A DNA stretch of 64,000 nucleotides, from assembly GCF_024362525.1 (NCBI RefSeq), contig NZ_CP101458.1, positions 2,046,001-2,110,000 of the forward strand, written 5' to 3'. The first letter of the stretch is position 1. Each line of letters opens with the position of its first letter. This stretch comes from Natrononativus amylolyticus (GTDB taxonomy: Archaea; Halobacteriota; Halobacteria; Halobacteriales; Natrialbaceae). Shown here piece after piece: positions 1 through 64,000 of this stretch. The notes beneath the pieces are model-generated. The model saw nothing but the letters and a program-made list of their open reading frames with translations, was not told the DNA's origin and did not search any database. A program made the position numbers and the translations under genes.

Positions 1-1129
1 GGGGGCGGAGTTTCTTCATCGTCCCGCTGTCCTCGAGCATCTTCGTGTAGCGCCTGCCGGCCGACTCCGGGTCAGCGTTGCCCTGGGAGACGACGAAGGC
101 GTCGGCCGCGAGTGCGCCGGCGGTGACGGCGTGGTTCATTCCCTTGATGATCGGTCCCTGGGCCTGCATCTGGCCGCCGGCGTCGCCGACGAGCACCAGC
201 CGGTCGCGGTAGGGTTCGCGGTGGGCCACTTTCTTCGAGTCGGGAACGAGTTTGGCCGAGTACTCGCGCTCGTCGTACTCGTCGCGCAGCCACTGGGCGA
301 GCAGCGGGTGGGTGAGCAGCGAATCGAGCAGCTGGTGGGGTTCGGCTCGCTGCTCGACGAGGCTATCGAGGTGGAAGACGGTCCCAATCGACAGCGAGTC
401 CTCGTTGGTGTAGAGGAAGCCGCCCCCGCGGACGTCCTCGAAGAGATCGCCCGAGAACAGGTGAGCGACCCCCTCGTCGGCGTCGATCGAGAACCGGTCG
501 TCGATCGCGTCGGCGTCCATGTCGACGACGGCCTTGACGCCCTGGAACCACTCGTCGGGCTCCTCCCAGTCCATCAGCCCGGCGTCGCGGGCGAGTTCGG
601 AGTTGACCCCGTCGGCGGCGACGATGAGGTCCGCCGTGATGGGGTCGAGTTCGTCGCAGGTGACGCCCACGATCTCGCCGTTCTCCCGCAGGAGGCCGTT
701 GACACGGACGTCGGTGAGCACCCCGCCGCCAGTCTCGCTGGTCTTCTCGTGGACTCGCTCTTCGAGCCAGGAGTCCATCGGCCGACGGAGCACGGCGTCA
801 CACCAGTCCGTGTCGTGTTCGTGGAGGTCGGTCAGGTCGTACGTCTTGACCTTGTTGCCGGCGATGTTGTGAATGTAGTAGTCGGTGATCGGCCGTTCGG
901 CCGCTGCCTCCCGAAAGTCGGGAAAGAGGTCGTCGATCGTGTACGGTGCGGATTCCTCGGCGTAGATCAAGCCGCCGGAGACGTTCTTCGAGCCGGCCTC
1001 GACGCCGCGTTCGAGGACGAGCGTCTCGACGCCGTGGTCGGCCAGCCGCGCCGCGGCGGCCGCCCCGCCGGGTCCGCAGCCGACGACGACCGCCTCGTAG
1101 TGTTCGTACTCCTCAGTATCGGCGCCCAT
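1..1129 (-). CDS. fixC: FixC-like ETF:quinone oxidoreductase (C-terminus beyond window)
   Basis: FAD-dependent dehydrogenase of the FixC / geranylgeranyl-reductase-like family, expected to take electrons from electron transfer flavoprotein and pass them to the membrane quinone pool. The first ~376 residues are visible; the frame is open to the window edge, so the gene is partial. Seen: dinucleotide-binding GCGPGG at residues 17-22, an acidic strand end (VLERG) and the second FAD contact GDAGG at 315-319. The ATG at 1129 overlaps the etfA stop by one base (TGATG), so it is the third gene of an etfB-etfA-fixC operon and probably translated by coupling. A FixX-type ferredoxin gene, if present, lies outside the window. 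Confidence 0.9.
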   Translation of the reverse strand, partial: MGADTEEYEHYEAVVVGCGPGGAAAAARLADHGVETLVLERGVEAGSKNVSGGLIYAEESAPYTIDDLFPDFREAAAERPITDYYIHNIAGNKVKTYDLTDLHEHDTDWCDAVLRRPMDSWLEERVHEKTSETGGGVLTDVRVNGLLRENGEIVGVTCDELDPITADLIVAADGVNSELARDAGLMDWEEPDEWFQGVKAVVDMDADAIDDRFSIDADEGVAHLFSGDLFEDVRGGGFLYTNEDSLSIGTVFHLDSLVEQRAEPHQLLDSLLTHPLLAQWLRDEYDEREYSAKLVPDSKKVAHREPYRDRLVLVGDAGGQMQAQGPIIKGMNHAVTAGALAADAFVVSQGNADPESAGRRYTKMLEDSGTMKKLRP

Positions 1130-2670
1130 CAGTTCTCACCTCCGTCGGCCACGGCCTCGAGATCCAGTTCGCCCGACTCGAGCGCGTCAGTGAGCCGCGG
1201 CAGTACGTCGAACAGGTCGCCCTCGATGAAGTAGTCGGTGAAGTCCCTGATTCTGGCATCGGTATCGGTGTTGATCGTCACGATCGTCCCTGATTCGTCC
1301 ATTCCGACTTTGTGCTGGACCGCCCCCGAGACGCCGGCGGCGATGTAGAGGTCGGGGGCGACGACCTGGCCGGTCTCCCCGATCTGGCGCTCTTCTTTCG
1401 CGTACCGTTCGACGTGGCCATCGAACTGGTAGGAGGAGGTGACGATCCCCCGCGTGATCCCGAGGACGGCGTCGTCGAAAGCGTCGACCAGTTCGAGGCC
1501 GAGTTCCATCCCCGTCGTCGGGTCGTCGCCGATCCCGCGGCCGAGACAGACCACGACCTCGTGGCCCGTGAGATCGACGCCCTCCTCGAGCGTGTCGTGT
1601 TCGGTGATCTCGACGCGGAACCAGCTGTCGTCGAGCTCCATGTCGTGTTCGACGACGAGCCCCTCCCGATCGTAGTCGGGCTCCATCGGCTCGAAGCTGC
1701 CCGGAATCACCGACGCCCCCTGTGGGTGGAAGTCCCGGTCGGGGTTGTCCAGACAGAGAATCGTCGAGTACTCGAAGCCGGAGAAGTCCGGTCGTTTCAT
1801 GTGAAGAACGCGCTCGAACGTCTTCTTGACGCCCGGCTCGCCCGTCTTCACGGGGTTCGAGATCTTCGTGGCCTCGATGAAGAGGTCAGAACAGTCCGAG
1901 GCGAGCCCGGAGTCGAGTTCGGCCTGCACCTTCGCCGAGAGGTCGCGGCCGTTGTTCGTCGCCGGAAAGAGGACGTACCGCGGTTCGTCGTACTCTCGCC
2001 AGTCCGTACTCTCGACGGTGCCCTGCCCGCGGGCCATGTGCGCCGAGACCTCGGTGTAGGGCTTGTGGAGGAACCGTTTTAACCGCCGGTCGTCGTGGTA
2101 GACGGCGACGTCGGCGCCGTAGGCGATACACTCCTCGGCCAGCCCCTCGCAGTCGTCGCCCATCAGGAACGCGACGACCCGCTCCTCGTCGCCGTACTCC
2201 TCGGCGTAGTCGTCCATCAGCTCGCGGGCCTTCCCGAGCATCTCCTTCGAGACCTCGAGCAGTTCGCCCTGCTGAGTCTCACAGAAGACCCACATGTCCT
2301 CGTAGCGGCCGCCGTTGAGGGCGCGAACGTGGCGCTTGTCCCGGGTGTCGGCCATCTCGTTGACCTCCTCGGCGGCGTCGTCGGCCTCGCCGGCTTCGTC
2401 CGCGTCCTCCTCGTCGTCTTCGAGGTCCTCGCCCTCGGCCTCCTCGCCGACGTCCTCTCTGGTCTCCTCGTACTCGCCTTCGGTCTCGTCGTCGGTTTCC
2501 GTCCCGCCGCCCCCGAGGACCTCGAGTCGCTTGTGAACCGCCTCGCGGGCGGTCTTTCGGTCCTGGCCGGCGCGCTCGGCCTCGAGAACCGAGTTGAGCT
2601 CGTCGACGTCGTCGACCGTGGCGAGCGCCTCGATCAGCTCGTCGACCGTGTGGTCGTTCGGATCGACCAT
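1129..2670 (-). CDS. etfA: Electron transfer flavoprotein alpha subunit with N-terminal helical/acidic extension
   Basis: Alpha (FAD-binding) subunit of electron transfer flavoprotein, partner of the etfB product. About 513 residues against roughly 320 for a plain ETF alpha. The extra N-terminus is a predicted helical segment (about 1-55) and a run of Glu/Asp (about 56-105); the ETF core begins near 108. The C-terminus has the family signature, LYIAAGVSGAVQHKVGM, for FAD binding. I chose the ATG at 2670 rather than the GTG at 2679 because a GGGGGTGA Shine-Dalgarno lies just before the ATG, inside the etfB 3' end. It sits 1 base past the etfB stop and overlaps fixC by one base. Confidence 0.93.
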   Translation of the reverse strand: MVDPNDHTVDELIEALATVDDVDELNSVLEAERAGQDRKTAREAVHKRLEVLGGGGTETDDETEGEYEETREDVGEEAEGEDLEDDEEDADEAGEADDAAEEVNEMADTRDKRHVRALNGGRYEDMWVFCETQQGELLEVSKEMLGKARELMDDYAEEYGDEERVVAFLMGDDCEGLAEECIAYGADVAVYHDDRRLKRFLHKPYTEVSAHMARGQGTVESTDWREYDEPRYVLFPATNNGRDLSAKVQAELDSGLASDCSDLFIEATKISNPVKTGEPGVKKTFERVLHMKRPDFSGFEYSTILCLDNPDRDFHPQGASVIPGSFEPMEPDYDREGLVVEHDMELDDSWFRVEITEHDTLEEGVDLTGHEVVVCLGRGIGDDPTTGMELGLELVDAFDDAVLGITRGIVTSSYQFDGHVERYAKEERQIGETGQVVAPDLYIAAGVSGAVQHKVGMDESGTIVTINTDTDARIRDFTDYFIEGDLFDVLPRLTDALESGELDLEAVADGGEN

Positions 2671-2671
2671 C

Positions 2672-3535
2672 TCAGTCACCCCCCGCGAACGCGGCCATCT
2701 CGTCGAGCACCGCCTCGAGTCCCGCCCCGTCGTCGGCGTCGATCATCGTCGCCTCGCGCTCGGAGGGCGCCTTGGGGATCGGATCGACCGAGGAGACGAT
2801 CGTCGGCGAGCCGTCGAGGCCGATGTAGTCCGGATCGAGGTTCAGGTCCTCGTGGTCCCACGTCGTCAGGTGCTCGTCGTGTTCCGTGGCCCGCGCTTCG
2901 GTTTCCGCGCGCAGCCGTTTGTGGGTCAGCCGGTGTGCGGCCTTGCGGTAGGTCGGCGAGAACTCGGGGTCGGCGACGACCATGCAGGGAAGCGGCGCCT
3001 CGACGGTTTCGATCTCGTCGACGTCCCCCTCGACGAGCCGTTTCGCCCGGAGCACGCGCTCGTCTGGATCGATGTCGAGTGCGAGCACGTGCGTGACGAT
3101 CGGCCACTCGAGCCCCCAGCAGGTCTGGGGCCCGGTGTGGCCCGTCTCGCCGTCGGCCGTTTTGAACCCCGCGAAGACGAGGTCGACGTCGGCGACTTCC
3201 TCCTGGTACTTCTCGATGGCCGAGCAGAGGGTGATCGCCGTCGCCCAGGTGTCGGAGGCGGCGAACTCCCGGTCGGAGAGCAGGTAGCTGTCGTCGGCGT
3301 AAACGGACTCCATCGCCTCCTCGAGGACGCTCGTGTAGCTGGGCGGCCCCATGCACATCCCGGAGACGTGGCCGCCGTGGCGAACCCGCGTCTGGAGGGC
3401 GGCCTCGAGGGCGAACGCGTCGTTGGGGTTCATCACCGTCGGGGTCTTCCCCCGCTCTAGGTGCCCGTCCTCGTCGAACGAGACGGCGCCCTCCGAGAAG
3501 TCGGGGACGCCCTTCATCAGCGCTATCGACCGCAT
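2672..3535 (-). CDS. etfB: Electron transfer flavoprotein beta subunit
   Basis: Beta (AMP-binding) subunit of electron transfer flavoprotein, 287 residues, soluble, forming a heterodimer with EtfA that collects electrons from acyl-CoA and other dehydrogenases. Seen: an ALMKGVPD-type N-terminus, the EAALQTR segment and the DLVFAGFKTADGETGHTGPQ region typical of ETF beta. The start is taken at ATG 3535 because GGGAGGTGG lies directly upstream; the GTG at 3553 is less likely. First gene of the etf operon; a TATA-like CCTTAATAG near 3610-3620 would serve a leader of about 50 bases. Confidence 0.93.
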   Translation of the reverse strand: MRSIALMKGVPDFSEGAVSFDEDGHLERGKTPTVMNPNDAFALEAALQTRVRHGGHVSGMCMGPPSYTSVLEEAMESVYADDSYLLSDREFAASDTWATAITLCSAIEKYQEEVADVDLVFAGFKTADGETGHTGPQTCWGLEWPIVTHVLALDIDPDERVLRAKRLVEGDVDEIETVEAPLPCMVVADPEFSPTYRKAAHRLTHKRLRAETEARATEHDEHLTTWDHEDLNLDPDYIGLDGSPTIVSSVDPIPKAPSEREATMIDADDGAGLEAVLDEMAAFAGGD

Positions 3536-3664
3536 GGCCACCTCCCGCACCACTGGCGACTCTGTGATATGGTTGCTCGTCCCATGTTCACGTCACCCTA
3601 TCGTAACTGTGACTATTAAGGGTGTGGGTGAAAATCGCCGTGAGCGACGGGATTGCCGGTTTCG

Positions 3665-4534
3665 TCACTCCTGTTCGCGCTCGGTCGTTACCATCGTGAT
3701 CTCGCCGCCGGCGCGCATCGTGCCGTCGACTTCGGCGCCGGGGCCGAGTTCGAGGTCCTCACAGGAGACGTCGCCGAGGACGCGCGCGTCGGGGCCGAGT
3801 TCGACGGAGCCGTCCCGCGTCGTCAGGTCGCCGTGGATCACCGTCCGCTGGCCGACGACGACGTCGCCGCGGGCGCGCAGACTTCCGAAAACGTCGCAGT
3901 CGGCGCCGACGTCGATGGTTTCGGCGCGGACGTTTCCGTGGAGCCGGCAGTCGGCGCCGATCGTCGCGGGCTCGGAGACCCGCCAGGCGTCGTCGTTGAC
4001 GGTCGCGTTCCGCGGGATCACGAGCGGGTCGAGGTCGGCCTCCTCGCCGTCCTCGTCGACCATCTGGGAGATGAGCGCCTGCGCGGCGTCCTCCTCGCCG
4101 AGCAACAGCAGGTGTTTGAGGTAGACGAACAGGAAGACGATCGTCGGCATCGGGTTCCGGATGACGATCCAGCCGTTCGCCTCGAAGCCGTCCTCGATGT
4201 CGACGTCGTCGCCGATGTCGAGGTCGCCGGCGACTTTCAGCTGGCCGCCGATGTGGACGCGCTCGCCGAGGTAGGCGTTCTCGCCGACGAGGACGTTGCC
4301 GGCGACGTCACACCACATGTCGAGGCGACACTCGCCTTCCGCCTCGATCGCACCGCCGAAGCGCACGCCCTCGCCGGCGAGGACGTTCCGCCCCCGGACG
4401 CCGAACTCGATGGTCGACCGCGCGCCGATGAGGACGTCGCCGTCGGTCACGAGGTCGCGTTCCTGGGCTTCGGTCCCGGCGGGGATGCGAAGTTCGTCGA
4501 GCGGATCGCTGCTGAAGGCCACAGTCTCACCCAT
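3665..4534 (-). CDS. Bactofilin-like polymer-forming protein with split beta-helix
   Basis: 289 residues with regular short hydrophobic/Gly turns (VLIGARSTIEFG, VLAGEGV, VVVGQRTVIHGDL) typical of a right-handed beta-helix of the bactofilin / polymer-forming cytoskeletal group. The two helix halves (about 25-125 and 190-280) are separated by a hydrophobic stretch (about 129-147, IVFLFVYLKHLLLLGEE) and an acidic linker, unusual for a classic bactofilin. Haloarchaea have bactofilin homologues (halofilins) involved in cell shape; whether this is one is inference. Monocistronic, divergent from the gene at 4688. Confidence 0.65.
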   Translation of the reverse strand: MGETVAFSSDPLDELRIPAGTEAQERDLVTDGDVLIGARSTIEFGVRGRNVLAGEGVRFGGAIEAEGECRLDMWCDVAGNVLVGENAYLGERVHIGGQLKVAGDLDIGDDVDIEDGFEANGWIVIRNPMPTIVFLFVYLKHLLLLGEEDAAQALISQMVDEDGEEADLDPLVIPRNATVNDDAWRVSEPATIGADCRLHGNVRAETIDVGADCDVFGSLRARGDVVVGQRTVIHGDLTTRDGSVELGPDARVLGDVSCEDLELGPGAEVDGTMRAGGEITMVTTEREQE

Positions 4535-4656
4535 TTCGACGCCCCCGTAATAAGTTTCGCGTGACCGTCCGACGTGCGGCGGACGGTGCCCGTTCGAACG
4601 CGGCGGGTCACCCGTCCTCGACGCCAGGCGGTGCGGCCGGCATCGACAGCCGCCTC

Positions 4657-4664
4657 GTTTTTAT
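4657..4664 (+). promoter_or_regulatory. TATA box for leaderless gene at 4688
   Basis: GTTTTTAT about 27 bases before the ATG at 4688, the spacing expected for a leaderless haloarchaeal transcript. It supports that start over the upstream in-frame codons. Confidence 0.6.
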
Positions 4665-4687
4665 CACCCTGTCTCGTACTGGCGACT

Positions 4688-4885
4688 ATGACGACTCTTG
4701 CGTTCGACGACGACGGTGTCGACGTCGTCTACGAGGGAACCGAGTTCCGCCTCGAGCGAGAACTCATCGAAGAAGCCACGGAGAAACCCTACCACGACGT
4801 CACCGACCACGAGGTGCTGAAGATCGTTGCCAAACAGCCCGACCTCCGGGGGGAGCCCCGGCGCGTCGGCGACATTCTCAAGTAG
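4688..4885 (+). CDS. Small conserved acidic protein, function unknown
   Basis: 65 residues, acidic, no membrane segment and no cysteine. The sequence (FDDDGVDVVYEGTEF ... HEVLKIV ... RRVGDIL) looks like a small haloarchaeal domain of unknown function that I recognise only as a type. A TATA box 27 bases upstream fixes the ATG at 4688 as a leaderless start. Its last 8 bases overlap the 3' end of the convergent HNH-like gene. Confidence 0.75.
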   Translation: MTTLAFDDDGVDVVYEGTEFRLERELIEEATEKPYHDVTDHEVLKIVAKQPDLRGEPRRVGDILK

Positions 4886-5465
4886 TCCGGTCGTCGGAGC
4901 GGTCGCGCTCGTAACGGTCGGCCGCCGATTCGAAGCCGAACTCGTCCATCTCGCGGCCGCGTCGCTCCTCGAGGGCGGCGACCGCCTCCGGGTCCGGTGC
5001 CACGTCGTCGGTGAGCCGCGCCCAGGAGGTGTGGACCTTGGCGTGACACCACCGGCAGAGGTAGACCGTGATCTCGTGACTGAGCGTCCCCTCCTCGCTC
5101 GAGCCGTCGGCGTAGGAGAGGTGGTGTTCCTCGAGCAGCGGCCGCTCGCTCGAGTGGGCGACCCGCTTCTCCTCGAGTCCGCAGCGGACGCACTCGCGGT
5201 CGCGGTTTCGCGACCGGAAGTGCGGACAGTCGGCCCACGTCCAGTCCTCGTCGGTGTCGGAATCGACCACCGGACAGGCGTACTCCTCCGTTGCCCGCTC
5301 GCGGGCGAACGCGGGGTCGTGCTCGTAGTGATCGAAGGCGTACCGGCAGGTCCCCTCGCCGGTCAGGTGATCGCAGAGGCCGGCGAACTCGTAGGGGTCG
5401 TCGACGCCGACGGCGGTTCCGCGGGGCGTTTTCTCCATCTCGAGCGCTCGAGCGTACCTTCGCAT
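4878..5465 (-). CDS. HNH-like zinc-binding protein
   Basis: 195 residues. The C-terminal half carries ECVRCG, then EEHHLSY and YLCRWCHAKVH, a CxxC ... HH ... CxxCH arrangement like the zinc-stabilised HNH (beta-beta-alpha-metal) nuclease fold; further cysteines lie in the N-terminal half (CDHLTGEGTC, ACPVV, DCPHF). Nuclease activity is inference. ATG 5465 is used; ATG 5438 (MEKTPRG) is a possible shorter start. It converges on, and overlaps by 8 bases, the small gene at 4688-4885, and is divergent from the SnoaL-like gene. Confidence 0.6.
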   Translation of the reverse strand: MRRYARALEMEKTPRGTAVGVDDPYEFAGLCDHLTGEGTCRYAFDHYEHDPAFARERATEEYACPVVDSDTDEDWTWADCPHFRSRNRDRECVRCGLEEKRVAHSSERPLLEEHHLSYADGSSEEGTLSHEITVYLCRWCHAKVHTSWARLTDDVAPDPEAVAALEERRGREMDEFGFESAADRYERDRSDDRTT

Positions 5466-5595
5466 GCGACGACTTTCAACTGCCCGATTCAGGACCAGCG
5501 ACGACTCCCGTCGGTGGCAGCGACCCTGACTGGTCCGAAAACCCGAAGACACCCTTTACCCGGTTGGCGGCGTACTATCGTGTGGTGAGAGAACA

Positions 5596-6060
5596 ATGAG
5601 CACAGAATCGACAAACAAGGAGATCGTGCGGCGGTACTACGAGGAGGCGTTCAACGAGGGGCGCACCGACCTGCTCGAGGAGCTGATCGCGGCGGACGTC
5701 GTCAACCACGACCCGCTCTCGGACGAGACGATCACCCCCGAGGAGGCGCGCGGGTTCGAGGGGTTCGTCCGCCACGTCGAGGTCGCCCGGGAGGCGTTCC
5801 CCGACGCGACGGTGACGATCGAGGACATGATCGCCGAGGACGACGAGGTCCTCGTCAGGTTCGTCTTCGAGGGCACCCACGAGGGGCAGTTCGCCGGGTT
5901 CGACCCCACGGGAAACCGGGTTCGCAGCACCACCATGGTCCTCATGCGACTCGCGGACGGCAAGATCGTCGAACGCTGGGAGGAGTCCGACGGCCTCGAG
6001 TTCCTCGAGCAACTCGAGGTGCTGCCACCCCTCGGGGATCGGACTCGGACGGCCGCCTGA
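5596..6060 (+). CDS. SnoaL-like / ester-cyclase family protein
   Basis: 154 residues of the NTF2-like fold. The pattern NKEIVRRYYEEAFNEGR ... VVNHDP ... FPDATVTIEDMIAEDDEVLVRF and the closing KIVERWEESD matches SnoaL-like polyketide-cyclase / ester-cyclase proteins, small soluble enzymes or ligand-binding proteins whose substrate cannot be read from sequence. A weak GAGAG precedes the ATG. Stands alone between the divergent HNH-like gene and the DUF192 gene. Confidence 0.8.
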   Translation: MSTESTNKEIVRRYYEEAFNEGRTDLLEELIAADVVNHDPLSDETITPEEARGFEGFVRHVEVAREAFPDATVTIEDMIAEDDEVLVRFVFEGTHEGQFAGFDPTGNRVRSTTMVLMRLADGKIVERWEESDGLEFLEQLEVLPPLGDRTRTAA

Positions 6061-6166
6061 TGCGGTGCCTGCGACAGGGGCGCCGCGGGAACGACCGTCT
6101 GGACTGCGGCCGCGTTTCGAATTTTTCGACGAGCACCCGATCGGAGTCGGTGACGTAACTCTCGAG

Positions 6167-6176
6167 AAAATATTTA
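6167..6176 (+). promoter_or_regulatory. TATA box for the DUF192 gene
   Basis: AAAATATTTA lies 24-33 bases before GTG 6200, supporting a leaderless GTG start rather than the upstream in-frame codons. Confidence 0.65.
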
Positions 6177-6199
6177 CCGCCCCGGCGAGAGACGAAGCC

Positions 6200-6556
6200 G
6201 TGCGACTTCGCCACGAGCCGGTCGACGGCACCGCCGACGTCCTCGCCACCGACGTCGAGTTCGCGGACTCGCTGTGGAGTCAGACGCGCGGGCTCATGTT
6301 CCGCGAGTCGTTTCCGCCCGGCGCCGCGCTCGCGTTTCCGTTCGGCCGGGCGAAAACCAGGGACGTCCACATGCTGTTCGTCAGGTTCCCGATCGACGTC
6401 GTCTGGGCCGTCGGAGAGGTCGTCCAGCGCGTCGAGCGGCTGCGCCCCTGGCGGGGCTACGCGCGCGAGCGGGCGGACCTGATCGTCGAGTTGCCCGCGG
6501 GCGCGGCGGCCGACGTGTCGGAGGGCGACCGGGTCGTCCTCGAGTCGCCTCCCTAA
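6200..6556 (+). CDS. DUF192 family protein
   Basis: 118 residues of the DUF192 family, a small beta-rich domain of unknown role. Typical marks: SQTRGLMFRESFPPGAAL, then RDVHMLFVRFPIDVVW (the family's conserved hydrophobic strand around MxFxxxPIDV) and a C-terminal ELPAGAA...GDRV. No signal peptide remains in this version, so it is probably cytoplasmic. GTG 6200 is the start, backed by the TATA box at 6167-6176. The stop codon overlaps the stop of the convergent hpt gene by four bases. Confidence 0.85.
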   Translation: MRLRHEPVDGTADVLATDVEFADSLWSQTRGLMFRESFPPGAALAFPFGRAKTRDVHMLFVRFPIDVVWAVGEVVQRVERLRPWRGYARERADLIVELPAGAAADVSEGDRVVLESPP

Positions 6557-7098
6557 CCGACGACGACCCGCCCGTCCTCGACGGCGATCTCGAGCAGGCT
6601 CGTCACCTCGTGGGAGAGCTCCTCGCGCTCGACGTCGGTCCGCTCGAGGACGACGACCACGGCCGCGATCTCGGCGCCGATTTCCTCTAAGGCGGCACAG
6701 ACGCCCCGGAGCGTGTTCCCCGAGGAGAGCACGTCGTCGACGACCACTACCCGCTCGCCGGGGGCGACCCCGTTTACGTACAGTTCGCTCTCGCCGTAGC
6801 CGGTCTCCTGGTGGACGGCGACCTCGCCGTCGAAGCCGTAGGCGCGCTTGCGGACCACGACGAACGGCAAATCCGTCTCGAGCGAGAGCGCCGTCGCGTG
6901 GTGGATCCCCATCGCCTCGGGCGCGACCAGCTTGTCGACGGACTCGAGGTCCACCCGCTCGGTGATCCCGTCGGCGACCGACCGGAGCACGTCGGGTTCG
7001 ACCAGCGGAATCCCGTCGGTGACGCCGTGAACGAAGTAGTGGTAGCCGTCGCGGTCGACGACGGGTGCCTCGCGGAGCGCCTGCCGGAGTGTCTCCAT
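6553..7098 (-). CDS. hpt: Hypoxanthine/guanine phosphoribosyltransferase
   Basis: 181 residues. Purine salvage: transfers ribose-5-phosphate from PRPP to hypoxanthine or guanine. The PRPP-binding loop VVVVDDVLSSGNTLRG is clear at about residues 129-144, preceded by the FVVVRKRAYG segment of the archaeal HGPRTase-like family. ATG 7098 (METLRQAL) is the start; a TATA-like GAAATATTG lies near 7150-7158, giving a leader of about 25-30 bases. Convergent with, and overlapping, the DUF192 gene; divergent from the alpha-IPM synthase-like gene. Confidence 0.9.
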   Translation of the reverse strand: METLRQALREAPVVDRDGYHYFVHGVTDGIPLVEPDVLRSVADGITERVDLESVDKLVAPEAMGIHHATALSLETDLPFVVVRKRAYGFDGEVAVHQETGYGESELYVNGVAPGERVVVVDDVLSSGNTLRGVCAALEEIGAEIAAVVVVLERTDVEREELSHEVTSLLEIAVEDGRVVVG

Positions 7099-7206
7099 GG
7101 CCCCGCTTCCACGACTCGAGGAATCACTCTTTCGCCGAACGGATGGTGGCAATATTTCACCCCATCGCCGCGGTTAACCCCACCCGCCCTCACGGTGGGA
7201 GTACAC

Positions 7207-8812
7207 ATGGCACGACAGCCCCCTGTGGAGGATAGAGGAAGTCGCCGCGAGGCGGCTGGCCGGGAAATTCTGCGGTGATGAAACCACGCTGACACCGACC
7301 CCGCTCCACATCGACGACGACCGAACGGTACGACTTCTCGATACGACGCTCAGAGACGGCGAGCAAGCGCCGGGTGTCTCGCTGTCGCCCGACGAGAAGG
7401 TCGACGTCGCCCGCGCGCTCGAGCGCGTCGGCGTCGACACGATCGAAGCCGGCAGCGCCTGTACGGGCGCCGGCGAGCGCGCGGCGATCTCGCGCGTGAC
7501 CGACCTCGACCTCGCGGCCCGCGTGACGAGTTTCTGTCGCGCGGTTCGCGACGACGTCGACCTCGCGCTCGAGTGCGACGTCGACGGCGTCCACCTCGTG
7601 GTTCCCGCGAGCGACCGCCACGTCGAGGGAAAGGTCGGCACGACCCGCGAGGACGTCCTCGAGACGACGGCCGAACTCGTCGCCTACGCGACCGACCACG
7701 ACCTCTGGGTCGAGGTCATCGGCGAGGACGGCTCCCGCGCGGAGCTCGACTACCTCGAGGCGGTGATGGCGACGGCGCTCGAGGCGGGCGCGGACCGGAC
7801 CTGCTTCGCCGACACCGTCGGTCACACGGGTCCCGAACGGACCCGCGAGGCGGTGAGCCGACTCGCTGCCCTCGGACCCGTCAGCGCCCACACCCACGAC
7901 GACCTCGGACTCGGCGTCACCAACGCCCTGGCCGCGGTGTCGGCGGGTGCCGATCTGGTCCACTGTACCGTCAACGGACTCGGCGAGCGCGCGGGCAACG
8001 TCGCCCTGGAGGAGGTCGCGATCGCCCTTTCGCACGTCTACGGCGTCGAGACGGTCGACCTCGAGGGGCTGTACGACCTCGCACAGCTCGTCTCGCGGGC
8101 GACCGGCGTCGCACTGCCGCCGAACAAGGCCGTCGTCGGCGAGAACGCCTTCACCCACGAGAGCGGCATTCACACAGACGGGACGCTCAAAGACGACAAA
8201 ATGTACGAACCCTACCCGCCGGAGACCGTCGGCCGAGAGCGACGGCTCGCCCTCGGCAAGCACACGGGTCGCGCCGGAGTCCGGGCGGCCCTCGAGGAAC
8301 ACGACGTCGAGGCGACTCCCGACGAGGTCGCCACGATCGCGACCCGGGTGACGGAACTGGGCGATCGCGGCCGCCGGGTCACGGACGCCGACCTGCTCGC
8401 CGTCGCCGCGGACGTCACCGGCGACGAGCGCGAGCGGACCGTCGACTTGCTCGACCTCACGGCGACCAGCGGCGGCCCCGTTCCCACGGCGAGCGTCAGA
8501 CTCGACGTTCGCGGCGAAGAGCGCGTCGCCAGCGGCACCGGCTCGGGGCCGGTCGACGCTGCCGTTTCGGCCGTCCGAACCGCCCTGGGGTCGTCGGCTG
8601 ACGCCCACCTCGAGTCCTACCGCGTCGACGCCGTCACCGGCGGCACCGACGCCGTCGTCACCGTCGAGGTGACCATGGTTCGCGGCGACCGCAGCGTCAC
8701 CGTCGCCCGCAGCGAGGCCGACATCACCCGCGCGAGCGTCGAGGCGATGGTCGACGCGCTCGACCGGCTGCTCGAAGCCGACCGGCGCCGGCGCGCACCC
8801 GCGGACGACTGA
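7207..8812 (+). CDS. 2-isopropylmalate/citramalate synthase, apparent 5' frameshift
   Basis: Acetyl-CoA condensing enzyme of the LeuA/CimA family, for leucine or isoleucine synthesis. Signatures: DTTLRDGEQAPGVS near the N-terminus, metal-binding HTHDDLGLG, NGLGERAGNVALEEV, and a C-terminal LeuA regulatory domain in the last ~110 residues. The frame carrying DTTLRDGEQ has no ATG or GTG between its upstream stop (7175-7177) and GTG 7496, which would delete the catalytic motif. ATG 7207, with GGTGGGAG upstream, is in the neighbouring frame; dropping one C from the CCCCC at 7219-7223 would join it and give about 534 residues. I annotate from 7207 on that basis. LeuA and CimA cannot be told apart here. 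Confidence 0.8.
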
Positions 8813-8815
8813 CGG

Positions 8816-9721
8816 TCAGCCGTCGCCCTCGAGGGCGGCCTCGATCGCCTCGCCGATATCGTCTGGGTTCGCGTTCGGCGAATAGCTCGTCCCGTCGATC
8901 GCCACCTGCGGCACCACCGAGATCGGGATCTCCTCGACGTGGGTCATCGTCTCGCGGAGCTGTTCTTCGAACGCCCCGCTGTCGATCGTGCGCGCGAACT
9001 GTTCGTGGTTCTCGATCCCCGCCTCGGCGCCCAGCTGACGGAGCCGATCGGTGCTCGCCCAGCCGTCGTGGTCGGGGTCCATGTTGACGTAGTGGTACTC
9101 GAAGAACGACCAGAAGGCGTCGGGTTGTGCGTACCACGTGGCGAGACCCGCACGCGCGGCGCGCCGTCCGTCGTCTCCGTGCAGCGGCCCGCCGTCCCTG
9201 TAGGCGACCCCGTGGTACTCGAGGTCGATCTCGCCGTCGCGAACGGCCTCGCCGAGCAGCGCGTCGAACCCCACTTCGACGAAACGCTGGGTGTGTCGAC
9301 ACAACCAGCCACCGAAGAGCGTGACGCGCACGTCGGCGTCGCCCGTCCCCGCGATCGGGTACTGGTAGGAGCCGGGATCGTCCGGAATCGGAAGTCTCGC
9401 CAGAGCGCCGGCCGGCTCGTCGATCTCGTACCGATCGAGGTCGTCTTCCTCCGGCTCTTCACCCTCGTCCGGTTCGGATTCCTCGGAGTCCCGATCCTCG
9501 GCCGGTTCGTCGTCGGGTTCGGAGACCGCGTCGGTACCCCCGTCGTCGCTCTCGCCGGTCGACGCGGTCTCCGTCGGCTCCGCCCTCGGTTCGCTGGAGC
9601 CAGGCTCGTCCGTCGTCTCCCCCACGAACCCCGCACAGCCCGCGACCCCGCCGAGGAGCCCGACGCTACTCACCTGCAGTATCCGTCTCCGGGAGTGGTG
9701 CTCGCCCATGAACACCGACAC
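8816..9721 (-). CDS. DsbA-like thioredoxin-fold lipoprotein with a single active-site Cys
   Basis: 301 residues. Twin-arginine signal (SRRRILQV) with lipobox GGVAGC (Cys 29), so exported by Tat and lipid-anchored; an acidic Ser/Glu/Asp linker (about 35-100) leads to a DsbA-family domain. The active-site position reads GGWLCRHT (Cys 141), with Thr where the second Cys of CxxC would be; a VPQ cis-proline-like loop follows near 275. Its chemistry may therefore differ from a dithiol oxidase. TATA TTTTTAAAAA at 9747-9756 suits a leaderless GTG 9721; ATG 9709 is the alternative. Divergent from a second DsbA-like gene. Confidence 0.75.
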   Translation of the reverse strand: MSVFMGEHHSRRRILQVSSVGLLGGVAGCAGFVGETTDEPGSSEPRAEPTETASTGESDDGGTDAVSEPDDEPAEDRDSEESEPDEGEEPEEDDLDRYEIDEPAGALARLPIPDDPGSYQYPIAGTGDADVRVTLFGGWLCRHTQRFVEVGFDALLGEAVRDGEIDLEYHGVAYRDGGPLHGDDGRRAARAGLATWYAQPDAFWSFFEYHYVNMDPDHDGWASTDRLRQLGAEAGIENHEQFARTIDSGAFEEQLRETMTHVEEIPISVVPQVAIDGTSYSPNANPDDIGEAIEAALEGDG

Positions 9722-9746
9722 CGGACACCCGTCGTTTACTATGATC

Positions 9747-9775
9747 TTTTTAAAAATATGTTACTGAATCAGTAA
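9747..9775. promoter_or_regulatory. Promoter with 15-bp palindrome for the single-Cys DsbA-like gene
   Basis: TATA-like TTTTTAAAAA (9747-9756, read leftward) is followed immediately upstream by the perfect palindrome TTACTGAATCAGTAA (9761-9775). The palindrome sits where a haloarchaeal activator or repressor would contact TFB and the BRE. The binding protein is unknown. Confidence 0.55.
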
Positions 9776-9858
9776 GTGGTGGAGGACGGACGGTTCGAGG
9801 CCCTCGACCGAAGGTGGCGCGCTCGAGGCGTCTGCCTCCCGGTCGGTTGCGCCCCACG

Positions 9859-9907
9859 TAGATTATCTTCGTGATAAGTGATCCAGTATAGATTATATTC
9901 TCGATAA
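9859..9907. repeat. Imperfect direct repeat with TTATC...GATAA palindromes in dsbA-like promoter
   Basis: Two 19-bp copies, TAGATTATCTTCGTGATAA (9859-9877) and TAGATTATATTCTCGATAA (9889-9907), differ at three positions and are 30 bp apart. The first holds a perfect TTATC-N5-GATAA palindrome, the second a near-perfect one. The second overlaps the likely TATA element (ATTATATTC) of the gene at 9941, so a tandem operator is likely. Confidence 0.55.
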
Positions 9908-9940
9908 TAATGCCCCCGGAGACGGTCGCCTTCGCTAACA

Positions 9941-10786
9941 ATGGACGATCGCACACTACGCCGGTCCCGGCCCTCGAGTCGGCGCCGCGTCCTCGCACTG
10001 ACGGCGGCGTCGGTCGGTTCGCTCGCCGGCTGTCTCGGTTCGAGTACAGAGCCGGACGACGAGGAGTGGAACGCCAGTATCACGCCAGCGAGCGGCGACG
10101 ACGACGCGACGGCGGACTCCACCGACGATGCCAGCGCCAGTGACGACGACGGTACCGACGACACCGGGGACACCGGATTCGACCAGTCGGCGGACAGGCA
10201 GTGGCACGACGAGCAGTACGCGGTCGACTACGACCACCCGGTCACGCAGGAACTCGGACGCGAGCCGACCCTCGGCGGCCACCCCGACGAAACCGGCGCG
10301 CTGATCGTCGAGTTCGACGACATCTCCTGTCGCGTCTGTGCCGAGTTCCACCGGGAAACGTTCCCCGCCCTGGCCTCGAACGTGATCGAACCCGGCCACG
10401 CGACCTACGTCGTCCGAAACTTCCCGCGAACCGAGGAGTGGGCGACCCCCGCGACGTACGCCCTCGAGTCGGTGTACGCCCGCGATACCGAGCGGTTCTG
10501 GGACCTGCGAGGGTACCTGTACGACCGGCTGAGCGACCTGCACACGGGGAACGTCCTCGAGGTCATCGAGGCGTACCTCGCCGACACCGACCTCGACGAG
10601 GCGGCGGTGCTCGAGGACGTCGAACGGGAGCAGTACGCCGAGACGATCGATCGAAACCTCGAAATCCGCCGGGAGACCGGCGTGTTCAACACGCCGACGT
10701 TCTTTCTGTTCATCGACGGCGAGTTCCAGACCAGACTGACTGGCCACCAGTCGGGCACCGTCTTCGAGCGAACCCTCGAGCTATAG
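9941..10786 (+). CDS. DsbA-family thiol-disulfide lipoprotein (CRVC)
   Basis: 281 residues. Tat signal (SRRRVLALTAAS) with lipobox SLAGC (Cys 31); a long Asp/Ser/Thr linker (about 36-90); then a DsbA/thioredoxin-like domain with active site CRVC at 130-133 (EFDDISCRVCAEFHRE) and cis-proline in NTPTFFLF. Predicted to oxidise or isomerise disulfides of secreted proteins at the outer membrane face. It is divergent from the single-Cys relative, with only about 220 bp of shared, repeat-rich promoter. Its TAG stop lies inside the left end of the MITE-like element, so the C-terminus may have been set by that insertion. Confidence 0.85.
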   Translation: MDDRTLRRSRPSSRRRVLALTAASVGSLAGCLGSSTEPDDEEWNASITPASGDDDATADSTDDASASDDDGTDDTGDTGFDQSADRQWHDEQYAVDYDHPVTQELGREPTLGGHPDETGALIVEFDDISCRVCAEFHRETFPALASNVIEPGHATYVVRNFPRTEEWATPATYALESVYARDTERFWDLRGYLYDRLSDLHTGNVLEVIEAYLADTDLDEAAVLEDVEREQYAETIDRNLEIRRETGVFNTPTFFLFIDGEFQTRLTGHQSGTVFERTLEL

Positions 10787-10892
10787 TAGTCGGTGAACGT
10801 CATTGCACTCCCGGTCGAGAACGTGCGGCCAGCGCGTGCCCGCTGGCCGCTTCCGTGCGACCGGTGAGTAACTCGTTTCAACAACTACTATA
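10782..10892. mobile_element. MITE-like palindromic element, 111 bp
   Basis: The ends are inverted copies: TATAGTAGT (10782-10790) and ACTACTATA (10884-10892), with matching continues inward (GTGAACG versus CGTTTCA). The centre holds a perfect 10-bp hairpin, GCGGCCAGCG (10825-10834) and CGCTGGCCGC (10841-10850), with a 6-base loop. No ORF fits inside. The layout is that of a short non-autonomous element. I recall similar repeats in haloarchaeal intergenic DNA but cannot confirm copies. It supplies the stop codon of the upstream dsbA-like gene. Confidence 0.55.
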
Positions 10893-11127
10893 TAGCGCCG
10901 CGACCGCTTTCGAACGGTACAGGGAAACGACCTGTCGCTCCGGACGAGCGGTAGTAGGCCGGCGTTACGAGCCGACCGTCCCGGATCCGGCGGGAGACGG
11001 CCGGAAACCGTCGGTTATTGTGCGAGGCAATAGACTATTTTGACCGGGGTATCTCCCCCTTCTTCGAGCGTCCTATCAGTACTGAATATATAACAAATGT
11101 TGTGACACTCGCTTCGTCGTACTGCTT
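10893..11127. other. Intergenic region with promoter of the beta-helix gene
   Basis: 235 bp without a convincing ORF. The only signal is GAATATATAAC at 11085-11095, a TATA box about 35 bases before the ATG at 11128, which implies a leader of roughly 8-10 bases. Confidence 0.5.
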
Positions 11128-12795
11128 ATGAGTAGTAATGAAAACTCAGGGCAGTCGAACGGTGATCGGACCGAATCACGTCGGGCGTACCTCCACAGAC
11201 TCGGAGCAGTGGGTCTGCTCGCGGGCGTTGCGGGAGTCTCGGCGACGGGACGCGCAAGCGGAACGCCCGGCGTGACCGGCGCCCGCGGCGTGAGCGTGAC
11301 GGACGCCGGGCGGACCCTCGTCGAGGACGTCTCGCGACTCGAGCTGGGCGAGGGTCTCGCCGGCATCGAGAACGGCGACAGTGTCCAGCTCCAGGCGACG
11401 CAGGCGGCCGTCGAATCGAACTCGAGTCCGAGCGTCGTCAACGTCCAGTCGGACCTCGGCGTCGAACCGGAGTCAGACGACGTCTGGGGTGCGATCTACG
11501 AGCACTACTCGTCGTTCCAGCCGACCCAGCGGTGTCACAAGTACGTCATCCCGTGCGGGACGTGGCACGTCGAGACCGATAGCATCCACCTGGACGCCCA
11601 CGAGTACTTCGGCGTCGTCGGCGATCCGTACGCCGTACTCCGGGTCACCGACCCGGACGTCGACCTCCTCACGTTCGTCGGCAGCAGCGACGACTCGCTG
11701 CCACACGCCCAGCGAACGGAGATGAAGGACCTCCGAGTCGACATCCGGGGCGACGTCGACGCCGGAATCGGTCGGTGGTACACGTACGGCTACGGCCACG
11801 TCGAAAACGTCGAGATCCGCGGCCGCCGCGACAGACGGAACCCGGAGTACGGCGGCGACCGCCACACCCTGAAACTCAGCGCGATCCGCCCGGAGGCGAC
11901 GAACGTGGCCCGAAACGTGCGGTTCAATCACGGCGATACCGCGTACTCGGAAGCGGCCGGCCCCGGTCACGCGATCCCATTCAGCGCGGAGCCACCCCAT
12001 GTCGGAACGAACATCTGGGAGCGCTGCCAGGCGACCGGCTTCCTCGACAACGGGTTCTACGTGTCGACCAGCACCGGTCGAAACCTCATCGTCAGCTGCC
12101 TCGCGCGGAACAACGCCGGCGCGAACATCCGCCTCGGCCCGGACGACGTCGTCCTGAACTCGAGGATCGTGATGGACGCACAGCCCGAACAGCCGTGGAC
12201 GGGGCTCTGGCTCCAGAACGGCGGCGGACAGAGCGTTATGGGTCTGCGCTGTGAGAGTACGATCCAGAAGAGCACCGAAATTCTGCGGTGTACGCAGGAC
12301 GGGCCGGCCACGATCTCGGACCTTCACATCGAGGACGGCGGCAACGGCGGGCGGGCGATCCGCATCCAGACCAGCGGCGACGGCAGAACGGTCTTCGAGA
12401 ACTGTTCGATCGTCGACCGCACGACCCCGACGGCCGCCGACTACGCGGTGTACGTCCGCTCCTCGCGGGTCACGTTCCGGGACTGCCGGTTCGACGTCGC
12501 GTCCCAGACCGGCGTCGATCGGAACGCGATCATCGTCCACAGCCCGAGCGCGCCGGTCGACCAGCTCACGATCGACGACTGCGAGATCAGCGCCGACGAT
12601 GTCTCGCTGCGATTCGCACGGAACGGAGCGGATCACAACGTCACCGGGACGATCCTCCGCTCGAGGGTGACCAGCGACAGCGGAACGACCCTGTCGAGGG
12701 TGCTCTGGACCGGAAACCGACACTACAGTCCCGTCGCACTGAACGGGAGCCAGGACGACTGGCAGGGCGACTTCAACTGGGGAGTCGACCTCTGA
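11128..12795 (+). CDS. Tat-exported parallel beta-helix (right-handed) protein
   Basis: 555 residues. N-terminal Tat-type signal (ESRRAYLHRLGAVGLLAGVAG) with no lipobox, so released or cell-wall associated. The rest has the spaced VxNVxIRG / GLRCESTIQ / ISDLHIEDG / TISNCSIVD coils of a right-handed parallel beta-helix, as in pectate-lyase-like surface proteins. Clusters such as RDCRFDVAS and IDDCEISADDVSLRF support this. Carbohydrate binding or lysis is possible, but no catalytic triad is evident. It stands alone after the MITE-like element and converges on the DMT exporter gene. Confidence 0.7.
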   Translation: MSSNENSGQSNGDRTESRRAYLHRLGAVGLLAGVAGVSATGRASGTPGVTGARGVSVTDAGRTLVEDVSRLELGEGLAGIENGDSVQLQATQAAVESNSSPSVVNVQSDLGVEPESDDVWGAIYEHYSSFQPTQRCHKYVIPCGTWHVETDSIHLDAHEYFGVVGDPYAVLRVTDPDVDLLTFVGSSDDSLPHAQRTEMKDLRVDIRGDVDAGIGRWYTYGYGHVENVEIRGRRDRRNPEYGGDRHTLKLSAIRPEATNVARNVRFNHGDTAYSEAAGPGHAIPFSAEPPHVGTNIWERCQATGFLDNGFYVSTSTGRNLIVSCLARNNAGANIRLGPDDVVLNSRIVMDAQPEQPWTGLWLQNGGGQSVMGLRCESTIQKSTEILRCTQDGPATISDLHIEDGGNGGRAIRIQTSGDGRTVFENCSIVDRTTPTAADYAVYVRSSRVTFRDCRFDVASQTGVDRNAIIVHSPSAPVDQLTIDDCEISADDVSLRFARNGADHNVTGTILRSRVTSDSGTTLSRVLWTGNRHYSPVALNGSQDDWQGDFNWGVDL

Positions 12796-12882
12796 CCGGC
12801 GCCGTCAGCCGCGATCCGGTTCTCGAGCGGCCGGGGGGACGACACCGCACCGGGAGCGGCCCCACTCGACGCGCCGGTGCCG

Positions 12883-13812
12883 TCAGCGACGCGGCGTTTC
12901 GCCGCTCGCCGGCCCGGACGCGAACCCGACCATTTCTGCGATCGCCCGCCGTTTCAGTACCGCGAAGCCGGTGGCGACGAGGCCGAAGCCGACGAACGCC
13001 AGCGGGGAGATCGTCTCGCCGAGGACGAACACGCCGGCGACGGTCGCGACGACCGGCACGAGGTAGGCGACGAGCGCCGTCTCGAACGCGCCGTGTTCCT
13101 CGAGGATGGTGAAGTAGATGAAGAAGGCGACCGCCGTCGAGAACACCCCGAGGTAGATCACCGCTCCGATCGCCGTCGGGGCGGTGACGCCGTCGCCGGC
13201 CCCCTCGCCGAGGCCCAGACTCACGACGTGGAGGACGACGGCGCCGACGAGCATCGACCACCCCGTCAGCGAGACGCGCCCCATCGTCGGCGCCGCCCGC
13301 TGGACCACCACGCCGCCGAGTGCGACGCTGATCACCTGTCCGACGATGAGGAGGCGAGCGACCGTATCGCCCGCGAGCAGGTTGGCCGGGTCGGGCTGGA
13401 TGACGAATCCGATGCCGAGGAAGCCGATGCCGACCCCGGCGGCGCCGACCGGCGAGAGGCGCTCGCCGAGCAGGACGAACGCCCACAGCGCCGTGAAGAT
13501 CGGAACCAGCGCCGTGATGATCGCGGCAACGCCGCTCGGGACGGTCTGCTGGCCGATGAACAGCAGGCCGTTTCCGGCGACGAGAAACAGCCCGCCGCCG
13601 GCGATCGCGAGCAGGTTGTTGCGTCCGCGGGGCAGCCAGCCGCCGACGCGCCACGCCGCGAACGCCAGCAACAGAACCGCCGCGACGTCGTACCGGAAGG
13701 CCGCGAACAACACCGGCGGGAGGTACTCCAGACCGACCGCGATCGCCGGAAACGAGAGCCCCCACAGCACGGCGAGAAACAGAAACAGCGAGACCTCGAG
13801 CAGACGGGACAC
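12883..13812 (-). CDS. EamA/DMT-superfamily membrane transporter
   Basis: 309 residues with about ten hydrophobic segments in two repeated halves, the EamA (drug/metabolite transporter) layout. The N-terminal WGLSFPAIAVGLEYLPP and second-half LTGWSMLVGAV ... VIYLGVFSTAVAFFIYF ... GETISPLAFVG are typical. It probably exports small metabolites; substrate unknown. GTG 13812 is taken as a leaderless start because AAATTT lies at 13838-13843, 26-31 bases upstream; the longer frame upstream has no membrane-protein character. Confidence 0.85.
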   Translation of the reverse strand: MSRLLEVSLFLFLAVLWGLSFPAIAVGLEYLPPVLFAAFRYDVAAVLLLAFAAWRVGGWLPRGRNNLLAIAGGGLFLVAGNGLLFIGQQTVPSGVAAIITALVPIFTALWAFVLLGERLSPVGAAGVGIGFLGIGFVIQPDPANLLAGDTVARLLIVGQVISVALGGVVVQRAAPTMGRVSLTGWSMLVGAVVLHVVSLGLGEGAGDGVTAPTAIGAVIYLGVFSTAVAFFIYFTILEEHGAFETALVAYLVPVVATVAGVFVLGETISPLAFVGFGLVATGFAVLKRRAIAEMVGFASGPASGETPRR

Positions 13813-13925
13813 GCCTCGAGGTTGGGTCGTCGACCGCAAATTTCTGGCGGTTCCGGCGGTCTGCGACCGGGAATCGTGTGCGAACGGCGGGCGCCCACCC
13901 ACCCCGGACGGTCGGAGAAAGGGCG

Positions 13926-14276
13926 TTACTCGCCGCCGACGGAGCTGTCGGTGACGGTGATTCCGACGTTCTCGAGGGTGATATCGACGCTACAGATCTC
14001 GTAGGTCGTGTCGCCGTACTCGAACGTCAGCCCGTCGCTCTGGAACGACAGGGAGTCGACGGTGTACGTTCGCTCGTCGATCTCGATCGACGGCAGCCCC
14101 TCGCCGGAGACGTCGGCGCCGTCGACGTGGACGTGGCGGTCTTCGATCGAGAGGTCGATACTGCCGACTTGCTCGACGGTCGACGCGCCGGTGTCGGCGA
14201 CGGCGACCGTGGACAGCCCGCCCAGGGCGAGCGCGGCGACGAGGACCACTGCGAGTATCCGTGCGACTGAGCGCAT
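13926..14276 (-). CDS. Small secreted protein, function unknown
   Basis: 116 residues with a Sec-type signal peptide (MRSVARILAVVLVAALALGG, cleavage near AVADT). The mature part is a regular alternation of short beta-like strands (LSIEDRHVHVDG, LPSIEIDERTYTV, LTFEYGDTTYEI). No known domain recognised. ATG 14276 has a TATA box (GATTTATT on the minus strand, 14301-14308) at the leaderless spacing. Confidence 0.7.
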   Translation of the reverse strand: MRSVARILAVVLVAALALGGLSTVAVADTGASTVEQVGSIDLSIEDRHVHVDGADVSGEGLPSIEIDERTYTVDSLSFQSDGLTFEYGDTTYEICSVDITLENVGITVTDSSVGGE

Positions 14277-14300
14277 GGTTCAGGACGCAACGGTGACAGT

Positions 14301-14308
14301 AATAAATC
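14301..14308 (-). promoter_or_regulatory. TATA box of the small secreted protein gene
   Basis: AATAAATC on the plus strand, GATTTATT as read by the gene, 25-32 bases before ATG 14276. Confidence 0.6.
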
Positions 14309-14450
14309 GATTTCTGTCCAGATATAGGGTCCGGGAATAGAGATCATCTCGACTACATAGCGGCCCCTGCCCGGTCGTCTGCTTGCGTCGGAGAGCGTAC
14401 CGGAGAGACGTGGTAAAGGCCGAAAAGCCGTGAGAATTGCAGATCCTCGG

Positions 14451-14608
14451 CGCCGAGAGGGAGTTGTCGTCTACGCCGAGAGGGAGATTTGAACCACGGT
14501 CGTTTCGCTCACTGCGCTCGCTTCACTCCCTGGTTCAAATTCCCGACGTCGTTTACAGCGACCGAATAACTCGCGCCGCTACGCGTCGCTCGTCGGAGTT
14601 GGTCGCTG
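14451..14608. repeat. Copied tRNA-Ser 3' ends and hairpins beside the tRNA gene (att scar)
   Basis: Bases 14473-14494 repeat 14613-14634, the 3' end of tRNA-Ser(CGA), over 22 identical positions; a shorter copy, CGCCGAGAGGGAG, lies at 14451-14463. Between the repeats are two hairpins: ATTTGAACCA (14487-14496) with TGGTTCAAAT (14531-14540), and CAGCGACC (14556-14563) with GGTCGCTG (14601-14608), extended by AACTC/GAGTT. Duplicated tRNA 3' ends are what a tRNA-targeting integrase leaves behind. No integrase gene remains between them. Confidence 0.65.
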
Positions 14609-14613
14609 AAAAA

Positions 14614-14698
14614 CGCCGAGAGGGAGATTTGAACTCCCGAGTCCGTGGGGACAGTAGATTTCGAATCTACCGCCTTGGCCGGGCTAGGCTATCTCGGC
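14614..14698 (-). tRNA. tRNA-Ser (anticodon CGA)
   Basis: 85-base class II tRNA. Acceptor GCCGAGA pairs with TCTCGGC; discriminator G. Anticodon stem GTAGA/TCTAC encloses loop TTCGAAA, anticodon CGA for codon UCG. There is a long variable arm (GTCCCCACGGAC) and a T-arm GGGAG TTCAAAT CTCCC. CCA is not encoded. A TATA-like CTAAAAT lies about 25 bases upstream. Confidence 0.95.
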
Positions 14699-14832
14699 TC
14701 ACCTCCACCTACCGGCGTCACGATTTTAGCCGTTTCGATTCTGCGCGCCGCGTGCGAACGGTCCCCGTCCGGGTCCGGCGAACCTGACAGCGGAACAGAA
14801 GAGATATGGCGCGAGGGGGAGACACCCCTCGC

Positions 14833-15783
14833 ATGGATGTCACACAGGCGAACACCGAGTGCAACGCCGTCCTCGACGCGATCGGTGACGCCGTTATCTG
14901 CAACCGGGAGTTCCTCGAGACCGTTCTCCTCGGCGTCGTCGGCCGCGGCCACGTCCTCCTAGAGGACGTCCCCGGCACCGGAAAGACCCTGACCGCCCGC
15001 AGCGTCGCGAACGCGCTCGGACTCTCGTTCTCGCGGATTCAGTTCACCCCGGACCTGCTCCCCTCGGACGTCACCGGCACCCACGTCTTCAACGAACAGG
15101 ACCGGGAGTTCGAGTTCAACGAGGGGCCGATCTTCGCCAACATCGTCCTCGCAGACGAGATCAACCGCGCGCCGCCGAAGACCCAGGCCGCCCTGCTCGA
15201 GGCGATGGAGGAGGGCCAGGTCACCGTCGACGGCGAGACGCGCATGCTCCCCCAGCCGTTTTTCGTCATCGCGACCCAGAACCCCGTCGAACAGGAGGGG
15301 ACGTTCCCGCTGCCCGAGGCGCAGGTCGACCGCTTCCTCGTCAAGACCTCGATGGGCTACCCCGACGAGACCGGCGAAGTCGAACTCCTCCGGCGTCGCG
15401 CCGGCCGCGAGGAGATGAGCCCCACCGTCGAACGCGTGTTCGAGCCCGAACACGTCGCCGAACTCCGCCAGGTTCCCGAGACGATCCGCGTCGACGAGGA
15501 CCTCATCGACTACGTCGTCGCGCTGTCCCGCGAGACCCGCACCGACGGCCGCGTCGAGGTCGGCGTCTCCCCGCGGGGCACCCAGCGGCTGTTCGAGGCC
15601 GCCCGCGCCTACGCGACCATTCGCGGCCGGGAGTACGTCACCCCCGACGACATCAAGCGCGTCGCCCACCCCGTGATGGCCCACCGACTCGTGCTCACCC
15701 CCGACGCGACCGTCAACGACGTCCAGAAGGACCAGGTCGTCGACACGGTTCTCGAGTCGGTTCCGGTGCCCACCGTCGAATAA
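14833..15783 (+). CDS. MoxR-type AAA+ ATPase
   Basis: 316 residues. Walker A EDVPGTGKT at 44-52, Walker B IVLADEINR, the sensor region FFVIATQNPVEQEGTFPLPEAQVDRF and a C-terminal lid (SPRGTQRLFEAARAYA) identify a MoxR ATPase, a chaperone that helps assemble or activate partner protein complexes, often with a DUF58 and VWA protein. None of those partners is adjacent, so this one acts alone or with distant genes. I prefer ATG 14833 (MDVTQA) over ATG 14806, as the family starts there. Stop is one base from the stop of ppc. Confidence 0.9.
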   Translation: MDVTQANTECNAVLDAIGDAVICNREFLETVLLGVVGRGHVLLEDVPGTGKTLTARSVANALGLSFSRIQFTPDLLPSDVTGTHVFNEQDREFEFNEGPIFANIVLADEINRAPPKTQAALLEAMEEGQVTVDGETRMLPQPFFVIATQNPVEQEGTFPLPEAQVDRFLVKTSMGYPDETGEVELLRRRAGREEMSPTVERVFEPEHVAELRQVPETIRVDEDLIDYVVALSRETRTDGRVEVGVSPRGTQRLFEAARAYATIRGREYVTPDDIKRVAHPVMAHRLVLTPDATVNDVQKDQVVDTVLESVPVPTVE

Positions 15784-15784
15784 C

Positions 15785-18475
15785 TCACCCGGTGTTCTTC
15801 ATCCCCGCGGCGATCCCCTTCACCGTCAGGCGCAGCGTCCGTTCTTCGATATCCGTTCGCTGGGTCCGACCGAGTAGCTGTACCTGCAACAGATTCAGCG
15901 GGTCGACGTAGGGGTTTCGCCGGGCCAGGTTCTCGCCGAGCCAGTCCCGCGTGTGGAGTTCGTCGCGCTCCCCGATCGTCGTCACCAGTTCGGCCGCCCG
16001 CTCGTGTTCCTCGCTGAGCCGCGGGAAGAACCGCTCGCGCAGGTCGTCCTCGGCCAGGTCGGCGTACTCGGCGGCGATCTCGAGTTCGGTTCGCGACAGC
16101 GACAGCGCGGCGTTGTCGAGTGTCGTCCGGAAGAACGGCCACTCCCCGTACATCTCCTGGAGCGTCTCCATCGATCCGTCGCCCTCCAGGTACTCGTCCA
16201 CGCCAGCGGCCAGCGCGTACCACCCCGGCAGGATACACCGCGACTGCGTCCAAGAGAACACCCACGGGATCGCCCGCAGGTCCTCGACGGTGCGCTCGCC
16301 GCTGCGGGAGGCCGGTCTCGAGCCGAGATCGAGGTTCTCGATCACCGTGATGGGGGTCGCCTGCTCGAAGTAGCGGACGAAGCCGTCGCTCTCGAGCAGA
16401 TCCCGGTACTCCCGGCGGGCGGCGTCGGCCATCGTCTCCATCGCCTCGAGCCACTCCTCGGGGACCTCCTCGCGGGGCTGCTCGATGGCCTGCTTTCGCG
16501 CCCGCAGCTGGGCGTTGAGCATCTGCTCGATGTTTCGCTCTGCGATCCGGGGATTGCCGTACTTCTCCGAGATGGCCTCGCCCTGCTCGGTGAACTTCAC
16601 CTGGCCGGTCACCGTCGAGTTCGGCAGGGCGAGCAGCGCCTCGTTCATCGGTCCGCCGCCCCGCGAGATCGAGCCGCCGCGGCCGTGAAACAGCCGCATC
16701 GTCACGTCGTGGTCGTCACAGATCTCGGCGAGATGGCGCTGGTTCCTGTAGAGCGACCAGTTCGCCGCCAGGAAGCCGTTCTCCTTGTTCGAGTCGGAGT
16801 AGCCGAGCATGATCTCCTGGGTCCGCCCGCGGGCGGAGAGCGCCGCCGCGTAGGCCTCGTTCTCGAACAGCGCCCCCATGATCCGGCGTGCCCCCGAGAG
16901 GGCGTACTCCGTCTCGAGCAGCGGCACGACGTCGATGCCGCAGTGTTCGGGCAGCGAGACGACCCCCGCCTGGTCGGCGAGAAAGAGCACCTCGAGGGCG
17001 TGACTCGGCTCCTCGGTCATCGAGATGCAGTAGGTGTCGACGGCGGCGACGCCGTACTCGGCCTGCCAGTCGGCCAGGCTGTCGAACAGCGTCAACACGC
17101 GCGCGGCGTCCTCGGGGAGCCCCTCGGTGTCGGCGAGGTCGATCACCGGCTCGTCCTGCAGGACGGCGTCGGTCAGCAGGTCGGCCCGTTCGTCCTCCTC
17201 GAGCGCGCGGTAGTCGATCCCCTCGCGCTCGAGGGCGGCCGCGATGGCGTCGGTGTGTTTCTCCCGGTGGTCGCGCAGGTCGAGACTGGCGAGCGAGAAG
17301 CCGAACGTCTCGACCTGTCGGCGCAGCGGATCGACGTGGGCCTCGACGACCGTCTCCGCCCCGTTCTCTCGCAGGCTCTCGGCGATGGTCTCCAGATCCG
17401 CGAGCAGTTCGTCGGCGTTTCCGTAGCCGCCGGGGCGGACGTCACCCACCCGACGCAGGCGCTCGCGCATGAGCTTGAGCTTCTGGCGGTACGGCTCGCC
17501 CGGGTAGCGCTCGGCCGCAGCGCGGGCGCTTCCCTCGAGGCGCTGGCGGTCCGCCTCGAGGGCGTCCTCGAACGCCGGCCCTGGCGAGAGCCGGGCGCCG
17601 TCCTGGCTCAACACCCCCGAGAGGCGCTTGAGCTCCTCGCGGTAGCGCGAAAGGACCACCTCGCGCTGGCGCACGAGCGTGTTCGCGGTCACCTCGGGGG
17701 TGACGTACGGGTTGCCGTCGCGGTCGCTGCCGGCCCACGAGCGAAACTCGAGCAGTTTTGGCACCTCGAGCGAGCCCTCGACCGCCGCTTCGAGGGCGTC
17801 CTCGAGTTCGTCGTACACCTCGCCGACGACGTCGAACAGCGTGTTCTCTAAGTACCACTGGACGTTCCTGGCCTCGTCTTCGACCTCCGGCTGGCGCTTT
17901 CTGACCTGTCGGGTCTGCCAGAGGCTCGTCACCTCGGCGTCGACGTCGCGCCAGACCTGCGCCGCCTCCTTGTCGGTGAGCAGCCGCTCGTCGAGCGTCT
18001 CGAGGTGGGTCGCGATCGCGCGGAGCTTCGCCTTCACCGTCTTCCGGCGGGCCTCCGTCGGATGGGCGGTGAACGTCGGCTCGATCTGCACGTCCTCGAG
18101 GATCGACTCGACCGTCTCCGGATCGGTTTCCCCGAGTTCGGCGGCCGCCGCCTCGAGGCTGTCGGCGAGGCTGCCGTCCTGCGAGTCCCAGCGAATCGAC
18201 CGGACCCGCTCGCGCTCCTCGGCGAGGTTGATCAGCTCGAAGTAGGTGGCGAACGCCCGCGCGACAACGCGCTGCTGGTGGGGCGACACCCGCGCGAGTT
18301 CGTCGACCAGCGACTCACGGGAGTCGATCTCGCCCGCGCGGTAGTCGATCGCGGTCGTCCGACACGATTCGACCGTCTCGAACGCCCGTCTCGAGGTCTG
18401 GGCCTCGAGGATCTCCCCGAGGAGCGCGCCCAGTTCCCGGACGTCCTGTCGAACGCCCCTGTTGTGCAATTCCAT
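15785..18475 (-). CDS. ppc: Phosphoenolpyruvate carboxylase
   Basis: 896 residues, full length. Carboxylates PEP to oxaloacetate, feeding the TCA cycle. The two signature regions are present: FTAHPTEARRKTV (catalytic His, about residue 138) and FHGRGGSISRGGGP (glycine loop), with GSDRDGNPYVTPEVT and the invariant C-terminal NTG. ATG 18475; monocistronic; convergent with moxR and followed upstream by tfs on the same strand, 121 bases away. Confidence 0.97.
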   Translation of the reverse strand: MELHNRGVRQDVRELGALLGEILEAQTSRRAFETVESCRTTAIDYRAGEIDSRESLVDELARVSPHQQRVVARAFATYFELINLAEERERVRSIRWDSQDGSLADSLEAAAAELGETDPETVESILEDVQIEPTFTAHPTEARRKTVKAKLRAIATHLETLDERLLTDKEAAQVWRDVDAEVTSLWQTRQVRKRQPEVEDEARNVQWYLENTLFDVVGEVYDELEDALEAAVEGSLEVPKLLEFRSWAGSDRDGNPYVTPEVTANTLVRQREVVLSRYREELKRLSGVLSQDGARLSPGPAFEDALEADRQRLEGSARAAAERYPGEPYRQKLKLMRERLRRVGDVRPGGYGNADELLADLETIAESLRENGAETVVEAHVDPLRRQVETFGFSLASLDLRDHREKHTDAIAAALEREGIDYRALEEDERADLLTDAVLQDEPVIDLADTEGLPEDAARVLTLFDSLADWQAEYGVAAVDTYCISMTEEPSHALEVLFLADQAGVVSLPEHCGIDVVPLLETEYALSGARRIMGALFENEAYAAALSARGRTQEIMLGYSDSNKENGFLAANWSLYRNQRHLAEICDDHDVTMRLFHGRGGSISRGGGPMNEALLALPNSTVTGQVKFTEQGEAISEKYGNPRIAERNIEQMLNAQLRARKQAIEQPREEVPEEWLEAMETMADAARREYRDLLESDGFVRYFEQATPITVIENLDLGSRPASRSGERTVEDLRAIPWVFSWTQSRCILPGWYALAAGVDEYLEGDGSMETLQEMYGEWPFFRTTLDNAALSLSRTELEIAAEYADLAEDDLRERFFPRLSEEHERAAELVTTIGERDELHTRDWLGENLARRNPYVDPLNLLQVQLLGRTQRTDIEERTLRLTVKGIAAGMKNTG

Positions 18476-18596
18476 ACCACAGGGCTACGCGCGCCAGCGC
18501 AAAAATCCCGGCACAGCGCGAATCTTTGCCGCCCTCATCGTCTTTCGTGAGAGTCTCACGGGCGTCGGGTCGACGATGGGGTACGAAAGCGGCGGC

Positions 18597-18926
18597 TCAG
18601 TTGTAGCCGCGCCACCGGTGGCCACACTCCGTACACTTGAAAAAGCGGGTGGGCGGCTCGTCGGCGGAGGCCGTCTGCTGGAGCGCGTAGTACGCCTTCT
18701 CGTTCTCACACTCGGGACACCGGACGTCGGAGGTCGTCGGCTTCCCCTCGACGTCCGTCTCCTCGCTCGTTTCGATGACGTCGTCGAATCGCTGTGAGTC
18801 CGTGCTGACGAACTCCGCTTCGGTCTCCCGATCGCGACCGCTGGTCGCCCCGCAGTCCTCGTCGGCACACACCATCCGGTCGCCGTCGGCTTTCATCATC
18901 GAGCCGCAGTCGTCGCAGAACTGCAT
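18597..18926 (-). CDS. tfs: Transcription factor S (TFS), RNA polymerase cleavage factor
   Basis: 109 residues. Two zinc ribbons: CDDCGSMMK ... CADEDCG at the N-terminus and CPECENEKAYY ... FFKCTECGHRW at the C-terminus. The C-terminal ribbon carries the acidic pair of the TFIIS hairpin in SADEPPT, needed to trigger transcript cleavage in a stalled polymerase. Length and layout match archaeal TFS. ATG 18926. A run of plus-strand sequence upstream (to 18985) is too short for another gene. Confidence 0.93.
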   Translation of the reverse strand: MQFCDDCGSMMKADGDRMVCADEDCGATSGRDRETEAEFVSTDSQRFDDVIETSEETDVEGKPTTSDVRCPECENEKAYYALQQTASADEPPTRFFKCTECGHRWRGYN

Positions 18927-18985
18927 ACGCCCGCCTACGCGCTCGGAGCGCAAAAACGTCGGGGCACGGCGGTCGCCCGACGCGA

Positions 18986-19942
18986 TCACAGCGCGCCGTC
19001 GCTCGCGACCGCCGTCAGGAGCACGTCTCCCTCGAGACCGTCGTCCTCGAGGGCCATCCTCGCCGCCTCTCGAGCCTCGGCCGCGTGGGTCTCGTCGGTG
19101 AGCCCGTAGACGACCGGTCCCCAAGAGGACTGGCCGACCCCGGAGACGACCGGACAGCCCTCGAGGGTGTCGACGATCGCTCCCGCGGGCGGTCGAAAGA
19201 CCCCGCCCTGGGCGTCGGCGTACCAGGAGCCGTTCTTGCGGCCGATCTCGCCGATCGCGTCGCCGAAGGGCTCGAGACGACCCTCCGCCGCCGCCGGGAG
19301 CAGCTTTCGGGTTACGACGCCGGCGATCTCGTCGGAAACGGCGGGATCGGCGCGCTCGACGACGGTCCGCATGCTCGCGTCCTCGCCGTCGCCGTTGCGA
19401 CCGGGTTCGGCGTCGGGGACCACGACGAGGAATCGCCAGTCGGCAGGCAGGTCGTGGCGGGCGACCACGGGCGGGACCGTCCAGTCGCCCGCCGCGGGCG
19501 GTTCGGTCGTGAACCGGCCCGTCGGGTGGCCGGCGTCGACGACGAACCCCCCCGACTCGAAGGTGGCGACGCCGACGCCGCTGCGCCCGCCCCGTCCGAG
19601 CCGCGGGGCTCGCTCGCGCACCCGCGCCTCGAGGCCGTAACACCGCGCCGTCGCGGCCAGGGTTGCGAGCGCGAGCTGGGTTCCGCTGCCGAGGCCGACG
19701 TGGCGGGGCAGGCGCTCCTCGAGCGAGAGGGAAACGCCGGGGACCCCGAGACAGTCGACGGCCCGCCTCGCGTACTCGCGGACGAGGGGGTCGTCGGCCT
19801 CGATTTCCTCGGCGCGCTCGGCGGAGACGGTCACTCGCGGCTCCTCGAGCCCGACGCCGATCCCGCCGTAGAGCCGTCGCCGGGCCAGCGAGAGGTTCTG
19901 AAAGCCGAAGTGGAGCCGTGCGCCGGCGCTGACCGTCACCAT
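18986..19942 (-). CDS. Beta-ribofuranosylaminobenzene 5'-phosphate synthase family (GHMP kinase fold)
   Basis: 318 residues. GHMP-type nucleotide loop LPRHVGLGSGTQLALATLAA at about 78-97, N-terminal GARLHFGFQNLS and C-terminal GVGQSSWGPVVYGL place it with beta-RFAP synthase, which starts methanopterin-type pterin synthesis from PRPP and 4-hydroxy- or 4-aminobenzoate. In haloarchaea the final cofactor is less certain, so the product name is by family. ATG 19942 (MVTVSAG) is the natural start; longer frames upstream lack family sequence. Confidence 0.85.
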   Translation of the reverse strand: MVTVSAGARLHFGFQNLSLARRRLYGGIGVGLEEPRVTVSAERAEEIEADDPLVREYARRAVDCLGVPGVSLSLEERLPRHVGLGSGTQLALATLAATARCYGLEARVRERAPRLGRGGRSGVGVATFESGGFVVDAGHPTGRFTTEPPAAGDWTVPPVVARHDLPADWRFLVVVPDAEPGRNGDGEDASMRTVVERADPAVSDEIAGVVTRKLLPAAAEGRLEPFGDAIGEIGRKNGSWYADAQGGVFRPPAGAIVDTLEGCPVVSGVGQSSWGPVVYGLTDETHAAEAREAARMALEDDGLEGDVLLTAVASDGAL

Positions 19943-20040
19943 ACCGGCAGTGGGCGGCCCGACCGCAAGGGGGTTTCGACGGTGGCCGGCGTTGCCACCG
20001 GTTTGCCCCGCGAAACGATGGGCAGCCGACCGCGGGGCGC

Positions 20041-20613
20041 TCACTTCTCGGTCGCACCCAGCCGTGAGAGCGCCCGGTACGTTCGCAGCAGGTCGAGGTC
20101 GTGCTCGCGGGAGACGGCGCGAACGGCCTCGAGATACGTCGCGTACGCAGTGGGCTCGAGCGGGGAGGGATACGCCTCGAGCGCGTCGGCGGGGAACGCT
20201 GACAGCGAACCCGCACCCTCGAGCGCGGCGACGGCGCCCTCGTCGAGCGTAACGTACCGCTCGGGGTCGAGAAACTGGAGGTACGCCGACGCGATCGGGA
20301 CGTCGACGCCCTCGAGGGCGGTGAGTCTCTCGACGGCGTCCGTCACAGTCTCCGCCGACTCAGCACCCGTGATGGCTGCCTCGAGGTCGTCGTACCCGTT
20401 CTCGCGGAAGGCGTCCTCGGCGGGGTGGGGCGTCCCCGACAGCGACCGGCGGGCGAACCAGCGGACGACCCACTCGGCGTCCTTCCAGAGAAACGAGCCC
20501 TCCGAGAAGGCCGTCGGGAGGGTCTCGAGGCGCTCGTCCTCGACGATCGTGAACGGGTGTCGGCGCTCGTACTCGGCGGCGGCCGCTCGGAGACGGTCCG
20601 TGGTGAACCCCAT
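20041..20613 (-). CDS. Uncharacterised protein with helix-hairpin-helix-like segment
   Basis: 190 residues, soluble, mostly helical. The segment LTALEGVDVPIASAYLQFLDPERYVTLDE resembles the helix-hairpin-helix core of DNA-glycosylase-like proteins (LpGVGxxxASAxLxFLxPxxYxxxD), so nucleic-acid contact is possible; no catalytic Lys/Asp pair can be assigned safely. ATG 20613. It lies between beta-RFAP synthase (same strand) and the divergent formate dehydrogenase gene. Confidence 0.6.
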   Translation of the reverse strand: MGFTTDRLRAAAAEYERRHPFTIVEDERLETLPTAFSEGSFLWKDAEWVVRWFARRSLSGTPHPAEDAFRENGYDDLEAAITGAESAETVTDAVERLTALEGVDVPIASAYLQFLDPERYVTLDEGAVAALEGAGSLSAFPADALEAYPSPLEPTAYATYLEAVRAVSREHDLDLLRTYRALSRLGATEK

Positions 20614-20734
20614 CGGTCGACGGAAGGGTGCGCTCGAGGAAAAACCCCACCGTCGGCGCCGGCTCTCGAGGGAGAGGACGCGACGGCCGCCGGTCGGCGA
20701 ACTGTTTTGTCGATCGGTACCGATAGGCACGGGT

Positions 20735-22816
20735 ATGAGCTCAGACGACGACGCCGTCCACACGATCTGTCCGTACTGCGGGGTCGGCTGCGGGTTGCGA
20801 CTCGAGGCGGGCGAGGAGCCCGGCGACGTCTCGCTGAAACCGTGGTTCGACGCGCCGGTGAACGAGGGCGCCCTCTGTATCAAAGGCGGCGCGTCGACGC
20901 AGGTCGTCGACCACGACGACCGGCTCACCGAGCCGCTGATCCGGGAAAACGGCGAGTTCCGCGAAGCGACCTGGGACGAGGCGCTGACTCGAATCGTCGA
21001 CGAACTCGAGTCGATCCGCGACGAACACGGCCCCGACGCGACCGGCTTTTTCAGCTCCTCGAAGGTGATGAACGAGGAGAACTACCTGCTCCAGAAGCTC
21101 GCGCGCCGGTACGGGACGAACAACGTCGACAACTGTACGCGGATGTGTCACGCCTCGACGGTCTACACCCTCCGGAACAGCCTGGGCGCGGGTGCGATGA
21201 CCAACAGCATGCAGGACCTGAAGGATGCGGGCGACGTCTTCTGGATCCAGGGGGCGAACCCCGCGGAACAGCACGTCATCGCCCACAGCAACTACTTCCG
21301 GCAGGCCGCACTCGAGGGCGCGACCCTCATCCAGATCGACCCCCACGCGAACAAGACGACCCGCGACGTGGACCTCCACCTCCAGCTCAAACCCGGCACG
21401 GACATCCCGCTTCTGAACGTCGTCCTCAAGACGATCCTCGAGGAGGGGCTGTACGACGAGGACTTCATCGAGGAGCGCACGACGGGATTCGACCACCTCG
21501 AGGCGACGCTCGCCGACTTCGACATGCAGGAGGCCGCCGACACCTGTGGCGTGCCCCTCGAGGACATCCAGGAGGCTGCCCGCATTTATGCGGAGGCCGA
21601 TAACGCAGCAATATTCACCGGAATGGGGATGAGCCAGCACCGCTGCGGCGTCGACAACGTCCAGAACGAGGTCAACCTCGCGCTGATTACGGGCAACCTC
21701 GGCCGTCCTGGGACGGGCGTCAATCCGCTGCGCGGACAGAACAACGTCCAGGGAACCTGCGACGTGGGCGCGATGCCGAACGTCCTGCCGGGGTACCAGG
21801 AGGTCGACGACGACGAGGCACGCGAGGCGGTCGAGGCGGTCTGGGGCTTCGAGATTCCCTCGGAGCCGGGGCTGACGAACGTCGAGATCTCGAACGCCAT
21901 CGGCGACTCGATCCACGGTCTGTTCGTCATGGGCGAGAACCCGGTGATGAGCGAGCCGGATTCGATCGAGGTCGAAGAGCGGATGGACGACCTCGAGTTC
22001 CTCGCGGTACAGGACATCTTCATGACCGAGACCGCAGAGTTCGCGGACGTCGTCCTCCCGGCCACCTCGTGGGCCGAACGCGGCGGCACGGTGACGAACA
22101 CCGACCGGCGCGTCCAGCGGATGCGCCCCGCCGTCGACGTGCCCGGAAACACCCGCCACGATCTCGATATTCTCTGTGAACTCGGCACTCGACTCTTCGG
22201 CGAAGACGGGGGGTTCGAGTTCGACGGCCCCGAAGAGGTGTTCGAGGAGCTCCGGCAGGTGTGTCCGAGCTACCACGGGATGACCTACGACAGCCTCGGC
22301 CTCGAAGGCATCCAGTGGCCCTGCTACGAGGAGGGCGACGAGGGCGACCAGTACCTCTACGAGGAGTCGTTCGACACCGACGATGGCCTCGGGGAGATCC
22401 GCGGCGTGCGCCACACCGAACCCGCGGAGGTCGCAGACGAGGAGTACCCGCTCGTGCTCACGACCGCGCGCCTCGAGGAACACTACAACACCGGCACGAT
22501 GAGCACCCGGTCGCCGACGCTCGTGCGCCGAACCCCCGAGAACTTCGTCGACGTCCACCCCGCGGACGCCGAGGCGCGAGGAATCGAGGACGGCGACTAC
22601 GTCACGCTGCGCTCGCGGCGCGGAGAGATCGTCCTCGAGGCCAACGTCACCGAGGCCATCAAGGAGGGCGTGGTCTGGACCACGCCGCACTTCTCGGACG
22701 CGCGGGCGAACACGCTAACGAACGACGTGCTCGATCCGCTGGCGAAGATCCCGGAGTACAAGGCCGCGGCCGCGGAGGTCGAGCCCGCGAAGCCGCCGGA
22801 ATCCGCGGACGACTGA
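20735..22816 (+). CDS. fdhF: Formate dehydrogenase alpha subunit (molybdopterin oxidoreductase)
   Basis: 693 residues, soluble, no Tat signal. N-terminal 4Fe-4S site CPYCGVGC (Cys 12, 15, 19) with Cys 48; the molybdenum ligand position reads TRMCHA (Cys 138, His 139), where E. coli FdhF has selenocysteine. Further family marks: GAGAMTNSMQD, GANPAEQH, FTGMGMSQHRCGVDNV, RGQNNVQGTCDVG, a C-terminal MopB domain. It oxidises formate; the electron acceptor is open because no beta or gamma subunit is adjacent. mobA follows three bases after the stop, so the two form an operon. Confidence 0.9.
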   Translation: MSSDDDAVHTICPYCGVGCGLRLEAGEEPGDVSLKPWFDAPVNEGALCIKGGASTQVVDHDDRLTEPLIRENGEFREATWDEALTRIVDELESIRDEHGPDATGFFSSSKVMNEENYLLQKLARRYGTNNVDNCTRMCHASTVYTLRNSLGAGAMTNSMQDLKDAGDVFWIQGANPAEQHVIAHSNYFRQAALEGATLIQIDPHANKTTRDVDLHLQLKPGTDIPLLNVVLKTILEEGLYDEDFIEERTTGFDHLEATLADFDMQEAADTCGVPLEDIQEAARIYAEADNAAIFTGMGMSQHRCGVDNVQNEVNLALITGNLGRPGTGVNPLRGQNNVQGTCDVGAMPNVLPGYQEVDDDEAREAVEAVWGFEIPSEPGLTNVEISNAIGDSIHGLFVMGENPVMSEPDSIEVEERMDDLEFLAVQDIFMTETAEFADVVLPATSWAERGGTVTNTDRRVQRMRPAVDVPGNTRHDLDILCELGTRLFGEDGGFEFDGPEEVFEELRQVCPSYHGMTYDSLGLEGIQWPCYEEGDEGDQYLYEESFDTDDGLGEIRGVRHTEPAEVADEEYPLVLTTARLEEHYNTGTMSTRSPTLVRRTPENFVDVHPADAEARGIEDGDYVTLRSRRGEIVLEANVTEAIKEGVVWTTPHFSDARANTLTNDVLDPLAKIPEYKAAAAEVEPAKPPESADD

Positions 22817-22819
22817 GCC

Positions 22820-23506
22820 GTGACAGGACCCGATTCAACCCGGGCCGAGGCGGGAGCGGAGGCGACCGGACGAGCGAACGCCGACCTCTCGGGAGTCGTC
22901 CTCGCCGGCGGCTACTCGACTCGATTCGGTGAGGACGACAAGGCCGTCGCCGACCTCGCGGGGGAACCGATGATCCGCCGGGTGGTCGACCGGCTGGCGC
23001 CGGTCAGCGCGGGGGTCGTCGTCAACTGCCGCGAGGACCAGCTCGAGGCCATTCGAACTGCCCTGGCCGACGCGCCCGTCGACGTCTCCTACGCCGTCGA
23101 CCCGGTTCCCGATCAGGGGCCGACCGGAGGGATCAAAACGGGCCTCGAGGCCGCCACCACCGAGTACGCGGCCGTCGTCGCCTGCGACATGCCGTTCGTC
23201 GAGCCGCGGCTGTTCGACCTCCTGTTCGAGCGGGCGCGAGACGAGGAGGCGGACGCCGCGGTGGTCCAGCTCGAGGACCGCTGGTACCAGACCACCCAGG
23301 CGGTCTACCGAACCGAGCCGATGGCCCGCGCCTGCGCGGCCGCCCTCGAGCGCGAGGACAGCCGCATCCTGACGGCGCTCGAGGACCTCGAGTGGGTCGT
23401 CGTCGACGAGCGGGCGCTCGCCGAGGCGGAGATCTCCCTCGAGACGTTCGAGGGTGTGGATACCCGTGATTCGCTCGAAGAGGCGGCGGCGCGGCTGGGT
23501 GAGTAA
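22820..23506 (+). CDS. mobA: Molybdenum cofactor guanylyltransferase
   Basis: 228 residues. GTP-binding signature VVLAGGYSTRFGEDDKAVADL near residue 26-45 and DMPFVEP (Mg-binding Asp) around 120. Adds GMP to molybdopterin to make the bis-MGD cofactor that the preceding formate dehydrogenase needs. GTG 22820, three bases after the fdhF stop, is the only sensible start; the first ~23 residues (Ala/Glu/Thr-rich) are an extension before the first strand. Confidence 0.9.
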   Translation: MTGPDSTRAEAGAEATGRANADLSGVVLAGGYSTRFGEDDKAVADLAGEPMIRRVVDRLAPVSAGVVVNCREDQLEAIRTALADAPVDVSYAVDPVPDQGPTGGIKTGLEAATTEYAAVVACDMPFVEPRLFDLLFERARDEEADAAVVQLEDRWYQTTQAVYRTEPMARACAAALEREDSRILTALEDLEWVVVDERALAEAEISLETFEGVDTRDSLEEAAARLGE

Positions 23507-23572
23507 GTCCGTCGTATCGGTTCGAACGGAGTGTCCCGGTCCAGCGCTGTGGGAGTGGGTTCGTTCCGCCCG

Positions 23573-23582
23573 AAAGTATATG
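23573..23582 (+). promoter_or_regulatory. TATA box of the small lipoprotein gene
   Basis: AAAGTATATG lies 24-33 bases before ATG 23606, the leaderless spacing. Confidence 0.6.
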
Positions 23583-23605
23583 TCCGCACATCAGAATTTC
23601 GCAGC

Positions 23606-23998
23606 ATGATACGGCGCCAGTTCGTCGCAGCCACCGCCGTGACGGGGACCCTGGTGCTCTCGGGATGCTCGAGCAGCGGCACCTCGAGCCCGCCGGACGA
23701 GGGCAGCCTGTGGATCGCCAACGAGGCGGGCAGCGACCAGACCGTCGAGATCACGGTAACCGACGCCGGCGGCGAGACGGTGTACGAAGCACAGTACGAA
23801 CTGACGCCGGACGACGCCGACGAGAAAACCGTTTCAGAAGACGGATCGATAGCGGTCGGAGACACGTACGACGTGACGGTGACGACCGACGACCACCGCG
23901 AGACGTTCGAGTGGGACGTGGCTCGAAACCGGAGCGTACTGAACGTGTACGTCGAAGACACCGGGGTACGGTTCGAGCGGGACGCACCGGAGGGGTGA
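23606..23998 (+). CDS. Small lipoprotein, function unknown
   Basis: 130 residues. Signal IRRQFVAATAVTGTLVLSGC with lipobox LSGC (Cys 21), so membrane-anchored on the outside. The mature part has a single immunoglobulin-like beta pattern (GSLWIANEAGSDQTVEITVTD ... YDVTVTTDDHRETFEWDV ... VLNVYVED). No family assigned. TATA box 26 bases upstream. Confidence 0.75.
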   Translation: MIRRQFVAATAVTGTLVLSGCSSSGTSSPPDEGSLWIANEAGSDQTVEITVTDAGGETVYEAQYELTPDDADEKTVSEDGSIAVGDTYDVTVTTDDHRETFEWDVARNRSVLNVYVEDTGVRFERDAPEG

Positions 23999-24294
23999 GC
24001 GGTCCGGGGGCCACACGTCGGTCTCTCGCGTTCTCCAAACCGTTCCCGCACGAGCGACGTTCCCGACACTGCGACCGGGAGCTGCCGACGGCACTGAAGA
24101 CCGCGATCCTCGAGCGGGTTTCGCGAACGAAACCCGCACTCGGGGATGACGCCGCCACCCCACCCCGACGGCACGCGCTCGTCGACGGCGCGTGGCGCCG
24201 CTCCTCGCGGGTGTGCCGCCGCTTCCGGCGCGGTCGGTGACGGGGCGCTTCGACCGCAGTGGGCCACCAGCAACGATTGACCCGGTCGGAGTCA
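23999..24294. other. Intergenic region, nothing recognised
   Basis: About 300 bp between the lipoprotein gene and the ilvD promoter. The open frames here are short and lack family likeness. I see no repeat, hairpin or RNA gene. Confidence 0.5.
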
Positions 24295-24302
24295 CTTATA
24301 GG
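24295..24302 (+). promoter_or_regulatory. TATA box of ilvD
   Basis: CTTATAGG, 22-29 bases before ATG 24324, fits a leaderless transcript and excludes the longer upstream frame. Confidence 0.6.
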
Positions 24303-24323
24303 CCCTCGAAACCACCTGCGACC

Positions 24324-26057
24324 ATGAGCGAGCAGGGCGAGAGCCAGTTCCACCACGACAAGGACGAACGCTTGCAGAGCCGCGACGTGACCGAGGGCGC
24401 CGAAAAGGCCCCTCACCGGGCGATGTTCCGGGCGATGGGGTTTTCCGACGAGGACTTCGGCGCGCCGATGATCGGAGTGGCGAACCCCGCCGCGGACATC
24501 ACGCCGTGTAACGTCCACTTAGACGACGTCGCGGAGTCTGCACTCGAGGGCGTCGACTCGGCGGGCGGGATGCCCATCGAGTTCGGCACGATCACCATCT
24601 CGGACGCCATTTCGATGGGAACGGAGGGGATGAAGGCCTCCCTGATTTCGCGGGAACTGATCGCCGACAGCGTCGAACTCGTCGCCTTCGGCGAGCGCCT
24701 CGACGGGCTCGTGACGGTGGCGGGCTGTGACAAGAACCTGCCGGGGATGATGATGGCCGCGATCCGCACCGACCTGCCGTCGGTCTTTCTCTACGGCGGC
24801 TCGATCATGCCCGGCGAGCACGAGGGCCGGGACGTCACTATCGTCCAGGTGTTCGAGGGCGTCGGCTCCTACGCGACCGGCGAGATGAGCGCCGAGGAAC
24901 TGGACGACCTGGAACGTCACGCCTGCCCCGGCGCGGGCTCCTGTGGGGGAATGTTCACCGCGAACACGATGGCCTCGATCTCCGAGGCCCTGGGACTGGC
25001 CCCCCTGGGAAGCGCCTCCCCGCCCGCCGAGGACGAGGAGCGCTACGAGGTCGCCCGGCGGGCGGGCGAACTCGCCCTCGAGGTCGTCGAGGAGGGCCGC
25101 CGCCCGTCGGACATCCTCACGCGCGAGTCCTTCGAGAACGCCATCGCCGTCCAGACTGCAACCGGGGGGTCGACCAACGGCGTCCTCCACCTGCTCGCGC
25201 TCGCCCGCGAGGCCGGCGTCGGCCTCGAGATCGAGGACTTCGACGAGATCTCGAAACGAACGCCCAAGATCGCGGACCTCCAGCCCGGCGGCGCCAGCGT
25301 GATGAACGACCTCCACGAGATCGGCGGCGTCCCCGTGGTGATCCGGCGGCTGCTCGCGGCCGATCTCCTCCACGGCGATGCGATGACGGTGACCGGACGA
25401 ACGATCGAAGACGAACTCGAGACGCTCGATCTCCCCGCTGACGAGGACATCTCGGCCGACTTCCTCTACACCGTCGACGACCCCAAAGAGGAGGAGGGCG
25501 CGATCAAGATCCTCGAGGGGAACCTCGCGCCCGACGGCGCCGTCCTGAAAGCGACCGGCGGAGACCAGTTCCACCACGAGGGGCCCGCCCGGATCTTCGA
25601 GGACGAGGAGGACGCCATGCGCTACGTCCAGGAGGGCCACATCGAGAGCGGCGACGTCATCGTGATCAGAAACGAGGGCCCGCGCGGCGGACCCGGCATG
25701 CGCGAGATGCTCGGCGTCACCGCCGCCGTCGTCGGCGCGGGCCACGAGGACGACGTCGCGCTCATCACCGACGGTCGGTTCTCCGGCGGCACGCGGGGGC
25801 CGATGATCGGCCACGTCGCCCCCGAGGCGGCGGTCGGCGGCCCCATCGGCCTGCTCGAGGAGGGCGACACGGTGACGGTTGACATCCCGGAGCGCCGGCT
25901 CGAGGTCGACCTCGAGGAGGAGGAGCTGGCGACCCGCCGCGAGGCCTGGGAGCGACCCGAGCCCGCCTACGCGGGCGGCGTGCTCGCGAAGTACGGCCGC
26001 GACTTCGACTCGGCGTCCAACGGCGCGGTGACCAATCCCGGCGTGAAACGGGAGTAG
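24324..26057 (+). CDS. ilvD: Dihydroxy-acid dehydratase
   Basis: 577 residues. Dehydrates 2,3-dihydroxy-isovalerate and -methylvalerate in valine, leucine and isoleucine synthesis. Iron-sulfur ligands lie in the conserved PCN ([12 protein letters not shown]), [11 protein letters not shown] and [14 protein letters not shown] motifs, with GGSTNGVLH and the C-terminal [18 protein letters not shown] 24324 has a TATA box at leaderless distance. Not in an operon with other branched-chain genes; the LeuA/CimA-type enzyme is 16 kb upstream. Confidence 0.96.
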
Positions 26058-26125
26058 ACGACTCGAGCGGGAGCGCCGCCGAACTGTCACCGAAGCTACT
26101 TCATCTCGGACGCTGTACGTGCCGT

Positions 26126-26566
26126 ATGGATCGAGGCGGCTTCCGCCATCGACTGTCCGCTATGCTTCCCGAGATACTCGAAGTCCTCGCTGCGTTCGCG
26201 CTTCTCGCGGTTACCTTCGTCGGGCTGTTTACGGGTACCCTGTGGCTGTTCGTCGTCGGCCTCGTCGGGATGGTCTGTTCCGTTCCGCTGTGGGCGCTGC
26301 TCGTCGGCGACCGGGAGACGATCGAGGAGTGGTGGGGCGAGGAGCGAGCCGAGGAGTTGACCGCCGAGCCGTCAGGGGCGGACCCGCTCGAGGCCGTCAA
26401 ACAGCGGTACGCGGCGGGCGAGCTCTCCGAGGCGGAGTTCGAGCGCGAACTCGAGCGGCTGCTCGAGGCCGACGATCCGGCCGCTGGAAACGGCGGGCGC
26501 GATCGGCGCGAGAGCGCGAGTGTCGGCCGTCGGGACGCCCCCGAACTCGAGACGGACGAGCGGTGA
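26126..26566 (+). CDS. Small membrane protein with SHOCT domain
   Basis: 146 residues. Two hydrophobic segments (about 13-55, including ALLAVTFVGLFTGTLWLFVVGLVGMVCSVPLWALLVG) are followed by a SHOCT motif, ADPLEAVKQRYAAGELSEAEFERELERLLEAD, at about 86-117. SHOCT segments occur at protein ends and probably mediate oligomerisation; role unknown. Start ATG 26126, or ATG 26162 just before the first membrane segment. Confidence 0.75.
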   Translation: MDRGGFRHRLSAMLPEILEVLAAFALLAVTFVGLFTGTLWLFVVGLVGMVCSVPLWALLVGDRETIEEWWGEERAEELTAEPSGADPLEAVKQRYAAGELSEAEFERELERLLEADDPAAGNGGRDRRESASVGRRDAPELETDER

Positions 26567-26591
26567 ACCGACGCGCTCGAAGCGAGCACGT

Positions 26592-27923
26592 TCAGAACGG
26601 CGGCGACGTCGGAATGTCCGTGTCGTAGTCGCCGACGGGACGGACGCCGATGCCGTGGAAGTCGGGCGTGGGCGTGTCTTCGTCTTCGATCTCTTCCGCG
26701 GAGTAGCCCTCGATCGGGTCCGGTTCGACGACGGTGACGATCTCGCGGCTGTCGACGTCGAGCACCGAGAAGCCGGGGGTGACACCGGTCGCCGCGTGTG
26801 GGTCCCCGGAGATCGGTTCGGGACCCCGAAGCGTCGCGAACATGTACTCGCCGTCCGGCGAGGACCAGAGGATATCCGGCGCGTCGCTCTCGGCGGGGTC
26901 GTCGGACTGGGTGGGGCCGAACGCCTCGATCTCGTCGATAACCTCGTCGGTTTCGGGGTCGAGGACGATGCCGTCGTTCGTCTCTCGGTTGAGCACCCAC
27001 AGCTCCTCGCCGTCGGGAGTGTACCAGAAGCCGTGGGCGTCGACGCCACCGGTGTCGGCGGTGTGGACGACCTCGTCGGCCTCGGTGTCGAAGACGAAGA
27101 AGTCACCGACGCCCTCCTCGTCCTCCTCGGGGTTCGACGGCAGTCCGGCGGTGAGGTAGAACTTCTCCTCGGTCGGGTGTGGCATCGTCCCGCAGTTCGT
27201 CGGCACTTCCTCGGGAGAGAACGCCGCGTCGACGGTGAACTCGTCGTGGTCGACGATCACGAGACCCGCGTCGTGGTAGCTCGGCCCGAGAGTGTGCAGC
27301 GAACGGCCATCCTGGGCGTACTGGTGACAGATCGGCGCGGCCGACTCGATGCCAGCCTCCGTGACGACCTCGTTCTCCGGGAGGTGGATCTCGTCTCTGA
27401 CGGTGAAGTCTTCGGCCTCGAGATCGGCGTTCACCCGGACGATCTTCTCCTCGCCGATGACGTCGACGTGGATGCAGTCGTCTTCGGGTGAGAACGCGGC
27501 CATGTGCGAGCCCGCGCCGGTCTCGATGTTTCCGACGAGTTCGTAGTCCTCCGTCCGGAAGACCAGCGTTCGCGCCCCGGCCGTGCAGGCGATCGCGGCG
27601 TACTCGTAGTCCGACGAGAAGTCGATCATGTGCGGGACGACGCCGTCTTCGGGAACGCCCTCGAGGGCGTTGACGTCGATCGTTTCGACCGCGTCGAACT
27701 CGCCGTCGCCGCTCGGCTCGTAGACGTAGACCGTGTCCGTTCCCTGATCGAGCGCCCAGATTTCGTACGTTTCGCCGCGCTCCTCGCCGTCCTCGTCGGT
27801 ACGGTCGTCGTGATCGTCGGCCCCCTGTTCACTGGTGGCCTCACCGAGGCAACCGGCGACGGTTGCGACACCGACCGCGCCGCTTCCGGTGAGAAACGCT
27901 CTGCGAGTTGGATCTCCCTTCAT
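26592..27923 (-). CDS. Tat lipoprotein with YncE-like beta-propeller
   Basis: 443 residues. Twin-Arg signal (TRRAFLTGSGAVGVA) and lipobox TVAGC; acidic linker; then a YVTN/YncE-type seven-bladed propeller shown by repeated blade ends such as DTVYVYEPSGDGEFD, HMAAFSPEDDCIHVD, AHGFWYTPDGEELWVLN and ILWSSPDGEYMFAT. Such proteins often bind metals or ligands outside the cell; substrate unknown. ATG 27923 with AAAAATATG (27949-27956) at leaderless spacing. Confidence 0.8.
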   Translation of the reverse strand: MKGDPTRRAFLTGSGAVGVATVAGCLGEATSEQGADDHDDRTDEDGEERGETYEIWALDQGTDTVYVYEPSGDGEFDAVETIDVNALEGVPEDGVVPHMIDFSSDYEYAAIACTAGARTLVFRTEDYELVGNIETGAGSHMAAFSPEDDCIHVDVIGEEKIVRVNADLEAEDFTVRDEIHLPENEVVTEAGIESAAPICHQYAQDGRSLHTLGPSYHDAGLVIVDHDEFTVDAAFSPEEVPTNCGTMPHPTEEKFYLTAGLPSNPEEDEEGVGDFFVFDTEADEVVHTADTGGVDAHGFWYTPDGEELWVLNRETNDGIVLDPETDEVIDEIEAFGPTQSDDPAESDAPDILWSSPDGEYMFATLRGPEPISGDPHAATGVTPGFSVLDVDSREIVTVVEPDPIEGYSAEEIEDEDTPTPDFHGIGVRPVGDYDTDIPTSPPF

Positions 27924-27948
27924 GGAAAACCACTGCAACCCCACAGTC

Positions 27949-27956
27949 AAAAATAT
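27949..27956 (-). promoter_or_regulatory. TATA box of the beta-propeller lipoprotein gene
   Basis: Plus-strand AAAAATAT, 26-33 bases before ATG 27923 on the minus strand. Confidence 0.55.
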
Positions 27957-28120
27957 GCGGGTCTTAGGCCGTCTCTGCGGCAATTATCCGGGTTTGACGG
28001 AGACAGGGGCAAGACTTGACTCGAGTTCAGAACCGGCTCGCTCGAGCGCTCCCGACTGCGGGCGTTCCGCGAAATCGACCGCCAGTTAACAACGCCATAT
28101 GCGGCAAAATTTTCCTCTTT

Positions 28121-28960
28121 CTACGTGGATGGACCGTCACAGTCCGCCCCGTACCGGCGTCGCTGGCGCTCGGAACGCTCGCCGGGAACGCCGACCAGGT
28201 CCCGAAACGCCGCACCCGAGAGCGCACACCGGTAGGCGGGCTTGTACATCATGTTCGCCCCGCCCTCGCGAACGGTCCACGCCTCCGCGATCGCGTCCCG
28301 GAGGTAGTACTGGGCGCGCTCGTTGCCCGACTTCACGTAGTAGTCGCTCAGTCGGATCGGGTCCCGATCGAACAGGCCGCCCGGCTCTCGGCCGTCGACG
28401 AACACCACCGTCTTCTCCGGGAGGTAGAGTTCGTCCCCGCGGGACCGCTTCGCGTGTGCGTTCTCCGGGTGGTGCTCGAGCACCCGGCGGCGCTCCTCAG
28501 TGGGCGTCTCGGGACCGATCACGTCGACCGCTTCGACGGTCATGTAGCCGATCACGTAGCGGTGGGCGCGCTCGCCGTCCGGTCGGCGGAGGCCCGCGTA
28601 GAAGCCGACGACGTCGCCGGGTTCGAGCGACCGGAGCCGGGAGACGTAGCCGCTCGTCCGGTGTTCGCCGTAGGTCAGCGCCTCGAAGTTCGGGTCGTGG
28701 TGAAACGGCCAGGACTCGAGGTCGGCGCCCGTAACGACCCGCTCGCCGTCGCGCACCGGCTGCGGGGCGATGCGGTTCGTCAGATCTGCGGCGGTTCCCT
28801 CGCCGTACCGAAGCGACCACGAGCCGAGCGTCGCCGTTTCGCTCGTTTCGGCGGTCTTTTCGGGGATCGGGACGTACTCGAACGTCCCGTCGTCGTACAG
28901 CGGACCGAGCGCGCCGAGGTTGGTGCTGTCGGCGCCGATTCCGGCGAGGACGACGGTCAT
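28121..28960 (-). CDS. Nmad3-like putative nucleotide-modification-associated protein
   Basis: 279 residues, soluble. The order GIGADS near the start, EYVPIPEK, HHDPNFEALTYGEHR, LEPGDVVGFYAGL and HRYVIGYMTVE matches what I know of the Nmad3 domain (nucleotide modification associated domain 3), predicted in phage and bacterial DNA-modification systems. The C-terminal third (VVFVDGREPGGLFDRDPIRLSDYY ... MMYKPAYRCALSGAAF) follows the same family. Activity is unproven. ATG 28960 with TATA (CTTAATAC, 28983-28990) gives a leaderless gene. Neighbours show no modification or restriction gene. Confidence 0.6.
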   Translation of the reverse strand: MTVVLAGIGADSTNLGALGPLYDDGTFEYVPIPEKTAETSETATLGSWSLRYGEGTAADLTNRIAPQPVRDGERVVTGADLESWPFHHDPNFEALTYGEHRTSGYVSRLRSLEPGDVVGFYAGLRRPDGERAHRYVIGYMTVEAVDVIGPETPTEERRRVLEHHPENAHAKRSRGDELYLPEKTVVFVDGREPGGLFDRDPIRLSDYYVKSGNERAQYYLRDAIAEAWTVREGGANMMYKPAYRCALSGAAFRDLVGVPGERSERQRRRYGADCDGPST

Positions 28961-28982
28961 ACCGTCCACTCGAGGAGACGCC

Positions 28983-28990
28983 GTATTAAG
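28983..28990 (-). promoter_or_regulatory. TATA box of the Nmad3-like gene
   Basis: GTATTAAG on the plus strand, 23-30 bases before ATG 28960 as read by the gene. Confidence 0.55.
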
Positions 28991-29061
28991 ACGGTCGGAG
29001 TCGGCAGACACCGCGCAGTTCCCGGGCGGCGACTTATCTCGCTCGGCGGCGATCAACGGGT

Positions 29062-29295
29062 ATGTCTCGAGAGCGCGCGACGAACCGACGCGACGTATTG
29101 AAACTGACCGGAACGGCGGCGCTCGCGCTCGTCGCCGGCTGTGGCGACGAACCCGACGCCGAGGAGGGGACGGGGAACGGACAGGAGGCCGACGACGCGG
29201 ACGAGCACGAAGTCGACGACGAGGACGAAGACGCTAACGACGACGAAGACACCGGCGACGACGCCGACGACGAAAGCGACTCGCTCGGCGCCTGA
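29062..29295 (+). CDS. Small acidic lipoprotein, low complexity
   Basis: 77 residues. Tat-like signal (NRRDVLKLTGTAALALVAGC) with lipobox VAGC (Cys 30), followed by some 45 residues that are almost only Asp, Glu, Ala and Gly (DDEDEDANDDEDTGDDADD). It has a tether but no folded domain, so it may be a surface charge layer, or a truncated lipoprotein that lost its domain. Divergent from the Nmad3-like gene, convergent with the GH15 gene. Confidence 0.65.
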   Translation: MSRERATNRRDVLKLTGTAALALVAGCGDEPDAEEGTGNGQEADDADEHEVDDEDEDANDDEDTGDDADDESDSLGA

Positions 29296-29316
29296 GACGT
29301 CCGCTGTGTCGGTTTA

Positions 29317-31194
29317 CTACGCGTCGTCCTTTCGAAACAGCGGGTCGATCGCGCTCGAGCCCTCGCCAAGCGGGTCGTGCTCGAGGTCGCGGTCGGCGGC
29401 GAGCCCGAGGTAGATCGCGCTGTTGATCAGGCCGATGTGGCTGAACGCCTGCGGGAAGTTGCCGAACAGCTCCCCGGTCGCCGGATCGACGCGCTCGGCG
29501 AGCAACCCGAGCGGGGTCGTGTGCTCGAGGAGGTTCGTGAATATCTCTCGAGCCTCCTCGACGCGCCCGCAGAGGACGAGGGCGTCGACCAGCCAGAACG
29601 AACACAGGACGAATCCCGTGGGCTCGTCGTCCGCGACGTCGCTGTCTCTGACCCGGTACACGAGGCCGTTGTCGGTGAGCAGTCGGTCGCAGACGGTGTC
29701 GATCGTCGACTGTACCCGCGGGTCCTCCGGCGACAGGAACTCGTAGATCGGGATCAGCAGGCAGGTCGCATCCATCGCCTCGTCGGCGTCGAAGTGCTGG
29801 ACGAAGCTGCCCAGCGACTCGCTGTAGCCGCGTTCCAGGATCTCCGCTTTGATCGCGTCGCGTTCCTCGCGCCAGCGCTCGAGGGGCGCCTCGCGGTCGG
29901 CATCCTCGGCGAGGTCGATGCCCCGGTCGACGGCGACCCAGCACAGCAGCTTCGAGTGGACGTAGTGGCGTTGGTCCTCCCGGAACTCCCAGATGCCCGC
30001 GTCGCGTTCGTCCCACACCGCACAGACGTGATCGACTAGTTCGCGGATCGACGCCCAGTCCTCGTCGGTGAGCTCCTCGTCGTGGCGCAGGGTCTCGTAG
30101 ATCCCCTGAACGATCGCGCCGTAGACGTCGAGCTGGCGCTGTTCCGTCGCGGCGTTGCCGATCCGGACCGGCGAGGAGTGACGGTAGCCGGAGAGGTGCT
30201 CGAGTTCGAACTCCTCGAGGCCCGTCTCGCCGTGAACGCCGTACACCGGCTGGATCTCGCCGGGGTCGTCGTGACTGATCTCCCGAAACCACTCGAAGTA
30301 GTCCGTCGCCTCGCGTGCGCGCCCGAGGTTGTGAAGCGCCTGTACGGTGAACTTCGCGTCTCGCATCCAGTTGTACCGGTAGTCCCAGTTGCGCGAACCG
30401 CCGTACTCCTCGGGGAGCGACGTCGTCGGCGCGGCGTAGATACCCCCCGTCCCCTCGTTGATCAGCAGTTTGAGGACGAGCCCCGATCGGATCACGTCCT
30501 CGCGCCAGGGTTCGTCGTCCGCGATCGCCGTCGCCGCCTCCTCGACGGTCCCGACCCAGTCGCGCCAGTAGTCGACCGTCTCATCGAGCAGGCGGTCGCA
30601 GGTCTCCGCCGACGTCGGCTCGAGGCGGTCGTACTGCAGCGCCAGCCAGACCGTGTCGCCGGCCTCGAGGGTAGCTGTGCCGACCGCGCGGCCGTCCAGG
30701 GTTCGAAGCTCGAGCGGACCGTGGATCTGCAGGGAGAGCGATTCGTCGCCGCCGCGGGCGACGAGCGCGTCCTCCCCGCGGTCGCGCTCGAGCCGGGTTT
30801 CGGCGCGTGCGTAATCGAATCGCGGACGGAAGTCGGCTTCGAGCGTGAGCGTCCCCGAATCACACCGGAGCTTGCGGTACAGCGACCGCTGACCGGCGGC
30901 CGGTTCGTCGTCGGCTCCCGTCACGGGCATGAAGTCGGTGAGCGTCGCCCGTCCGGAGTCGGTCTCGAACACCGTCTGGAGCACGTTCGTCCGGTCGAGG
31001 TACCGCTGGCGGCTGTCGAAGGCGTCCGTCGGCTGGACGGCGAAGTGTCCGCCCCGTTCGTCGAGGAGGCGAGCGAACACACTCGCGGCGGCAACGTGCG
31101 GGAAGCAACACCAGTCGATGGAGCCGTCGCCGATCAGTGCACACCTGTCGTCGTTACCGATGAGGCCGTAGGAAGCGAGTGGTTGAAATCCCAT
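29317..31194 (-). CDS. Glycoside hydrolase family 15 (glucoamylase/trehalase-like)
   Basis: 625 residues, no signal peptide, so cytoplasmic. N-terminal LASYGLIGNDDRCALIGDGSIDWCCFPHV is the typical domain start of the prokaryotic GH15 group; the (alpha/alpha)6 barrel shows YGGSRNWDYRYNWMRDAKF, HLSGYRHSSPVRIGNAA and a C-terminal FGNFPQAFSHIGLINSAIYL. Expected to release glucose from alpha-glucans or trehalose. ATG 31194 chosen because the motif starts there; the longer frame upstream is low-complexity Arg/Pro. Confidence 0.9.
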   Translation of the reverse strand: MGFQPLASYGLIGNDDRCALIGDGSIDWCCFPHVAAASVFARLLDERGGHFAVQPTDAFDSRQRYLDRTNVLQTVFETDSGRATLTDFMPVTGADDEPAAGQRSLYRKLRCDSGTLTLEADFRPRFDYARAETRLERDRGEDALVARGGDESLSLQIHGPLELRTLDGRAVGTATLEAGDTVWLALQYDRLEPTSAETCDRLLDETVDYWRDWVGTVEEAATAIADDEPWREDVIRSGLVLKLLINEGTGGIYAAPTTSLPEEYGGSRNWDYRYNWMRDAKFTVQALHNLGRAREATDYFEWFREISHDDPGEIQPVYGVHGETGLEEFELEHLSGYRHSSPVRIGNAATEQRQLDVYGAIVQGIYETLRHDEELTDEDWASIRELVDHVCAVWDERDAGIWEFREDQRHYVHSKLLCWVAVDRGIDLAEDADREAPLERWREERDAIKAEILERGYSESLGSFVQHFDADEAMDATCLLIPIYEFLSPEDPRVQSTIDTVCDRLLTDNGLVYRVRDSDVADDEPTGFVLCSFWLVDALVLCGRVEEAREIFTNLLEHTTPLGLLAERVDPATGELFGNFPQAFSHIGLINSAIYLGLAADRDLEHDPLGEGSSAIDPLFRKDDA

Positions 31195-31423
31195 TATCGT
31201 GCGTTCGTATCGTCGCTGGCAGGGTTCGTTCGGGGCCGTCCGTCGTCGGTCACGGCCCCGTTCGCGGCGGTTCGTGTCGGTATCGGACGTTCGACGATCA
31301 CCGCCAAAAGCCTTGACGTGGCTGTTGCGCCCGGACGGCGTTTCGTCTCCCGTCCGGCGGCGCGGTTTAGAGTGCAACGCAATCGACTATCCCCGCGACC
31401 GTCGTTTCCTGTCAGTACGACGT

Positions 31424-31480
31424 ATGAGCCACACCACCGACGCTCTCGAGCGACCGCGACCAGGAGGAGCGTTCCGATGA
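31424..31480 (+). CDS. Short leader ORF (18 residues) overlapping the LLM gene start
   Basis: ATG 31424 opens MSHTTDALERPRPGGAFR and stops at TGA 31478-31480, giving an ATGA overlap with ATG 31477 of the next gene. The GGAGGAGC Shine-Dalgarno of that gene lies inside it. Such an overlap favours termination-reinitiation, known in haloarchaea. No clear TATA box lies upstream of the leader, and chance remains possible. Confidence 0.35.
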   Translation: MSHTTDALERPRPGGAFR

Positions 31481-32442
31481 CGGAGATCGGATACCACGCC
31501 TCCCACGAGCAGTTCCCGCCGAGCGAACTGCTCGAGCGGGTGAAACAGGCCGACGAGTACGGGTTCTCGACGGTGCTCGCCTCCGATCACTTCCACCCCT
31601 GGAGCGAGCGACAGGGGGAGTCGGGGTTCGTCTGGTCCTGGCTCGGCTCCGCGATGGAGGCGACGTCGATGCGCTACGGAACGGTCAACGCCCCGGGCTA
31701 TCGCTACCACCCCGCCATCGTCGCCCAGGCCGCGGCGACCCTCCGCGAGCAGTACCCCGAGCGGTTCTGGTTCGCCGTCGGCAGCGGCCAGCTCCTGAAC
31801 GAGGGGATCGCCGGTACGGACTGGCCGGTCAAGGACGAGCGAAACGCCCGGCTTGCGGAGTGCGCCGAGGTCATGGGGCGGCTCTGGGACGGCGAGACGG
31901 TCACCCACCACGGACGCGTCACCGTCGAGGAGGCGACGCTGTTCACCCGCCCCGAGACGGCGCCGCCGCTGTACGGCGCGGCGCTCTCGAGCGAAACCGC
32001 CCGCTGGCTCGGCACCCAGGAGTGGGTCGACGGACTGATCACCATCGCGACGCCGGATCACGACGCCCTCGAGGAGCGCGTCGACGCCTTCCGCGAGGGC
32101 GCACCCGAGCGGCCGATCGCGCTCAAGGTACAGCTCTCCTACGACACCGACGAGGACGACGCCCTGGAAGGCGCCTACGACCAGTGGCGCACCAACTGCG
32201 TTCCCGGCCCGACGACCCAGGAGCTGCGGACGTCCGAACAGTTCGACGAGCAGGCCGAGACGATCACACGCGAGGAGGTCGAGGAGAACGTCCGCGTCTC
32301 CGCGGATCTCGAGGAGCACCTCGAGTGGCTCCGGCGGGACCTGGATCTTGACGTCGACACGGTCGTGCTCCACAACGTCAACCGCGAGCAGGCACAGTTC
32401 GTCGATCACTTCGGCGAGGATGTCGTCCCGGAGCTCGCGTAA
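31477..32442 (+). CDS. LLM-class F420-dependent oxidoreductase
   Basis: 321 residues, luciferase-like TIM barrel (TIGR non-F420-reducing / F420-binding LLM group). IGYHASHEQFPPSELLERV at the start, VLASDHFHPW, VWSWLGSAMEATSMRYGT, YHPAIVAQAAATL and FWFAVGSGQLLNE follow the family; the latter resembles F420-dependent glucose-6-phosphate dehydrogenase-like enzymes. Substrate not predictable. ATG 31477 with GGAGGAGC eight bases upstream. Divergent from the GH15 gene. Confidence 0.85.
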   Translation: MTEIGYHASHEQFPPSELLERVKQADEYGFSTVLASDHFHPWSERQGESGFVWSWLGSAMEATSMRYGTVNAPGYRYHPAIVAQAAATLREQYPERFWFAVGSGQLLNEGIAGTDWPVKDERNARLAECAEVMGRLWDGETVTHHGRVTVEEATLFTRPETAPPLYGAALSSETARWLGTQEWVDGLITIATPDHDALEERVDAFREGAPERPIALKVQLSYDTDEDDALEGAYDQWRTNCVPGPTTQELRTSEQFDEQAETITREEVEENVRVSADLEEHLEWLRRDLDLDVDTVVLHNVNREQAQFVDHFGEDVVPELA

Positions 32443-32552
32443 CAGCGGCGCCGACGATCACGGTCGAAGGCGCGGCAGGCGACGGAGACGACTGAGGCGG
32501 TTTCTCGGGAACCGACGACGGACGTATGAACCCCCGGGGTGTGCAACCACCG

Positions 32553-32561
32553 TTTTATATA
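32553..32561 (+). promoter_or_regulatory. TATA box of the zinc-ribbon microprotein gene
   Basis: TTTTATATA, 24-32 bases before GTG 32585, which favours a leaderless GTG start over ATG 32594. Confidence 0.65.
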
Positions 32562-32584
32562 CGGTCGATCGTTGACGGGGGTGA

Positions 32585-32791
32585 GTGAGACAGATGCAAG
32601 GCGCAGGAGAGAAACGACGAACCGTTGCGACCTGTACGGGTTGCGGAAAGGTATTCACCGTCTGGCTGTTTCCTGACGGAACCGCAACACCGATCGGCGA
32701 TCCGAACATGTGCGAGTGCGAAGAAATTTCACCCGAACCCGTCGACTCGGCTCAGTTATTCGAACAGTTCGACGGCTACTCGGCCGACTGA
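32585..32791 (+). CDS. Zinc-binding microprotein
   Basis: 68 residues (65 if ATG 32594 is used). Cys pairs CTGCGKVF and MCECEE form a four-cysteine zinc-ribbon-like site at about residues 18-45, in a small acidic protein. Haloarchaea have many zinc-finger microproteins with regulatory roles; none can be named here. The TATA box at 32553 implies the leaderless GTG. Next downstream is a second zinc microprotein gene, 65 bases on. Confidence 0.7.
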   Translation: MRQMQGAGEKRRTVATCTGCGKVFTVWLFPDGTATPIGDPNMCECEEISPEPVDSAQLFEQFDGYSAD

Positions 32792-32856
32792 TTCCGCGGC
32801 CACGGAGTTCGTCGACGGCTACGGTCTTTTGGCCCTCCCTGTCGAACGCACACTCG

Positions 32857-33015
32857 ATGTCCCGCCCACCGGTCGAGTGTCCGATCTGCCACGACAGCAT
32901 GGAGCCGGATCAGCGACTGCTCGAGCACCTTCTCGAAGCGCACACGAAACGCGAACTGGCGAGGTTCACGGCGGTCGAAGCGCAGGCGTTCGAAGACGAG
33001 GACCTCTCGGACTAG
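32857..33015 (+). CDS. C2H2-type zinc-finger microprotein
   Basis: 52 residues. CPICH at 8-12 and LEHLLEAHTKREL give a CxxC ... HxxxxxH finger (VECPICHDSMEPDQRLLEHLLEAH), then an acidic tail. Cytoplasmic, possibly a DNA- or protein-binding regulator. ATG 32857; TCTTTT about 26 bases upstream may be its TATA element. Converges on the repeat membrane protein gene with seven bases between the stops. Confidence 0.7.
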   Translation: MSRPPVECPICHDSMEPDQRLLEHLLEAHTKRELARFTAVEAQAFEDEDLSD

Positions 33016-33022
33016 ACGGCGG

Positions 33023-33961
33023 TTACTCCTCCTCGAGTTCGGCGACGACCTCCTGTTCGCCGTCGTGGGTGTAGGAGCCGGTCAGCGACTCGTAGTCGGG
33101 GTGGTCGATCTCGATCGTGTACTCGTTCTCGTAGATGACGTCGGTGTACTGGCCGTCGTCGTCCGTTTCGCCGCTGAACTCGAGGGGAACGTCCGCGTCG
33201 AGCGGTTCGCCCTCGCCGCTGACGGACGCCCCCTCGATCGGCTCGCCGTCGCTGTCGACGACGGTGAGCGTCATCAGCGCCGCTTCGGGGGCACCGTCGG
33301 ACTCGAGTTCGACCGTGAGCTCGTGTGCCCCGTCGTGATCGTGCTCGATCGTCTCCGCCTCGTAGTCGGGGTGGTCGAGTTCGATCTCGTACTCGTTCTC
33401 GTAGATCTCGTCGGTGTACTGACCGTTCGCGTCGGTCTCGCCGCTGAACTCGAGGGGAATGTCGGCCTCGTGTGGCTCGCCCTCGCCGCTGACCGAGACG
33501 TTCTCGATCGGGTTCCCGACCGGGTCGACGACGGTCAACTCGAGGAGCGACGTGTCCGGTTCGGAGACGTCGGCCCCGTCGTCGCTATCGTCGGCCCCGT
33601 CGTCGGTGGCGTCGTCCGCCTCGTCGCCGTCGTCGGGGGCATCACCCTCGCTATCGTCGCTTTCGCCGTCCGCGTCTTCTCCGCCGCCACCATCGTCCTC
33701 ATCGGTTTCGTCCTCCTCCTCCTCGGAGGCGTCGTCCTCGTCGACCCCATCGTCACCGCCAGCGTCGTCCTCGAGGTCCGCGCCGTCATCGTCCGTATCG
33801 TCGCCGATCGACGGCATACCGGGATCGATGACGCCGCTCGTGGCGAGCGAAAACGTGATCCCGATACCGAACAGCAACACTCCAAACAGCACCAGCCCGG
33901 CGTGAATCCCGTTGAACAGCCAGGTCAGTCGCTCGTCAGTAACTCCGTTTCGTATATACAT
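33023..33961 (-). CDS. Membrane-anchored protein with two carboxypeptidase-regulatory-like repeats
   Basis: 312 residues. One membrane segment (about 19-41, GLVLFGVLLFGIGITFSLAT) without signal cleavage; a 90-residue Asp/Glu/Gly linker; then two tandem copies of an ~85-residue beta-sandwich, each reading LTVVDxxGxPIExxSVSGEGEPxxADxPLEF ... GQYTDxIYENEYxIExDHPDYE. The repeat has the CarboxypepD_reg-like layout of surface proteins. It is oriented outward from the cell. No partner gene is evident; ATG 33961 is used. Confidence 0.75.
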   Translation of the reverse strand: MYIRNGVTDERLTWLFNGIHAGLVLFGVLLFGIGITFSLATSGVIDPGMPSIGDDTDDDGADLEDDAGGDDGVDEDDASEEEEDETDEDDGGGGEDADGESDDSEGDAPDDGDEADDATDDGADDSDDGADVSEPDTSLLELTVVDPVGNPIENVSVSGEGEPHEADIPLEFSGETDANGQYTDEIYENEYEIELDHPDYEAETIEHDHDGAHELTVELESDGAPEAALMTLTVVDSDGEPIEGASVSGEGEPLDADVPLEFSGETDDDGQYTDVIYENEYTIEIDHPDYESLTGSYTHDGEQEVVAELEEE

Positions 33962-34401
33962 GGTAATCCCCGGTCAGTGCGAGTTGGCTCGTTCGTATCG
34001 TACCCAAAGGGGTTCGAACGGTAGTGATTTTATACGAATTCTTGCTCTAATCTGCCTACAGGTCAGTTCGTTCGAGGCGAGCGGGTACCGGTAACGTTTT
34101 CCGGATCATACAGCGGTATATGGTTGAGAAGTTGAATCGTTACTGTCCCCGATTGTCAGAGGCACGGCTTCCTCCGGATCGCCTCCCGCGTCCCACCCCG
34201 TTCGACGCAGCAGCGGTCCCGGTCCGTCGGCCCGCGTGGACCGCAGGCGGTCTCTCCACAGTTCGACCGTTTCCGCCGGTTCGAGGCCGTCGTTCGTTGG
34301 CCCACCTCGAGTGGGGTACTCCCAGGTCGATAGATGGCAGTACGTCGGCTGAGTGTATAGTCGAACGCTGAGGGGGGAGCAGAGCCACCGAAGATCCACC
34401 A
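33962..34401. other. Intergenic region with TATA-like element
   Basis: 440 bp. The minus strand is open from 34594 to 34106 and its 3' half (34106 to about 34320) has coding-like base use, WRDRLRSTRADGPGP and similar, but has no plausible start and no recognisable family; it may be a decayed gene. TGTATAG at 34354-34360 could serve the small gene at 34402. Confidence 0.35.
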
Positions 34402-34560
34402 GTGGAGGTGCCGGACTCGCCACAAAATAGGCTCGAGGCAGTGCGCGAGAGAGCCCGTCAACACAGGGCGGCGACACTCGAGCGCGCTCGTCAACGCCGC
34501 GAGGCAGCGTTAGAACGTGCCCGCCAGCGGAGGGACGCGGCGCTCCAGCGCCGTCAGTGA
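34402..34560 (+). CDS. Hidden 52-residue microprotein with hendecad repeats
   Basis: Starts at GTG 34402, ends at TGA 34558-34560. From residue 16 the protein repeats an 11-residue unit, RERARQHRAATL, ERARQRREAAL, ERARQRRDAAL, then QRRQ. The DNA units (33 bp) differ mainly at synonymous sites: GCC CGT CAA, GCT CGT CAA, GCC CGC CAG; CTC, TTA, CTC; GAG, GAA. That is protein-level conservation, so the frame is very likely translated. Hendecad spacing with alternating Glu and Arg predicts a long amphipathic helix or coiled coil. Strongly basic. Function unknown; possible TATA near 34354. Confidence 0.6.
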   Translation: MEVPDSPQNRLEAVRERARQHRAATLERARQRREAALERARQRRDAALQRRQ

Positions 34561-34736
34561 ATAGGCATAGACCGGACGCCCAACTCGCTGGCACACCGGA
34601 TTCGGTATTCGATTCCGAAACCCCTCACCTGGGTTCCCGTCCATAGCAGCATCGTGGACCCATGCCAAGTCCGCTGGTATCAGCACCGGAGACGACGAAA
34701 TATGCCATATCCGCTTCCTCGAATGGGAATCGAACT
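34561..34736. other. Short intergenic region, nothing recognised
   Basis: 176 bp downstream of the microprotein and of the convergent paralogue gene. It includes TGGGAATCGAAC (34724-34735), which resembles a tRNA T-loop read on the minus strand, but no stems form around it. Confidence 0.35.
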
Positions 34737-35237
34737 TCAGTCTTCGTACCGGACGTGCGACTCGAACAGGTTCAACTCAGTGCTGAACACCTGAGTATCG
34801 GTCGTAAAGGTGTAGTCGGTGTCTGGCTCGAGAGATTCCTCGGTGAATACGTTCGTCGTCATGTCGATCTGTCTGTCGCCGGTGGTAGACCGAACGACGT
34901 ATCCCGTGTACCTGTCGGGTTGCGTTAGAACCGGTGCGAAGTCACCATCGGGTAGTCGTAACAGTTCGACCGTGATCGGCGCGGGGAGCTGACTGACGAC
35001 CTGGAACGTCATTCCGGGACGGTGGTCTATCATGGGAACGAGGAGCTGTTCGTGAGCCATCGATTCTTCGTCGCTCGAGTTCGATCGTTCGTCCGAGCCG
35101 GTCGACAGCTCGACGCAGCCGGAGGTCCCGACGACGATCGTCCCCGCGGTGATCGTCCGTCCATCGGTCCGCGATCGGTTTTCCGTCGCGGTTTCGTCCG
35201 TCCCGTTTTCGTGGCTGTTGGATGTCATAGGAGTCAT
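34737..35237 (-). CDS. Third, diverged paralogue of the tandem secreted family
   Basis: 166 residues. The C-terminal domain (about 60-166) follows the same plan as the two genes upstream: RPGMTFQVVSQLPAPITVELLRLPDGDFAPVLTQPDRYTGYVVR ... VFTEES ... VFSTELNLFE. The N-terminus has a hydrophobic run ITAGTIVVGTSGC with a possible lipobox, but only one Arg where a Tat pair would be (RTDGRTI), so export is doubtful. ATG 35237 or 35228. It lies 117 bases after the middle copy on the same strand. Confidence 0.6.
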   Translation of the reverse strand: MTPMTSNSHENGTDETATENRSRTDGRTITAGTIVVGTSGCVELSTGSDERSNSSDEESMAHEQLLVPMIDHRPGMTFQVVSQLPAPITVELLRLPDGDFAPVLTQPDRYTGYVVRSTTGDRQIDMTTNVFTEESLEPDTDYTFTTDTQVFSTELNLFESHVRYED

Positions 35238-35354
35238 CAGTGCTCGCGCCTCCCGTACTCCGCCGAGGCCGATAACGCTTCGCGGGTCAACACACAGTTG
35301 TGAGGTGCCGCTCGCACACAGTCGAACGCGAAAAAGTGGTACAGCACCGCTTCG

Positions 35355-35675
35355 CTATTCGATGTCAACACTGAGGAGGTTCAGCTGCGAACTGAACATC
35401 GTCGCGTCCTCCCCGAAGCTTCCGGAGTCATCGCTGCTCAGCGAGACGTCCTGGGAGAAGAGGAACGTGGTAACGCCAGCGTTCTCACCGTCCGTGTCGT
35501 ATCGGATGACGTGGCCGGTGTAGTCGTCGGGCTGGGAGATCTCGGGCACGGTCTCGTCTTCGAGCTGCAGGACGTTGACCGTCGTACTCGCCTCGAGCTG
35601 GGCGACAACATCGAAGTCCTGGCCCGGGTGGAAGTCGTACGAGAACACGAGTCCTCGACCGTCGTCTTGAACCAT
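35355..35675 (-). CDS. Signal-less middle paralogue of the tandem secreted family
   Basis: 106 residues. MVQDDGRGLVFSYDFHPG matches the mature N-terminus of the upstream paralogue (QESGRALVFSYDFHPG), so this copy starts exactly at that gene's signal cleavage point and has no signal peptide. It also lacks the acidic C-terminal tail. ATG 35675 is two bases after the upstream TAA and must be translated by reinitiation. By eye, 134 of 153 aligned bases match the first copy at constant 443-bp offset, so the duplication is recent. It could be cytoplasmic, or exported bound to the Tat-bearing partner. Confidence 0.7.
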   Translation of the reverse strand: MVQDDGRGLVFSYDFHPGQDFDVVAQLEASTTVNVLQLEDETVPEISQPDDYTGHVIRYDTDGENAGVTTFLFSQDVSLSSDDSGSFGEDATMFSSQLNLLSVDIE

Positions 35676-36103
35676 TTTTAGTTACCTCCGTTATCTTCGT
35701 CTTCCGGTTCGTCTTCCGGCTCATCTTCCGGTTCGTCTTCCGGCTCGTCTTCCGGTTCGTCTTCTGGCTCTTCGTCGTCCGTGTCGTCGGCAGCTTCGCC
35801 GTTGATCGACGAACTGAGGAGATTCAGCTGAGAGCTGAACATCGACGCGTCTTCACCGAGCGTTCCCGTGTCACCGCTGCTCAGCGAGACGTCCTGGGAG
35901 AAGAGGAACGTGGTAACGCCGGCACCGTCCCCGCCCATGTCGTAACGGATGACGTGGCCGTTGTAGTTGTCGGGCTGGGAGATCTCGGGCACGGTCTCGT
36001 CGTCGAGCTGCAGGACGTTGACCGTCGTACTCGCCTCGAGTGACGCAACGACCGTAAAGTCCTGACCTGGGTGGAAGTCGTACGAGAACACCAGCGCCCG
36101 ACC
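35372..36103. repeat. Direct duplication, two copies 443 bp apart
   Basis: Copy 1 is about 35372-35660 and copy 2 about 35815-36103, aligned without gaps at an offset of 443. In the 153-base stretch I aligned by eye 134 bases match. Codon positions are preserved in both, consistent with a duplicated gene still under selection. Confidence 0.7.
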
Positions 36104-36226
36104 CGACTCCTGGGCAGCCACGTTGCCGGTGGTAGCCGTAGAGCCGAGTGCAACGGCGGTTGCTGCGACTGCTCCCTTCTTCATAAACGTCCGTCTCGAA
36201 TCGCCTGTAGTTTCCTGATCGCTCAT
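35678..36226 (-). CDS. Tat-exported founding copy of the tandem secreted family, with EPED tail
   Basis: 182 residues. Canonical Tat motif SRRTFMKKG, hydrophobic segment AAVATAVALGS, cleavage near VAAQE. The domain (about 42-140) is beta-rich: FSYDFHPGQDFTVVASLEA, TTVNVLQLDDETVPEISQP, HVIRYDMGG, GVTTFLFSQDVSLSS, MFSSQLNLLSS. The C-terminus repeats EPED about eight times. No known family recognised. A hairpin, GCCCC-TCTT-GGGGC, lies at 36235-36248 just before the ATG; TATA-like GTTTATTCG is near 36272-36280. Confidence 0.7.
   Translation of the reverse strand: MSDQETTGDSRRTFMKKGAVAATAVALGSTATTGNVAAQESGRALVFSYDFHPGQDFTVVASLEASTTVNVLQLDDETVPEISQPDNYNGHVIRYDMGGDGAGVTTFLFSQDVSLSSGDTGTLGEDASMFSSQLNLLSSSINGEAADDTDDEEPEDEPEDEPEDEPEDEPEDEPEDEDNGGN
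35695..35772. repeat. 12-bp tandem repeat encoding Glu-Pro-Glu-Asp tail
   Basis: About six to seven units of the form GTCTTCCGGTTC, differing by single bases, encode the C-terminal EPED tail of the first paralogue. Confidence 0.8.
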
Positions 36227-37030
36227 TTTCTCACGCCCCTCTTGGGGCGCATGACTCTTGCCCAGATAGTCGAATAAACGCAGCCGACCGTTTCGTCTGG
36301 TATTAATTAATTTAATAAGGTGGTTAAATTCAGCGGATGATACGTTTTGACGGCCGTTTCTTCACCCTCGTTCACGAAATCTATAGCGGCAATATGGCTG
36401 CCAGCTTCCACGTGTCCAACTGTGTTCTACTTTGGTTCTAGCACCGACTCGACTTCTGTTAGCTCACCTGAAACTCCGCTTCGTTGGTGAAAACCGCAGT
36501 TGAATCGTTTCTGATGGGGAGTAAACCCTGTTCACATCGACCGGAAAAAGTGGAGACTGCTCGTCCGATATTCGGTAGACGATAGTGATCAGTACAATTT
36601 TGATATTGATCCGTGCGTTCCAGCTGTAACAGTTAGGGCGTCCTGTGCAATGCTGATTTTCGACTCCGCGTACGCGAGTGAATACGGAGACGTTCACCGT
36701 TCGACTGAGACCGGTTTAACAACAGAGGTCTTCTCAAAAAACGGTGTGGTAACCGACCGTACCAACCCCGTGTCTGTTGCCGTAGCGACAGTCAATCTTG
36801 TCGAGAGTACGTCACGAATCATCCTTGCCGACCGTCACGGGAGATGACTACAGAACCGCCAAAGCGGCGGAATTAGCTCACTTGTGTACCCGAACCCTGC
36901 CCGAGCACCTATATTCTCACTGACGTTCTCGAAAACGGACACTGAAACGGCGCAGCACCGTCGAGAAATCGCATGATACGATGCAACAGTAGCGGACCTT
37001 ATTGGTTCCTTCGCGCGACGAGGACAACTC
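36227..37030. other. AT-richer intergenic region of about 800 bp
   Basis: Contains AT-rich stretches such as TATTAATTAATTTAATAAGG near 36301-36320. Two short frames (36464-36697 minus, 36650-36847 plus) show no family and overlap, so I do not call them. Nothing matches a transposase. Lower GC than its neighbours points to acquired or decayed DNA. Confidence 0.4.
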
Positions 37031-38860
37031 ATGCCCTCGAGTCATAACCGTTCGGACGAGCGGTTCGGTGGTGTTCGACGACGGCGCTTCGTCCAGGCGA
37101 TCGCGGCGACAGGTCTCGCTTCGGGCGTCAGTACCCGCTCGCTGGCCCAACAGGACGACGAAGAGAACGGCTACACACTGCCGAGTAGTCGCCCCGGTAC
37201 GGTCTGGGATTTCCCGGCGGGGAACTACGAGCAGCTGTATCTCGATCAAAAGCGCCTGTCCCTGGAGGTACTGTTAGCCGATCCCGAGGTCCACGAAATC
37301 GTCGAAGACATGATCGTGAGCTTCGAGGCCTACGAGCCACACACCAACGACCTCGATGCGGTGAGCATCCAGGGATGCCCAGACGTCGAAGTCGAGGGTG
37401 GAATCGACGATGGGGGGTTCGACGTGACGTTCGTAGACAGGCAAGTCGCGTTTGGGCTCGTCGATCGAGGAGCGGACAACCTCATTGCGCTGACGATCAC
37501 CGAACCCGTGGACGTTTCCTGGACAGTGACCGAGGGAGAAGAGTACGATGGGGCGCTACTCCAGCGAGTACTCGACGATACCACCGTTCAGGCGTTTCTC
37601 GACGATAACGACTGGTATCCGTCGACGGTAGATCCTGGGCAGATTACATCCGCCCGCGGAATAGAACACGGCGACGTTACCCCGGTCGTGTTATCCGTTA
37701 TCGAGAGCGACACCGTCGCCGCGGTCGTCGCTTACGTGCGCGAGCGGGAAGACGACGTAGGAAACGTGATCGACGTCAGGTACGTCGAGCGGTTCGTGGA
37801 AACCCCGATGCACGAACGGGCCGCCGCCATCGAACCGGCGGACGAAACGGTACTAGAAGAAGTTCCATCGGTTCCGCTCGAGCAACGGCCCCTGGAAACG
37901 GCTGACGACGGTGAGCCACAGCTCGACGAACCACCCGAGAGCTTCGAGGCAGCAAACTGGAGTATCGAATGGGAGTACCCGGAACACCACGGCGTCGAGA
38001 TTACGGCGTCGTACATGGGGACCCCGGTGTTCGAGAACATCTCATCGCCGGTTACGTTCGTCGGCTACGGTATCGGAGAACGAGGCGACGAAAGCACGTT
38101 AGAATGGTTTTTCCCGGACAACAGCCCGGTATTCGGCGGCGAGATGCTACGGTGGGACGTCCACAGTTCGGACTTCGGCGGTCCCGAACCACTCGGCTTA
38201 CTCGAGTACCCGGAACGAGATGGGCTTCCGGACGGGTTCGGACTCACGAGCCAGTATCGTACCGGGAGCGTCGACCCAGCGTCTCGAGATCACCACTCCG
38301 GGCAACGCTTCGGCCAGACCAATCACGAGATAACATACATATTCTGGGAGGATGGGACGGTCATTCCCGTCTGGAAGAGACACGGTCCGGGATTCGTCAC
38401 CGAGTACGAGGATTCCGATTCGGAGACCGTCGAGCGCTGCGTCGCTGCGTTCACCATGGAGATTACGCCCGGAGTAGACAGGGACGTAGCGGTCGAAGTG
38501 TACGACGGCGACGAGTGGATTTGGCAAGAGGAAGAGTTCTATCAGGAAGGGGGACCGGGAATTGCCGTGCGGTTCTCGAACATGGATGGGGAAGAGACCG
38601 TCGAAATCCCCATTGAGGAGGACATGGAAGCCGTCCTCACCAGTCGTGGGCCTCGAGAGATTCCAGTCCAGAGCCGTCTCGACGATCCGGCGATCGAAAC
38701 CGGGTTCTATCACCCTGCACAGTACGTCGGAAACGAGGGAATCGTGGGTGATCGAACGGTTTTCTGGCTGTTGTTAGAGTCGCCCACTAGTGAGGTCCCA
38801 CAACCCGCCGGAGCCGCATCGTTCGTGGCACATACGGAAATGTACGTGTACGGATACTGA
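37031..38860 (+). CDS. Large Tat-exported protein of unknown function
   Basis: 609 residues. Tat signal VRRRRFVQAIAATGLASG with cleavage near SLAQQ; the chain is then secreted, with no membrane anchor. A Cys lies at GCPDVEVE (about 115). The middle and C-terminal parts are beta-rich, with DHHSGQRFGQTNHEITYIFWEDGTVIPVWKRHG (about 415-449) recalling the copper amine oxidase barrel in outline only; no Tyr-Asp or His triad is assigned. Codon use is lighter in GC3 than core genes. Between the AT-richer region and tRNA-Pro(GGG). Confidence 0.6.
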   Translation: MPSSHNRSDERFGGVRRRRFVQAIAATGLASGVSTRSLAQQDDEENGYTLPSSRPGTVWDFPAGNYEQLYLDQKRLSLEVLLADPEVHEIVEDMIVSFEAYEPHTNDLDAVSIQGCPDVEVEGGIDDGGFDVTFVDRQVAFGLVDRGADNLIALTITEPVDVSWTVTEGEEYDGALLQRVLDDTTVQAFLDDNDWYPSTVDPGQITSARGIEHGDVTPVVLSVIESDTVAAVVAYVREREDDVGNVIDVRYVERFVETPMHERAAAIEPADETVLEEVPSVPLEQRPLETADDGEPQLDEPPESFEAANWSIEWEYPEHHGVEITASYMGTPVFENISSPVTFVGYGIGERGDESTLEWFFPDNSPVFGGEMLRWDVHSSDFGGPEPLGLLEYPERDGLPDGFGLTSQYRTGSVDPASRDHHSGQRFGQTNHEITYIFWEDGTVIPVWKRHGPGFVTEYEDSDSETVERCVAAFTMEITPGVDRDVAVEVYDGDEWIWQEEEFYQEGGPGIAVRFSNMDGEETVEIPIEEDMEAVLTSRGPREIPVQSRLDDPAIETGFYHPAQYVGNEGIVGDRTVFWLLLESPTSEVPQPAGAASFVAHTEMYVYGY

Positions 38861-39165
38861 CTACGCGAACCACTCGATTGAGGCCCTCTCACGCTGAAGG
38901 CGGGTTTGAGTCTCACATAGACTGATACTCTTCTTTCCAGTCGCCCGGTTCTTCTCCGTCGATCTCCCTCTTTTCGCTCGTCGCCTGTGAGGTCACTGAC
39001 TCTCACGACGTCCTGGACAGTGAGTGTGAACGGATACGTCGCTCGAGTTCGTTCCGACCGACTTCCTCGAGCAATCGCTCGCGGTTCAGCTAACCCACCT
39101 CGAAGAGAAGGCTGGTGCGTTGCCCGTCCCAGAGGCGCGGCGGGAGAAAGATAGATGCGTTCGAG
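38861..39165. other. Intergenic region before tRNA-Pro
   Basis: About 300 bp with no ORF I trust. CTCTCACGCTGAAGGCGGG (38886-38904) resembles the ends of IS200/IS605-type elements in haloarchaea, but no partner end or transposase is present. Confidence 0.35.
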
Positions 39166-39236
39166 TGGGACCGCCGAGAATTGAACTCGGGTCCTACGGA
39201 CCCCATCCGCAGAGGATACCACTACCCCACGGTCCC
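39166..39236 (-). tRNA. tRNA-Pro (anticodon GGG)
   Basis: 71 bases. Acceptor GGGACCG pairs with CGGTCCC, discriminator A. D-arm GGGT ... TCCT, anticodon stem TGCGG/CCGTA with loop ATGGGGT, anticodon GGG. T-arm CCGAG TTCAATT CTCGG. Short four-base variable loop. CCA not encoded. Its 3' end faces the accessory region to the left. Confidence 0.9.
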
Positions 39237-39277
39237 GCACGTTGGACGACGGCGGTGCGAGTGTTAAGCGTGTCGTT

Positions 39278-40348
39278 TCACTCCCGGGATGCGAGCAGTT
39301 CACCCTCGTCACGAACCGCCAGACTGTAGACCGGATCGTTCTCGTAGACGACCGGCGAGCGGCGTCCGAGAACGTACCCGTCGTGGTCGGTCGACAGCGT
39401 CTCGAGGACGTCTCCGTGCGGCGATACTACCGCGGCGAGTTCCTCGCCGGCAGCGAACGACTCGCCGGCCGCCAGGCGGTGTCGACAGACCCCCGCCCGC
39501 GGCGTCTGCGGGCCAACGAAGCGCCGAACCGGGAAGTCGACGGGCGACTCGAGCGGCGGCGCATCGCGTTCGATCCGTTCGGGGACGGCCTCGAGCATAT
39601 CCAGGTGGACCATCGCGCGGTACGCCGCGGCGACGCCGGCCGCCCGATACGCCTCCTCGACGGCGTCGTGACCGCCGAGTTCGAGGGTGAGCGCTGGAAT
39701 ACCGGCCTCGTTTAACACCGCGCCCGCAGTCGAGCGGTGGAGGTTGCGGTCGGCGTACTCGTCGGAGGGGTACTCCGTGACGATCGGAACTTCCGTCGCT
39801 TCGGCGAGAGACTCGAGCCGTGCGGCCAGCTCTCGGGCCTCGTCTTCGTCGCGACGGCGGCCGTAGAGCACCCGATCGCGAATGACGAACGGCACCGATC
39901 CCGCCTGCGCCGTGTGGAGGTCGAGCAGCGCGTCCGCGGAGTCGACGATCTCGTCGTACAGCCGTTCGTCGATCAGCTCCTGCACCCGCCGGCGAGTCGG
40001 CGACTCCGTATCGGCGGTCGGAAAGTAGCGGTTGGGGTCGTCGCCGTGGTAGTAGGAGGTGCGCTCGACACGGCGGATTCCGGCGGGGTTGCACATCGGA
40101 ACGCAGACCACGGTGCCGCACAGTCCCTCGGGCACGCCCTCTGCGAGAACGTCCTGGGCGGCCGCGATCCCCGTCATCTCGTTGCCGTGGACGCCGCCAG
40201 TTATCCACAGCGTCGGGCCGTCTTCCTCGCCGCGTGCGAGGACGACGGGCAGCCGCTCGACTCCGCCGGTCGGCAGATCGGTCACCTCGAGGTACCCCTC
40301 CGTGCGCTCGCCCGCGCCGACGCTCGCGGTTCCAACAGTGAGAGTCAT
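39278..40348 (-). CDS. Succinylglutamate desuccinylase/aspartoacylase-family zinc hydrolase
   Basis: 356 residues. Zinc site GGVHGNEMTG (His and Glu) and LDLHTAQ (second His) around residues 51-60 and 144, with NPAGIRRVERTSYYHGDDPNRYFP carrying the substrate Arg of the AstE/AspA carboxypeptidase-like family. Cleaves an N-acyl bond of an acyl-amino acid; substrate unassigned. No signal peptide. ATG 40348. Confidence 0.85.
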   Translation of the reverse strand: MTLTVGTASVGAGERTEGYLEVTDLPTGGVERLPVVLARGEEDGPTLWITGGVHGNEMTGIAAAQDVLAEGVPEGLCGTVVCVPMCNPAGIRRVERTSYYHGDDPNRYFPTADTESPTRRRVQELIDERLYDEIVDSADALLDLHTAQAGSVPFVIRDRVLYGRRRDEDEARELAARLESLAEATEVPIVTEYPSDEYADRNLHRSTAGAVLNEAGIPALTLELGGHDAVEEAYRAAGVAAAYRAMVHLDMLEAVPERIERDAPPLESPVDFPVRRFVGPQTPRAGVCRHRLAAGESFAAGEELAAVVSPHGDVLETLSTDHDGYVLGRRSPVVYENDPVYSLAVRDEGELLASRE

Positions 40349-40442
40349 ACCGCTCCTCTCGAGAGCAGCGTCGAAAACCCCACGGGTTCAGCCGCGTCCT
40401 CCACCGCGCGTTCTGCGCTCGCGTAGAGCTGGCTCCGCGAGG

Positions 40443-40826
40443 TCAGTCGAACAGCGGCGCCGGTTCACCGTTCGGACCCGAGACCGTGCCCGAAAACTCG
40501 ACGGGGTCCCCGATCCCGGCCTCGCAGTCGTCCGCGAGCCGCGCCAGCACGCGCGCCTCGCCGAGGTCGACTACCGCCACCCGATACCCGCCGTCGAACC
40601 CCTCGGGCGCGACCGCGACCGTCGTTTCGGTGTACACCGTCCCCTCGGTCGGAAGCGAAACCGTCTCGAGGTCGCGCGCGCCACAGCGTCCGCAGGCGGC
40701 CTTCGGTGCAGCCGTCTCGTGGCCGCAGTCGGGACAGCGCTGGCCGCGAAGGTCGCCGTCCTCGAGAGCGGCCGCCCACTCGTCGTAGCGGAGCAGATCG
40801 CCGGTTTCGTCACCAGAAGCGGTCAT
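40443..40826 (-). CDS. DUF35-type zinc-ribbon/OB-fold protein, partner of the thiolase
   Basis: 127 residues. Zinc ribbon CPDCGHETAAPKAACGRCG (Cys at about 31, 34, 45, 48) then an OB-fold, ARVLARLADDCE. Such proteins hold thiolases together with acyl-CoA-binding partners and act in ketoacyl-CoA condensation or cleavage. Start ATG overlaps the thiolase stop (ATGA), so the two form an operon. Confidence 0.88.
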   Translation of the reverse strand: MTASGDETGDLLRYDEWAAALEDGDLRGQRCPDCGHETAAPKAACGRCGARDLETVSLPTEGTVYTETTVAVAPEGFDGGYRVAVVDLGEARVLARLADDCEAGIGDPVEFSGTVSGPNGEPAPLFD

Positions 40827-41998
40827 TGGGCGACCTCCAGAACCGAGACGACCGTCGTCGCGGCGTCGCCCCCCAAGTTGTGTGCGAGCCCGATCTCGGC
40901 ATCCGCGACCTGTCGGTCTCCCGCGTCGCCCCGGAGCTGTTCGGTGAGCTCGACCAGCTGGGCGACCCCTGTCGCACCGATCGGGTGGCCCTTGGCCTTC
41001 AGCCCGCCGCTGGGGTTGACCGGAATCCTGCCACCGAGGGCGGTCGTGCCCTCGACGGCCGCCCGGCCACCCTCGCCGTCTTCGACGAAGCCGAGCGCCT
41101 CGATCGCGAGCACCTCAGCGCCGGTAAAACAGTCGTGAACCTCCGCGACGTCGACGTCGCTCGCCTCGATTCCCGCCTCCTCGTAGGCTTGCGTCGCGGC
41201 GTCGCGGGCCGACTGCGTCGCCGTCGGGTCGACCTTGTCCGAAAGCGGAACCACGTCCGTCGCGTGGCCGACCCCCGCGACCGACACCGACGGGCGCGCC
41301 TCCGAAAGCGAGGCGGCCGCTTCCTCGCTCGCGACGAGGACCGCCGCCGCCCCGTCGGAGAACGGACAGCAGTCCATGAGCCGGAACGGGGAGGCGACGA
41401 TCGGCCCCTCGAGGATGTCCTCGACGGTCGTCTCCGTGCCGAACTGCGCCCGCGGGTTCATCGTCCCGTGGCGGTGGTTCTTCACCGCGACCGCGGCGAG
41501 GTCCTCCTCGGTCGTCCCGTGTTCGTGCATGTGCCGGGTCGTCAGCAGGCCGAAAACGCCCGGAAACGAGAGGCCCGTCGGCTGCTCGTACTGGCGGTGG
41601 GCCGCGCTCGCGAACACCGACGTCATTTCGGGTGTCTCGAGGCCCGTCACCGGGGTACAGCGCTCGACCCCGCCCACGAGGACGACGTCGTGCTGGCCGG
41701 CCTCGACGGCCCGCACCGCGTGTTTGAACGCGTTCGAGGAGGTCGCACAGGCGTCCTCGTAGCGCTGGCAGGGCACCCCCGCGACGCCGACGTGTGTCGC
41801 GAGCGTCGGTGCGAGGTGCGTGTCGCGTTCGGTCTGCCCGCCCATCGCGTTCCCCAGGTAGAAGGCGTCGATCGCGTCCGTCTCGAGGCCGGCGTCGTCG
41901 ACGGCCGCGAACGCCGCCTCGGCGAACAGCTCCGCCAGCGGCCGGTCGTGGACGCCGAAGTCGGTCATCCCGACGCCGACGATCCGTGCGGTTGTCAT
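40823..41998 (-). CDS. Thiolase (acetyl-CoA C-acyltransferase family)
   Basis: 391 residues. N-terminal MTTARIVGVGMTDFGVHDRP; the nucleophile Cys lies in RYEDACATSSNAFKHAV at about 88; C-terminal NPSGGLKAKGHPIGATGVAQ and GDRQVADAEIGLAHNLGGDA (His, Cys replaced) are as in the archaeal SCP2-like thiolases. Forms a complex with the following DUF35 protein, giving acetoacetyl-CoA synthase or beta-oxidation chemistry. Start ATG 41998. Confidence 0.92.
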   Translation of the reverse strand: MTTARIVGVGMTDFGVHDRPLAELFAEAAFAAVDDAGLETDAIDAFYLGNAMGGQTERDTHLAPTLATHVGVAGVPCQRYEDACATSSNAFKHAVRAVEAGQHDVVLVGGVERCTPVTGLETPEMTSVFASAAHRQYEQPTGLSFPGVFGLLTTRHMHEHGTTEEDLAAVAVKNHRHGTMNPRAQFGTETTVEDILEGPIVASPFRLMDCCPFSDGAAAVLVASEEAAASLSEARPSVSVAGVGHATDVVPLSDKVDPTATQSARDAATQAYEEAGIEASDVDVAEVHDCFTGAEVLAIEALGFVEDGEGGRAAVEGTTALGGRIPVNPSGGLKAKGHPIGATGVAQLVELTEQLRGDAGDRQVADAEIGLAHNLGGDAATTVVSVLEVAQ

Positions 41999-42130
41999 GA
42001 CCGACCGAACACGGTCCTCGATGAAAAACGATTGGAAACCAGCGGGAACCGGCGACGGGTTCTTCGGCCGAGCGCGGGCCACGACCCTCACCGGAAGCCA
42101 TGATTTCTCCGCACTGCGACGAAATCGGTC

Positions 42131-43036
42131 CTACACCAGCACCCGCTCGAGGTCGACGACCGTCCCCTCGTTCGCGTCGGGATCGCCGACCATCCTCCCC
42201 AGGCAGACGGCGGCTCCATCCTCCGTGTAACAGGCGACCAGCGCCCCCCGCTCGACGTCGTCGGCTGCGATGACGCCCGGCGCGTACACCGGGGCCCCTT
42301 CGGCGACCTCGCGTGCGGCGCTCTCGGCGATCGTCACCGACGGGAGTCCCTCGAGGATTCGCTCGCCCGGCGAAACGACCTCGTAGAGGAGGTCGGGATC
42401 GTCGTCCTCGAGCCAGAACGCCAGCGCGTCGAACAGTTCGGAGGCAGTGTGCAGCGTCGAGTCGTCGAACGGTTCGGTCGCCGTCCGCCGGAGGTGACCC
42501 ATGTGCGCGCCCGTTCCGAGCGCCAGTCCGAGGTCGTGACACAGCTTTCGGACGTAGGTGCCGCTCTCACACCGGATGCGGAGGAGCGCCTGGCGGTCGG
42601 TCGTCTCGAGCACCGAGAGATCGTATATCTCGCGTACGCGCAGGCGTCGGGAGACCGCGCTCTTTCGGGGCGGTTTCTGGTAGATCGGTCCCTCGAACTC
42701 CGCGGCGACGGACCCGACGTCGGCGGGAACCGGTCCGTGGCACTCGAGGACGGCGACGTACTCCTTTTCGCCCTCGAGAAATGCCGGCGCGAGGCGTGTC
42801 GCCTTCCCGAGCATGACAGGGAGACAGCCAGTCACCTTCGGATCCAGCGTCCCCGCGTGGGCGGCCTTCTCGATCCGCGTCTCGCCTCCAGCGTCGGCGA
42901 GCGCGTCGTCGACGGCGTCGCGAAGCCAGCCGCTGACCTGGTGGGAGGACGGTCCCGGCGGTTTGTCGAGATTGACGACGCCGAACGCGAGTAGTTCGGC
43001 CGGCGAACGTTCCTCGGGTGGGCCGCGCAGACTCAT
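42131..43036 (-). CDS. truB: tRNA/rRNA pseudouridine synthase (Cbf5/TruB)
   Basis: 301 residues. Catalytic loop AHAGTLDPKVTGCLPV (Asp at about 66), KPPGPSSHQV, the thumb GEKEYVAVLECH and KLCHDLGLALGTGAHMGHLRRT, followed by a PUA domain at the C-terminus (about 225-301, VYAPGV ... GALVACY). As Cbf5 it pairs with H/ACA guide RNAs; as TruB it makes Psi55 in tRNA. ATG 43036 overlaps the cmk stop by one base. Part of the DUF106-cmk-truB group. Confidence 0.95.
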   Translation of the reverse strand: MSLRGPPEERSPAELLAFGVVNLDKPPGPSSHQVSGWLRDAVDDALADAGGETRIEKAAHAGTLDPKVTGCLPVMLGKATRLAPAFLEGEKEYVAVLECHGPVPADVGSVAAEFEGPIYQKPPRKSAVSRRLRVREIYDLSVLETTDRQALLRIRCESGTYVRKLCHDLGLALGTGAHMGHLRRTATEPFDDSTLHTASELFDALAFWLEDDDPDLLYEVVSPGERILEGLPSVTIAESAAREVAEGAPVYAPGVIAADDVERGALVACYTEDGAAVCLGRMVGDPDANEGTVVDLERVLV

Positions 43037-43611
43037 CAGAACTCGTAGTCGATCGTCGTCGGCGCTTTCCCCTCGTCACCCGTCGCGTCGTACTCCTCGA
43101 CGGCAGTCACGAGCATGTCGAGGACGGCTTCGGGCTCCCACCGGGCCGTGTTCACCGACAGATCGTAGATCTTCAGGTCCTCGATGTCGATCCCGTAGTA
43201 CTCGTCGTAGCGCAGCGCCTCGCTGGCTTCCCTGGCGCGGGTCTCCTCGGTCGCCCGCTCGGGATCTTTCCCCTCGCGCTCGGCGATCCGTTCGCCGCGG
43301 ACCGTGGGCGGCGCGTCGAGCCAGAAGCGGAAGTCGGCGTGCTCACCCGCCAGCCAGCCGGCCAGGCGGGACTCGAGCACCAGATCGTCCCGGTCGACCG
43401 CGATCTCGTGCAGCCGTCGGTCGAGGTCGCGGTCGATCTGGTCGTTCTCCTCTGCGAGTTTGTTGAACTCGAGGGGGGTGTAGCCGCGCTCGTCGGCGAG
43501 TTCCCGAAAGATGTCGCCGCCGCTCACGTGCTCGAGATCGAAGGTGTCGGCCAGCAGCGCCGCAGTCGTACTCTTTCCGCTGCCCGGTGGGCCGGAAACA
43601 GTCAGTAACAT
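43036..43611 (-). CDS. cmk: Cytidylate kinase, archaeal type
   Basis: 191 residues. P-loop [16 protein letters not shown] at 6-21, [14 protein letters not shown] and the lid region [17 protein letters not shown]. Phosphorylates CMP/dCMP with ATP. Its start is 52 bases from the DUF106 stop and its stop shares one base with truB, so the three are one transcription unit. Confidence 0.93.
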
Positions 43612-43663
43612 AGTCGAACTGCGACCGGGCGGGTAAAATGGGTTTTGAATCGACCGAGCGGGA

Positions 43664-44605
43664 TCAGGCGCTCGAGGGCGTCATGTCGATGTTGAGCGAT
43701 TTTCGCAGCAGTTGCGTAAAGCCCATCGAGCAGAGGAAGTACCAGACGATCCAGGCCGGCATCGGGCCGAGCAGCCCGCTTCGCCAGGTGACCTCGCCGG
43801 CGATGGGCATGACGACCGTCTCGTCGCCGGTCGGCCCGCCGTGGATCTTCCAGTACATCCAGAGGAACAGCGGGATGGTGAACAGCATGATCCAGACCAT
43901 CGGCCGGAACTGCTCTTTGAACATCCCGAGGTTCTCGGCCATCGCCTCCATCTGCTCCTCCTGGACCCGCTGCATCTCGTTGTCGAGACGCTCGAGTTCG
44001 GCCTCGCTGGCCCCGCGCTCCTCGGCTTCCTTCTTGCGCTCCTGGACGTCGCTTCGCTTGTTCTGCATCGCCTTCATCCGCTCCTGGTACTTCCCGATGC
44101 GATCCATGTTCATCAGGTTCGCCTGGAGCAGCGTCGAGTACAGGCCGGTGAGCATCGCGACCACCAGGATCACCGCGTAAAACGGCAGGGCGGCGTCGAG
44201 CGGCCCCAGAAAGAGGTTGAGCGCGCCGCCGACGACGTCCCGCACGGACTCGAGCCAGTAGCCGATCATCAACAACACCGACCCGACGGCGGCCATCTTG
44301 TCCCACTGGGACCACTTCGATGCCTCCTCGTCGATGTCGACGTCGGGGACATCGGTGTCGCCGTCGCCGTCCAAGGCCTCGTCGTAGGCCTCCCGGTCGG
44401 CGATCTCGAAGCCTTCGGCGCCGTCGACCAGCACGCCCTTCTCGATCAACCGCCCCCACTGTCCGCTCGTCAGATCGTCGCGGACGTCGGCCCACTCGAC
44501 TTCGCCGCCGTTTCTGTCGGCTTCGGCGCGAACGGACTCGAGGGCCTCGGCCATCGAGGCGTCCTCCCGGACGAGGGCGTCGATTTTCTCCGCTGTACGC
44601 GTCAT
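43664..44605 (-). CDS. DUF106 / EMC3-TMCO1-Get1 family membrane insertase
   Basis: 313 residues. A ~100-residue acidic N-terminus, then three main hydrophobic segments (about 104-118, 141-165 and near 228-250, with another at 275-295). The cytosolic hairpin between them ([20 protein letters not shown] ... [20 protein letters not shown]) is a coiled coil, and [23 protein letters not shown] follows. This is the layout of archaeal DUF106, relatives of the ER insertase Get1/EMC3/TMCO1. Regularly placed beside secY and adk in archaea, which suits a role in membrane-protein insertion. Confidence 0.88.
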
Positions 44606-44695
44606 CTGAGTTGTGCTAGGTCACGTCCGGTATACAAGTGTTTATCTTCGGGTTCCTCCGCGGCGCGTTCGGAGCCGGCTCCCACCACATATCGT

Positions 44696-44723
44696 GTATA
44701 AAATATATCCAAACGATATATTA
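44696..44723 (+). promoter_or_regulatory. AT-rich promoter with 7-bp inverted repeat before the pilin-like gene
   Basis: GTATAAAATATATCC then GATATATTA; ATATATC (44703-44709) and GATATAT (44715-44721) form a perfect inverted repeat with five bases between. The right TATA-like GATATATTA sits 25-33 bases before ATG 44748, the leader ORF start. Confidence 0.55.
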
Positions 44724-44747
44724 GGCTCGAGCGGAATGGTCTCCTAG

Positions 44748-44783
44748 ATGAACTCGAGCGAACGCATTGGTGATAGCGAATGA
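44748..44783 (+). CDS. Short leader ORF (11 residues) overlapping the pilin-like gene
   Basis: ATG 44748, MNSSERIGDSE, stop TGA 44781-44783 overlapping ATG 44780 in ATGA. A TATA element at the leaderless distance makes it the likely first coding start on the transcript, so the main gene would be translated by reinitiation. Confidence 0.4.
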   Translation: MNSSERIGDSE

Positions 44784-46270
44784 CAGGGGGCTCGAGGGGG
44801 CAGAGTGCGGTTCTGGGAATCGTTTTGCTGATAGGGATCGTTGCAATCGGGAGTATTGGTCTGCTAGTTGTTGCTGGTGAGGCTACATCAGAAATCCAAC
44901 ATCAGAGTGAAAACGATCGCGTTGAACAAGCGTTCGTGGAACTGAGTACGACGCTGACCACCGCGTCAAGCAACGACGACGTTACACACGAGATTGATCT
45001 CGCCGCAGGAGAGAGTGGCGCGATAGCGAAAGAAGACACCGGCTGGATTCGCATCGAATCCGAGGGGATCGAAGACATAAACCACACGATCGGGACGATA
45101 GAGTACGAAGGCCACGATGGAACCAAGATTGCATACGAAGCAGGAGGCGTTTTCCGCGAAACCGGCGACGAAACCCGGGTCGTGTCGGGACCACCGATCC
45201 ACTACGAAAGTACCACGCAGACGTTTACGATGCCGGTGACGACCGTTACTGGTGACGAACGACTCGGCTCGGGCGACGTTACGATATCCAAATATGAAAC
45301 GAACGTACATTCCGAGGCGAGGATCGTCGAAGACGAAAGCGTAAACGTCGTGATTAAAAGCGAGTACTGGCGAGGGTGGAAAAACTACTTCCAGAACCAG
45401 GCCGGTGACACGTCCGTTCGAGGCGTCGAACATCTCGAGGGAGATGCGGCGAAAGTAACGGTCCGTATCGGTTATTTCGAACTCGAGGAAGCGTTTGGGA
45501 CCGGAGTAGCGTACTCAAGTGAATTCGGAAGCCAGGGTAACGTTCCGATCGGCGAGGAGGATTATGAGAAGGCGTCGTTCCCGGAGTTAGATGAAGTTAT
45601 CTACGAGATGGTAGAGGACTTCGAGAACGGCGAGGATGTGCAAAACTGGGACGAGGTGGCTGGTGAAGAGACGCTGGCCGATGGCGCGTATTTCGCAGAC
45701 GAAATATACTTGGAAGAGGACCTCGCGTTTGATCTCTCGGATGGTAGTGTAACGCTCGTCGTCGATGGTGATATCCACCTCGACAGTGCGTTAACAGCTA
45801 AAAACTGGGAAGATACAGATAATGAATTGAAGATATACACGACCGGGAATCTAGTTATCGATCACGGGGAAGTATATCCGGAAACAGAGAAAAGCGGCAC
45901 GAACTCAGAACGTATCCAGTTGTATGGGACATCCGAAACGAAAGTTGCCTTCTTAGAGGGCGGTGAGCCGAGTTTCGAGGGAGTCATATACGTAGCAAGC
46001 GACGAGTGGGACGCAGACTCCCATCCCATCGGAGGTAATCACTGTGGTGATGGGGAGTATCAGGTGTGTGCACGATCAAATCCCAACTTCACCGGGGCAT
46101 TGATCGCAAACTCTGTTTTCTTCCAGGGCGGTGAGGGAAGTATCGACTTCGAGTACGATACCGGCCTCGAGGATGCAGACATCGATCTTTACCCCGAGGA
46201 ATACGAACTCCCGCCACAGCTAACGTACCTCAATATTGCTCACCACGAGATCGAAGTCAGGAACAAGTAA
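44780..46270 (+). CDS. Pilin-like secreted protein (archaeal type IV pilin N-terminus)
   Basis: 496 residues. RGQSAVLGIVLLIGIVAIGSIGLLVVAGEA near the N-terminus is the hydrophobic helix of haloarchaeal pilin-like (DUF7289-type) proteins, probably cut by PibD at the RG/Q boundary. The large ectodomain has no known fold; a Cys pair at GGNHCGDGEYQVCARS may be disulfide-bonded. Codons ATA, TTA and GTA are used often and the gene is AT-richer than its neighbours. It is inserted between adk and DUF106, which are usually adjacent. Confidence 0.65.
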   Translation: MTGGSRGQSAVLGIVLLIGIVAIGSIGLLVVAGEATSEIQHQSENDRVEQAFVELSTTLTTASSNDDVTHEIDLAAGESGAIAKEDTGWIRIESEGIEDINHTIGTIEYEGHDGTKIAYEAGGVFRETGDETRVVSGPPIHYESTTQTFTMPVTTVTGDERLGSGDVTISKYETNVHSEARIVEDESVNVVIKSEYWRGWKNYFQNQAGDTSVRGVEHLEGDAAKVTVRIGYFELEEAFGTGVAYSSEFGSQGNVPIGEEDYEKASFPELDEVIYEMVEDFENGEDVQNWDEVAGEETLADGAYFADEIYLEEDLAFDLSDGSVTLVVDGDIHLDSALTAKNWEDTDNELKIYTTGNLVIDHGEVYPETEKSGTNSERIQLYGTSETKVAFLEGGEPSFEGVIYVASDEWDADSHPIGGNHCGDGEYQVCARSNPNFTGALIANSVFFQGGEGSIDFEYDTGLEDADIDLYPEEYELPPQLTYLNIAHHEIEVRNK

Positions 46271-46273
46271 CGG

Positions 46274-46909
46274 TTACGCCGCGTCTTCGATCGTCACCTT
46301 CACGTCCTCCCACACTTCGTCCGGCGCCTGCTCACCGTCAACGCGCTCGAGGCTCCCCTCCTCCTCATAATACTCGATAACCGGCTCCGTGTTCTCGCGA
46401 TACACCCGGAGCCGTTCCTTCACGGTGTCCTCGGCGTCGTCCTCGCGCTGAACTAACCGATCCTCAACCTCCGCGTCTTCCGGCGGGTTGTACTCGAGGT
46501 GGTAGATGTCGCCCGTCTCGGGGTCCATCCGGCGGCCGGTGAGTCGGTGGACGAGTTCGTCCTCGCTCACGTCGAGGTAGAGCACCACGTCGAGATCCGT
46601 CATCCCCTCGAGTTCCTCGGCCTGCTCTAAGTTCCGCGGGTAGCCGTCGAGGACGAAGCCGTCGCTCTGTGAGAGGGCCTCGTCGACGATGGCGTTGACG
46701 ACCTCGTCGGGGACGAGTTCGCCCGCGTCCATGTACTCGCCGGGGGTGTCGTACTCGAGGCCCAGGTCGGAGATGTCCATCTCCTTGTTCGAGCGCAGCG
46801 CGTCGCCGGTCGTAACGTGCTCGACGTCGAAGTGGTCGGCGATCTTCGCGCTCTGCGTGCCTTTCCCCGCTCCGGGTGCCCCGAGGATCAAAATTCGTGG
46901 CTGTGCCAT
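46274..46909 (-). CDS. adk: Adenylate kinase
   Basis: 211 residues. P-loop [12 protein letters not shown] at 8-19, [13 protein letters not shown] and a LID domain [20 protein letters not shown]. Interconverts AMP+ATP and 2 ADP. Normally follows secY; here the two are separated by about 9 kb. ATG 46909 has a TATA element (CCTTTATGC, 46931-46938 as plus) at leaderless spacing, shared with the divergent gene. Confidence 0.95.
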
Positions 46910-46930
46910 AGTCGGCCGTTCGCCGGCGTC

Positions 46931-46947
46931 GCATAAAGGCTTAAAGA
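46931..46947. promoter_or_regulatory. Overlapping divergent promoters of adk and the gene at 46969
   Basis: GCATAAAGGC (read leftward as CTTTATGC, 23-29 bases before adk) and CTTAAAGA (22-29 bases before ATG 46969) are adjacent, giving two leaderless promoters back to back. Confidence 0.6.
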
Positions 46948-46968
46948 ATGGCGCACATCCCTCCGACT

Positions 46969-47379
46969 ATGACGCGATTCGACGCGAGCGAGCCCGCCGA
47001 ACGGCGAAGCCTGTTCGTCGACGCCATCACCGCCCACCGCAATCGAGGCAGCCAGTTTCTGACTATCGAGGTGGACGAGCGCGCGCTCGAGGGCGAGAGC
47101 GCCCCCGACCCCGACCTCGGAGTGCCGTGGCTCCAGTTCGCCGACGGCGTGGTGAACCTCGACTGCACCGACGGTGAACTCGAGGAGCTGAAGGCGCTGC
47201 TCGGCTCGTTCCCGGCGTTCAAGATCGACGAGATCACGCGCCCCGAGAGCGCCGACGGGAACAACGTCCGCGTGAGCGCGAAGGCCGATCCGAACCGGAT
47301 CGCCCAGTTCCTCGACGCGGTGTTCCGCGAGGTGTACGGACTCCCCGAAGAGTTTCGGGCGTGGGTCGTCGCCGTCTAG
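46969..47379 (+). CDS. Conserved haloarchaeal protein of unknown function
   Basis: 136 residues, soluble, no Cys. Segments SQFLTIEVDERALEGES, VPWLQFADGVVNLDCTDGELEEL and IAQFLDAVFREVYGLPEEFRAWVV are well formed but I do not recognise a family. Start ATG 46969 (rather than 46948) from the TATA box at leaderless distance. Its 3' end overlaps the convergent regulator gene by four bases. Confidence 0.75.
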   Translation: MTRFDASEPAERRSLFVDAITAHRNRGSQFLTIEVDERALEGESAPDPDLGVPWLQFADGVVNLDCTDGELEELKALLGSFPAFKIDEITRPESADGNNVRVSAKADPNRIAQFLDAVFREVYGLPEEFRAWVVAV

Positions 47380-47783
47380 GGCGATTCCCGGTCGTCTTCG
47401 AGCAGGACGATGGCGTTCTCGCGACCGACACGTACCTTCTCGATGAGCCCGTCGTCTTCCATCTGCGAGAGGAGGCGGCTCACCTTCGATTTCGACCAGT
47501 CGCCGCGCTCGATGAACTCCTTCTGGGGCAGTTCGCCGCCGGCTTCGCGCAACCACCGGCACACTCGCTCTTCGTCGGAGAGCCCTCGTTCGGCTCGGCC
47601 GTCAGCGTCCGACCGAGACGATAGCCCGTCACGATCGGGTGCCGCGTCGTCGGACTCGCCACTTCTCGCGAGCCAGTAGGCGGCGACCAGCGCGAGGAGC
47701 ACGACCAGTGCGCCGACGAGAACGAGTGAGACCGGGTCTCCAGCGACGAGCGAGTAACCGACGGTCGGTGACGTTTCGGACAC
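47376..47783 (-). CDS. Membrane-anchored winged-helix protein
   Basis: 135 residues. One membrane segment near the N-terminus (about 20-37, SLVLVGALVVLLALVAAYWLA), acidic linker, then a winged helix, EERVCRWLREAGGELPQKEFIERGDWSKSKVSRLLSQMEDDGLIEKVRVGRENAIVL. The combination is common in haloarchaeal membrane-bound transcription regulators. GTG 47783 is used; TTG 47807 is the longer option. Confidence 0.75.
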   Translation of the reverse strand: MSETSPTVGYSLVAGDPVSLVLVGALVVLLALVAAYWLARSGESDDAAPDRDGLSSRSDADGRAERGLSDEERVCRWLREAGGELPQKEFIERGDWSKSKVSRLLSQMEDDGLIEKVRVGRENAIVLLEDDRESP

Positions 47784-47819
47784 GGTCAGACGGGGCTGTG
47801 TTCCCAACCAGGCGGGCGA

Positions 47820-48101
47820 TTACCCGATGGTGAGGTCGCCGCCTCCGTCCTCCTGGCCTTCGTCCCACTCGAGTTCGAACTCGATGCTGAGTTCGCCCGG
47901 ACCCCCCGAACTCGAGGTTTCGCGTTCGGCTTTGACCTCGAACGTCGGCCGGGTCGGGGGCGTGAGGGTGACCGACTCCGACCCGGACTCGAGGGCGATC
48001 TCGCCGCCGGAGTCGAGCGTGTCGGCGACAGTCCGCAGGTAATCGGCGATTTCCGCGCTGTCCATCCGTCGTTCGAATTTGAAAAGTACCTCCTCGGGCA
48101 T
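47820..48101 (-). CDS. Amphi-Trp domain protein
   Basis: 93 residues. Core FKFERRMDSAEIADYLRTVADTLDSGGEIALESG and FELEWDEG fit the small amphi-Trp domain of haloarchaea, which often carries a gas-vesicle or chaperone-like context; role unknown. ATG 48101 with TATA (GATATAGA, 48123-48130 plus) at leaderless spacing. Confidence 0.7.
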   Translation of the reverse strand: MPEEVLFKFERRMDSAEIADYLRTVADTLDSGGEIALESGSESVTLTPPTRPTFEVKAERETSSSGGPGELSIEFELEWDEGQEDGGGDLTIG

Positions 48102-48301
48102 ACCGTATCGTACGGCGGCGCCGATATAGAACCTACCGCTCGAGCCGACGCGGGCGGGCAGCGTCGGCGGTGTGCTCTCACCGGTTTCGCCTCGCTTATG
48201 ATGCCTCGGAAAGTTTCCCCGGGTATGAAACTGTACTTCGAGTCGGCGACGGGACGGGCTCACAGGACACACACAGTGGTCCGTCGAACGGGGTGACAGA
48301 A

Positions 48302-48391
48302 ATGAGTGATTGGAGCGAGACGACGGTGAGCACGGGCCAGTCCGTATCCCGTTGGTGGCGGGGAGACACCCTTCGGGGGAAGGGGCGATGA
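48302..48391 (+). CDS. Short leader ORF (29 residues, three Trp) before the APC transporter
   Basis: ATG 48302 opens MSDWSETTVSTGQS then VSRWWRGDTLRGKGR and stops at TGA 48389-48391, overlapping ATG 48388 in ATGA. GGGGTGA stands five bases before its ATG, a good Shine-Dalgarno. It holds three Trp in 29 codons (positions 4, 18, 19), which could allow an amino-acid-sensing role for an amino acid transporter, though that is speculation. Confidence 0.45.
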   Translation: MSDWSETTVSTGQSVSRWWRGDTLRGKGR

Positions 48392-50739
48392 GCGACGAAG
48401 AACTCGCCAAGGACCTCGGGCTGCTGTCGGCGCTGACGATCGGGATCGGGACGATGATCGGAGCCGGTATCTTCGTTCTTCCGGGCGTTGCCGCCCAGGA
48501 GGCCGGACCGGTCGTCGTCGTTTCGTTCATTCTGGGGGGAATGATCGCGATGGTAAACGCCCTCTCGGTGAGCGAACTCGGGACGGCGATGCCGAAGGCG
48601 GGCGGTGCCTACTACTACATCAATCGCGCGCTCGGTCCGCTGTTCGGGTCGATCTCGGGGATGGGTGACTGGATCGGGCTGGCGTTCGCCAGCGCGTTCT
48701 ACTGCATCGGTTTCGGGGGGTATCTCGCAGACCTCCTCGACGGCACCGTCGTCTCGGTCCCCGGTATCGGCACCGTCGCACTGTTACCGACGGTCGCCCT
48801 CGGACCGCTGGTTCTCAACGAGATTCAGATCGGGGCGATCCTCGCCGGCGTCATCTTCGTCGGCGTCAACTACATCGGCGCGAAAGAGACCGGCGGCATT
48901 CAAACGGTGATCGTCACGCTCTTACTCGGCATTCTGACGATCTTCGCCGTCGTCGGGTTCTTCTCGTTCGACTGGGGGACCGTCACGGCCGACGGCGGCC
49001 TGGCTCCCGAGGGAACGGGTGCGATCCTCCCCGGCGCTGCGCTGGTGTTCGTCTCTTACCTCGGCTACGCGAAGATCGCGACCGTCGGAGAGGAACTCAA
49101 GGACCCCGGGCGAAACCTCCCGATCGCGATCGTCGGCAGCGTCGCCATCGTGATGGTCATCTACACGATCCTCGTCAGCCTCCTGATGGGGCTGGTCCCG
49201 CAGAGCGACTTCTTCCTCGAGCACGTCGAGAACGCGCCGATGTCGTACGCCGCCGAGACCGTCTTCGACTACCAGCTCGACGTCGGCGGCCTCGACGTCC
49301 CGATCCTCGGCGTCGGTGTCACCTCGATCACCCTCGCCGCGTTGCTGGCGACGGCCTCGAGCGCGAACGCCTCGATCCTCGCCTCCGCGCGGATCAACTT
49401 CGCGATGGGACGAGACAAGATCGTCACCGACTGGCTCAACGAGATCCACCCCCGATTCGCGACGCCGTACCGGTCGATCGCGATCACCGGGCTGATGATC
49501 GTCGTCTTCATCGTCGCGCTCGGCGCCGACGTCGAGGTGCTGGCGAAGGCCGCGAGCGTGCTCCACCTCGTCGTCTACGCGCTGATCAACGCCGCGTTGA
49601 TCGTCTTTCGGGAGACTGAGTTTCCCGATTACGACCCCGATTTCCGGGTGCCGCTGTACCCGATCACGCCGATCATGGGGATCGTCCTCTCGCTCGGGTT
49701 GATCGCGTTCATGCAGCGAATCGAGATCGTCCTGAGTATCGGGTTCGTCATCTTTGCGATCGTCTGGTACTTCGTCTACGCCCGAAACAAGACTGATCGG
49801 CAGGGGCTGCTCGCCAACTACGTCCTCGAGCGCTCCGAGGAGATGCCCGACTCCGCGGTCAACGCCGTCAGCGCTGTCCAGCCCCAGGGAAGCGCCGGAC
49901 CCAGGGTGATGGTCGCGCTCTCGAACCCGCGGACGGAGCGGGCACTCATCACGCTGGGAAGCGCTCTCGCCCGCGCGAAAGGGGGGTCCGTACTGGCGAC
50001 GCACATCGTTCAGGTGCCGGACCAGACGCCGCTCCAGAAGGGGGCCGAGCACATCGATCAGCTGAGTTCGGAGTCCGAGCGACTCCTCGAGAGCGCCCGT
50101 AGCAGTGCGGAGACGTTCGGCGTCGACGTCGAGACGAAGACGATCGTCTCCCACCGATCGTTCGAGGAGGTCTTCGACGCGGCGAGCACGCACGACGTGG
50201 ACGCGGTCGTGATGGGGTGGGGCGGCTCGAGCCTCGGCGAGGGCCGGATCGAGCGCCCCCTCGACGAACTCACCCACGATCTGCCGTGTGATTTCCTCGT
50301 CCTCGACGGGAAGTCGATCGACGCCTCGCGGATCCTCGTGCCGACCGCCGGCGGCGACGACTCCGACGTTAGCGCCGAGGTTGCCCGAGCGCTCAGCGCG
50401 GAGTACGACGGCGAGGTGAGCCTGCTCCACGTCGTCGACGACAGCGATCAGCGGGCCGAGGGCGAGGCGTTCATCCGGGACTGGGCGGCGGATCACGGCC
50501 TCGAGGACGCGTCGATTATCGTCGACGACACCGGCGACGTCGAGGGGGCAATCGAGCGCGCCGCGGCCGACCACTCGATGGTGATCATCGGCGCGACCCG
50601 CCGCGGACTGCTGTCGCGGCTCGTCCGGGGATCGCTCGTCTTCGGCGTCATCGACCGACTCGAGGTACCCGTGTTGCTCGCGGAGAAGCGCGCGTCCCGG
50701 TCGCTGCGCGAGCGCGTTCTGGGACGACGGGACGAGTGA
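48388..50739 (+). CDS. APC-family amino acid permease fused to two UspA domains
   Basis: 783 residues. Residues 1-470 form a 12-segment APC permease: GIGTMIGAGIFVLPG, GGAYYYINRALGP, GTGAILPGAALVFVSYLGYAK. Two universal stress domains follow (about 510-640 and 650-765): RVMVALSNPRTERALITLG ... VDAVVMGWGGSS and RILVPTAGGDDSDVSAE ... MVIIGATRRGLLSRLVRGS. The fusion is usual in haloarchaea. Imports amino acids or similar; the UspA domains bind a nucleotide and probably regulate transport. Start ATG 48388 overlaps the leader ORF. Confidence 0.9.
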   Translation: MSDEELAKDLGLLSALTIGIGTMIGAGIFVLPGVAAQEAGPVVVVSFILGGMIAMVNALSVSELGTAMPKAGGAYYYINRALGPLFGSISGMGDWIGLAFASAFYCIGFGGYLADLLDGTVVSVPGIGTVALLPTVALGPLVLNEIQIGAILAGVIFVGVNYIGAKETGGIQTVIVTLLLGILTIFAVVGFFSFDWGTVTADGGLAPEGTGAILPGAALVFVSYLGYAKIATVGEELKDPGRNLPIAIVGSVAIVMVIYTILVSLLMGLVPQSDFFLEHVENAPMSYAAETVFDYQLDVGGLDVPILGVGVTSITLAALLATASSANASILASARINFAMGRDKIVTDWLNEIHPRFATPYRSIAITGLMIVVFIVALGADVEVLAKAASVLHLVVYALINAALIVFRETEFPDYDPDFRVPLYPITPIMGIVLSLGLIAFMQRIEIVLSIGFVIFAIVWYFVYARNKTDRQGLLANYVLERSEEMPDSAVNAVSAVQPQGSAGPRVMVALSNPRTERALITLGSALARAKGGSVLATHIVQVPDQTPLQKGAEHIDQLSSESERLLESARSSAETFGVDVETKTIVSHRSFEEVFDAASTHDVDAVVMGWGGSSLGEGRIERPLDELTHDLPCDFLVLDGKSIDASRILVPTAGGDDSDVSAEVARALSAEYDGEVSLLHVVDDSDQRAEGEAFIRDWAADHGLEDASIIVDDTGDVEGAIERAAADHSMVIIGATRRGLLSRLVRGSLVFGVIDRLEVPVLLAEKRASRSLRERVLGRRDE

Positions 50740-51030
50740 TCGGACGAGCGAACTGTTTTTTGCGGTCGTCGGCTCGAACGGTTCGTAACGGTCGGCTAAC
50801 ACTGTGTGGAGCCGACACGACGGCGGTGGAAGAACGATAGAGAAAAGGTCGGTCGGTCGAAGGCCTAGACGAAGGACCACGAGTACCGGGAGTCGACGGC
50901 GCCCGTCCCATCCACGCCGCTGATCGCCGCCCTGTGGAAGTCAGCGGGCGAGACGGAAGCCGTGGGCCGTTTCCAAATAGATAAGTGTCCCCGGGAATCA
51001 TCGTCCGACATATAAGCGACTACAATCGAG
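50740..51030. other. Intergenic region before coxB
   Basis: About 290 bp. AAATAGATAAG (50975-50985) and CATATAAG (51009-51016) are TATA-like; their spacing to GTG 51031 or ATG 51064 does not decide the coxB start. A 48-residue minus-strand frame (50865-51011) has moderate coding bias but no family. Confidence 0.4.
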
Positions 51031-51984
51031 GTGAACACAATCTTCAGCGCACTTTCGACCCTGATGCAGACGCAGCCCGAGACGCGTGTAAACGTGTTCG
51101 AGGAGATTTTCCTCGTCTTCCTTGGACTCGGGACCCTCGTTGGCGTCGTCGTGATCGCGTATACGCTGTACAACGCGTACAAGTACCGCGACCACGACGA
51201 CAGAAAGCCCGACGAGGATCTGCCGACGCTCGGGGAGTTACCGACAGGCGGAGGCAGTGGGAAGAAACTATTCGTATCGTTCGGCCTGAGTGCGATCATC
51301 GTTATCTCGCTGGTCGTCTGGACGTACGGGATGCTCCTGTACGTCGAGGAGGGACCGGACGGCAACCCCGGCGACGACGCCATCGAAGTCGACGTCGAAG
51401 GCTTCGCGTTCGGCTGGGACTTCTACTACGAGAACGGCGTCGAGACCGGCGGTGAGCTGGTCGTCCCCGAGGGACAGACCGTCTGGCTCAACGTCACGGC
51501 GACCGACGTCTGGCACTCGTTTGGCATAACGGAACAACGCGTAAAAGCCGACGCGATTCCCGGCGAATACGACGAAACCTGGTTCATCGCCGAAGAAGAA
51601 GGCGAGTACCTCATCGAGTGCTTCGAACTCTGTGGACCCGGTCACTCCGCGATGGAGGCGACGCTCAACGTGACCGACGAAGCGACCTACGAGGAGTGGC
51701 TCGAGGAACAAGCCGCCGAAATGGAAGAGGAGGAGGAGGCGGATGAGGAAGCCGACGAGGACGAGGCTAACGGCGACGATGAGGCGGATGAGGAAGCCGA
51801 CGAGGACGAGGCTAACGGCGACGATGAGGCGGATGACGCCAACGGCGACGATGAGGCGGATGACGCCAACGGCGACGACGAAAACGGAGATGACGAGAAC
51901 GGTGACGAAGAAACCGACAACGAGACCGACGACGAAGCGGGTGACGACGAGGGCGGCGACGTCGACGACGGGGGTGAGGACTGA
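51031..51984 (+). CDS. coxB: Cytochrome c oxidase subunit II
   Basis: 317 residues. Two N-terminal membrane helices (about 24-48 and 80-101), then a CuA cupredoxin domain: TATDVWHSFGI and CFELCGPGHSAMEATL hold the Cys2His2Met ligands. It accepts electrons and passes them to the subunit I haem/copper centre. The C-terminal ~90 residues are a repetitive Asp/Glu/Asn/Gly tail not present in standard CoxB. GTG 51031 is used; ATG 51064 is possible. Last base shared with coxA (TGATG). Confidence 0.9.
   Translation: MNTIFSALSTLMQTQPETRVNVFEEIFLVFLGLGTLVGVVVIAYTLYNAYKYRDHDDRKPDEDLPTLGELPTGGGSGKKLFVSFGLSAIIVISLVVWTYGMLLYVEEGPDGNPGDDAIEVDVEGFAFGWDFYYENGVETGGELVVPEGQTVWLNVTATDVWHSFGITEQRVKADAIPGEYDETWFIAEEEGEYLIECFELCGPGHSAMEATLNVTDEATYEEWLEEQAAEMEEEEEADEEADEDEANGDDEADEEADEDEANGDDEADDANGDDEADDANGDDENGDDENGDEETDNETDDEAGDDEGGDVDDGGED
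51736..51879. repeat. Tandem repeats encoding the acidic CoxB tail
   Basis: Two identical 45-bp units (51736-51780, 51781-51825) are followed by two 27-bp units (51826-51852, 51853-51879, one difference). They encode EADEEADEDEANGDD and EADDANGDD blocks. Copy number is likely to vary between strains. Confidence 0.85.
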
Positions 51985-54476
51985 TGGCTGACGACTTCCC
52001 CCCGATGACGTCGGTCAAGCGGTGGCTCGTTACGACCAACCACAAGGACGTCGGGATCCTCTATATAGCAACGGCGCTGTTCTTCCTCATTTTCGGCGGG
52101 ATCCTCGCGCTCCTGTTCCGCGTCCAGCTCTGGGAAGCCGGCGGGACAGGGATTCTCAGCGACAGCGCGTACAACCAGTCCGTCACGGCACACGGCCTGT
52201 TGATGGTGTTCTGGTTCCTGTCGCCGGTTGCATCCGGGTTCGCGAACTACCTCGTTCCGCTTCAGATCGGAGCGAAGGACCTGGCGTTCCCACGCCTGAA
52301 CGCCCTGAGCTACTGGTTCTACCTGTTCTCGGGTATCCTCATTATGCTCTCGTTCTTCCAGGGCGGAACCTTCGGCGGCGGCTGGACGATGTACGCGCCA
52401 CTCAACGTGCCGACGTACTCGCCCGCGATGGAGGCGACGACGGGCGGCAACGCGACGATCCTCGCGTTGATCCTATTTACGATCTCGATCACCATCGGGA
52501 CGGTGAACTTCCTCGTGACCATCCACCGCTCGCGCGCGGAGGGGCTCGGTCTGTGGAACATTCCGCTGTTCACCTGGTCGTGGCTGCTCACCGTCTGGAT
52601 GATGCTGTTCGCGTTCGCGGCGCTGCTCGCTGCGCTGCTGTTGCTCGCGACCGACCGGATCCTCCTCACCCAGTACTTCGCAACCGACCAGGGGTCGGGG
52701 CTGTTGTGGGCCCACCTGTTCTGGTTCTTCGGCCATCCGGAGGTGTACATCGTCTTCTTCCCCGCGCTGGGGATCATGTTCGAGACGTTCCAGACGTTCA
52801 CCGGTCGTCGGCTGGTCGGCCGCAAGTGGGTCATCATCGCGATGGTCCTCGTGGCCGTCCAGTCGTTCCTCGTCTGGATGCACCACATGTTCCTGACGAC
52901 CATCAACCTCGAGATCAAGACGCTGATGATGGCGACGACCATCGGGATCTCACTGCCGTTCGACCTGATGGTCTTCGCGCTGATCTACACGATGGTCAAG
53001 GGACGGGTGCGGTTTACGACCCCGTTCCTGTTCAGCCTCGGCGCGCTCGTGTTGTTCATCCTCGGTGGGATTACCGGGGTGTTCCTCGGCGCCGTCGTGC
53101 TCGACTACGAGTTCCGCGGCACCTACTGGGTCGTCGCGCACTTCCACTACGTGATGGTCTCGGGGGTCACCGCGCTGATCGCCGGCCTCTACTACTGGTG
53201 GCCGAAGATCACCGGGAAGATGTACGACGAGTTCCTCGGAAAGCTCAACTTCGCCGTCTACTTCATCGGGTTCAACCTGCTTTACTTCCCGATGTTCCTC
53301 GCCTGGGAAACCCCGCGCCGTGTCTTCCACTACGGCGAAGGAATGGAGATCTACCACCAGCTCGCGACGATCGGCGCGTTCGTCCTCGGGGCGTCGTTCC
53401 TGATCCTGTTCTACACGCTCGGGAAGAGTCTGGTCTCCGGCCCCGACGCGCCGGACAACCCATGGGAGTTCTCCCGGACCGCCGAGTGGGCAGTTCCATC
53501 GCCCCCGCCGCTCGAGAACTGGGACGACCGCCCGTCGTACGCGAGCGGTCGACTCGAGTTCGTCGACGATACGGCCGGCGAGGCGGCCACCGACGGCGGC
53601 GTTCCGGCCACCCAGACCGCTCGCGGCGAGCTCGCGACGAAACACGAGTCACACGCCGAAGAGGAGCACCCGGACCACGCGAGCATCTGGCCGCTCGGCA
53701 TCGGTATTGGGACGTTCGTCCTGTTCCTCGGGCTCTCGGGGCTGACCCCGTACATCGCGGACTTCGCGGCCGCAACCGGCCAGATCGATCCGTCGACGCC
53801 CGAACCGAACATTGCGTATCCGATCATCACCGCCCTCGGGCTAGTGATCCTCGCGTACGTCCTGTTCGAGTTCGGCCGCGAGAGCTTCCACGCCCCCGAG
53901 ATGGCGATCGCCGAGCGCTGGCCGTTCGAGGGCGTCGGCAACACGAAGTTCGGCGTCTGGGTGTTCCTGGCGTCCGACGTCGTCGTCTTCGGCGCGTTCA
54001 TCGGCGCGTACCTGTTCATGCGGATTCACGCCGGCTGGGACACCTGGAGTCCGGTGCCGCCCGAGGCCTGGCCCGGCCTGTTGAACACGTACATCCTGCT
54101 CACCTCGAGCTTCACGGTCATCCTCGCGCTGGTGATGGCCGAACGCCAGAACAAGAAGGGGCTGCTCGCGACGATGTCCGCGACGCTCCTGCTCGGGCTG
54201 TCGTTCCTGGGCGTGAAAGCCTGGGAGTGGAGCGACAAGTTCGCCCACGGAGAGTACTGGTTCAGCGGCCTCGAGTACTCGCTGTACTACGTGACGACGG
54301 GGCTCCACGGCCTGCACGTCGTCCTGGGACTGCTCGTCGCCATCTTCATGATCTTCCGGATCATCACGATCGACGCCTACATGGAAGACTCGCGGCCGGT
54401 GGAGTTCTTCGGACTCTATTGGCACTTCGTCGACATCGTCTGGGTCTTCCTCTTCCCGCTGTTCTACCTGATGTAG
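51984..54476 (+). CDS. coxA: Cytochrome c oxidase subunit I fused to subunit III
   Basis: 830 residues. Subunit I (about 1-500): haem a ligand in VTAHGLLMVFWF, the GHPEVYIVFFPALG loop with CuB His and Tyr, CuB HH in WMHHMF, and HFHYVM for haem a3. After a polar linker (about 510-610) comes subunit III: FGVWVFLASDVVVFGAFIGAYLFMR ... STTLHGLHVVLGLL ... YWHFVDIVWVFLFPLFYLM. The proton-pumping oxidase thus has I and III in one chain; no separate coxC is seen. Overlaps coxB by one base. Confidence 0.94.
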   Translation: MADDFPPMTSVKRWLVTTNHKDVGILYIATALFFLIFGGILALLFRVQLWEAGGTGILSDSAYNQSVTAHGLLMVFWFLSPVASGFANYLVPLQIGAKDLAFPRLNALSYWFYLFSGILIMLSFFQGGTFGGGWTMYAPLNVPTYSPAMEATTGGNATILALILFTISITIGTVNFLVTIHRSRAEGLGLWNIPLFTWSWLLTVWMMLFAFAALLAALLLLATDRILLTQYFATDQGSGLLWAHLFWFFGHPEVYIVFFPALGIMFETFQTFTGRRLVGRKWVIIAMVLVAVQSFLVWMHHMFLTTINLEIKTLMMATTIGISLPFDLMVFALIYTMVKGRVRFTTPFLFSLGALVLFILGGITGVFLGAVVLDYEFRGTYWVVAHFHYVMVSGVTALIAGLYYWWPKITGKMYDEFLGKLNFAVYFIGFNLLYFPMFLAWETPRRVFHYGEGMEIYHQLATIGAFVLGASFLILFYTLGKSLVSGPDAPDNPWEFSRTAEWAVPSPPPLENWDDRPSYASGRLEFVDDTAGEAATDGGVPATQTARGELATKHESHAEEEHPDHASIWPLGIGIGTFVLFLGLSGLTPYIADFAAATGQIDPSTPEPNIAYPIITALGLVILAYVLFEFGRESFHAPEMAIAERWPFEGVGNTKFGVWVFLASDVVVFGAFIGAYLFMRIHAGWDTWSPVPPEAWPGLLNTYILLTSSFTVILALVMAERQNKKGLLATMSATLLLGLSFLGVKAWEWSDKFAHGEYWFSGLEYSLYYVTTGLHGLHVVLGLLVAIFMIFRIITIDAYMEDSRPVEFFGLYWHFVDIVWVFLFPLFYLM

Positions 54477-54876
54477 CGGGTTTCCGCGGCGCAACTTCCC
54501 CTTCTTTCGGCTCGATACCCGGAGTACGCGCGAAGATCCACCGCCTCGTCAGCGGAGCGACTCGAGAAACCGTCGTCGCGCCCACCGGCCGGACCGATAG
54601 CCGGAGCGGTCGGTGGATACAATGCGCATCGGCCGCTGTGAGCGGGCGAGATGGATCGTCACCCGCGAGATCGAGTTCCGCTCCCGTCGTCCACAACGCC
54701 TCGAGAGGCGCACGTGACGGGAGGTGGACGTGAGAGGCGTCGATCGAAACCGACACTCGAGCCCCGACGCCGGCGCGGGGACACGGCGCGGCTGCGGCGA
54801 TCACGGCCCGCAAGGTCGGGTCGACGGACAGCGTCCGCCGGCTGACAGAGCCATACCCACGAGCCGTATGAGGAAG
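54477..54876. other. Intergenic region between coxA and coxD, nothing recognised
   Basis: About 400 bp. Open frames here are low-complexity and without family. No RNA gene or repeat is visible. Confidence 0.45.
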
Positions 54877-54884
54877 GTATAAGT
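54877..54884 (+). promoter_or_regulatory. TATA box of coxD
   Basis: GGTATAAG, 25-32 bases before ATG 54909; coxD therefore has its own leaderless promoter. Confidence 0.6.
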
Positions 54885-54908
54885 GCGCCGTCCGCCGATA
54901 GCCAACTA

Positions 54909-55175
54909 ATGGCGAGCGTTCGAACGTACACGATCATCTACGTCGTGTTACTGGTACTGGGGACTAGCAAGTTCATCTTCTTCACGTTCGACGATATCTT
55001 CACCTACTGGATGGCGATGGGAGGGACGCTCTTCCTCGCTCTAGTCAAGTCCCTGTTGATCGCGGCGTACTACCAGCACCTGCTCCACGAACCGCGCTCG
55101 ATCACCTACATGATGCTCATCGCGGTGTTCATGGTGGTCCTGCTCACCGTCGCCGCCGGCTTCTCGATCCAGTAA
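54909..55175 (+). CDS. coxD: Cytochrome c oxidase subunit IV-like protein
   Basis: 88 residues with three membrane helices (YTIIYVVLLVLGTSKFIFF, WMAMGGTLFLALVKSLLIAA, TYMMLIAVFMVVLLTVAAGF), the layout of the small prokaryotic CoxD/caa3 subunit IV. It helps assemble or stabilise the oxidase. Lies 432 bases after coxA with its own TATA box, so expression may be set separately. Confidence 0.85.
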   Translation: MASVRTYTIIYVVLLVLGTSKFIFFTFDDIFTYWMAMGGTLFLALVKSLLIAAYYQHLLHEPRSITYMMLIAVFMVVLLTVAAGFSIQ

Positions 55176-55672
55176 CGCGCGGCACCGTCCGACGACTATC
55201 GACATCGTTTACCTCGCCGTGTTCTCTCGCGCCAGCTGTACGCCAACGAGCGACCGCCACTCTCCAAGAGAAGGCCAAAACGCAGACCCGGAAGGGCACA
55301 CGATCCGTCGTCTGCCGCGTTCTCGTTTCGAATCGTACGGGCCATACTCCGCACACGCACAGGCGCGAACTCCGAAGAGAGCCGCCATCTCGACCAGAAA
55401 CCGTCGGCGAACCGAGTCGGCTCGAGGACGTCCACTTCCCGGTGGACGATCAGTCGGAGATCGTCGGCATCCCGAGCGGGCGGATCGAACGCGGGTTTCA
55501 CGACTCCCGAACGCCGAGAGCGCGTCGTCGACCTCACGCGGCGACAACGACGGCCCTGGTCGGAACCGGGCTGCGTGCTAGGCGGAGTTCAACGGTGAGA
55601 CGCGCGAGCCACACAACCCAGCAGCGAGCGTTCCGCTAGCAGTGAGCAGCCAGTCAGGAAAACGTGAGGAGA
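55176..55672. other. Intergenic region, nothing recognised
   Basis: About 500 bp. Two long minus-strand frames (55196-55537, 55209-55547) are Arg-rich and look like noise. No repeat or RNA gene seen. Confidence 0.45.
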
Positions 55673-56134
55673 TCAGTCGAGCAGGAGCATCACGATGACG
55701 CCGATCAGGAACAGCGTGCCGAGCGTCGCCGCCGCGATTCCGACCGCCGCAGCGGTCTGTCCGACGCGGTCTCGAGCCGAGAAGTACGCCCCGAAGAAGA
55801 CGTAGCCGAGCAACACCGCGCCGCCGACCGCGAGGAACCCGGTCTCGAGGACGCCGGTGTCGACGTCCGGGACGCCCTGGACCAGGAGGACCGCGCCGGC
55901 GATGAACGCGACGGCCAGGCCGATGAACCCGACCGTCCAGACCAGCGGGTTGTTCGCAGCCGCGACGAGGCGGCTGTCGTAGCTCTCCGACCGCTGTGAC
56001 CACTCGGCGTAACCGATGCGCGACCCGGCGTGTCCACTCGGCGTTGCTCGCTGCCCGCTACGGGCGATCGCAACCGCGACGGCGATTACGAGAAGTCCCA
56101 TCAGGAGTGTGCTTATGAGATACATTTCTGGCAT
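55673..56134 (-). CDS. Small membrane protein, function unknown
   Basis: 153 residues. Four hydrophobic segments: MYLISTLLMGLLVIAVAVAIA at the start, then VWTVGFIGLAVAFIAGAVLLV, GFLAVGGAVLLGYVFFGAYF and AAAVGIAAATLGTLFLIGVIVMLLL. No family recognised. ATG 56134 has a GAGGTGG Shine-Dalgarno. Same strand as secY and 130 bases from its stop. Confidence 0.75.
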   Translation of the reverse strand: MPEMYLISTLLMGLLVIAVAVAIARSGQRATPSGHAGSRIGYAEWSQRSESYDSRLVAAANNPLVWTVGFIGLAVAFIAGAVLLVQGVPDVDTGVLETGFLAVGGAVLLGYVFFGAYFSARDRVGQTAAAVGIAAATLGTLFLIGVIVMLLLD

Positions 56135-56264
56135 CGAACCACCTCTTTGGTGAGCGTTGTCCCTTCGCCCATATATATCCTGCACACTTGCGTTCGCGGT
56201 GAACTCGAGGGGTTCGCAGTGCGGTCGCTCGAGCGGCGCTCGAAGAAAGAAAAACGGAGTATCG

Positions 56265-57719
56265 CTACTCCTTGCCGAACATCTCGCGCATCATCGGATG
56301 CATCTCCATCATCTGCTCCTCGGCGATCTCCTCGTACAGCTTGTACGTAATGGAGACGGCGAGCAGCAGCCCCGTCCCGGTGACGGCGCCGATGGTGCCC
56401 AGCATGTTCGCCCAGACGGCCAGCAGACCGACGAGCGCGCCGCCGATGACGGTCACCTGCGGGATGTACCGCTCCATGACCTTCTCGACGACGCCGACGT
56501 TCTGTCGGAAGCCGGGGATCTGCATCCCGGAGTTCTGGATCTGCTTTGCGGTCGCCTCGGGACCCATGTTGGTGGTTTCGACCCAGAAGATCGCGAAGAT
56601 CGCGCCGCCGATGACCATGAACGTCAGGTCGACGCTGATCCGGACCATCACCATCCACCAGTCTTGCGTGACGGCGCCGGTCCACCACATCCAGTCCTCC
56701 GGCGAGTAGATCGGTGCGGTGTAGTAGAAGAACCCGCTGACGGGCTGGCCGTCGACGTACACGCCGAGCCAGTCGGGCATGTTCTCCCACTGGGAGGCGA
56801 GAATCGTCCCCATGAACTGGATGTTCGCCTGCACCGCGCGGACGAGGATCATGGGCAGGACGCTCGCGTAGATGAGCTTCACGGGGAAGCGACCGCGAGC
56901 ACCCTTGACGCGGGCGTGACTCAGCGGGATCTCGACGCGCACGGACTCGGCGTAGACGACGATGGCGAAGATCAACACCGTCGTCAACAGGGCGATCAGC
57001 TGCCCCTGACCGAGGAACAGCGCGTAGAGGCCGTCGCCGGTGAAGCCGCCGACCTCGGACTGGCCGGTGAGGATGAGATACCAGCTGTAGAAGAACCCTT
57101 CCTCGCTCCAGGCCAGGAATCCGCTGACGAGGCGCTGGCTCACGCCGGCGATGATGAACAGCCCGATCCCGCTGCCGACACCCCACTTGCTGACGACCTC
57201 GTCCATGTACAGGATGAGGACGCCGCCGATGAAGATCTGGGTGAACAGCAGCATCTGTACGCCGCTCTGATCGAGCGTCAGCCCGCCGAGCTGTAACGAA
57301 GGCTGTGCCGGGAGGAAGCCACCTGCGAACACCATCGGCAGGGCCGTCAGCGCCGTCATGACGATGACGAGCAGCTTCTGGAGTCCCTGATAGAGGACCT
57401 GATCTCGAGGATCGTTCGTGTCGAGACCGAGTAGATTCGCCCCCCCAAGGAGCTGTAAGACGATGCTCGCCGTGACGATCGGTCCAATTCCGACCTGCAG
57501 GAGCGAGCCGAACTCGCCGGCGAGGATCGCACGGAACTCGCCGAAGAGGTCGTCACCCCCGGCCTGGAGGCCGAGCAGGTCGATGTTCGTCAGGAAGAAG
57601 TACAGCACGAGGATACCCGCCGTCCACATGAGCTTGCGCTTGAAGGGGACGTGTCCCTCCGGTCTGCGTACGGTGGGCATTCGGGTAAGGACCGGTTCAG
57701 CAGCTTCCTTCCATCCCAT
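56265..57719 (-). CDS. secY: Preprotein translocase subunit SecY
   Basis: 484 residues, ten membrane segments. The plug region, TLDQSGVQMLL, GIGLFIIAGVS and the C-terminal TGTGLLLAVSITYKLYEEIAEEQM are typical of archaeal SecY. Forms the protein-conducting channel with SecE and Sec61-beta. ATG 57719, three bases after the L15 stop, last gene of the ribosomal run. Confidence 0.96.
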   Translation of the reverse strand: MGWKEAAEPVLTRMPTVRRPEGHVPFKRKLMWTAGILVLYFFLTNIDLLGLQAGGDDLFGEFRAILAGEFGSLLQVGIGPIVTASIVLQLLGGANLLGLDTNDPRDQVLYQGLQKLLVIVMTALTALPMVFAGGFLPAQPSLQLGGLTLDQSGVQMLLFTQIFIGGVLILYMDEVVSKWGVGSGIGLFIIAGVSQRLVSGFLAWSEEGFFYSWYLILTGQSEVGGFTGDGLYALFLGQGQLIALLTTVLIFAIVVYAESVRVEIPLSHARVKGARGRFPVKLIYASVLPMILVRAVQANIQFMGTILASQWENMPDWLGVYVDGQPVSGFFYYTAPIYSPEDWMWWTGAVTQDWWMVMVRISVDLTFMVIGGAIFAIFWVETTNMGPEATAKQIQNSGMQIPGFRQNVGVVEKVMERYIPQVTVIGGALVGLLAVWANMLGTIGAVTGTGLLLAVSITYKLYEEIAEEQMMEMHPMMREMFGKE

Positions 57720-57722
57720 CGC

Positions 57723-58217
57723 TTACTCCTCGCCCTGTTCCTGTTCGGTGTCGTCTTGCTCGTCGGCTCGCTCCTGGCCGCGCTCGGTGAGCACCGCGTC
57801 GCCACCGGCGTCCTCGAGTTTCTCCGCGGCCGCCTCGGTGAAGGCGTCGGCGGTGACCTCGAGGCTGTTGCGGACCTGGCCGCTTCCGAGGACCTTCACG
57901 ACGTCGACCTCGTGGCCGTCCTCGACGACGTCGCGCGCGTCGATCGCGTAGCCGTCGCCGGTCTCGTCGGCGAGACCCTCGGCGGCGTAGAGGATCGCGT
58001 CCTCGTCTAGCTTCTGGACGTCGATCTCGGCGACCTCCTCGCGGATGTCCTGTGGCCGCTTGAAGCCGTGTTTGCCCTTCGGTTCGTAGTTGTGGAACTC
58101 GTGTTTGCTGCGCCCGGCGCGCCCGCGGCCACCCCGGTGGCCGGCACCGCGGCGGTTCTTGTGGGTGCCGCCGCCGTGTGTCCGCGATCCGCGCTGGCGT
58201 CGTTTTTTGCTCGTCAT
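57723..58217 (-). CDS. rpl15: 50S ribosomal protein uL15
   Basis: 164 residues. The Gly/Arg-rich N-terminus (KKRRQRGSRTHGGGTHKNRRGAGHRGGRGRAGRSKHEF) contacts 23S rRNA; HNYEPKGKHGFKRPQDI and an acidic haloarchaeal C-terminal tail follow. ATG 58217; two bases downstream of the L30 stop. Confidence 0.94.
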   Translation of the reverse strand: MTSKKRRQRGSRTHGGGTHKNRRGAGHRGGRGRAGRSKHEFHNYEPKGKHGFKRPQDIREEVAEIDVQKLDEDAILYAAEGLADETGDGYAIDARDVVEDGHEVDVVKVLGSGQVRNSLEVTADAFTEAAAEKLEDAGGDAVLTERGQERADEQDDTEQEQGEE

Positions 58218-58219
58218 AG

Positions 58220-58687
58220 TTATCGCATCGATTCTAGGAGGGCGTTGATTTCCTCCGTTGTATGTTTTCCGAGTTGGCCGCCCTCGATGGCGGCGTGTTT
58301 GATGCCGTTGTGACCGCCCCGCGGCGGGTGGAGTCGCAGCGTCGGCGACAGCCCCTGCTCGCGCAGCGTCGTCTCCTCGGCGAGCAGCGCCTCCGCCAGC
58401 GAGGTGAAGCCGTCGTACTCGGTGTTCTCCGCGATCCACTCCTCGTCAACGTCCGACTGGCGGCCCTCGAGGGGCTCCGCCCGCTTCGCCAGCAGCGTCT
58501 CAAGGACCTCCTGGCTCGGCTCGCCGAACGCGACGAAGTCGTTGACCTTGGTGATCATCCCGCGGTAGGTGTCGCTGTCGGGGACGAGCGTGGCGTGGTT
58601 GACCTTGTGAATGTTGAGCATCGACAGCGTGTCGTTGACGCCACCCTGACGGTTGACCTCGCCCCGGAGCTGGACGACCGCCTTCAT
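58220..58687 (-). CDS. rpl30: 50S ribosomal protein uL30
   Basis: 155 residues, the long archaeal type. [26 protein letters not shown] and [22 protein letters not shown] are typical. Overlaps the rps5 stop by four bases (ATGA). Confidence 0.94.
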
Positions 58688-59340
58688 CGTTCAGCCACCT
58701 CGGCTTCTTCGTCCGCGGCGTGACCGCGCGGGCGACGGGACTGCGAGGCGTTCTCGAGCGCGTTGAACGTTGCCTTCGCCAGGTTCACCGTCGTGCGGGT
58801 GTTGCCGTGGCTCTTGGTCCAGGCGTTCTCGATTCCCGCGAGGTCGAGGACGGCGTGAACCGTGTCGCTCGCGGCGAGTCCGAGCCCCTCGGGGGCCGGG
58901 ATGAGCTCGACTTCGACCGAGCCCGCCTTCCCCTTCGTTCGGTGGGTCAGCGAGTGGGGTCGGTCCGAACGGTCCTCCCACGAGCCGGAGCCGCGGGGAA
59001 CCTGGATCATGTTCAGCTTGGCGATACCGATGGCCTTCTGGATGGCTGCGCCGACCTGGTCCTCGCGCCCTTCGGCGTAGCCAACGAAGCCGTCGCGGTT
59101 GCCGACCGCACAGACACAGCGGAACTTCACCCGCCGGCCGGAGTCAGTCATCCGCTGGACCATGTTGATGTCGAGGACCTCGTCGTCCAGTCCAGGGAGG
59201 AGCTGGTCGACGATTTCGGGCTCCTTCAACGGGAGTCCCGAGTTGAGGGCGGCCTCCATCGAGTCGATTTCGCCCTCCTGGACCATCTTTCCGAGTCGGG
59301 TAACGGGCTCCCACCCGTCGTTGTAGTTGTTTCCGCTCAT
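58684..59340 (-). CDS. rps5: 30S ribosomal protein uS5
   Basis: 218 residues. [23 protein letters not shown] and [19 protein letters not shown] are the S5 signature region. Overlaps L18 and L30 by four bases each. Confidence 0.95.
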
Positions 59341-59885
59341 TCTAGGATCTCCTCTCGTACCGCATCGAAGTGCTCCGGGAGTTCGGTCGCGTCGAAGTCG
59401 CCGCCGTACAGCGGCTCGTCGAGCTGTTCTGCGTACTCGGCGATGTGTTCGCCGCGCGTGCGCGACCAGTCCGCCAGCACGCTGTCGCTGTGGGGAATCT
59501 CGAGGCCGGCGTCGATCGCGCCCTCCTGCACCGCAAACACCTTGTTACCGGGCGTCGCCGTGTTGAGGCCGATGTCGAGCACCGCCTCCTCGATTCCTGC
59601 TTCGACGGCGCGCGTGCCGGCCAGCAGGCCGGTGAGGTAGGCTGCGGAGATGTTGCCCGTCGGGGCCTCCCAGCCGTACTCCTCGAGGTCGCTCGAGTGC
59701 GCGCTCGCGAGTGTTTCGTCGCCCTGAGGTCCGGGAGCGATCAGCTGCGCCGTAGTGTGCTTGTTGCTCTTGCGAGCAACGAGGCGGGGCTTGCCCGATT
59801 TTAGCAGGCGCAACCTCTGATGGTAGTCCGTCCGGACCTCACGGCGACGCCGCATCGGTACCTTGTATCGTGGTCCTGTTGCCAT
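59337..59885 (-). CDS. rpl18: 50S ribosomal protein uL18
   Basis: 182 residues. [32 protein letters not shown] binds 5S rRNA. Shares one base with the L19e stop and four with rps5. Confidence 0.94.
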
Positions 59886-60334
59886 TAGTCGTCACCGTAT
59901 TCGTTGTCGATGTAGTTCAACAGATACCGGACGCTACGGAACTCCCCGCCGCCTGCTTTGCGGTACAGTTCGCGGTACTGCGTGGGCGTGAGTTCGCCCT
60001 TGTCGCGGAGTTCGCGGAGCTTCCGGCGCTGTGCGCGGATCTTGCTCTCCCACTCTTCTTTCGAGTTCTGGCGTGCGCCCTTCGTACCCTTGCGCTTGCC
60101 CGGTCCCTTGCGGTGGCCGTAGGCGCGCTTTGCGTTGCGTTCGCGGGCGCGACCGCGGGAGTTGCCGCGGGCGTCTTTCGCGCGGATCGTCCCCTCGTCG
60201 ACGAGTTCGCGGATCTCGTCGCGGGTGATCGCCTGGGCAATGTCGCCCTGGGCGTCGGGGTCGAACCAGACGCGGTTCTGACCGACGTCTAAGACGTCGG
60301 CCGCCAGTCGCTTCTGTGCGGTCAGGTCTGTCAT
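59885..60334 (-). CDS. rpl19e: 50S ribosomal protein eL19
   Basis: 149 residues. [23 protein letters not shown] and the long basic [25 protein letters not shown] helix mark eL19, absent from bacteria. ATG 60334 overlaps the L32e stop by four bases. Confidence 0.94.
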
Positions 60335-61059
60335 TGGTCCACCTCGACTTCGACGTAGGTCGGGTTCAGGACGCGAATCTCGGCGTCCTCGCACTTCTCC
60401 TCGATGCGCTCGCGCTTGCGGGCGCCGACCGAGGACCCGATGCGGACCGCCTGGGTGTCGCCGTCGACACCCTCGAGGTCGTCGACGTTCTCGACGTACA
60501 CTTCCTCGAAGCCGCTCGGGTGCTTGCCGCGGACCGATTTCGGCGTTCGGTAGCCGGCCTCGACCTTCGGGCCCTTACCCTTGATGCCGCGGCGCTGCTT
60601 CGAGAGCCCGCCGCGGGGGCGCCGCCACGATTCGGGCGTGCGCTTTTTCTTGTGGTAATCCTGGCGGTTGAACTGCGGTTTCCCCTCGTTCTTCCGGCGG
60701 GTGAGCAGTCGTTGCTCGTCGTCGGAGAGGTCGGGCGTCTTCTCGGTCAGCCCGCGGGGCTGCAGTTCGGTTTCGACGTCTTCTTCCGGCTCCTCGGCGT
60801 CCGCCTCGACCTCCTCGTCTTCGATCTCGGCGTCCGTGTCCTCGGTTACCTCGAGGTCGCCGACGTCGGCTTTGATACGGGCGGCGAGTGCGTTGCCGAT
60901 CCCGTCGGCCTCGGACAGGTCGTCCTGGGAGGCCTCCTTGATGTCCTCGATGGACTCGAAGCCGGCCTCGCGGAGGGCGTCGGCCTTGCTCGCGCCGACG
61001 CCGCTGATGTCCTCGAGCTCCTGGGGTCCCTCGTCAGCGTTTTCGGTGTCGTCTGCCAT
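60331..61059 (-). CDS. rpl32e: 50S ribosomal protein eL32 with N-terminal helix-hairpin-helix extension
   Basis: 242 residues. The conserved eL32 part is the last ~130 ([22 protein letters not shown] ... [17 protein letters not shown]). The first ~60 form a helix-hairpin-helix domain ([30 protein letters not shown]) and then an acidic linker, the haloarchaeal extended form. Confidence 0.94.
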
Positions 61060-61062
61060 CTA

Positions 61063-61596
61063 TCAGGCACCTCCTTTCTGGGGTTTCCCGGTGATGTAGA
61101 CACCGTCCTGGAAGACGCGGGTGTCCTTGCCTTTCACCTTCGTCAGCTGCTCGATGTCGGCGGCGGTCTGACCGACGTGCTCCTTGTTCGGGCCGGAGAG
61201 CGTCAGCCGTTCGCCGTCGACGGCAACCTCGGTGTCACCGTGGATAGTCGTTCGTCGCGCTGCCTTCTCGCCGAGGAAGTTCTCGATGACGACCTCGCCG
61301 CCCTCCACGCGGACCTGCATCGGAAAGTGAGAGTAGAAGACTTCCATCTCGTACTCCCACCCATCGGTCACGCCGTGGAAGGCGTTTCGGACGTGGCTCT
61401 CGAAGGTACCGATCGTCGCGTTGGTTTTCGCGTTCTCGGTGTCGCTTTCGATGACCACGGTGTCGTCGTCGACCTCGACGGTGACGTTCGGGTACCAGAG
61501 GCGGCGGGTGACGCTGCCTTCCGGACCCTCGATCGTCACGTCGAGATGATCGACCTCGGCGGATACGTCGTCAGGGATGTCCAGTTCGACTCGCAT
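61063..61596 (-). CDS. rpl6: 50S ribosomal protein uL6
   Basis: 177 residues with the two repeated L6 domains: VTIEGPEGSVTRRLWYPNV and FPMQVRVEGGEVVIENFLGEKAARRT. ATG 61596, two bases past the S8 stop. Confidence 0.95.
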   Translation of the reverse strand: MRVELDIPDDVSAEVDHLDVTIEGPEGSVTRRLWYPNVTVEVDDDTVVIESDTENAKTNATIGTFESHVRNAFHGVTDGWEYEMEVFYSHFPMQVRVEGGEVVIENFLGEKAARRTTIHGDTEVAVDGERLTLSGPNKEHVGQTAADIEQLTKVKGKDTRVFQDGVYITGKPQKGGA

Positions 61597-61598
61597 TG

Positions 61599-61991
61599 TT
61601 AGTAGACGTATGCGATCACCTGGCCGCCGATTCCCTGCTCTCGCGCCTCGTAGTGGCTCATGATGCCACTGCTCGTCGTGACGACGAGCGCGCCGAAGTC
61701 TCGAGCCGGGAGGAATCGCTTCTCCCATTTCTCGAAGTCCTCGGCACCGGCGGAGTAGCGGGGCTTGACGGGGCCGCACTTGTTGATCGCGCCTTTCAGT
61801 TCGACCTCGAACTCACCGGCTTTACCGTCGTCGACGAACTCGAAGCCGTCGATGTACCCGCGGTCGTAGAAGACCTCGAGTACGCTGCCGATCTCGTTCG
61901 AAGCGGGCGATACCGTGTGGCTCAGTTTACCGACGCTCTCGGCGTTGTCGAGCCCCGAGAGCGCGTTGCTGAGTGGATCGTTCCCGGTCAT
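61599..61991 (-). CDS. rps8: 30S ribosomal protein uS8
   Basis: 130 residues. [20 protein letters not shown] and [31 protein letters not shown] are the S8 signatures; it binds 16S rRNA helix 21. One base between it and the S14 stop. Confidence 0.95.
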
Positions 61992-61992
61992 G

Positions 61993-62169
61993 TTATCGGT
62001 ACTTCTTGAATCCCATGTCGCGGGCGATCTCGCGGAAGCACTGCCGACAGAGGTTGATGTCGTACTTGCCGACCAGGCCCTGGTTGCGACCGCATCGCTG
62101 GCAGGACTCCATCTGGCCGGTGCGCTTTTCGGCGTGCTCGCCCGTCTGTTCGTTCTCGCTTTCACTCAT
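61993..62169 (-). CDS. rps14: 30S ribosomal protein uS14, zinc form
   Basis: 58 residues, too short for a longer-ORF scan. Zinc site CQRCG ... LCRQCF (four Cys) and the C-terminal [17 protein letters not shown] 62169 overlaps the L5 stop by eight bases; stop TAA 61993-61995 abuts rps8. Confidence 0.95.
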
Positions 62170-62695
62170 CGCTTGCCTCCACGGTCACGTCGAACGTCGA
62201 CTCGAGGAACGCGATGGCGTCCTCGGGCGTCAGTCGGTGGTTCGACGGGATTTTCTGCGTGGCTTTGTCGCGTTTGCTCACCCGGTAGCCGGGGCGGACG
62301 AGGTTGACGGTGACGTCAAGCCCGTAGATCCCGACGTTCGGGTCGTACTCCTGGCTCGGGAACTCCGTGTGTTCCTCGACGCCGAAGCTGAAGTTGCCGG
62401 TGTCGTCGAACTGCGTCGCCGAGAGCTCCGCGAGCGGCAGCGCCGTCTCGAGGAACTCGTGGGCCTCCCGGCCGCGAAGGGTAACCTTCGTGCCGATCGG
62501 CTCGCCCTGGCGGATGCCGAACTCGGGTTCGGTCTTCTTCGCCAGCGTGCGGACGCTCTGCTGGTCCGTGACCGCCTCGATGATGTCCTCGGCGCGGCCG
62601 AGGTCGCGGCCACCGCGGCCGACGCCCATGTGGACGACGACTTTCTCGACGCGGGGTTCGCGCATCTCGTGGAAGTCGGCTTCGGCTTCGCTCAT
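62162..62695 (-). CDS. rpl5: 50S ribosomal protein uL5
   Basis: 177 residues. [33 protein letters not shown] and [28 protein letters not shown] are diagnostic. Contacts 5S rRNA. Overlaps S4e by four bases. Confidence 0.95.
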
Positions 62696-63450
62696 TCGTC
62701 ATCACCCATGCTCGCGGTTTCACCGCTCGCGTCTTCCGAGGACGAGTCCTCGCCCACGAAGTTCTCGTCGATGACGACGACGTACTCCTCGACGGTTTCG
62801 AACTCGCCGTCGTCGTCCTCCCGTTGGCTGTCGACGGTGACGATGTTCGAACCGCTGCCGAGTGTGACGTCGATCTCGAGCAGTTCGCCGATCTTGCCGC
62901 CGTGGTTACCGCTGACGGCCGTCACGAGTGCACCCTCCTCGTAGGGGAAGTGTGCGACGATCTCCTTGCTCTCGTTGTCGATCACGACGGAGTCGTTCGT
63001 GCTGTAGCCGTCGTCGTCGACGGTGATGTTCGTCCCGTCGTGAAGCGACAGCTGAGTCACGTCGCCCGTGACCTGGCGCTTGCCCTTGACCTTGCCGAGG
63101 CGGCTGTCCGCCGAGTCGGCGTCGATCTCGGTCAGCGCGAGGCGCCCGCCCTCGTCGGGGAAGACGCGGTAGTACTCCTCGCGCTGTGGGAACGCGACGA
63201 TGTCGAACATTCCGATCGGCCGACGCTCGTCGTTGATCGGATCGCCGTTGACCAGAATCGCGTCCTGGCTGAGCGCGTAGCGCGCTTCCTTCTTCGAGTC
63301 GACGTAGCCGAGCACGTCCCGCAGGAGGATGACAAGCGGAACGCCCTCCTCACCGTGGGGGCCGCCGGCGGCCTTGACGGTGAAGGTGTCGGTCTTTCGC
63401 TCGACCGGCCAGGACTTCGGTACCGAGAGTCGTTTCTGGTGTTTCGTCAT
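62692..63450 (-). CDS. rps4e: 30S ribosomal protein eS4
   Basis: 252 residues. S4-like RNA-binding [33 protein letters not shown], then the eS4 core and a KOW segment ([17 protein letters not shown]). The C-terminal ~20 residues ([17 protein letters not shown]) are an extra acidic tail. Overlaps L24 by four bases. Confidence 0.94.
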
Positions 63451-63803
63451 TCGTTATCACCTTCGAGGCGTGCCTCGCGTCGGTCGTCCTCCAGGTGGAG
63501 GTCGGTGATGCGGACGTTCGAGGGCTCGAGCGGGCGAGGAACCTCCTCGCCGTCGGCCGTCTCGACCGTCACACCCTCGACGTGGATGACCTCCTCGGTG
63601 AGGTCGACGGTGAGCACCTCGCCGGAGCTTCCGGCGTGGTCGCCGCGCATGACCTCGACCGTGTCGCCCGCGTTGACGCGGGTGCGACGCCGGTCGTACT
63701 CGTCGCGGAGCTCCTCGGAGAGCGCCGCGTTGAGCTGGTCGTGTCGCTGGTGTAGCGGGGCACGCGCCGTCTGATTTCGCTGTTTGCGTGGTTGTTTGCT
63801 CAT
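63447..63803 (-). CDS. rpl24: 50S ribosomal protein uL24
   Basis: 118 residues. KOW motif [29 protein letters not shown] 63803, four bases past the L14 stop; stop overlaps rps4e by four. Confidence 0.94.
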
Positions 63804-63807
63804 GGTT

Positions 63808-64000
63808 CTAGACGATCATCGTAGCCGTGCTCGCGATTGCACCGAACCGTTCTGCGACTTCGCGGGCGATCGGGCCCTTGATCTCGGTGCCGCGAGGCTC
63901 TTCGTTCTCGTCGATGATGACCGCCGCATTGTCCTCGAACTTCAGGCGGGTGCCGTCGGGCCGGCGGATCGATTTCCGCTGGCGGACGACGACGGCCTCG
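63808..64000 (-). CDS. rpl14: 50S ribosomal protein uL14 (N-terminus beyond window)
   Basis: Partial; only the last ~64 residues are in the window, ending in TAG 63808-63810. [47 protein letters not shown] is the C-terminal half of uL14. Confidence 0.93.

Follow-up and report, generated by a model that had tools for sequence, protein, structure and literature searches.

The locus described here raises the question of why a gene for a protein with a twin-arginine (Tat) signal peptide should be followed at once by a near copy of itself that lacks any signal and begins where the mature exported protein would begin. The two genes, A and B, lie with a third gene, C, in a stretch of 64,000 nucleotides of the Natrononativus amylolyticus genome (hereafter the window). 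The initial annotation of this stretch offered two answers, namely that the signal-less copy leaves the cell as the hetero-oligomer partner of A, or that it stays inside as a chaperone or immunity-like counterpart.

Organisation of the locus

Genes A and B contain the following features.

35678..36226, minus strand: gene A, the predicted Tat-exported member, with a signal peptide, a domain of about 100 amino acids and an acidic tail of PEDE repeats
36113..36226, minus strand: Tat signal peptide of A, with SRRTFMKK, an h-region and a cleavage site between VAA and Q, above the TIGR01409 cut-off
35813..36103, minus strand: domain copy 1, within A, 86% identical in nucleotides to copy 2
35684..35791, minus strand: acidic low-complexity tail of A, encoded by 12-nt repeats (PEDE), with the ribosome site of B in its final codons
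35684..35689, minus strand: GGAGGT in the last codons of A, 8 nt before the ATG of B, for which it probably serves as ribosome-binding site
35355..35675, minus strand: gene B, a signal-less paralogue of 106 amino acids whose MVQDD start corresponds to the mature N-terminus of A
35370..35660, minus strand: domain copy 2, within B, modelled by AlphaFold2 with a pLDDT of 86.5

The signal of A, MSDQETTGDSRRTFMKKGAVAATAVALGSTATTGNVAA with cleavage before Q, scored 18.0 against a cut-off of 16.7 with the Tat signal model TIGR01409, and its twin-arginine motif, weakly hydrophobic h-region and AxA site are together what is expected of a probable Tat substrate; with Pfam PF10518 gene A scored below the cut-off. 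The ATG of B (35675) is located 2 nt past the TAA of A (35680-35678), with the GGAGGT at 35689-35684. The open reading frames of A, B and C lie where the initial annotation had them, and the duplication that it saw at a constant 443 bp is a direct repeat of the two domains, 291 nt long, 86% identical and spaced by exactly 443 bp. As the two proteins are 81% identical in the window, little hetero-specificity is visible in this particular pair. No other copies of the family were found in the N. amylolyticus genome beyond A, B and C. A possible archaeal TATA element, TATTAAATTAATTAATA, was called by eye upstream of A at 36301-36317 on the minus strand.

On the other side of A lies a divergent neighbour.

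37031..38860, plus strand: gene for a protein of 609 amino acids whose N-terminus, RRRRF, is Tat-like; it occupies the same position next to several A-B-C cassettes

This protein, which has no Pfam, PDB or PADLOC match, is present in 45 of the 391 genomes of the class. We considered it as a lead to the function of A, B and C and rejected it because it is widespread without the family, and for the same reason its link to the cassette is probably one of synteny only. At 33023-33961 the window also encodes a protein of 312 amino acids that has a hydrophobic stretch at its N-terminus, an acidic linker and two carboxypeptidase-regulatory-like repeats.

A predicted exported family without a name

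The initial annotation did not recognise the family, and we fared no better with curated models, PDB sequences or fold comparison. As a single sequence the domain matched nothing in Pfam, NCBIfam, PHROGs, PADLOC or the PDB sequences, nor did its alignment in Pfam or the PDB. A single-chain AlphaFold2 model of B built from 95 relatives (mean pLDDT 86.5, pTM 0.76) predicts mostly strands and one short helix, and Foldseek returned nothing significant for it among PDB and viral models. The domains of A and B are small and have neither cysteines nor a known cofactor.

Of the 391 genomes of the class, 63 were found to have the family, and these fall into two groups within one order; its named relatives are from Natrinema, Haloterrigena, Halopiger, Halovivax, Saliphagus and Natribaculum among the Natrialbaceae, together with Haladaptatus and Halomicrococcus. 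Among its haloarchaeal members are entries, such as WP_235217989 and WP_246975992, to which NCBI has given the name 'calcium-binding protein' or 'twin-arginine translocation signal domain-containing protein'. The first label was found on two plasmid loci of the family, other loci being named by their Tat signal alone, and the Pfam, NCBIfam and PDB libraries searched contain no model behind the calcium-binding name. Both members of an overlapping pair on a Natrinema halophilum plasmid (L142:5890-6826) are called calcium-binding by NCBI; the motif of the first is SRRTFIKK and that of the second SRRSLATK. We found no earlier description of the domain family or of the pair in the literature searched.

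The A-B pair is conserved in Natrialbaceae

The initial annotation had suggested searching for the same pair in other haloarchaea. A contig scan with the sequence of B alone gave no matches, and a scan with an alignment of the B clade recovered the relatives. An A gene immediately followed by a signal-less B was found at 21 loci in Natrialbaceae, that is in the window and at 20 others, a recurrence that places the arrangement far beyond chance. The ATG of B lies 2 nt behind the stop of A at 17 of the 21 loci and overlaps it by 1 nt at the remaining 4, a GGAGG-type site is present within the last codons of A at most of them, and the length of B is conserved at all. No B carries a twin-arginine signal (0 of 21); each starts at the edge of the domain, with an N-terminus, M(V/T/A)Q(D/E/N) or MALQE, that adjoins the mature N-terminus. 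The conserved ribosome site and coupled start suggest that B is translated. All B copies found sit directly behind an A, the exception being a truncated remnant without its A, and no intact orphan B was found among these loci. The remnant belongs to a second cassette in Haloterrigena salina (L068:15440-17641), where A is gone, C is intact and the truncated B is joined to the margin of the region that holds the 609-aa gene.

In a tree of the domain only, the A and B copies of 18 pairs fall into a clade each (support 100/98 for A and 100/99 for B), and the distance matrices of A and B correlate (Mantel r 0.82, matched by 0 of 5000 permutations), from which it follows that the split between them is old and was inherited jointly. 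B is not drifting and is under purifying selection like that on A: its dN/dS is mostly 0.08-0.4, with 0.5-0.7 in two very close pairs that differ by few changes. B shows neither relaxed selection nor broken frames and is intact at the 21 loci. The initial annotation had named two conditions that would refute its proposal, an untranslated middle gene, or a lack of homologous pairs elsewhere together with drift in the copy; both were checked and neither refuted it.

In the window pair and in two pairs from Saliphagus the picture differs, in that A groups with its own B and not by A/B clade. For the window pair, a shared origin with the other pairs is indicated in that a C gene follows it, its two genes are likewise 2 nt apart and the divergent 609-aa neighbour is present here too, so that later homogenisation by gene conversion is a plausible explanation of the similarity between A and B. 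An AU test on the window pair gave p 0.45 for B placed with the B clade and 0.07 for A placed with the A clade, and a separate origin of this pair is possible. In all, A-B is a conserved pair system in a nameless family of predicted exported proteins, undescribed in the literature searched, and it is well supported, on the strength of gene sequences, that A and B act together.

Gene C and the fate of signals across the family

The third copy noted initially is a true member of the family (42% identity to B, E 3.7e-15). To call it merely diverged was incomplete, as its Tat signal appears to be eroded.

34737..35237, minus strand: gene C, a diverged member with a degraded Tat signal (DGRTITAGTIVVGTSG) and no AxA site

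The C copies form a clade of their own (support 99) and their composition differs (K+R 9% vs 3%). Their N-termini show what look like Tat signals in decay, eroded to a varying extent from genome to genome: STRRSF is still there in L064, KR or KA and a residual hydrophobic stretch are left in L046, L056 and L065, the window has DGRTITAGTIVVGTSG, and L057, L059 and L066 have no trace of a signal. A candidate lipobox in C (GTSGC) was rejected since, judged by eye, it departs from the lipobox pattern given in PMC8301774. In the Haladaptatus loci a canonical copy is followed by a signal-less copy of the C-like kind.

We then sorted the signals of 152 copies from 61 genomes, which are nearly all copies of those genomes although some that are too distant may be missing. 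Assignment by a simple rule, which miscalled a few copies such as L064_5887 and L053_5468, gave 94 copies with a twin-arginine signal, 32 with a hydrophobic core without twin arginines, and 26 with neither. At least one twin-arginine copy is present in 61 of the 61 genomes, an outcome reached by none of 20000 shuffles, in which the counts ignore relatedness. The signal is canonical in 15 of 15 single-copy genomes, most of which look closely related, whereas among the 137 copies of multi-copy genomes 79 are canonical (Fisher p 5e-4, relatedness again being ignored). The tree requires at least 15 changes of signal state and offers 7 independent contrasts on well-supported branches. That extra copies shed the tag repeatedly and the last tagged copy never does so in these 61 genomes suggests either that tagged copies carry the others or that the untagged ones have an intracellular role.

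In one large class, all 14 short-tailed copies without twin arginines retain the h-region and AxA site, the arginine pair having been replaced by RH, RD, RQ, SG, TR, KG, QS, RL or RS. An association between tail and signal was strong in raw counts; it came from few independent pairs and was reversed in other lineages, and we rejected it as a rule. A recurrent overlapping pair in L118, L122, L125, L127 and L141 consists of a canonical short-tailed copy and then a copy that has a tail and an altered motif (SKNRE, EKRG, GKRR, GKRG or SRTLE), tail and signal thus being on opposite members relative to A-B.

Does the signal-less copy leave the cell?

Our tentative reading, to which we give somewhat less than an even chance, is that the two proteins fold into one homologous hetero-oligomer and that the untagged subunit is exported with the tagged one. 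The subunits, which are homologous, would be obligate partners encoded on a single message, with the translation of B coupled at the end of A, as the conservation of the 2-nt spacing and of the ribosome site suggests. They would co-fold in the cytoplasm, and the Tat signal of A would then take the folded complex through the translocase, carrying B out in the manner of a hitchhiker. The wider family would show this dependence at various stages: one copy retains its twin arginines, others may have lost these only (RH, RD, RQ, SG, KG and others), C also the rest of its signal, and B has none at all. The rule of one twin-arginine copy per genome fits such export in trans. Its extension to the whole family, by which one canonical copy is kept and its sisters repeatedly and independently lose their arginines because they leave the cell only in homologous hetero-oligomers with it, is a more doubtful proposition. 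Two points could tell against co-export: if assembly takes place only outside the cell, B would be left unexported, and the copies that keep an h-region without twin arginines may still have their own route of export.

There is precedent for co-export by the Tat pathway in the hydrogenases and formate dehydrogenases of E. coli (PMC10924467), and it has been proposed for haloarchaeal NarGH (PMC8301774). As in the periplasmic NiFe hydrogenases and formate dehydrogenases, a signal-less partner is co-encoded with the predicted Tat substrate in A-B, and the Tat pathway exports folded complexes. The E. coli hitchhikers are however dissimilar cofactor-bearing subunits, whereas A and B, whose complex is putative, are homologous small domains. 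NarGH is likewise a haloarchaeal pair with a Tat motif on one subunit only; unlike A and B its subunits are unrelated and bear cofactors, and there too the co-export is inferred.

The main rival, to which we give a slightly smaller chance, is that B, and C with it, are cytoplasmic counterparts that bind the domain of A inside the cell and stay behind, as a homologous chaperone until export or as a regulator. The want of any signal on B at all 21 loci would be expected of such proteins, as would the loss in C of an h-region and AxA site that are needless inside the cell, and translational coupling suits cytoplasmic co-assembly; the signal loss in B and the decay in C suit both readings equally. 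On the other hand 15 genomes manage with one canonical copy and no counterpart, and other multi-copy lineages retain after arginine loss an h-region and AxA site that would be useless in the cytoplasm. As these lineages drop the arginines only and keep the core and cleavage site, as if the proteins still crossed the membrane, we tilt slightly to co-export. The initial proposal of a hetero-oligomer partner or inside counterpart stands as far as joint action of A and B is concerned, and its immunity-like variant is without support: a toxin-immunity or defence role was rejected, with no PADLOC or PHROG match and no copy in viral contigs.

It is unlikely that B and C are separate proteins which moved the ligand-binding or structural role of the domain to the cytoplasm without any partnership, the operon order reflecting tandem duplication. 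Such duplication is common in the family, with up to 6 copies per genome, C differs in make-up as described, and some twin-arginine-less copies (L120, L124, L128, L130) are not adjacent to any canonical copy. These points are set against the strict adjacency of A and B, which at all loci are 2 nt apart or overlap by 1 nt, their correlated divergence and the lack of an intact orphan B among the loci found.

Still less probable is that the twin-arginine-poor copies exit alone, by the Tat pathway with a tolerated non-RR motif or by Sec. The h-region and AxA site kept in 14 of 14 copies would serve such a route, but it is inapplicable to the signal-less B, and in the haloarchaeal Tat substrates tested the twin arginines are needed for normal processing, which is altered by KK in place of RR (PMC2945643). 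Nor is the rise in h-region hydrophobicity of the short-tailed copies without twin arginines significant (1.41 vs 1.34, p 0.06), and we rejected a switch to Sec on this ground. Finally, a decaying or untranslated duplicate, for which nothing speaks beyond the high A-B similarity in the window, is refuted by the purifying selection on B, by its length, coupled start and ribosome site conserved at 21 loci and by its old separate clade.

Significance for haloarchaeal protein export

Signal-less passengers of the Tat pathway are hard to spot by sequence, and the known cases are mostly cofactor enzymes. With homologous tagged and untagged partners, the location of proteins that are otherwise alike can be compared, and the family offers in cultivable strains a natural series from a full signal through the loss of two arginines to no signal. 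Genome editing is available in Natrinema gari J7-2 (PMC10433800), from one of the genera that have the family. Co-export of A and B would also be the first role assigned to this haloarchaeal domain, which is probably exported and has no known family or fold match. If the trans rule is true, small archaeal proteins without cofactors would make up a hitchhiker system of which living genomes preserve every stage of signal loss.
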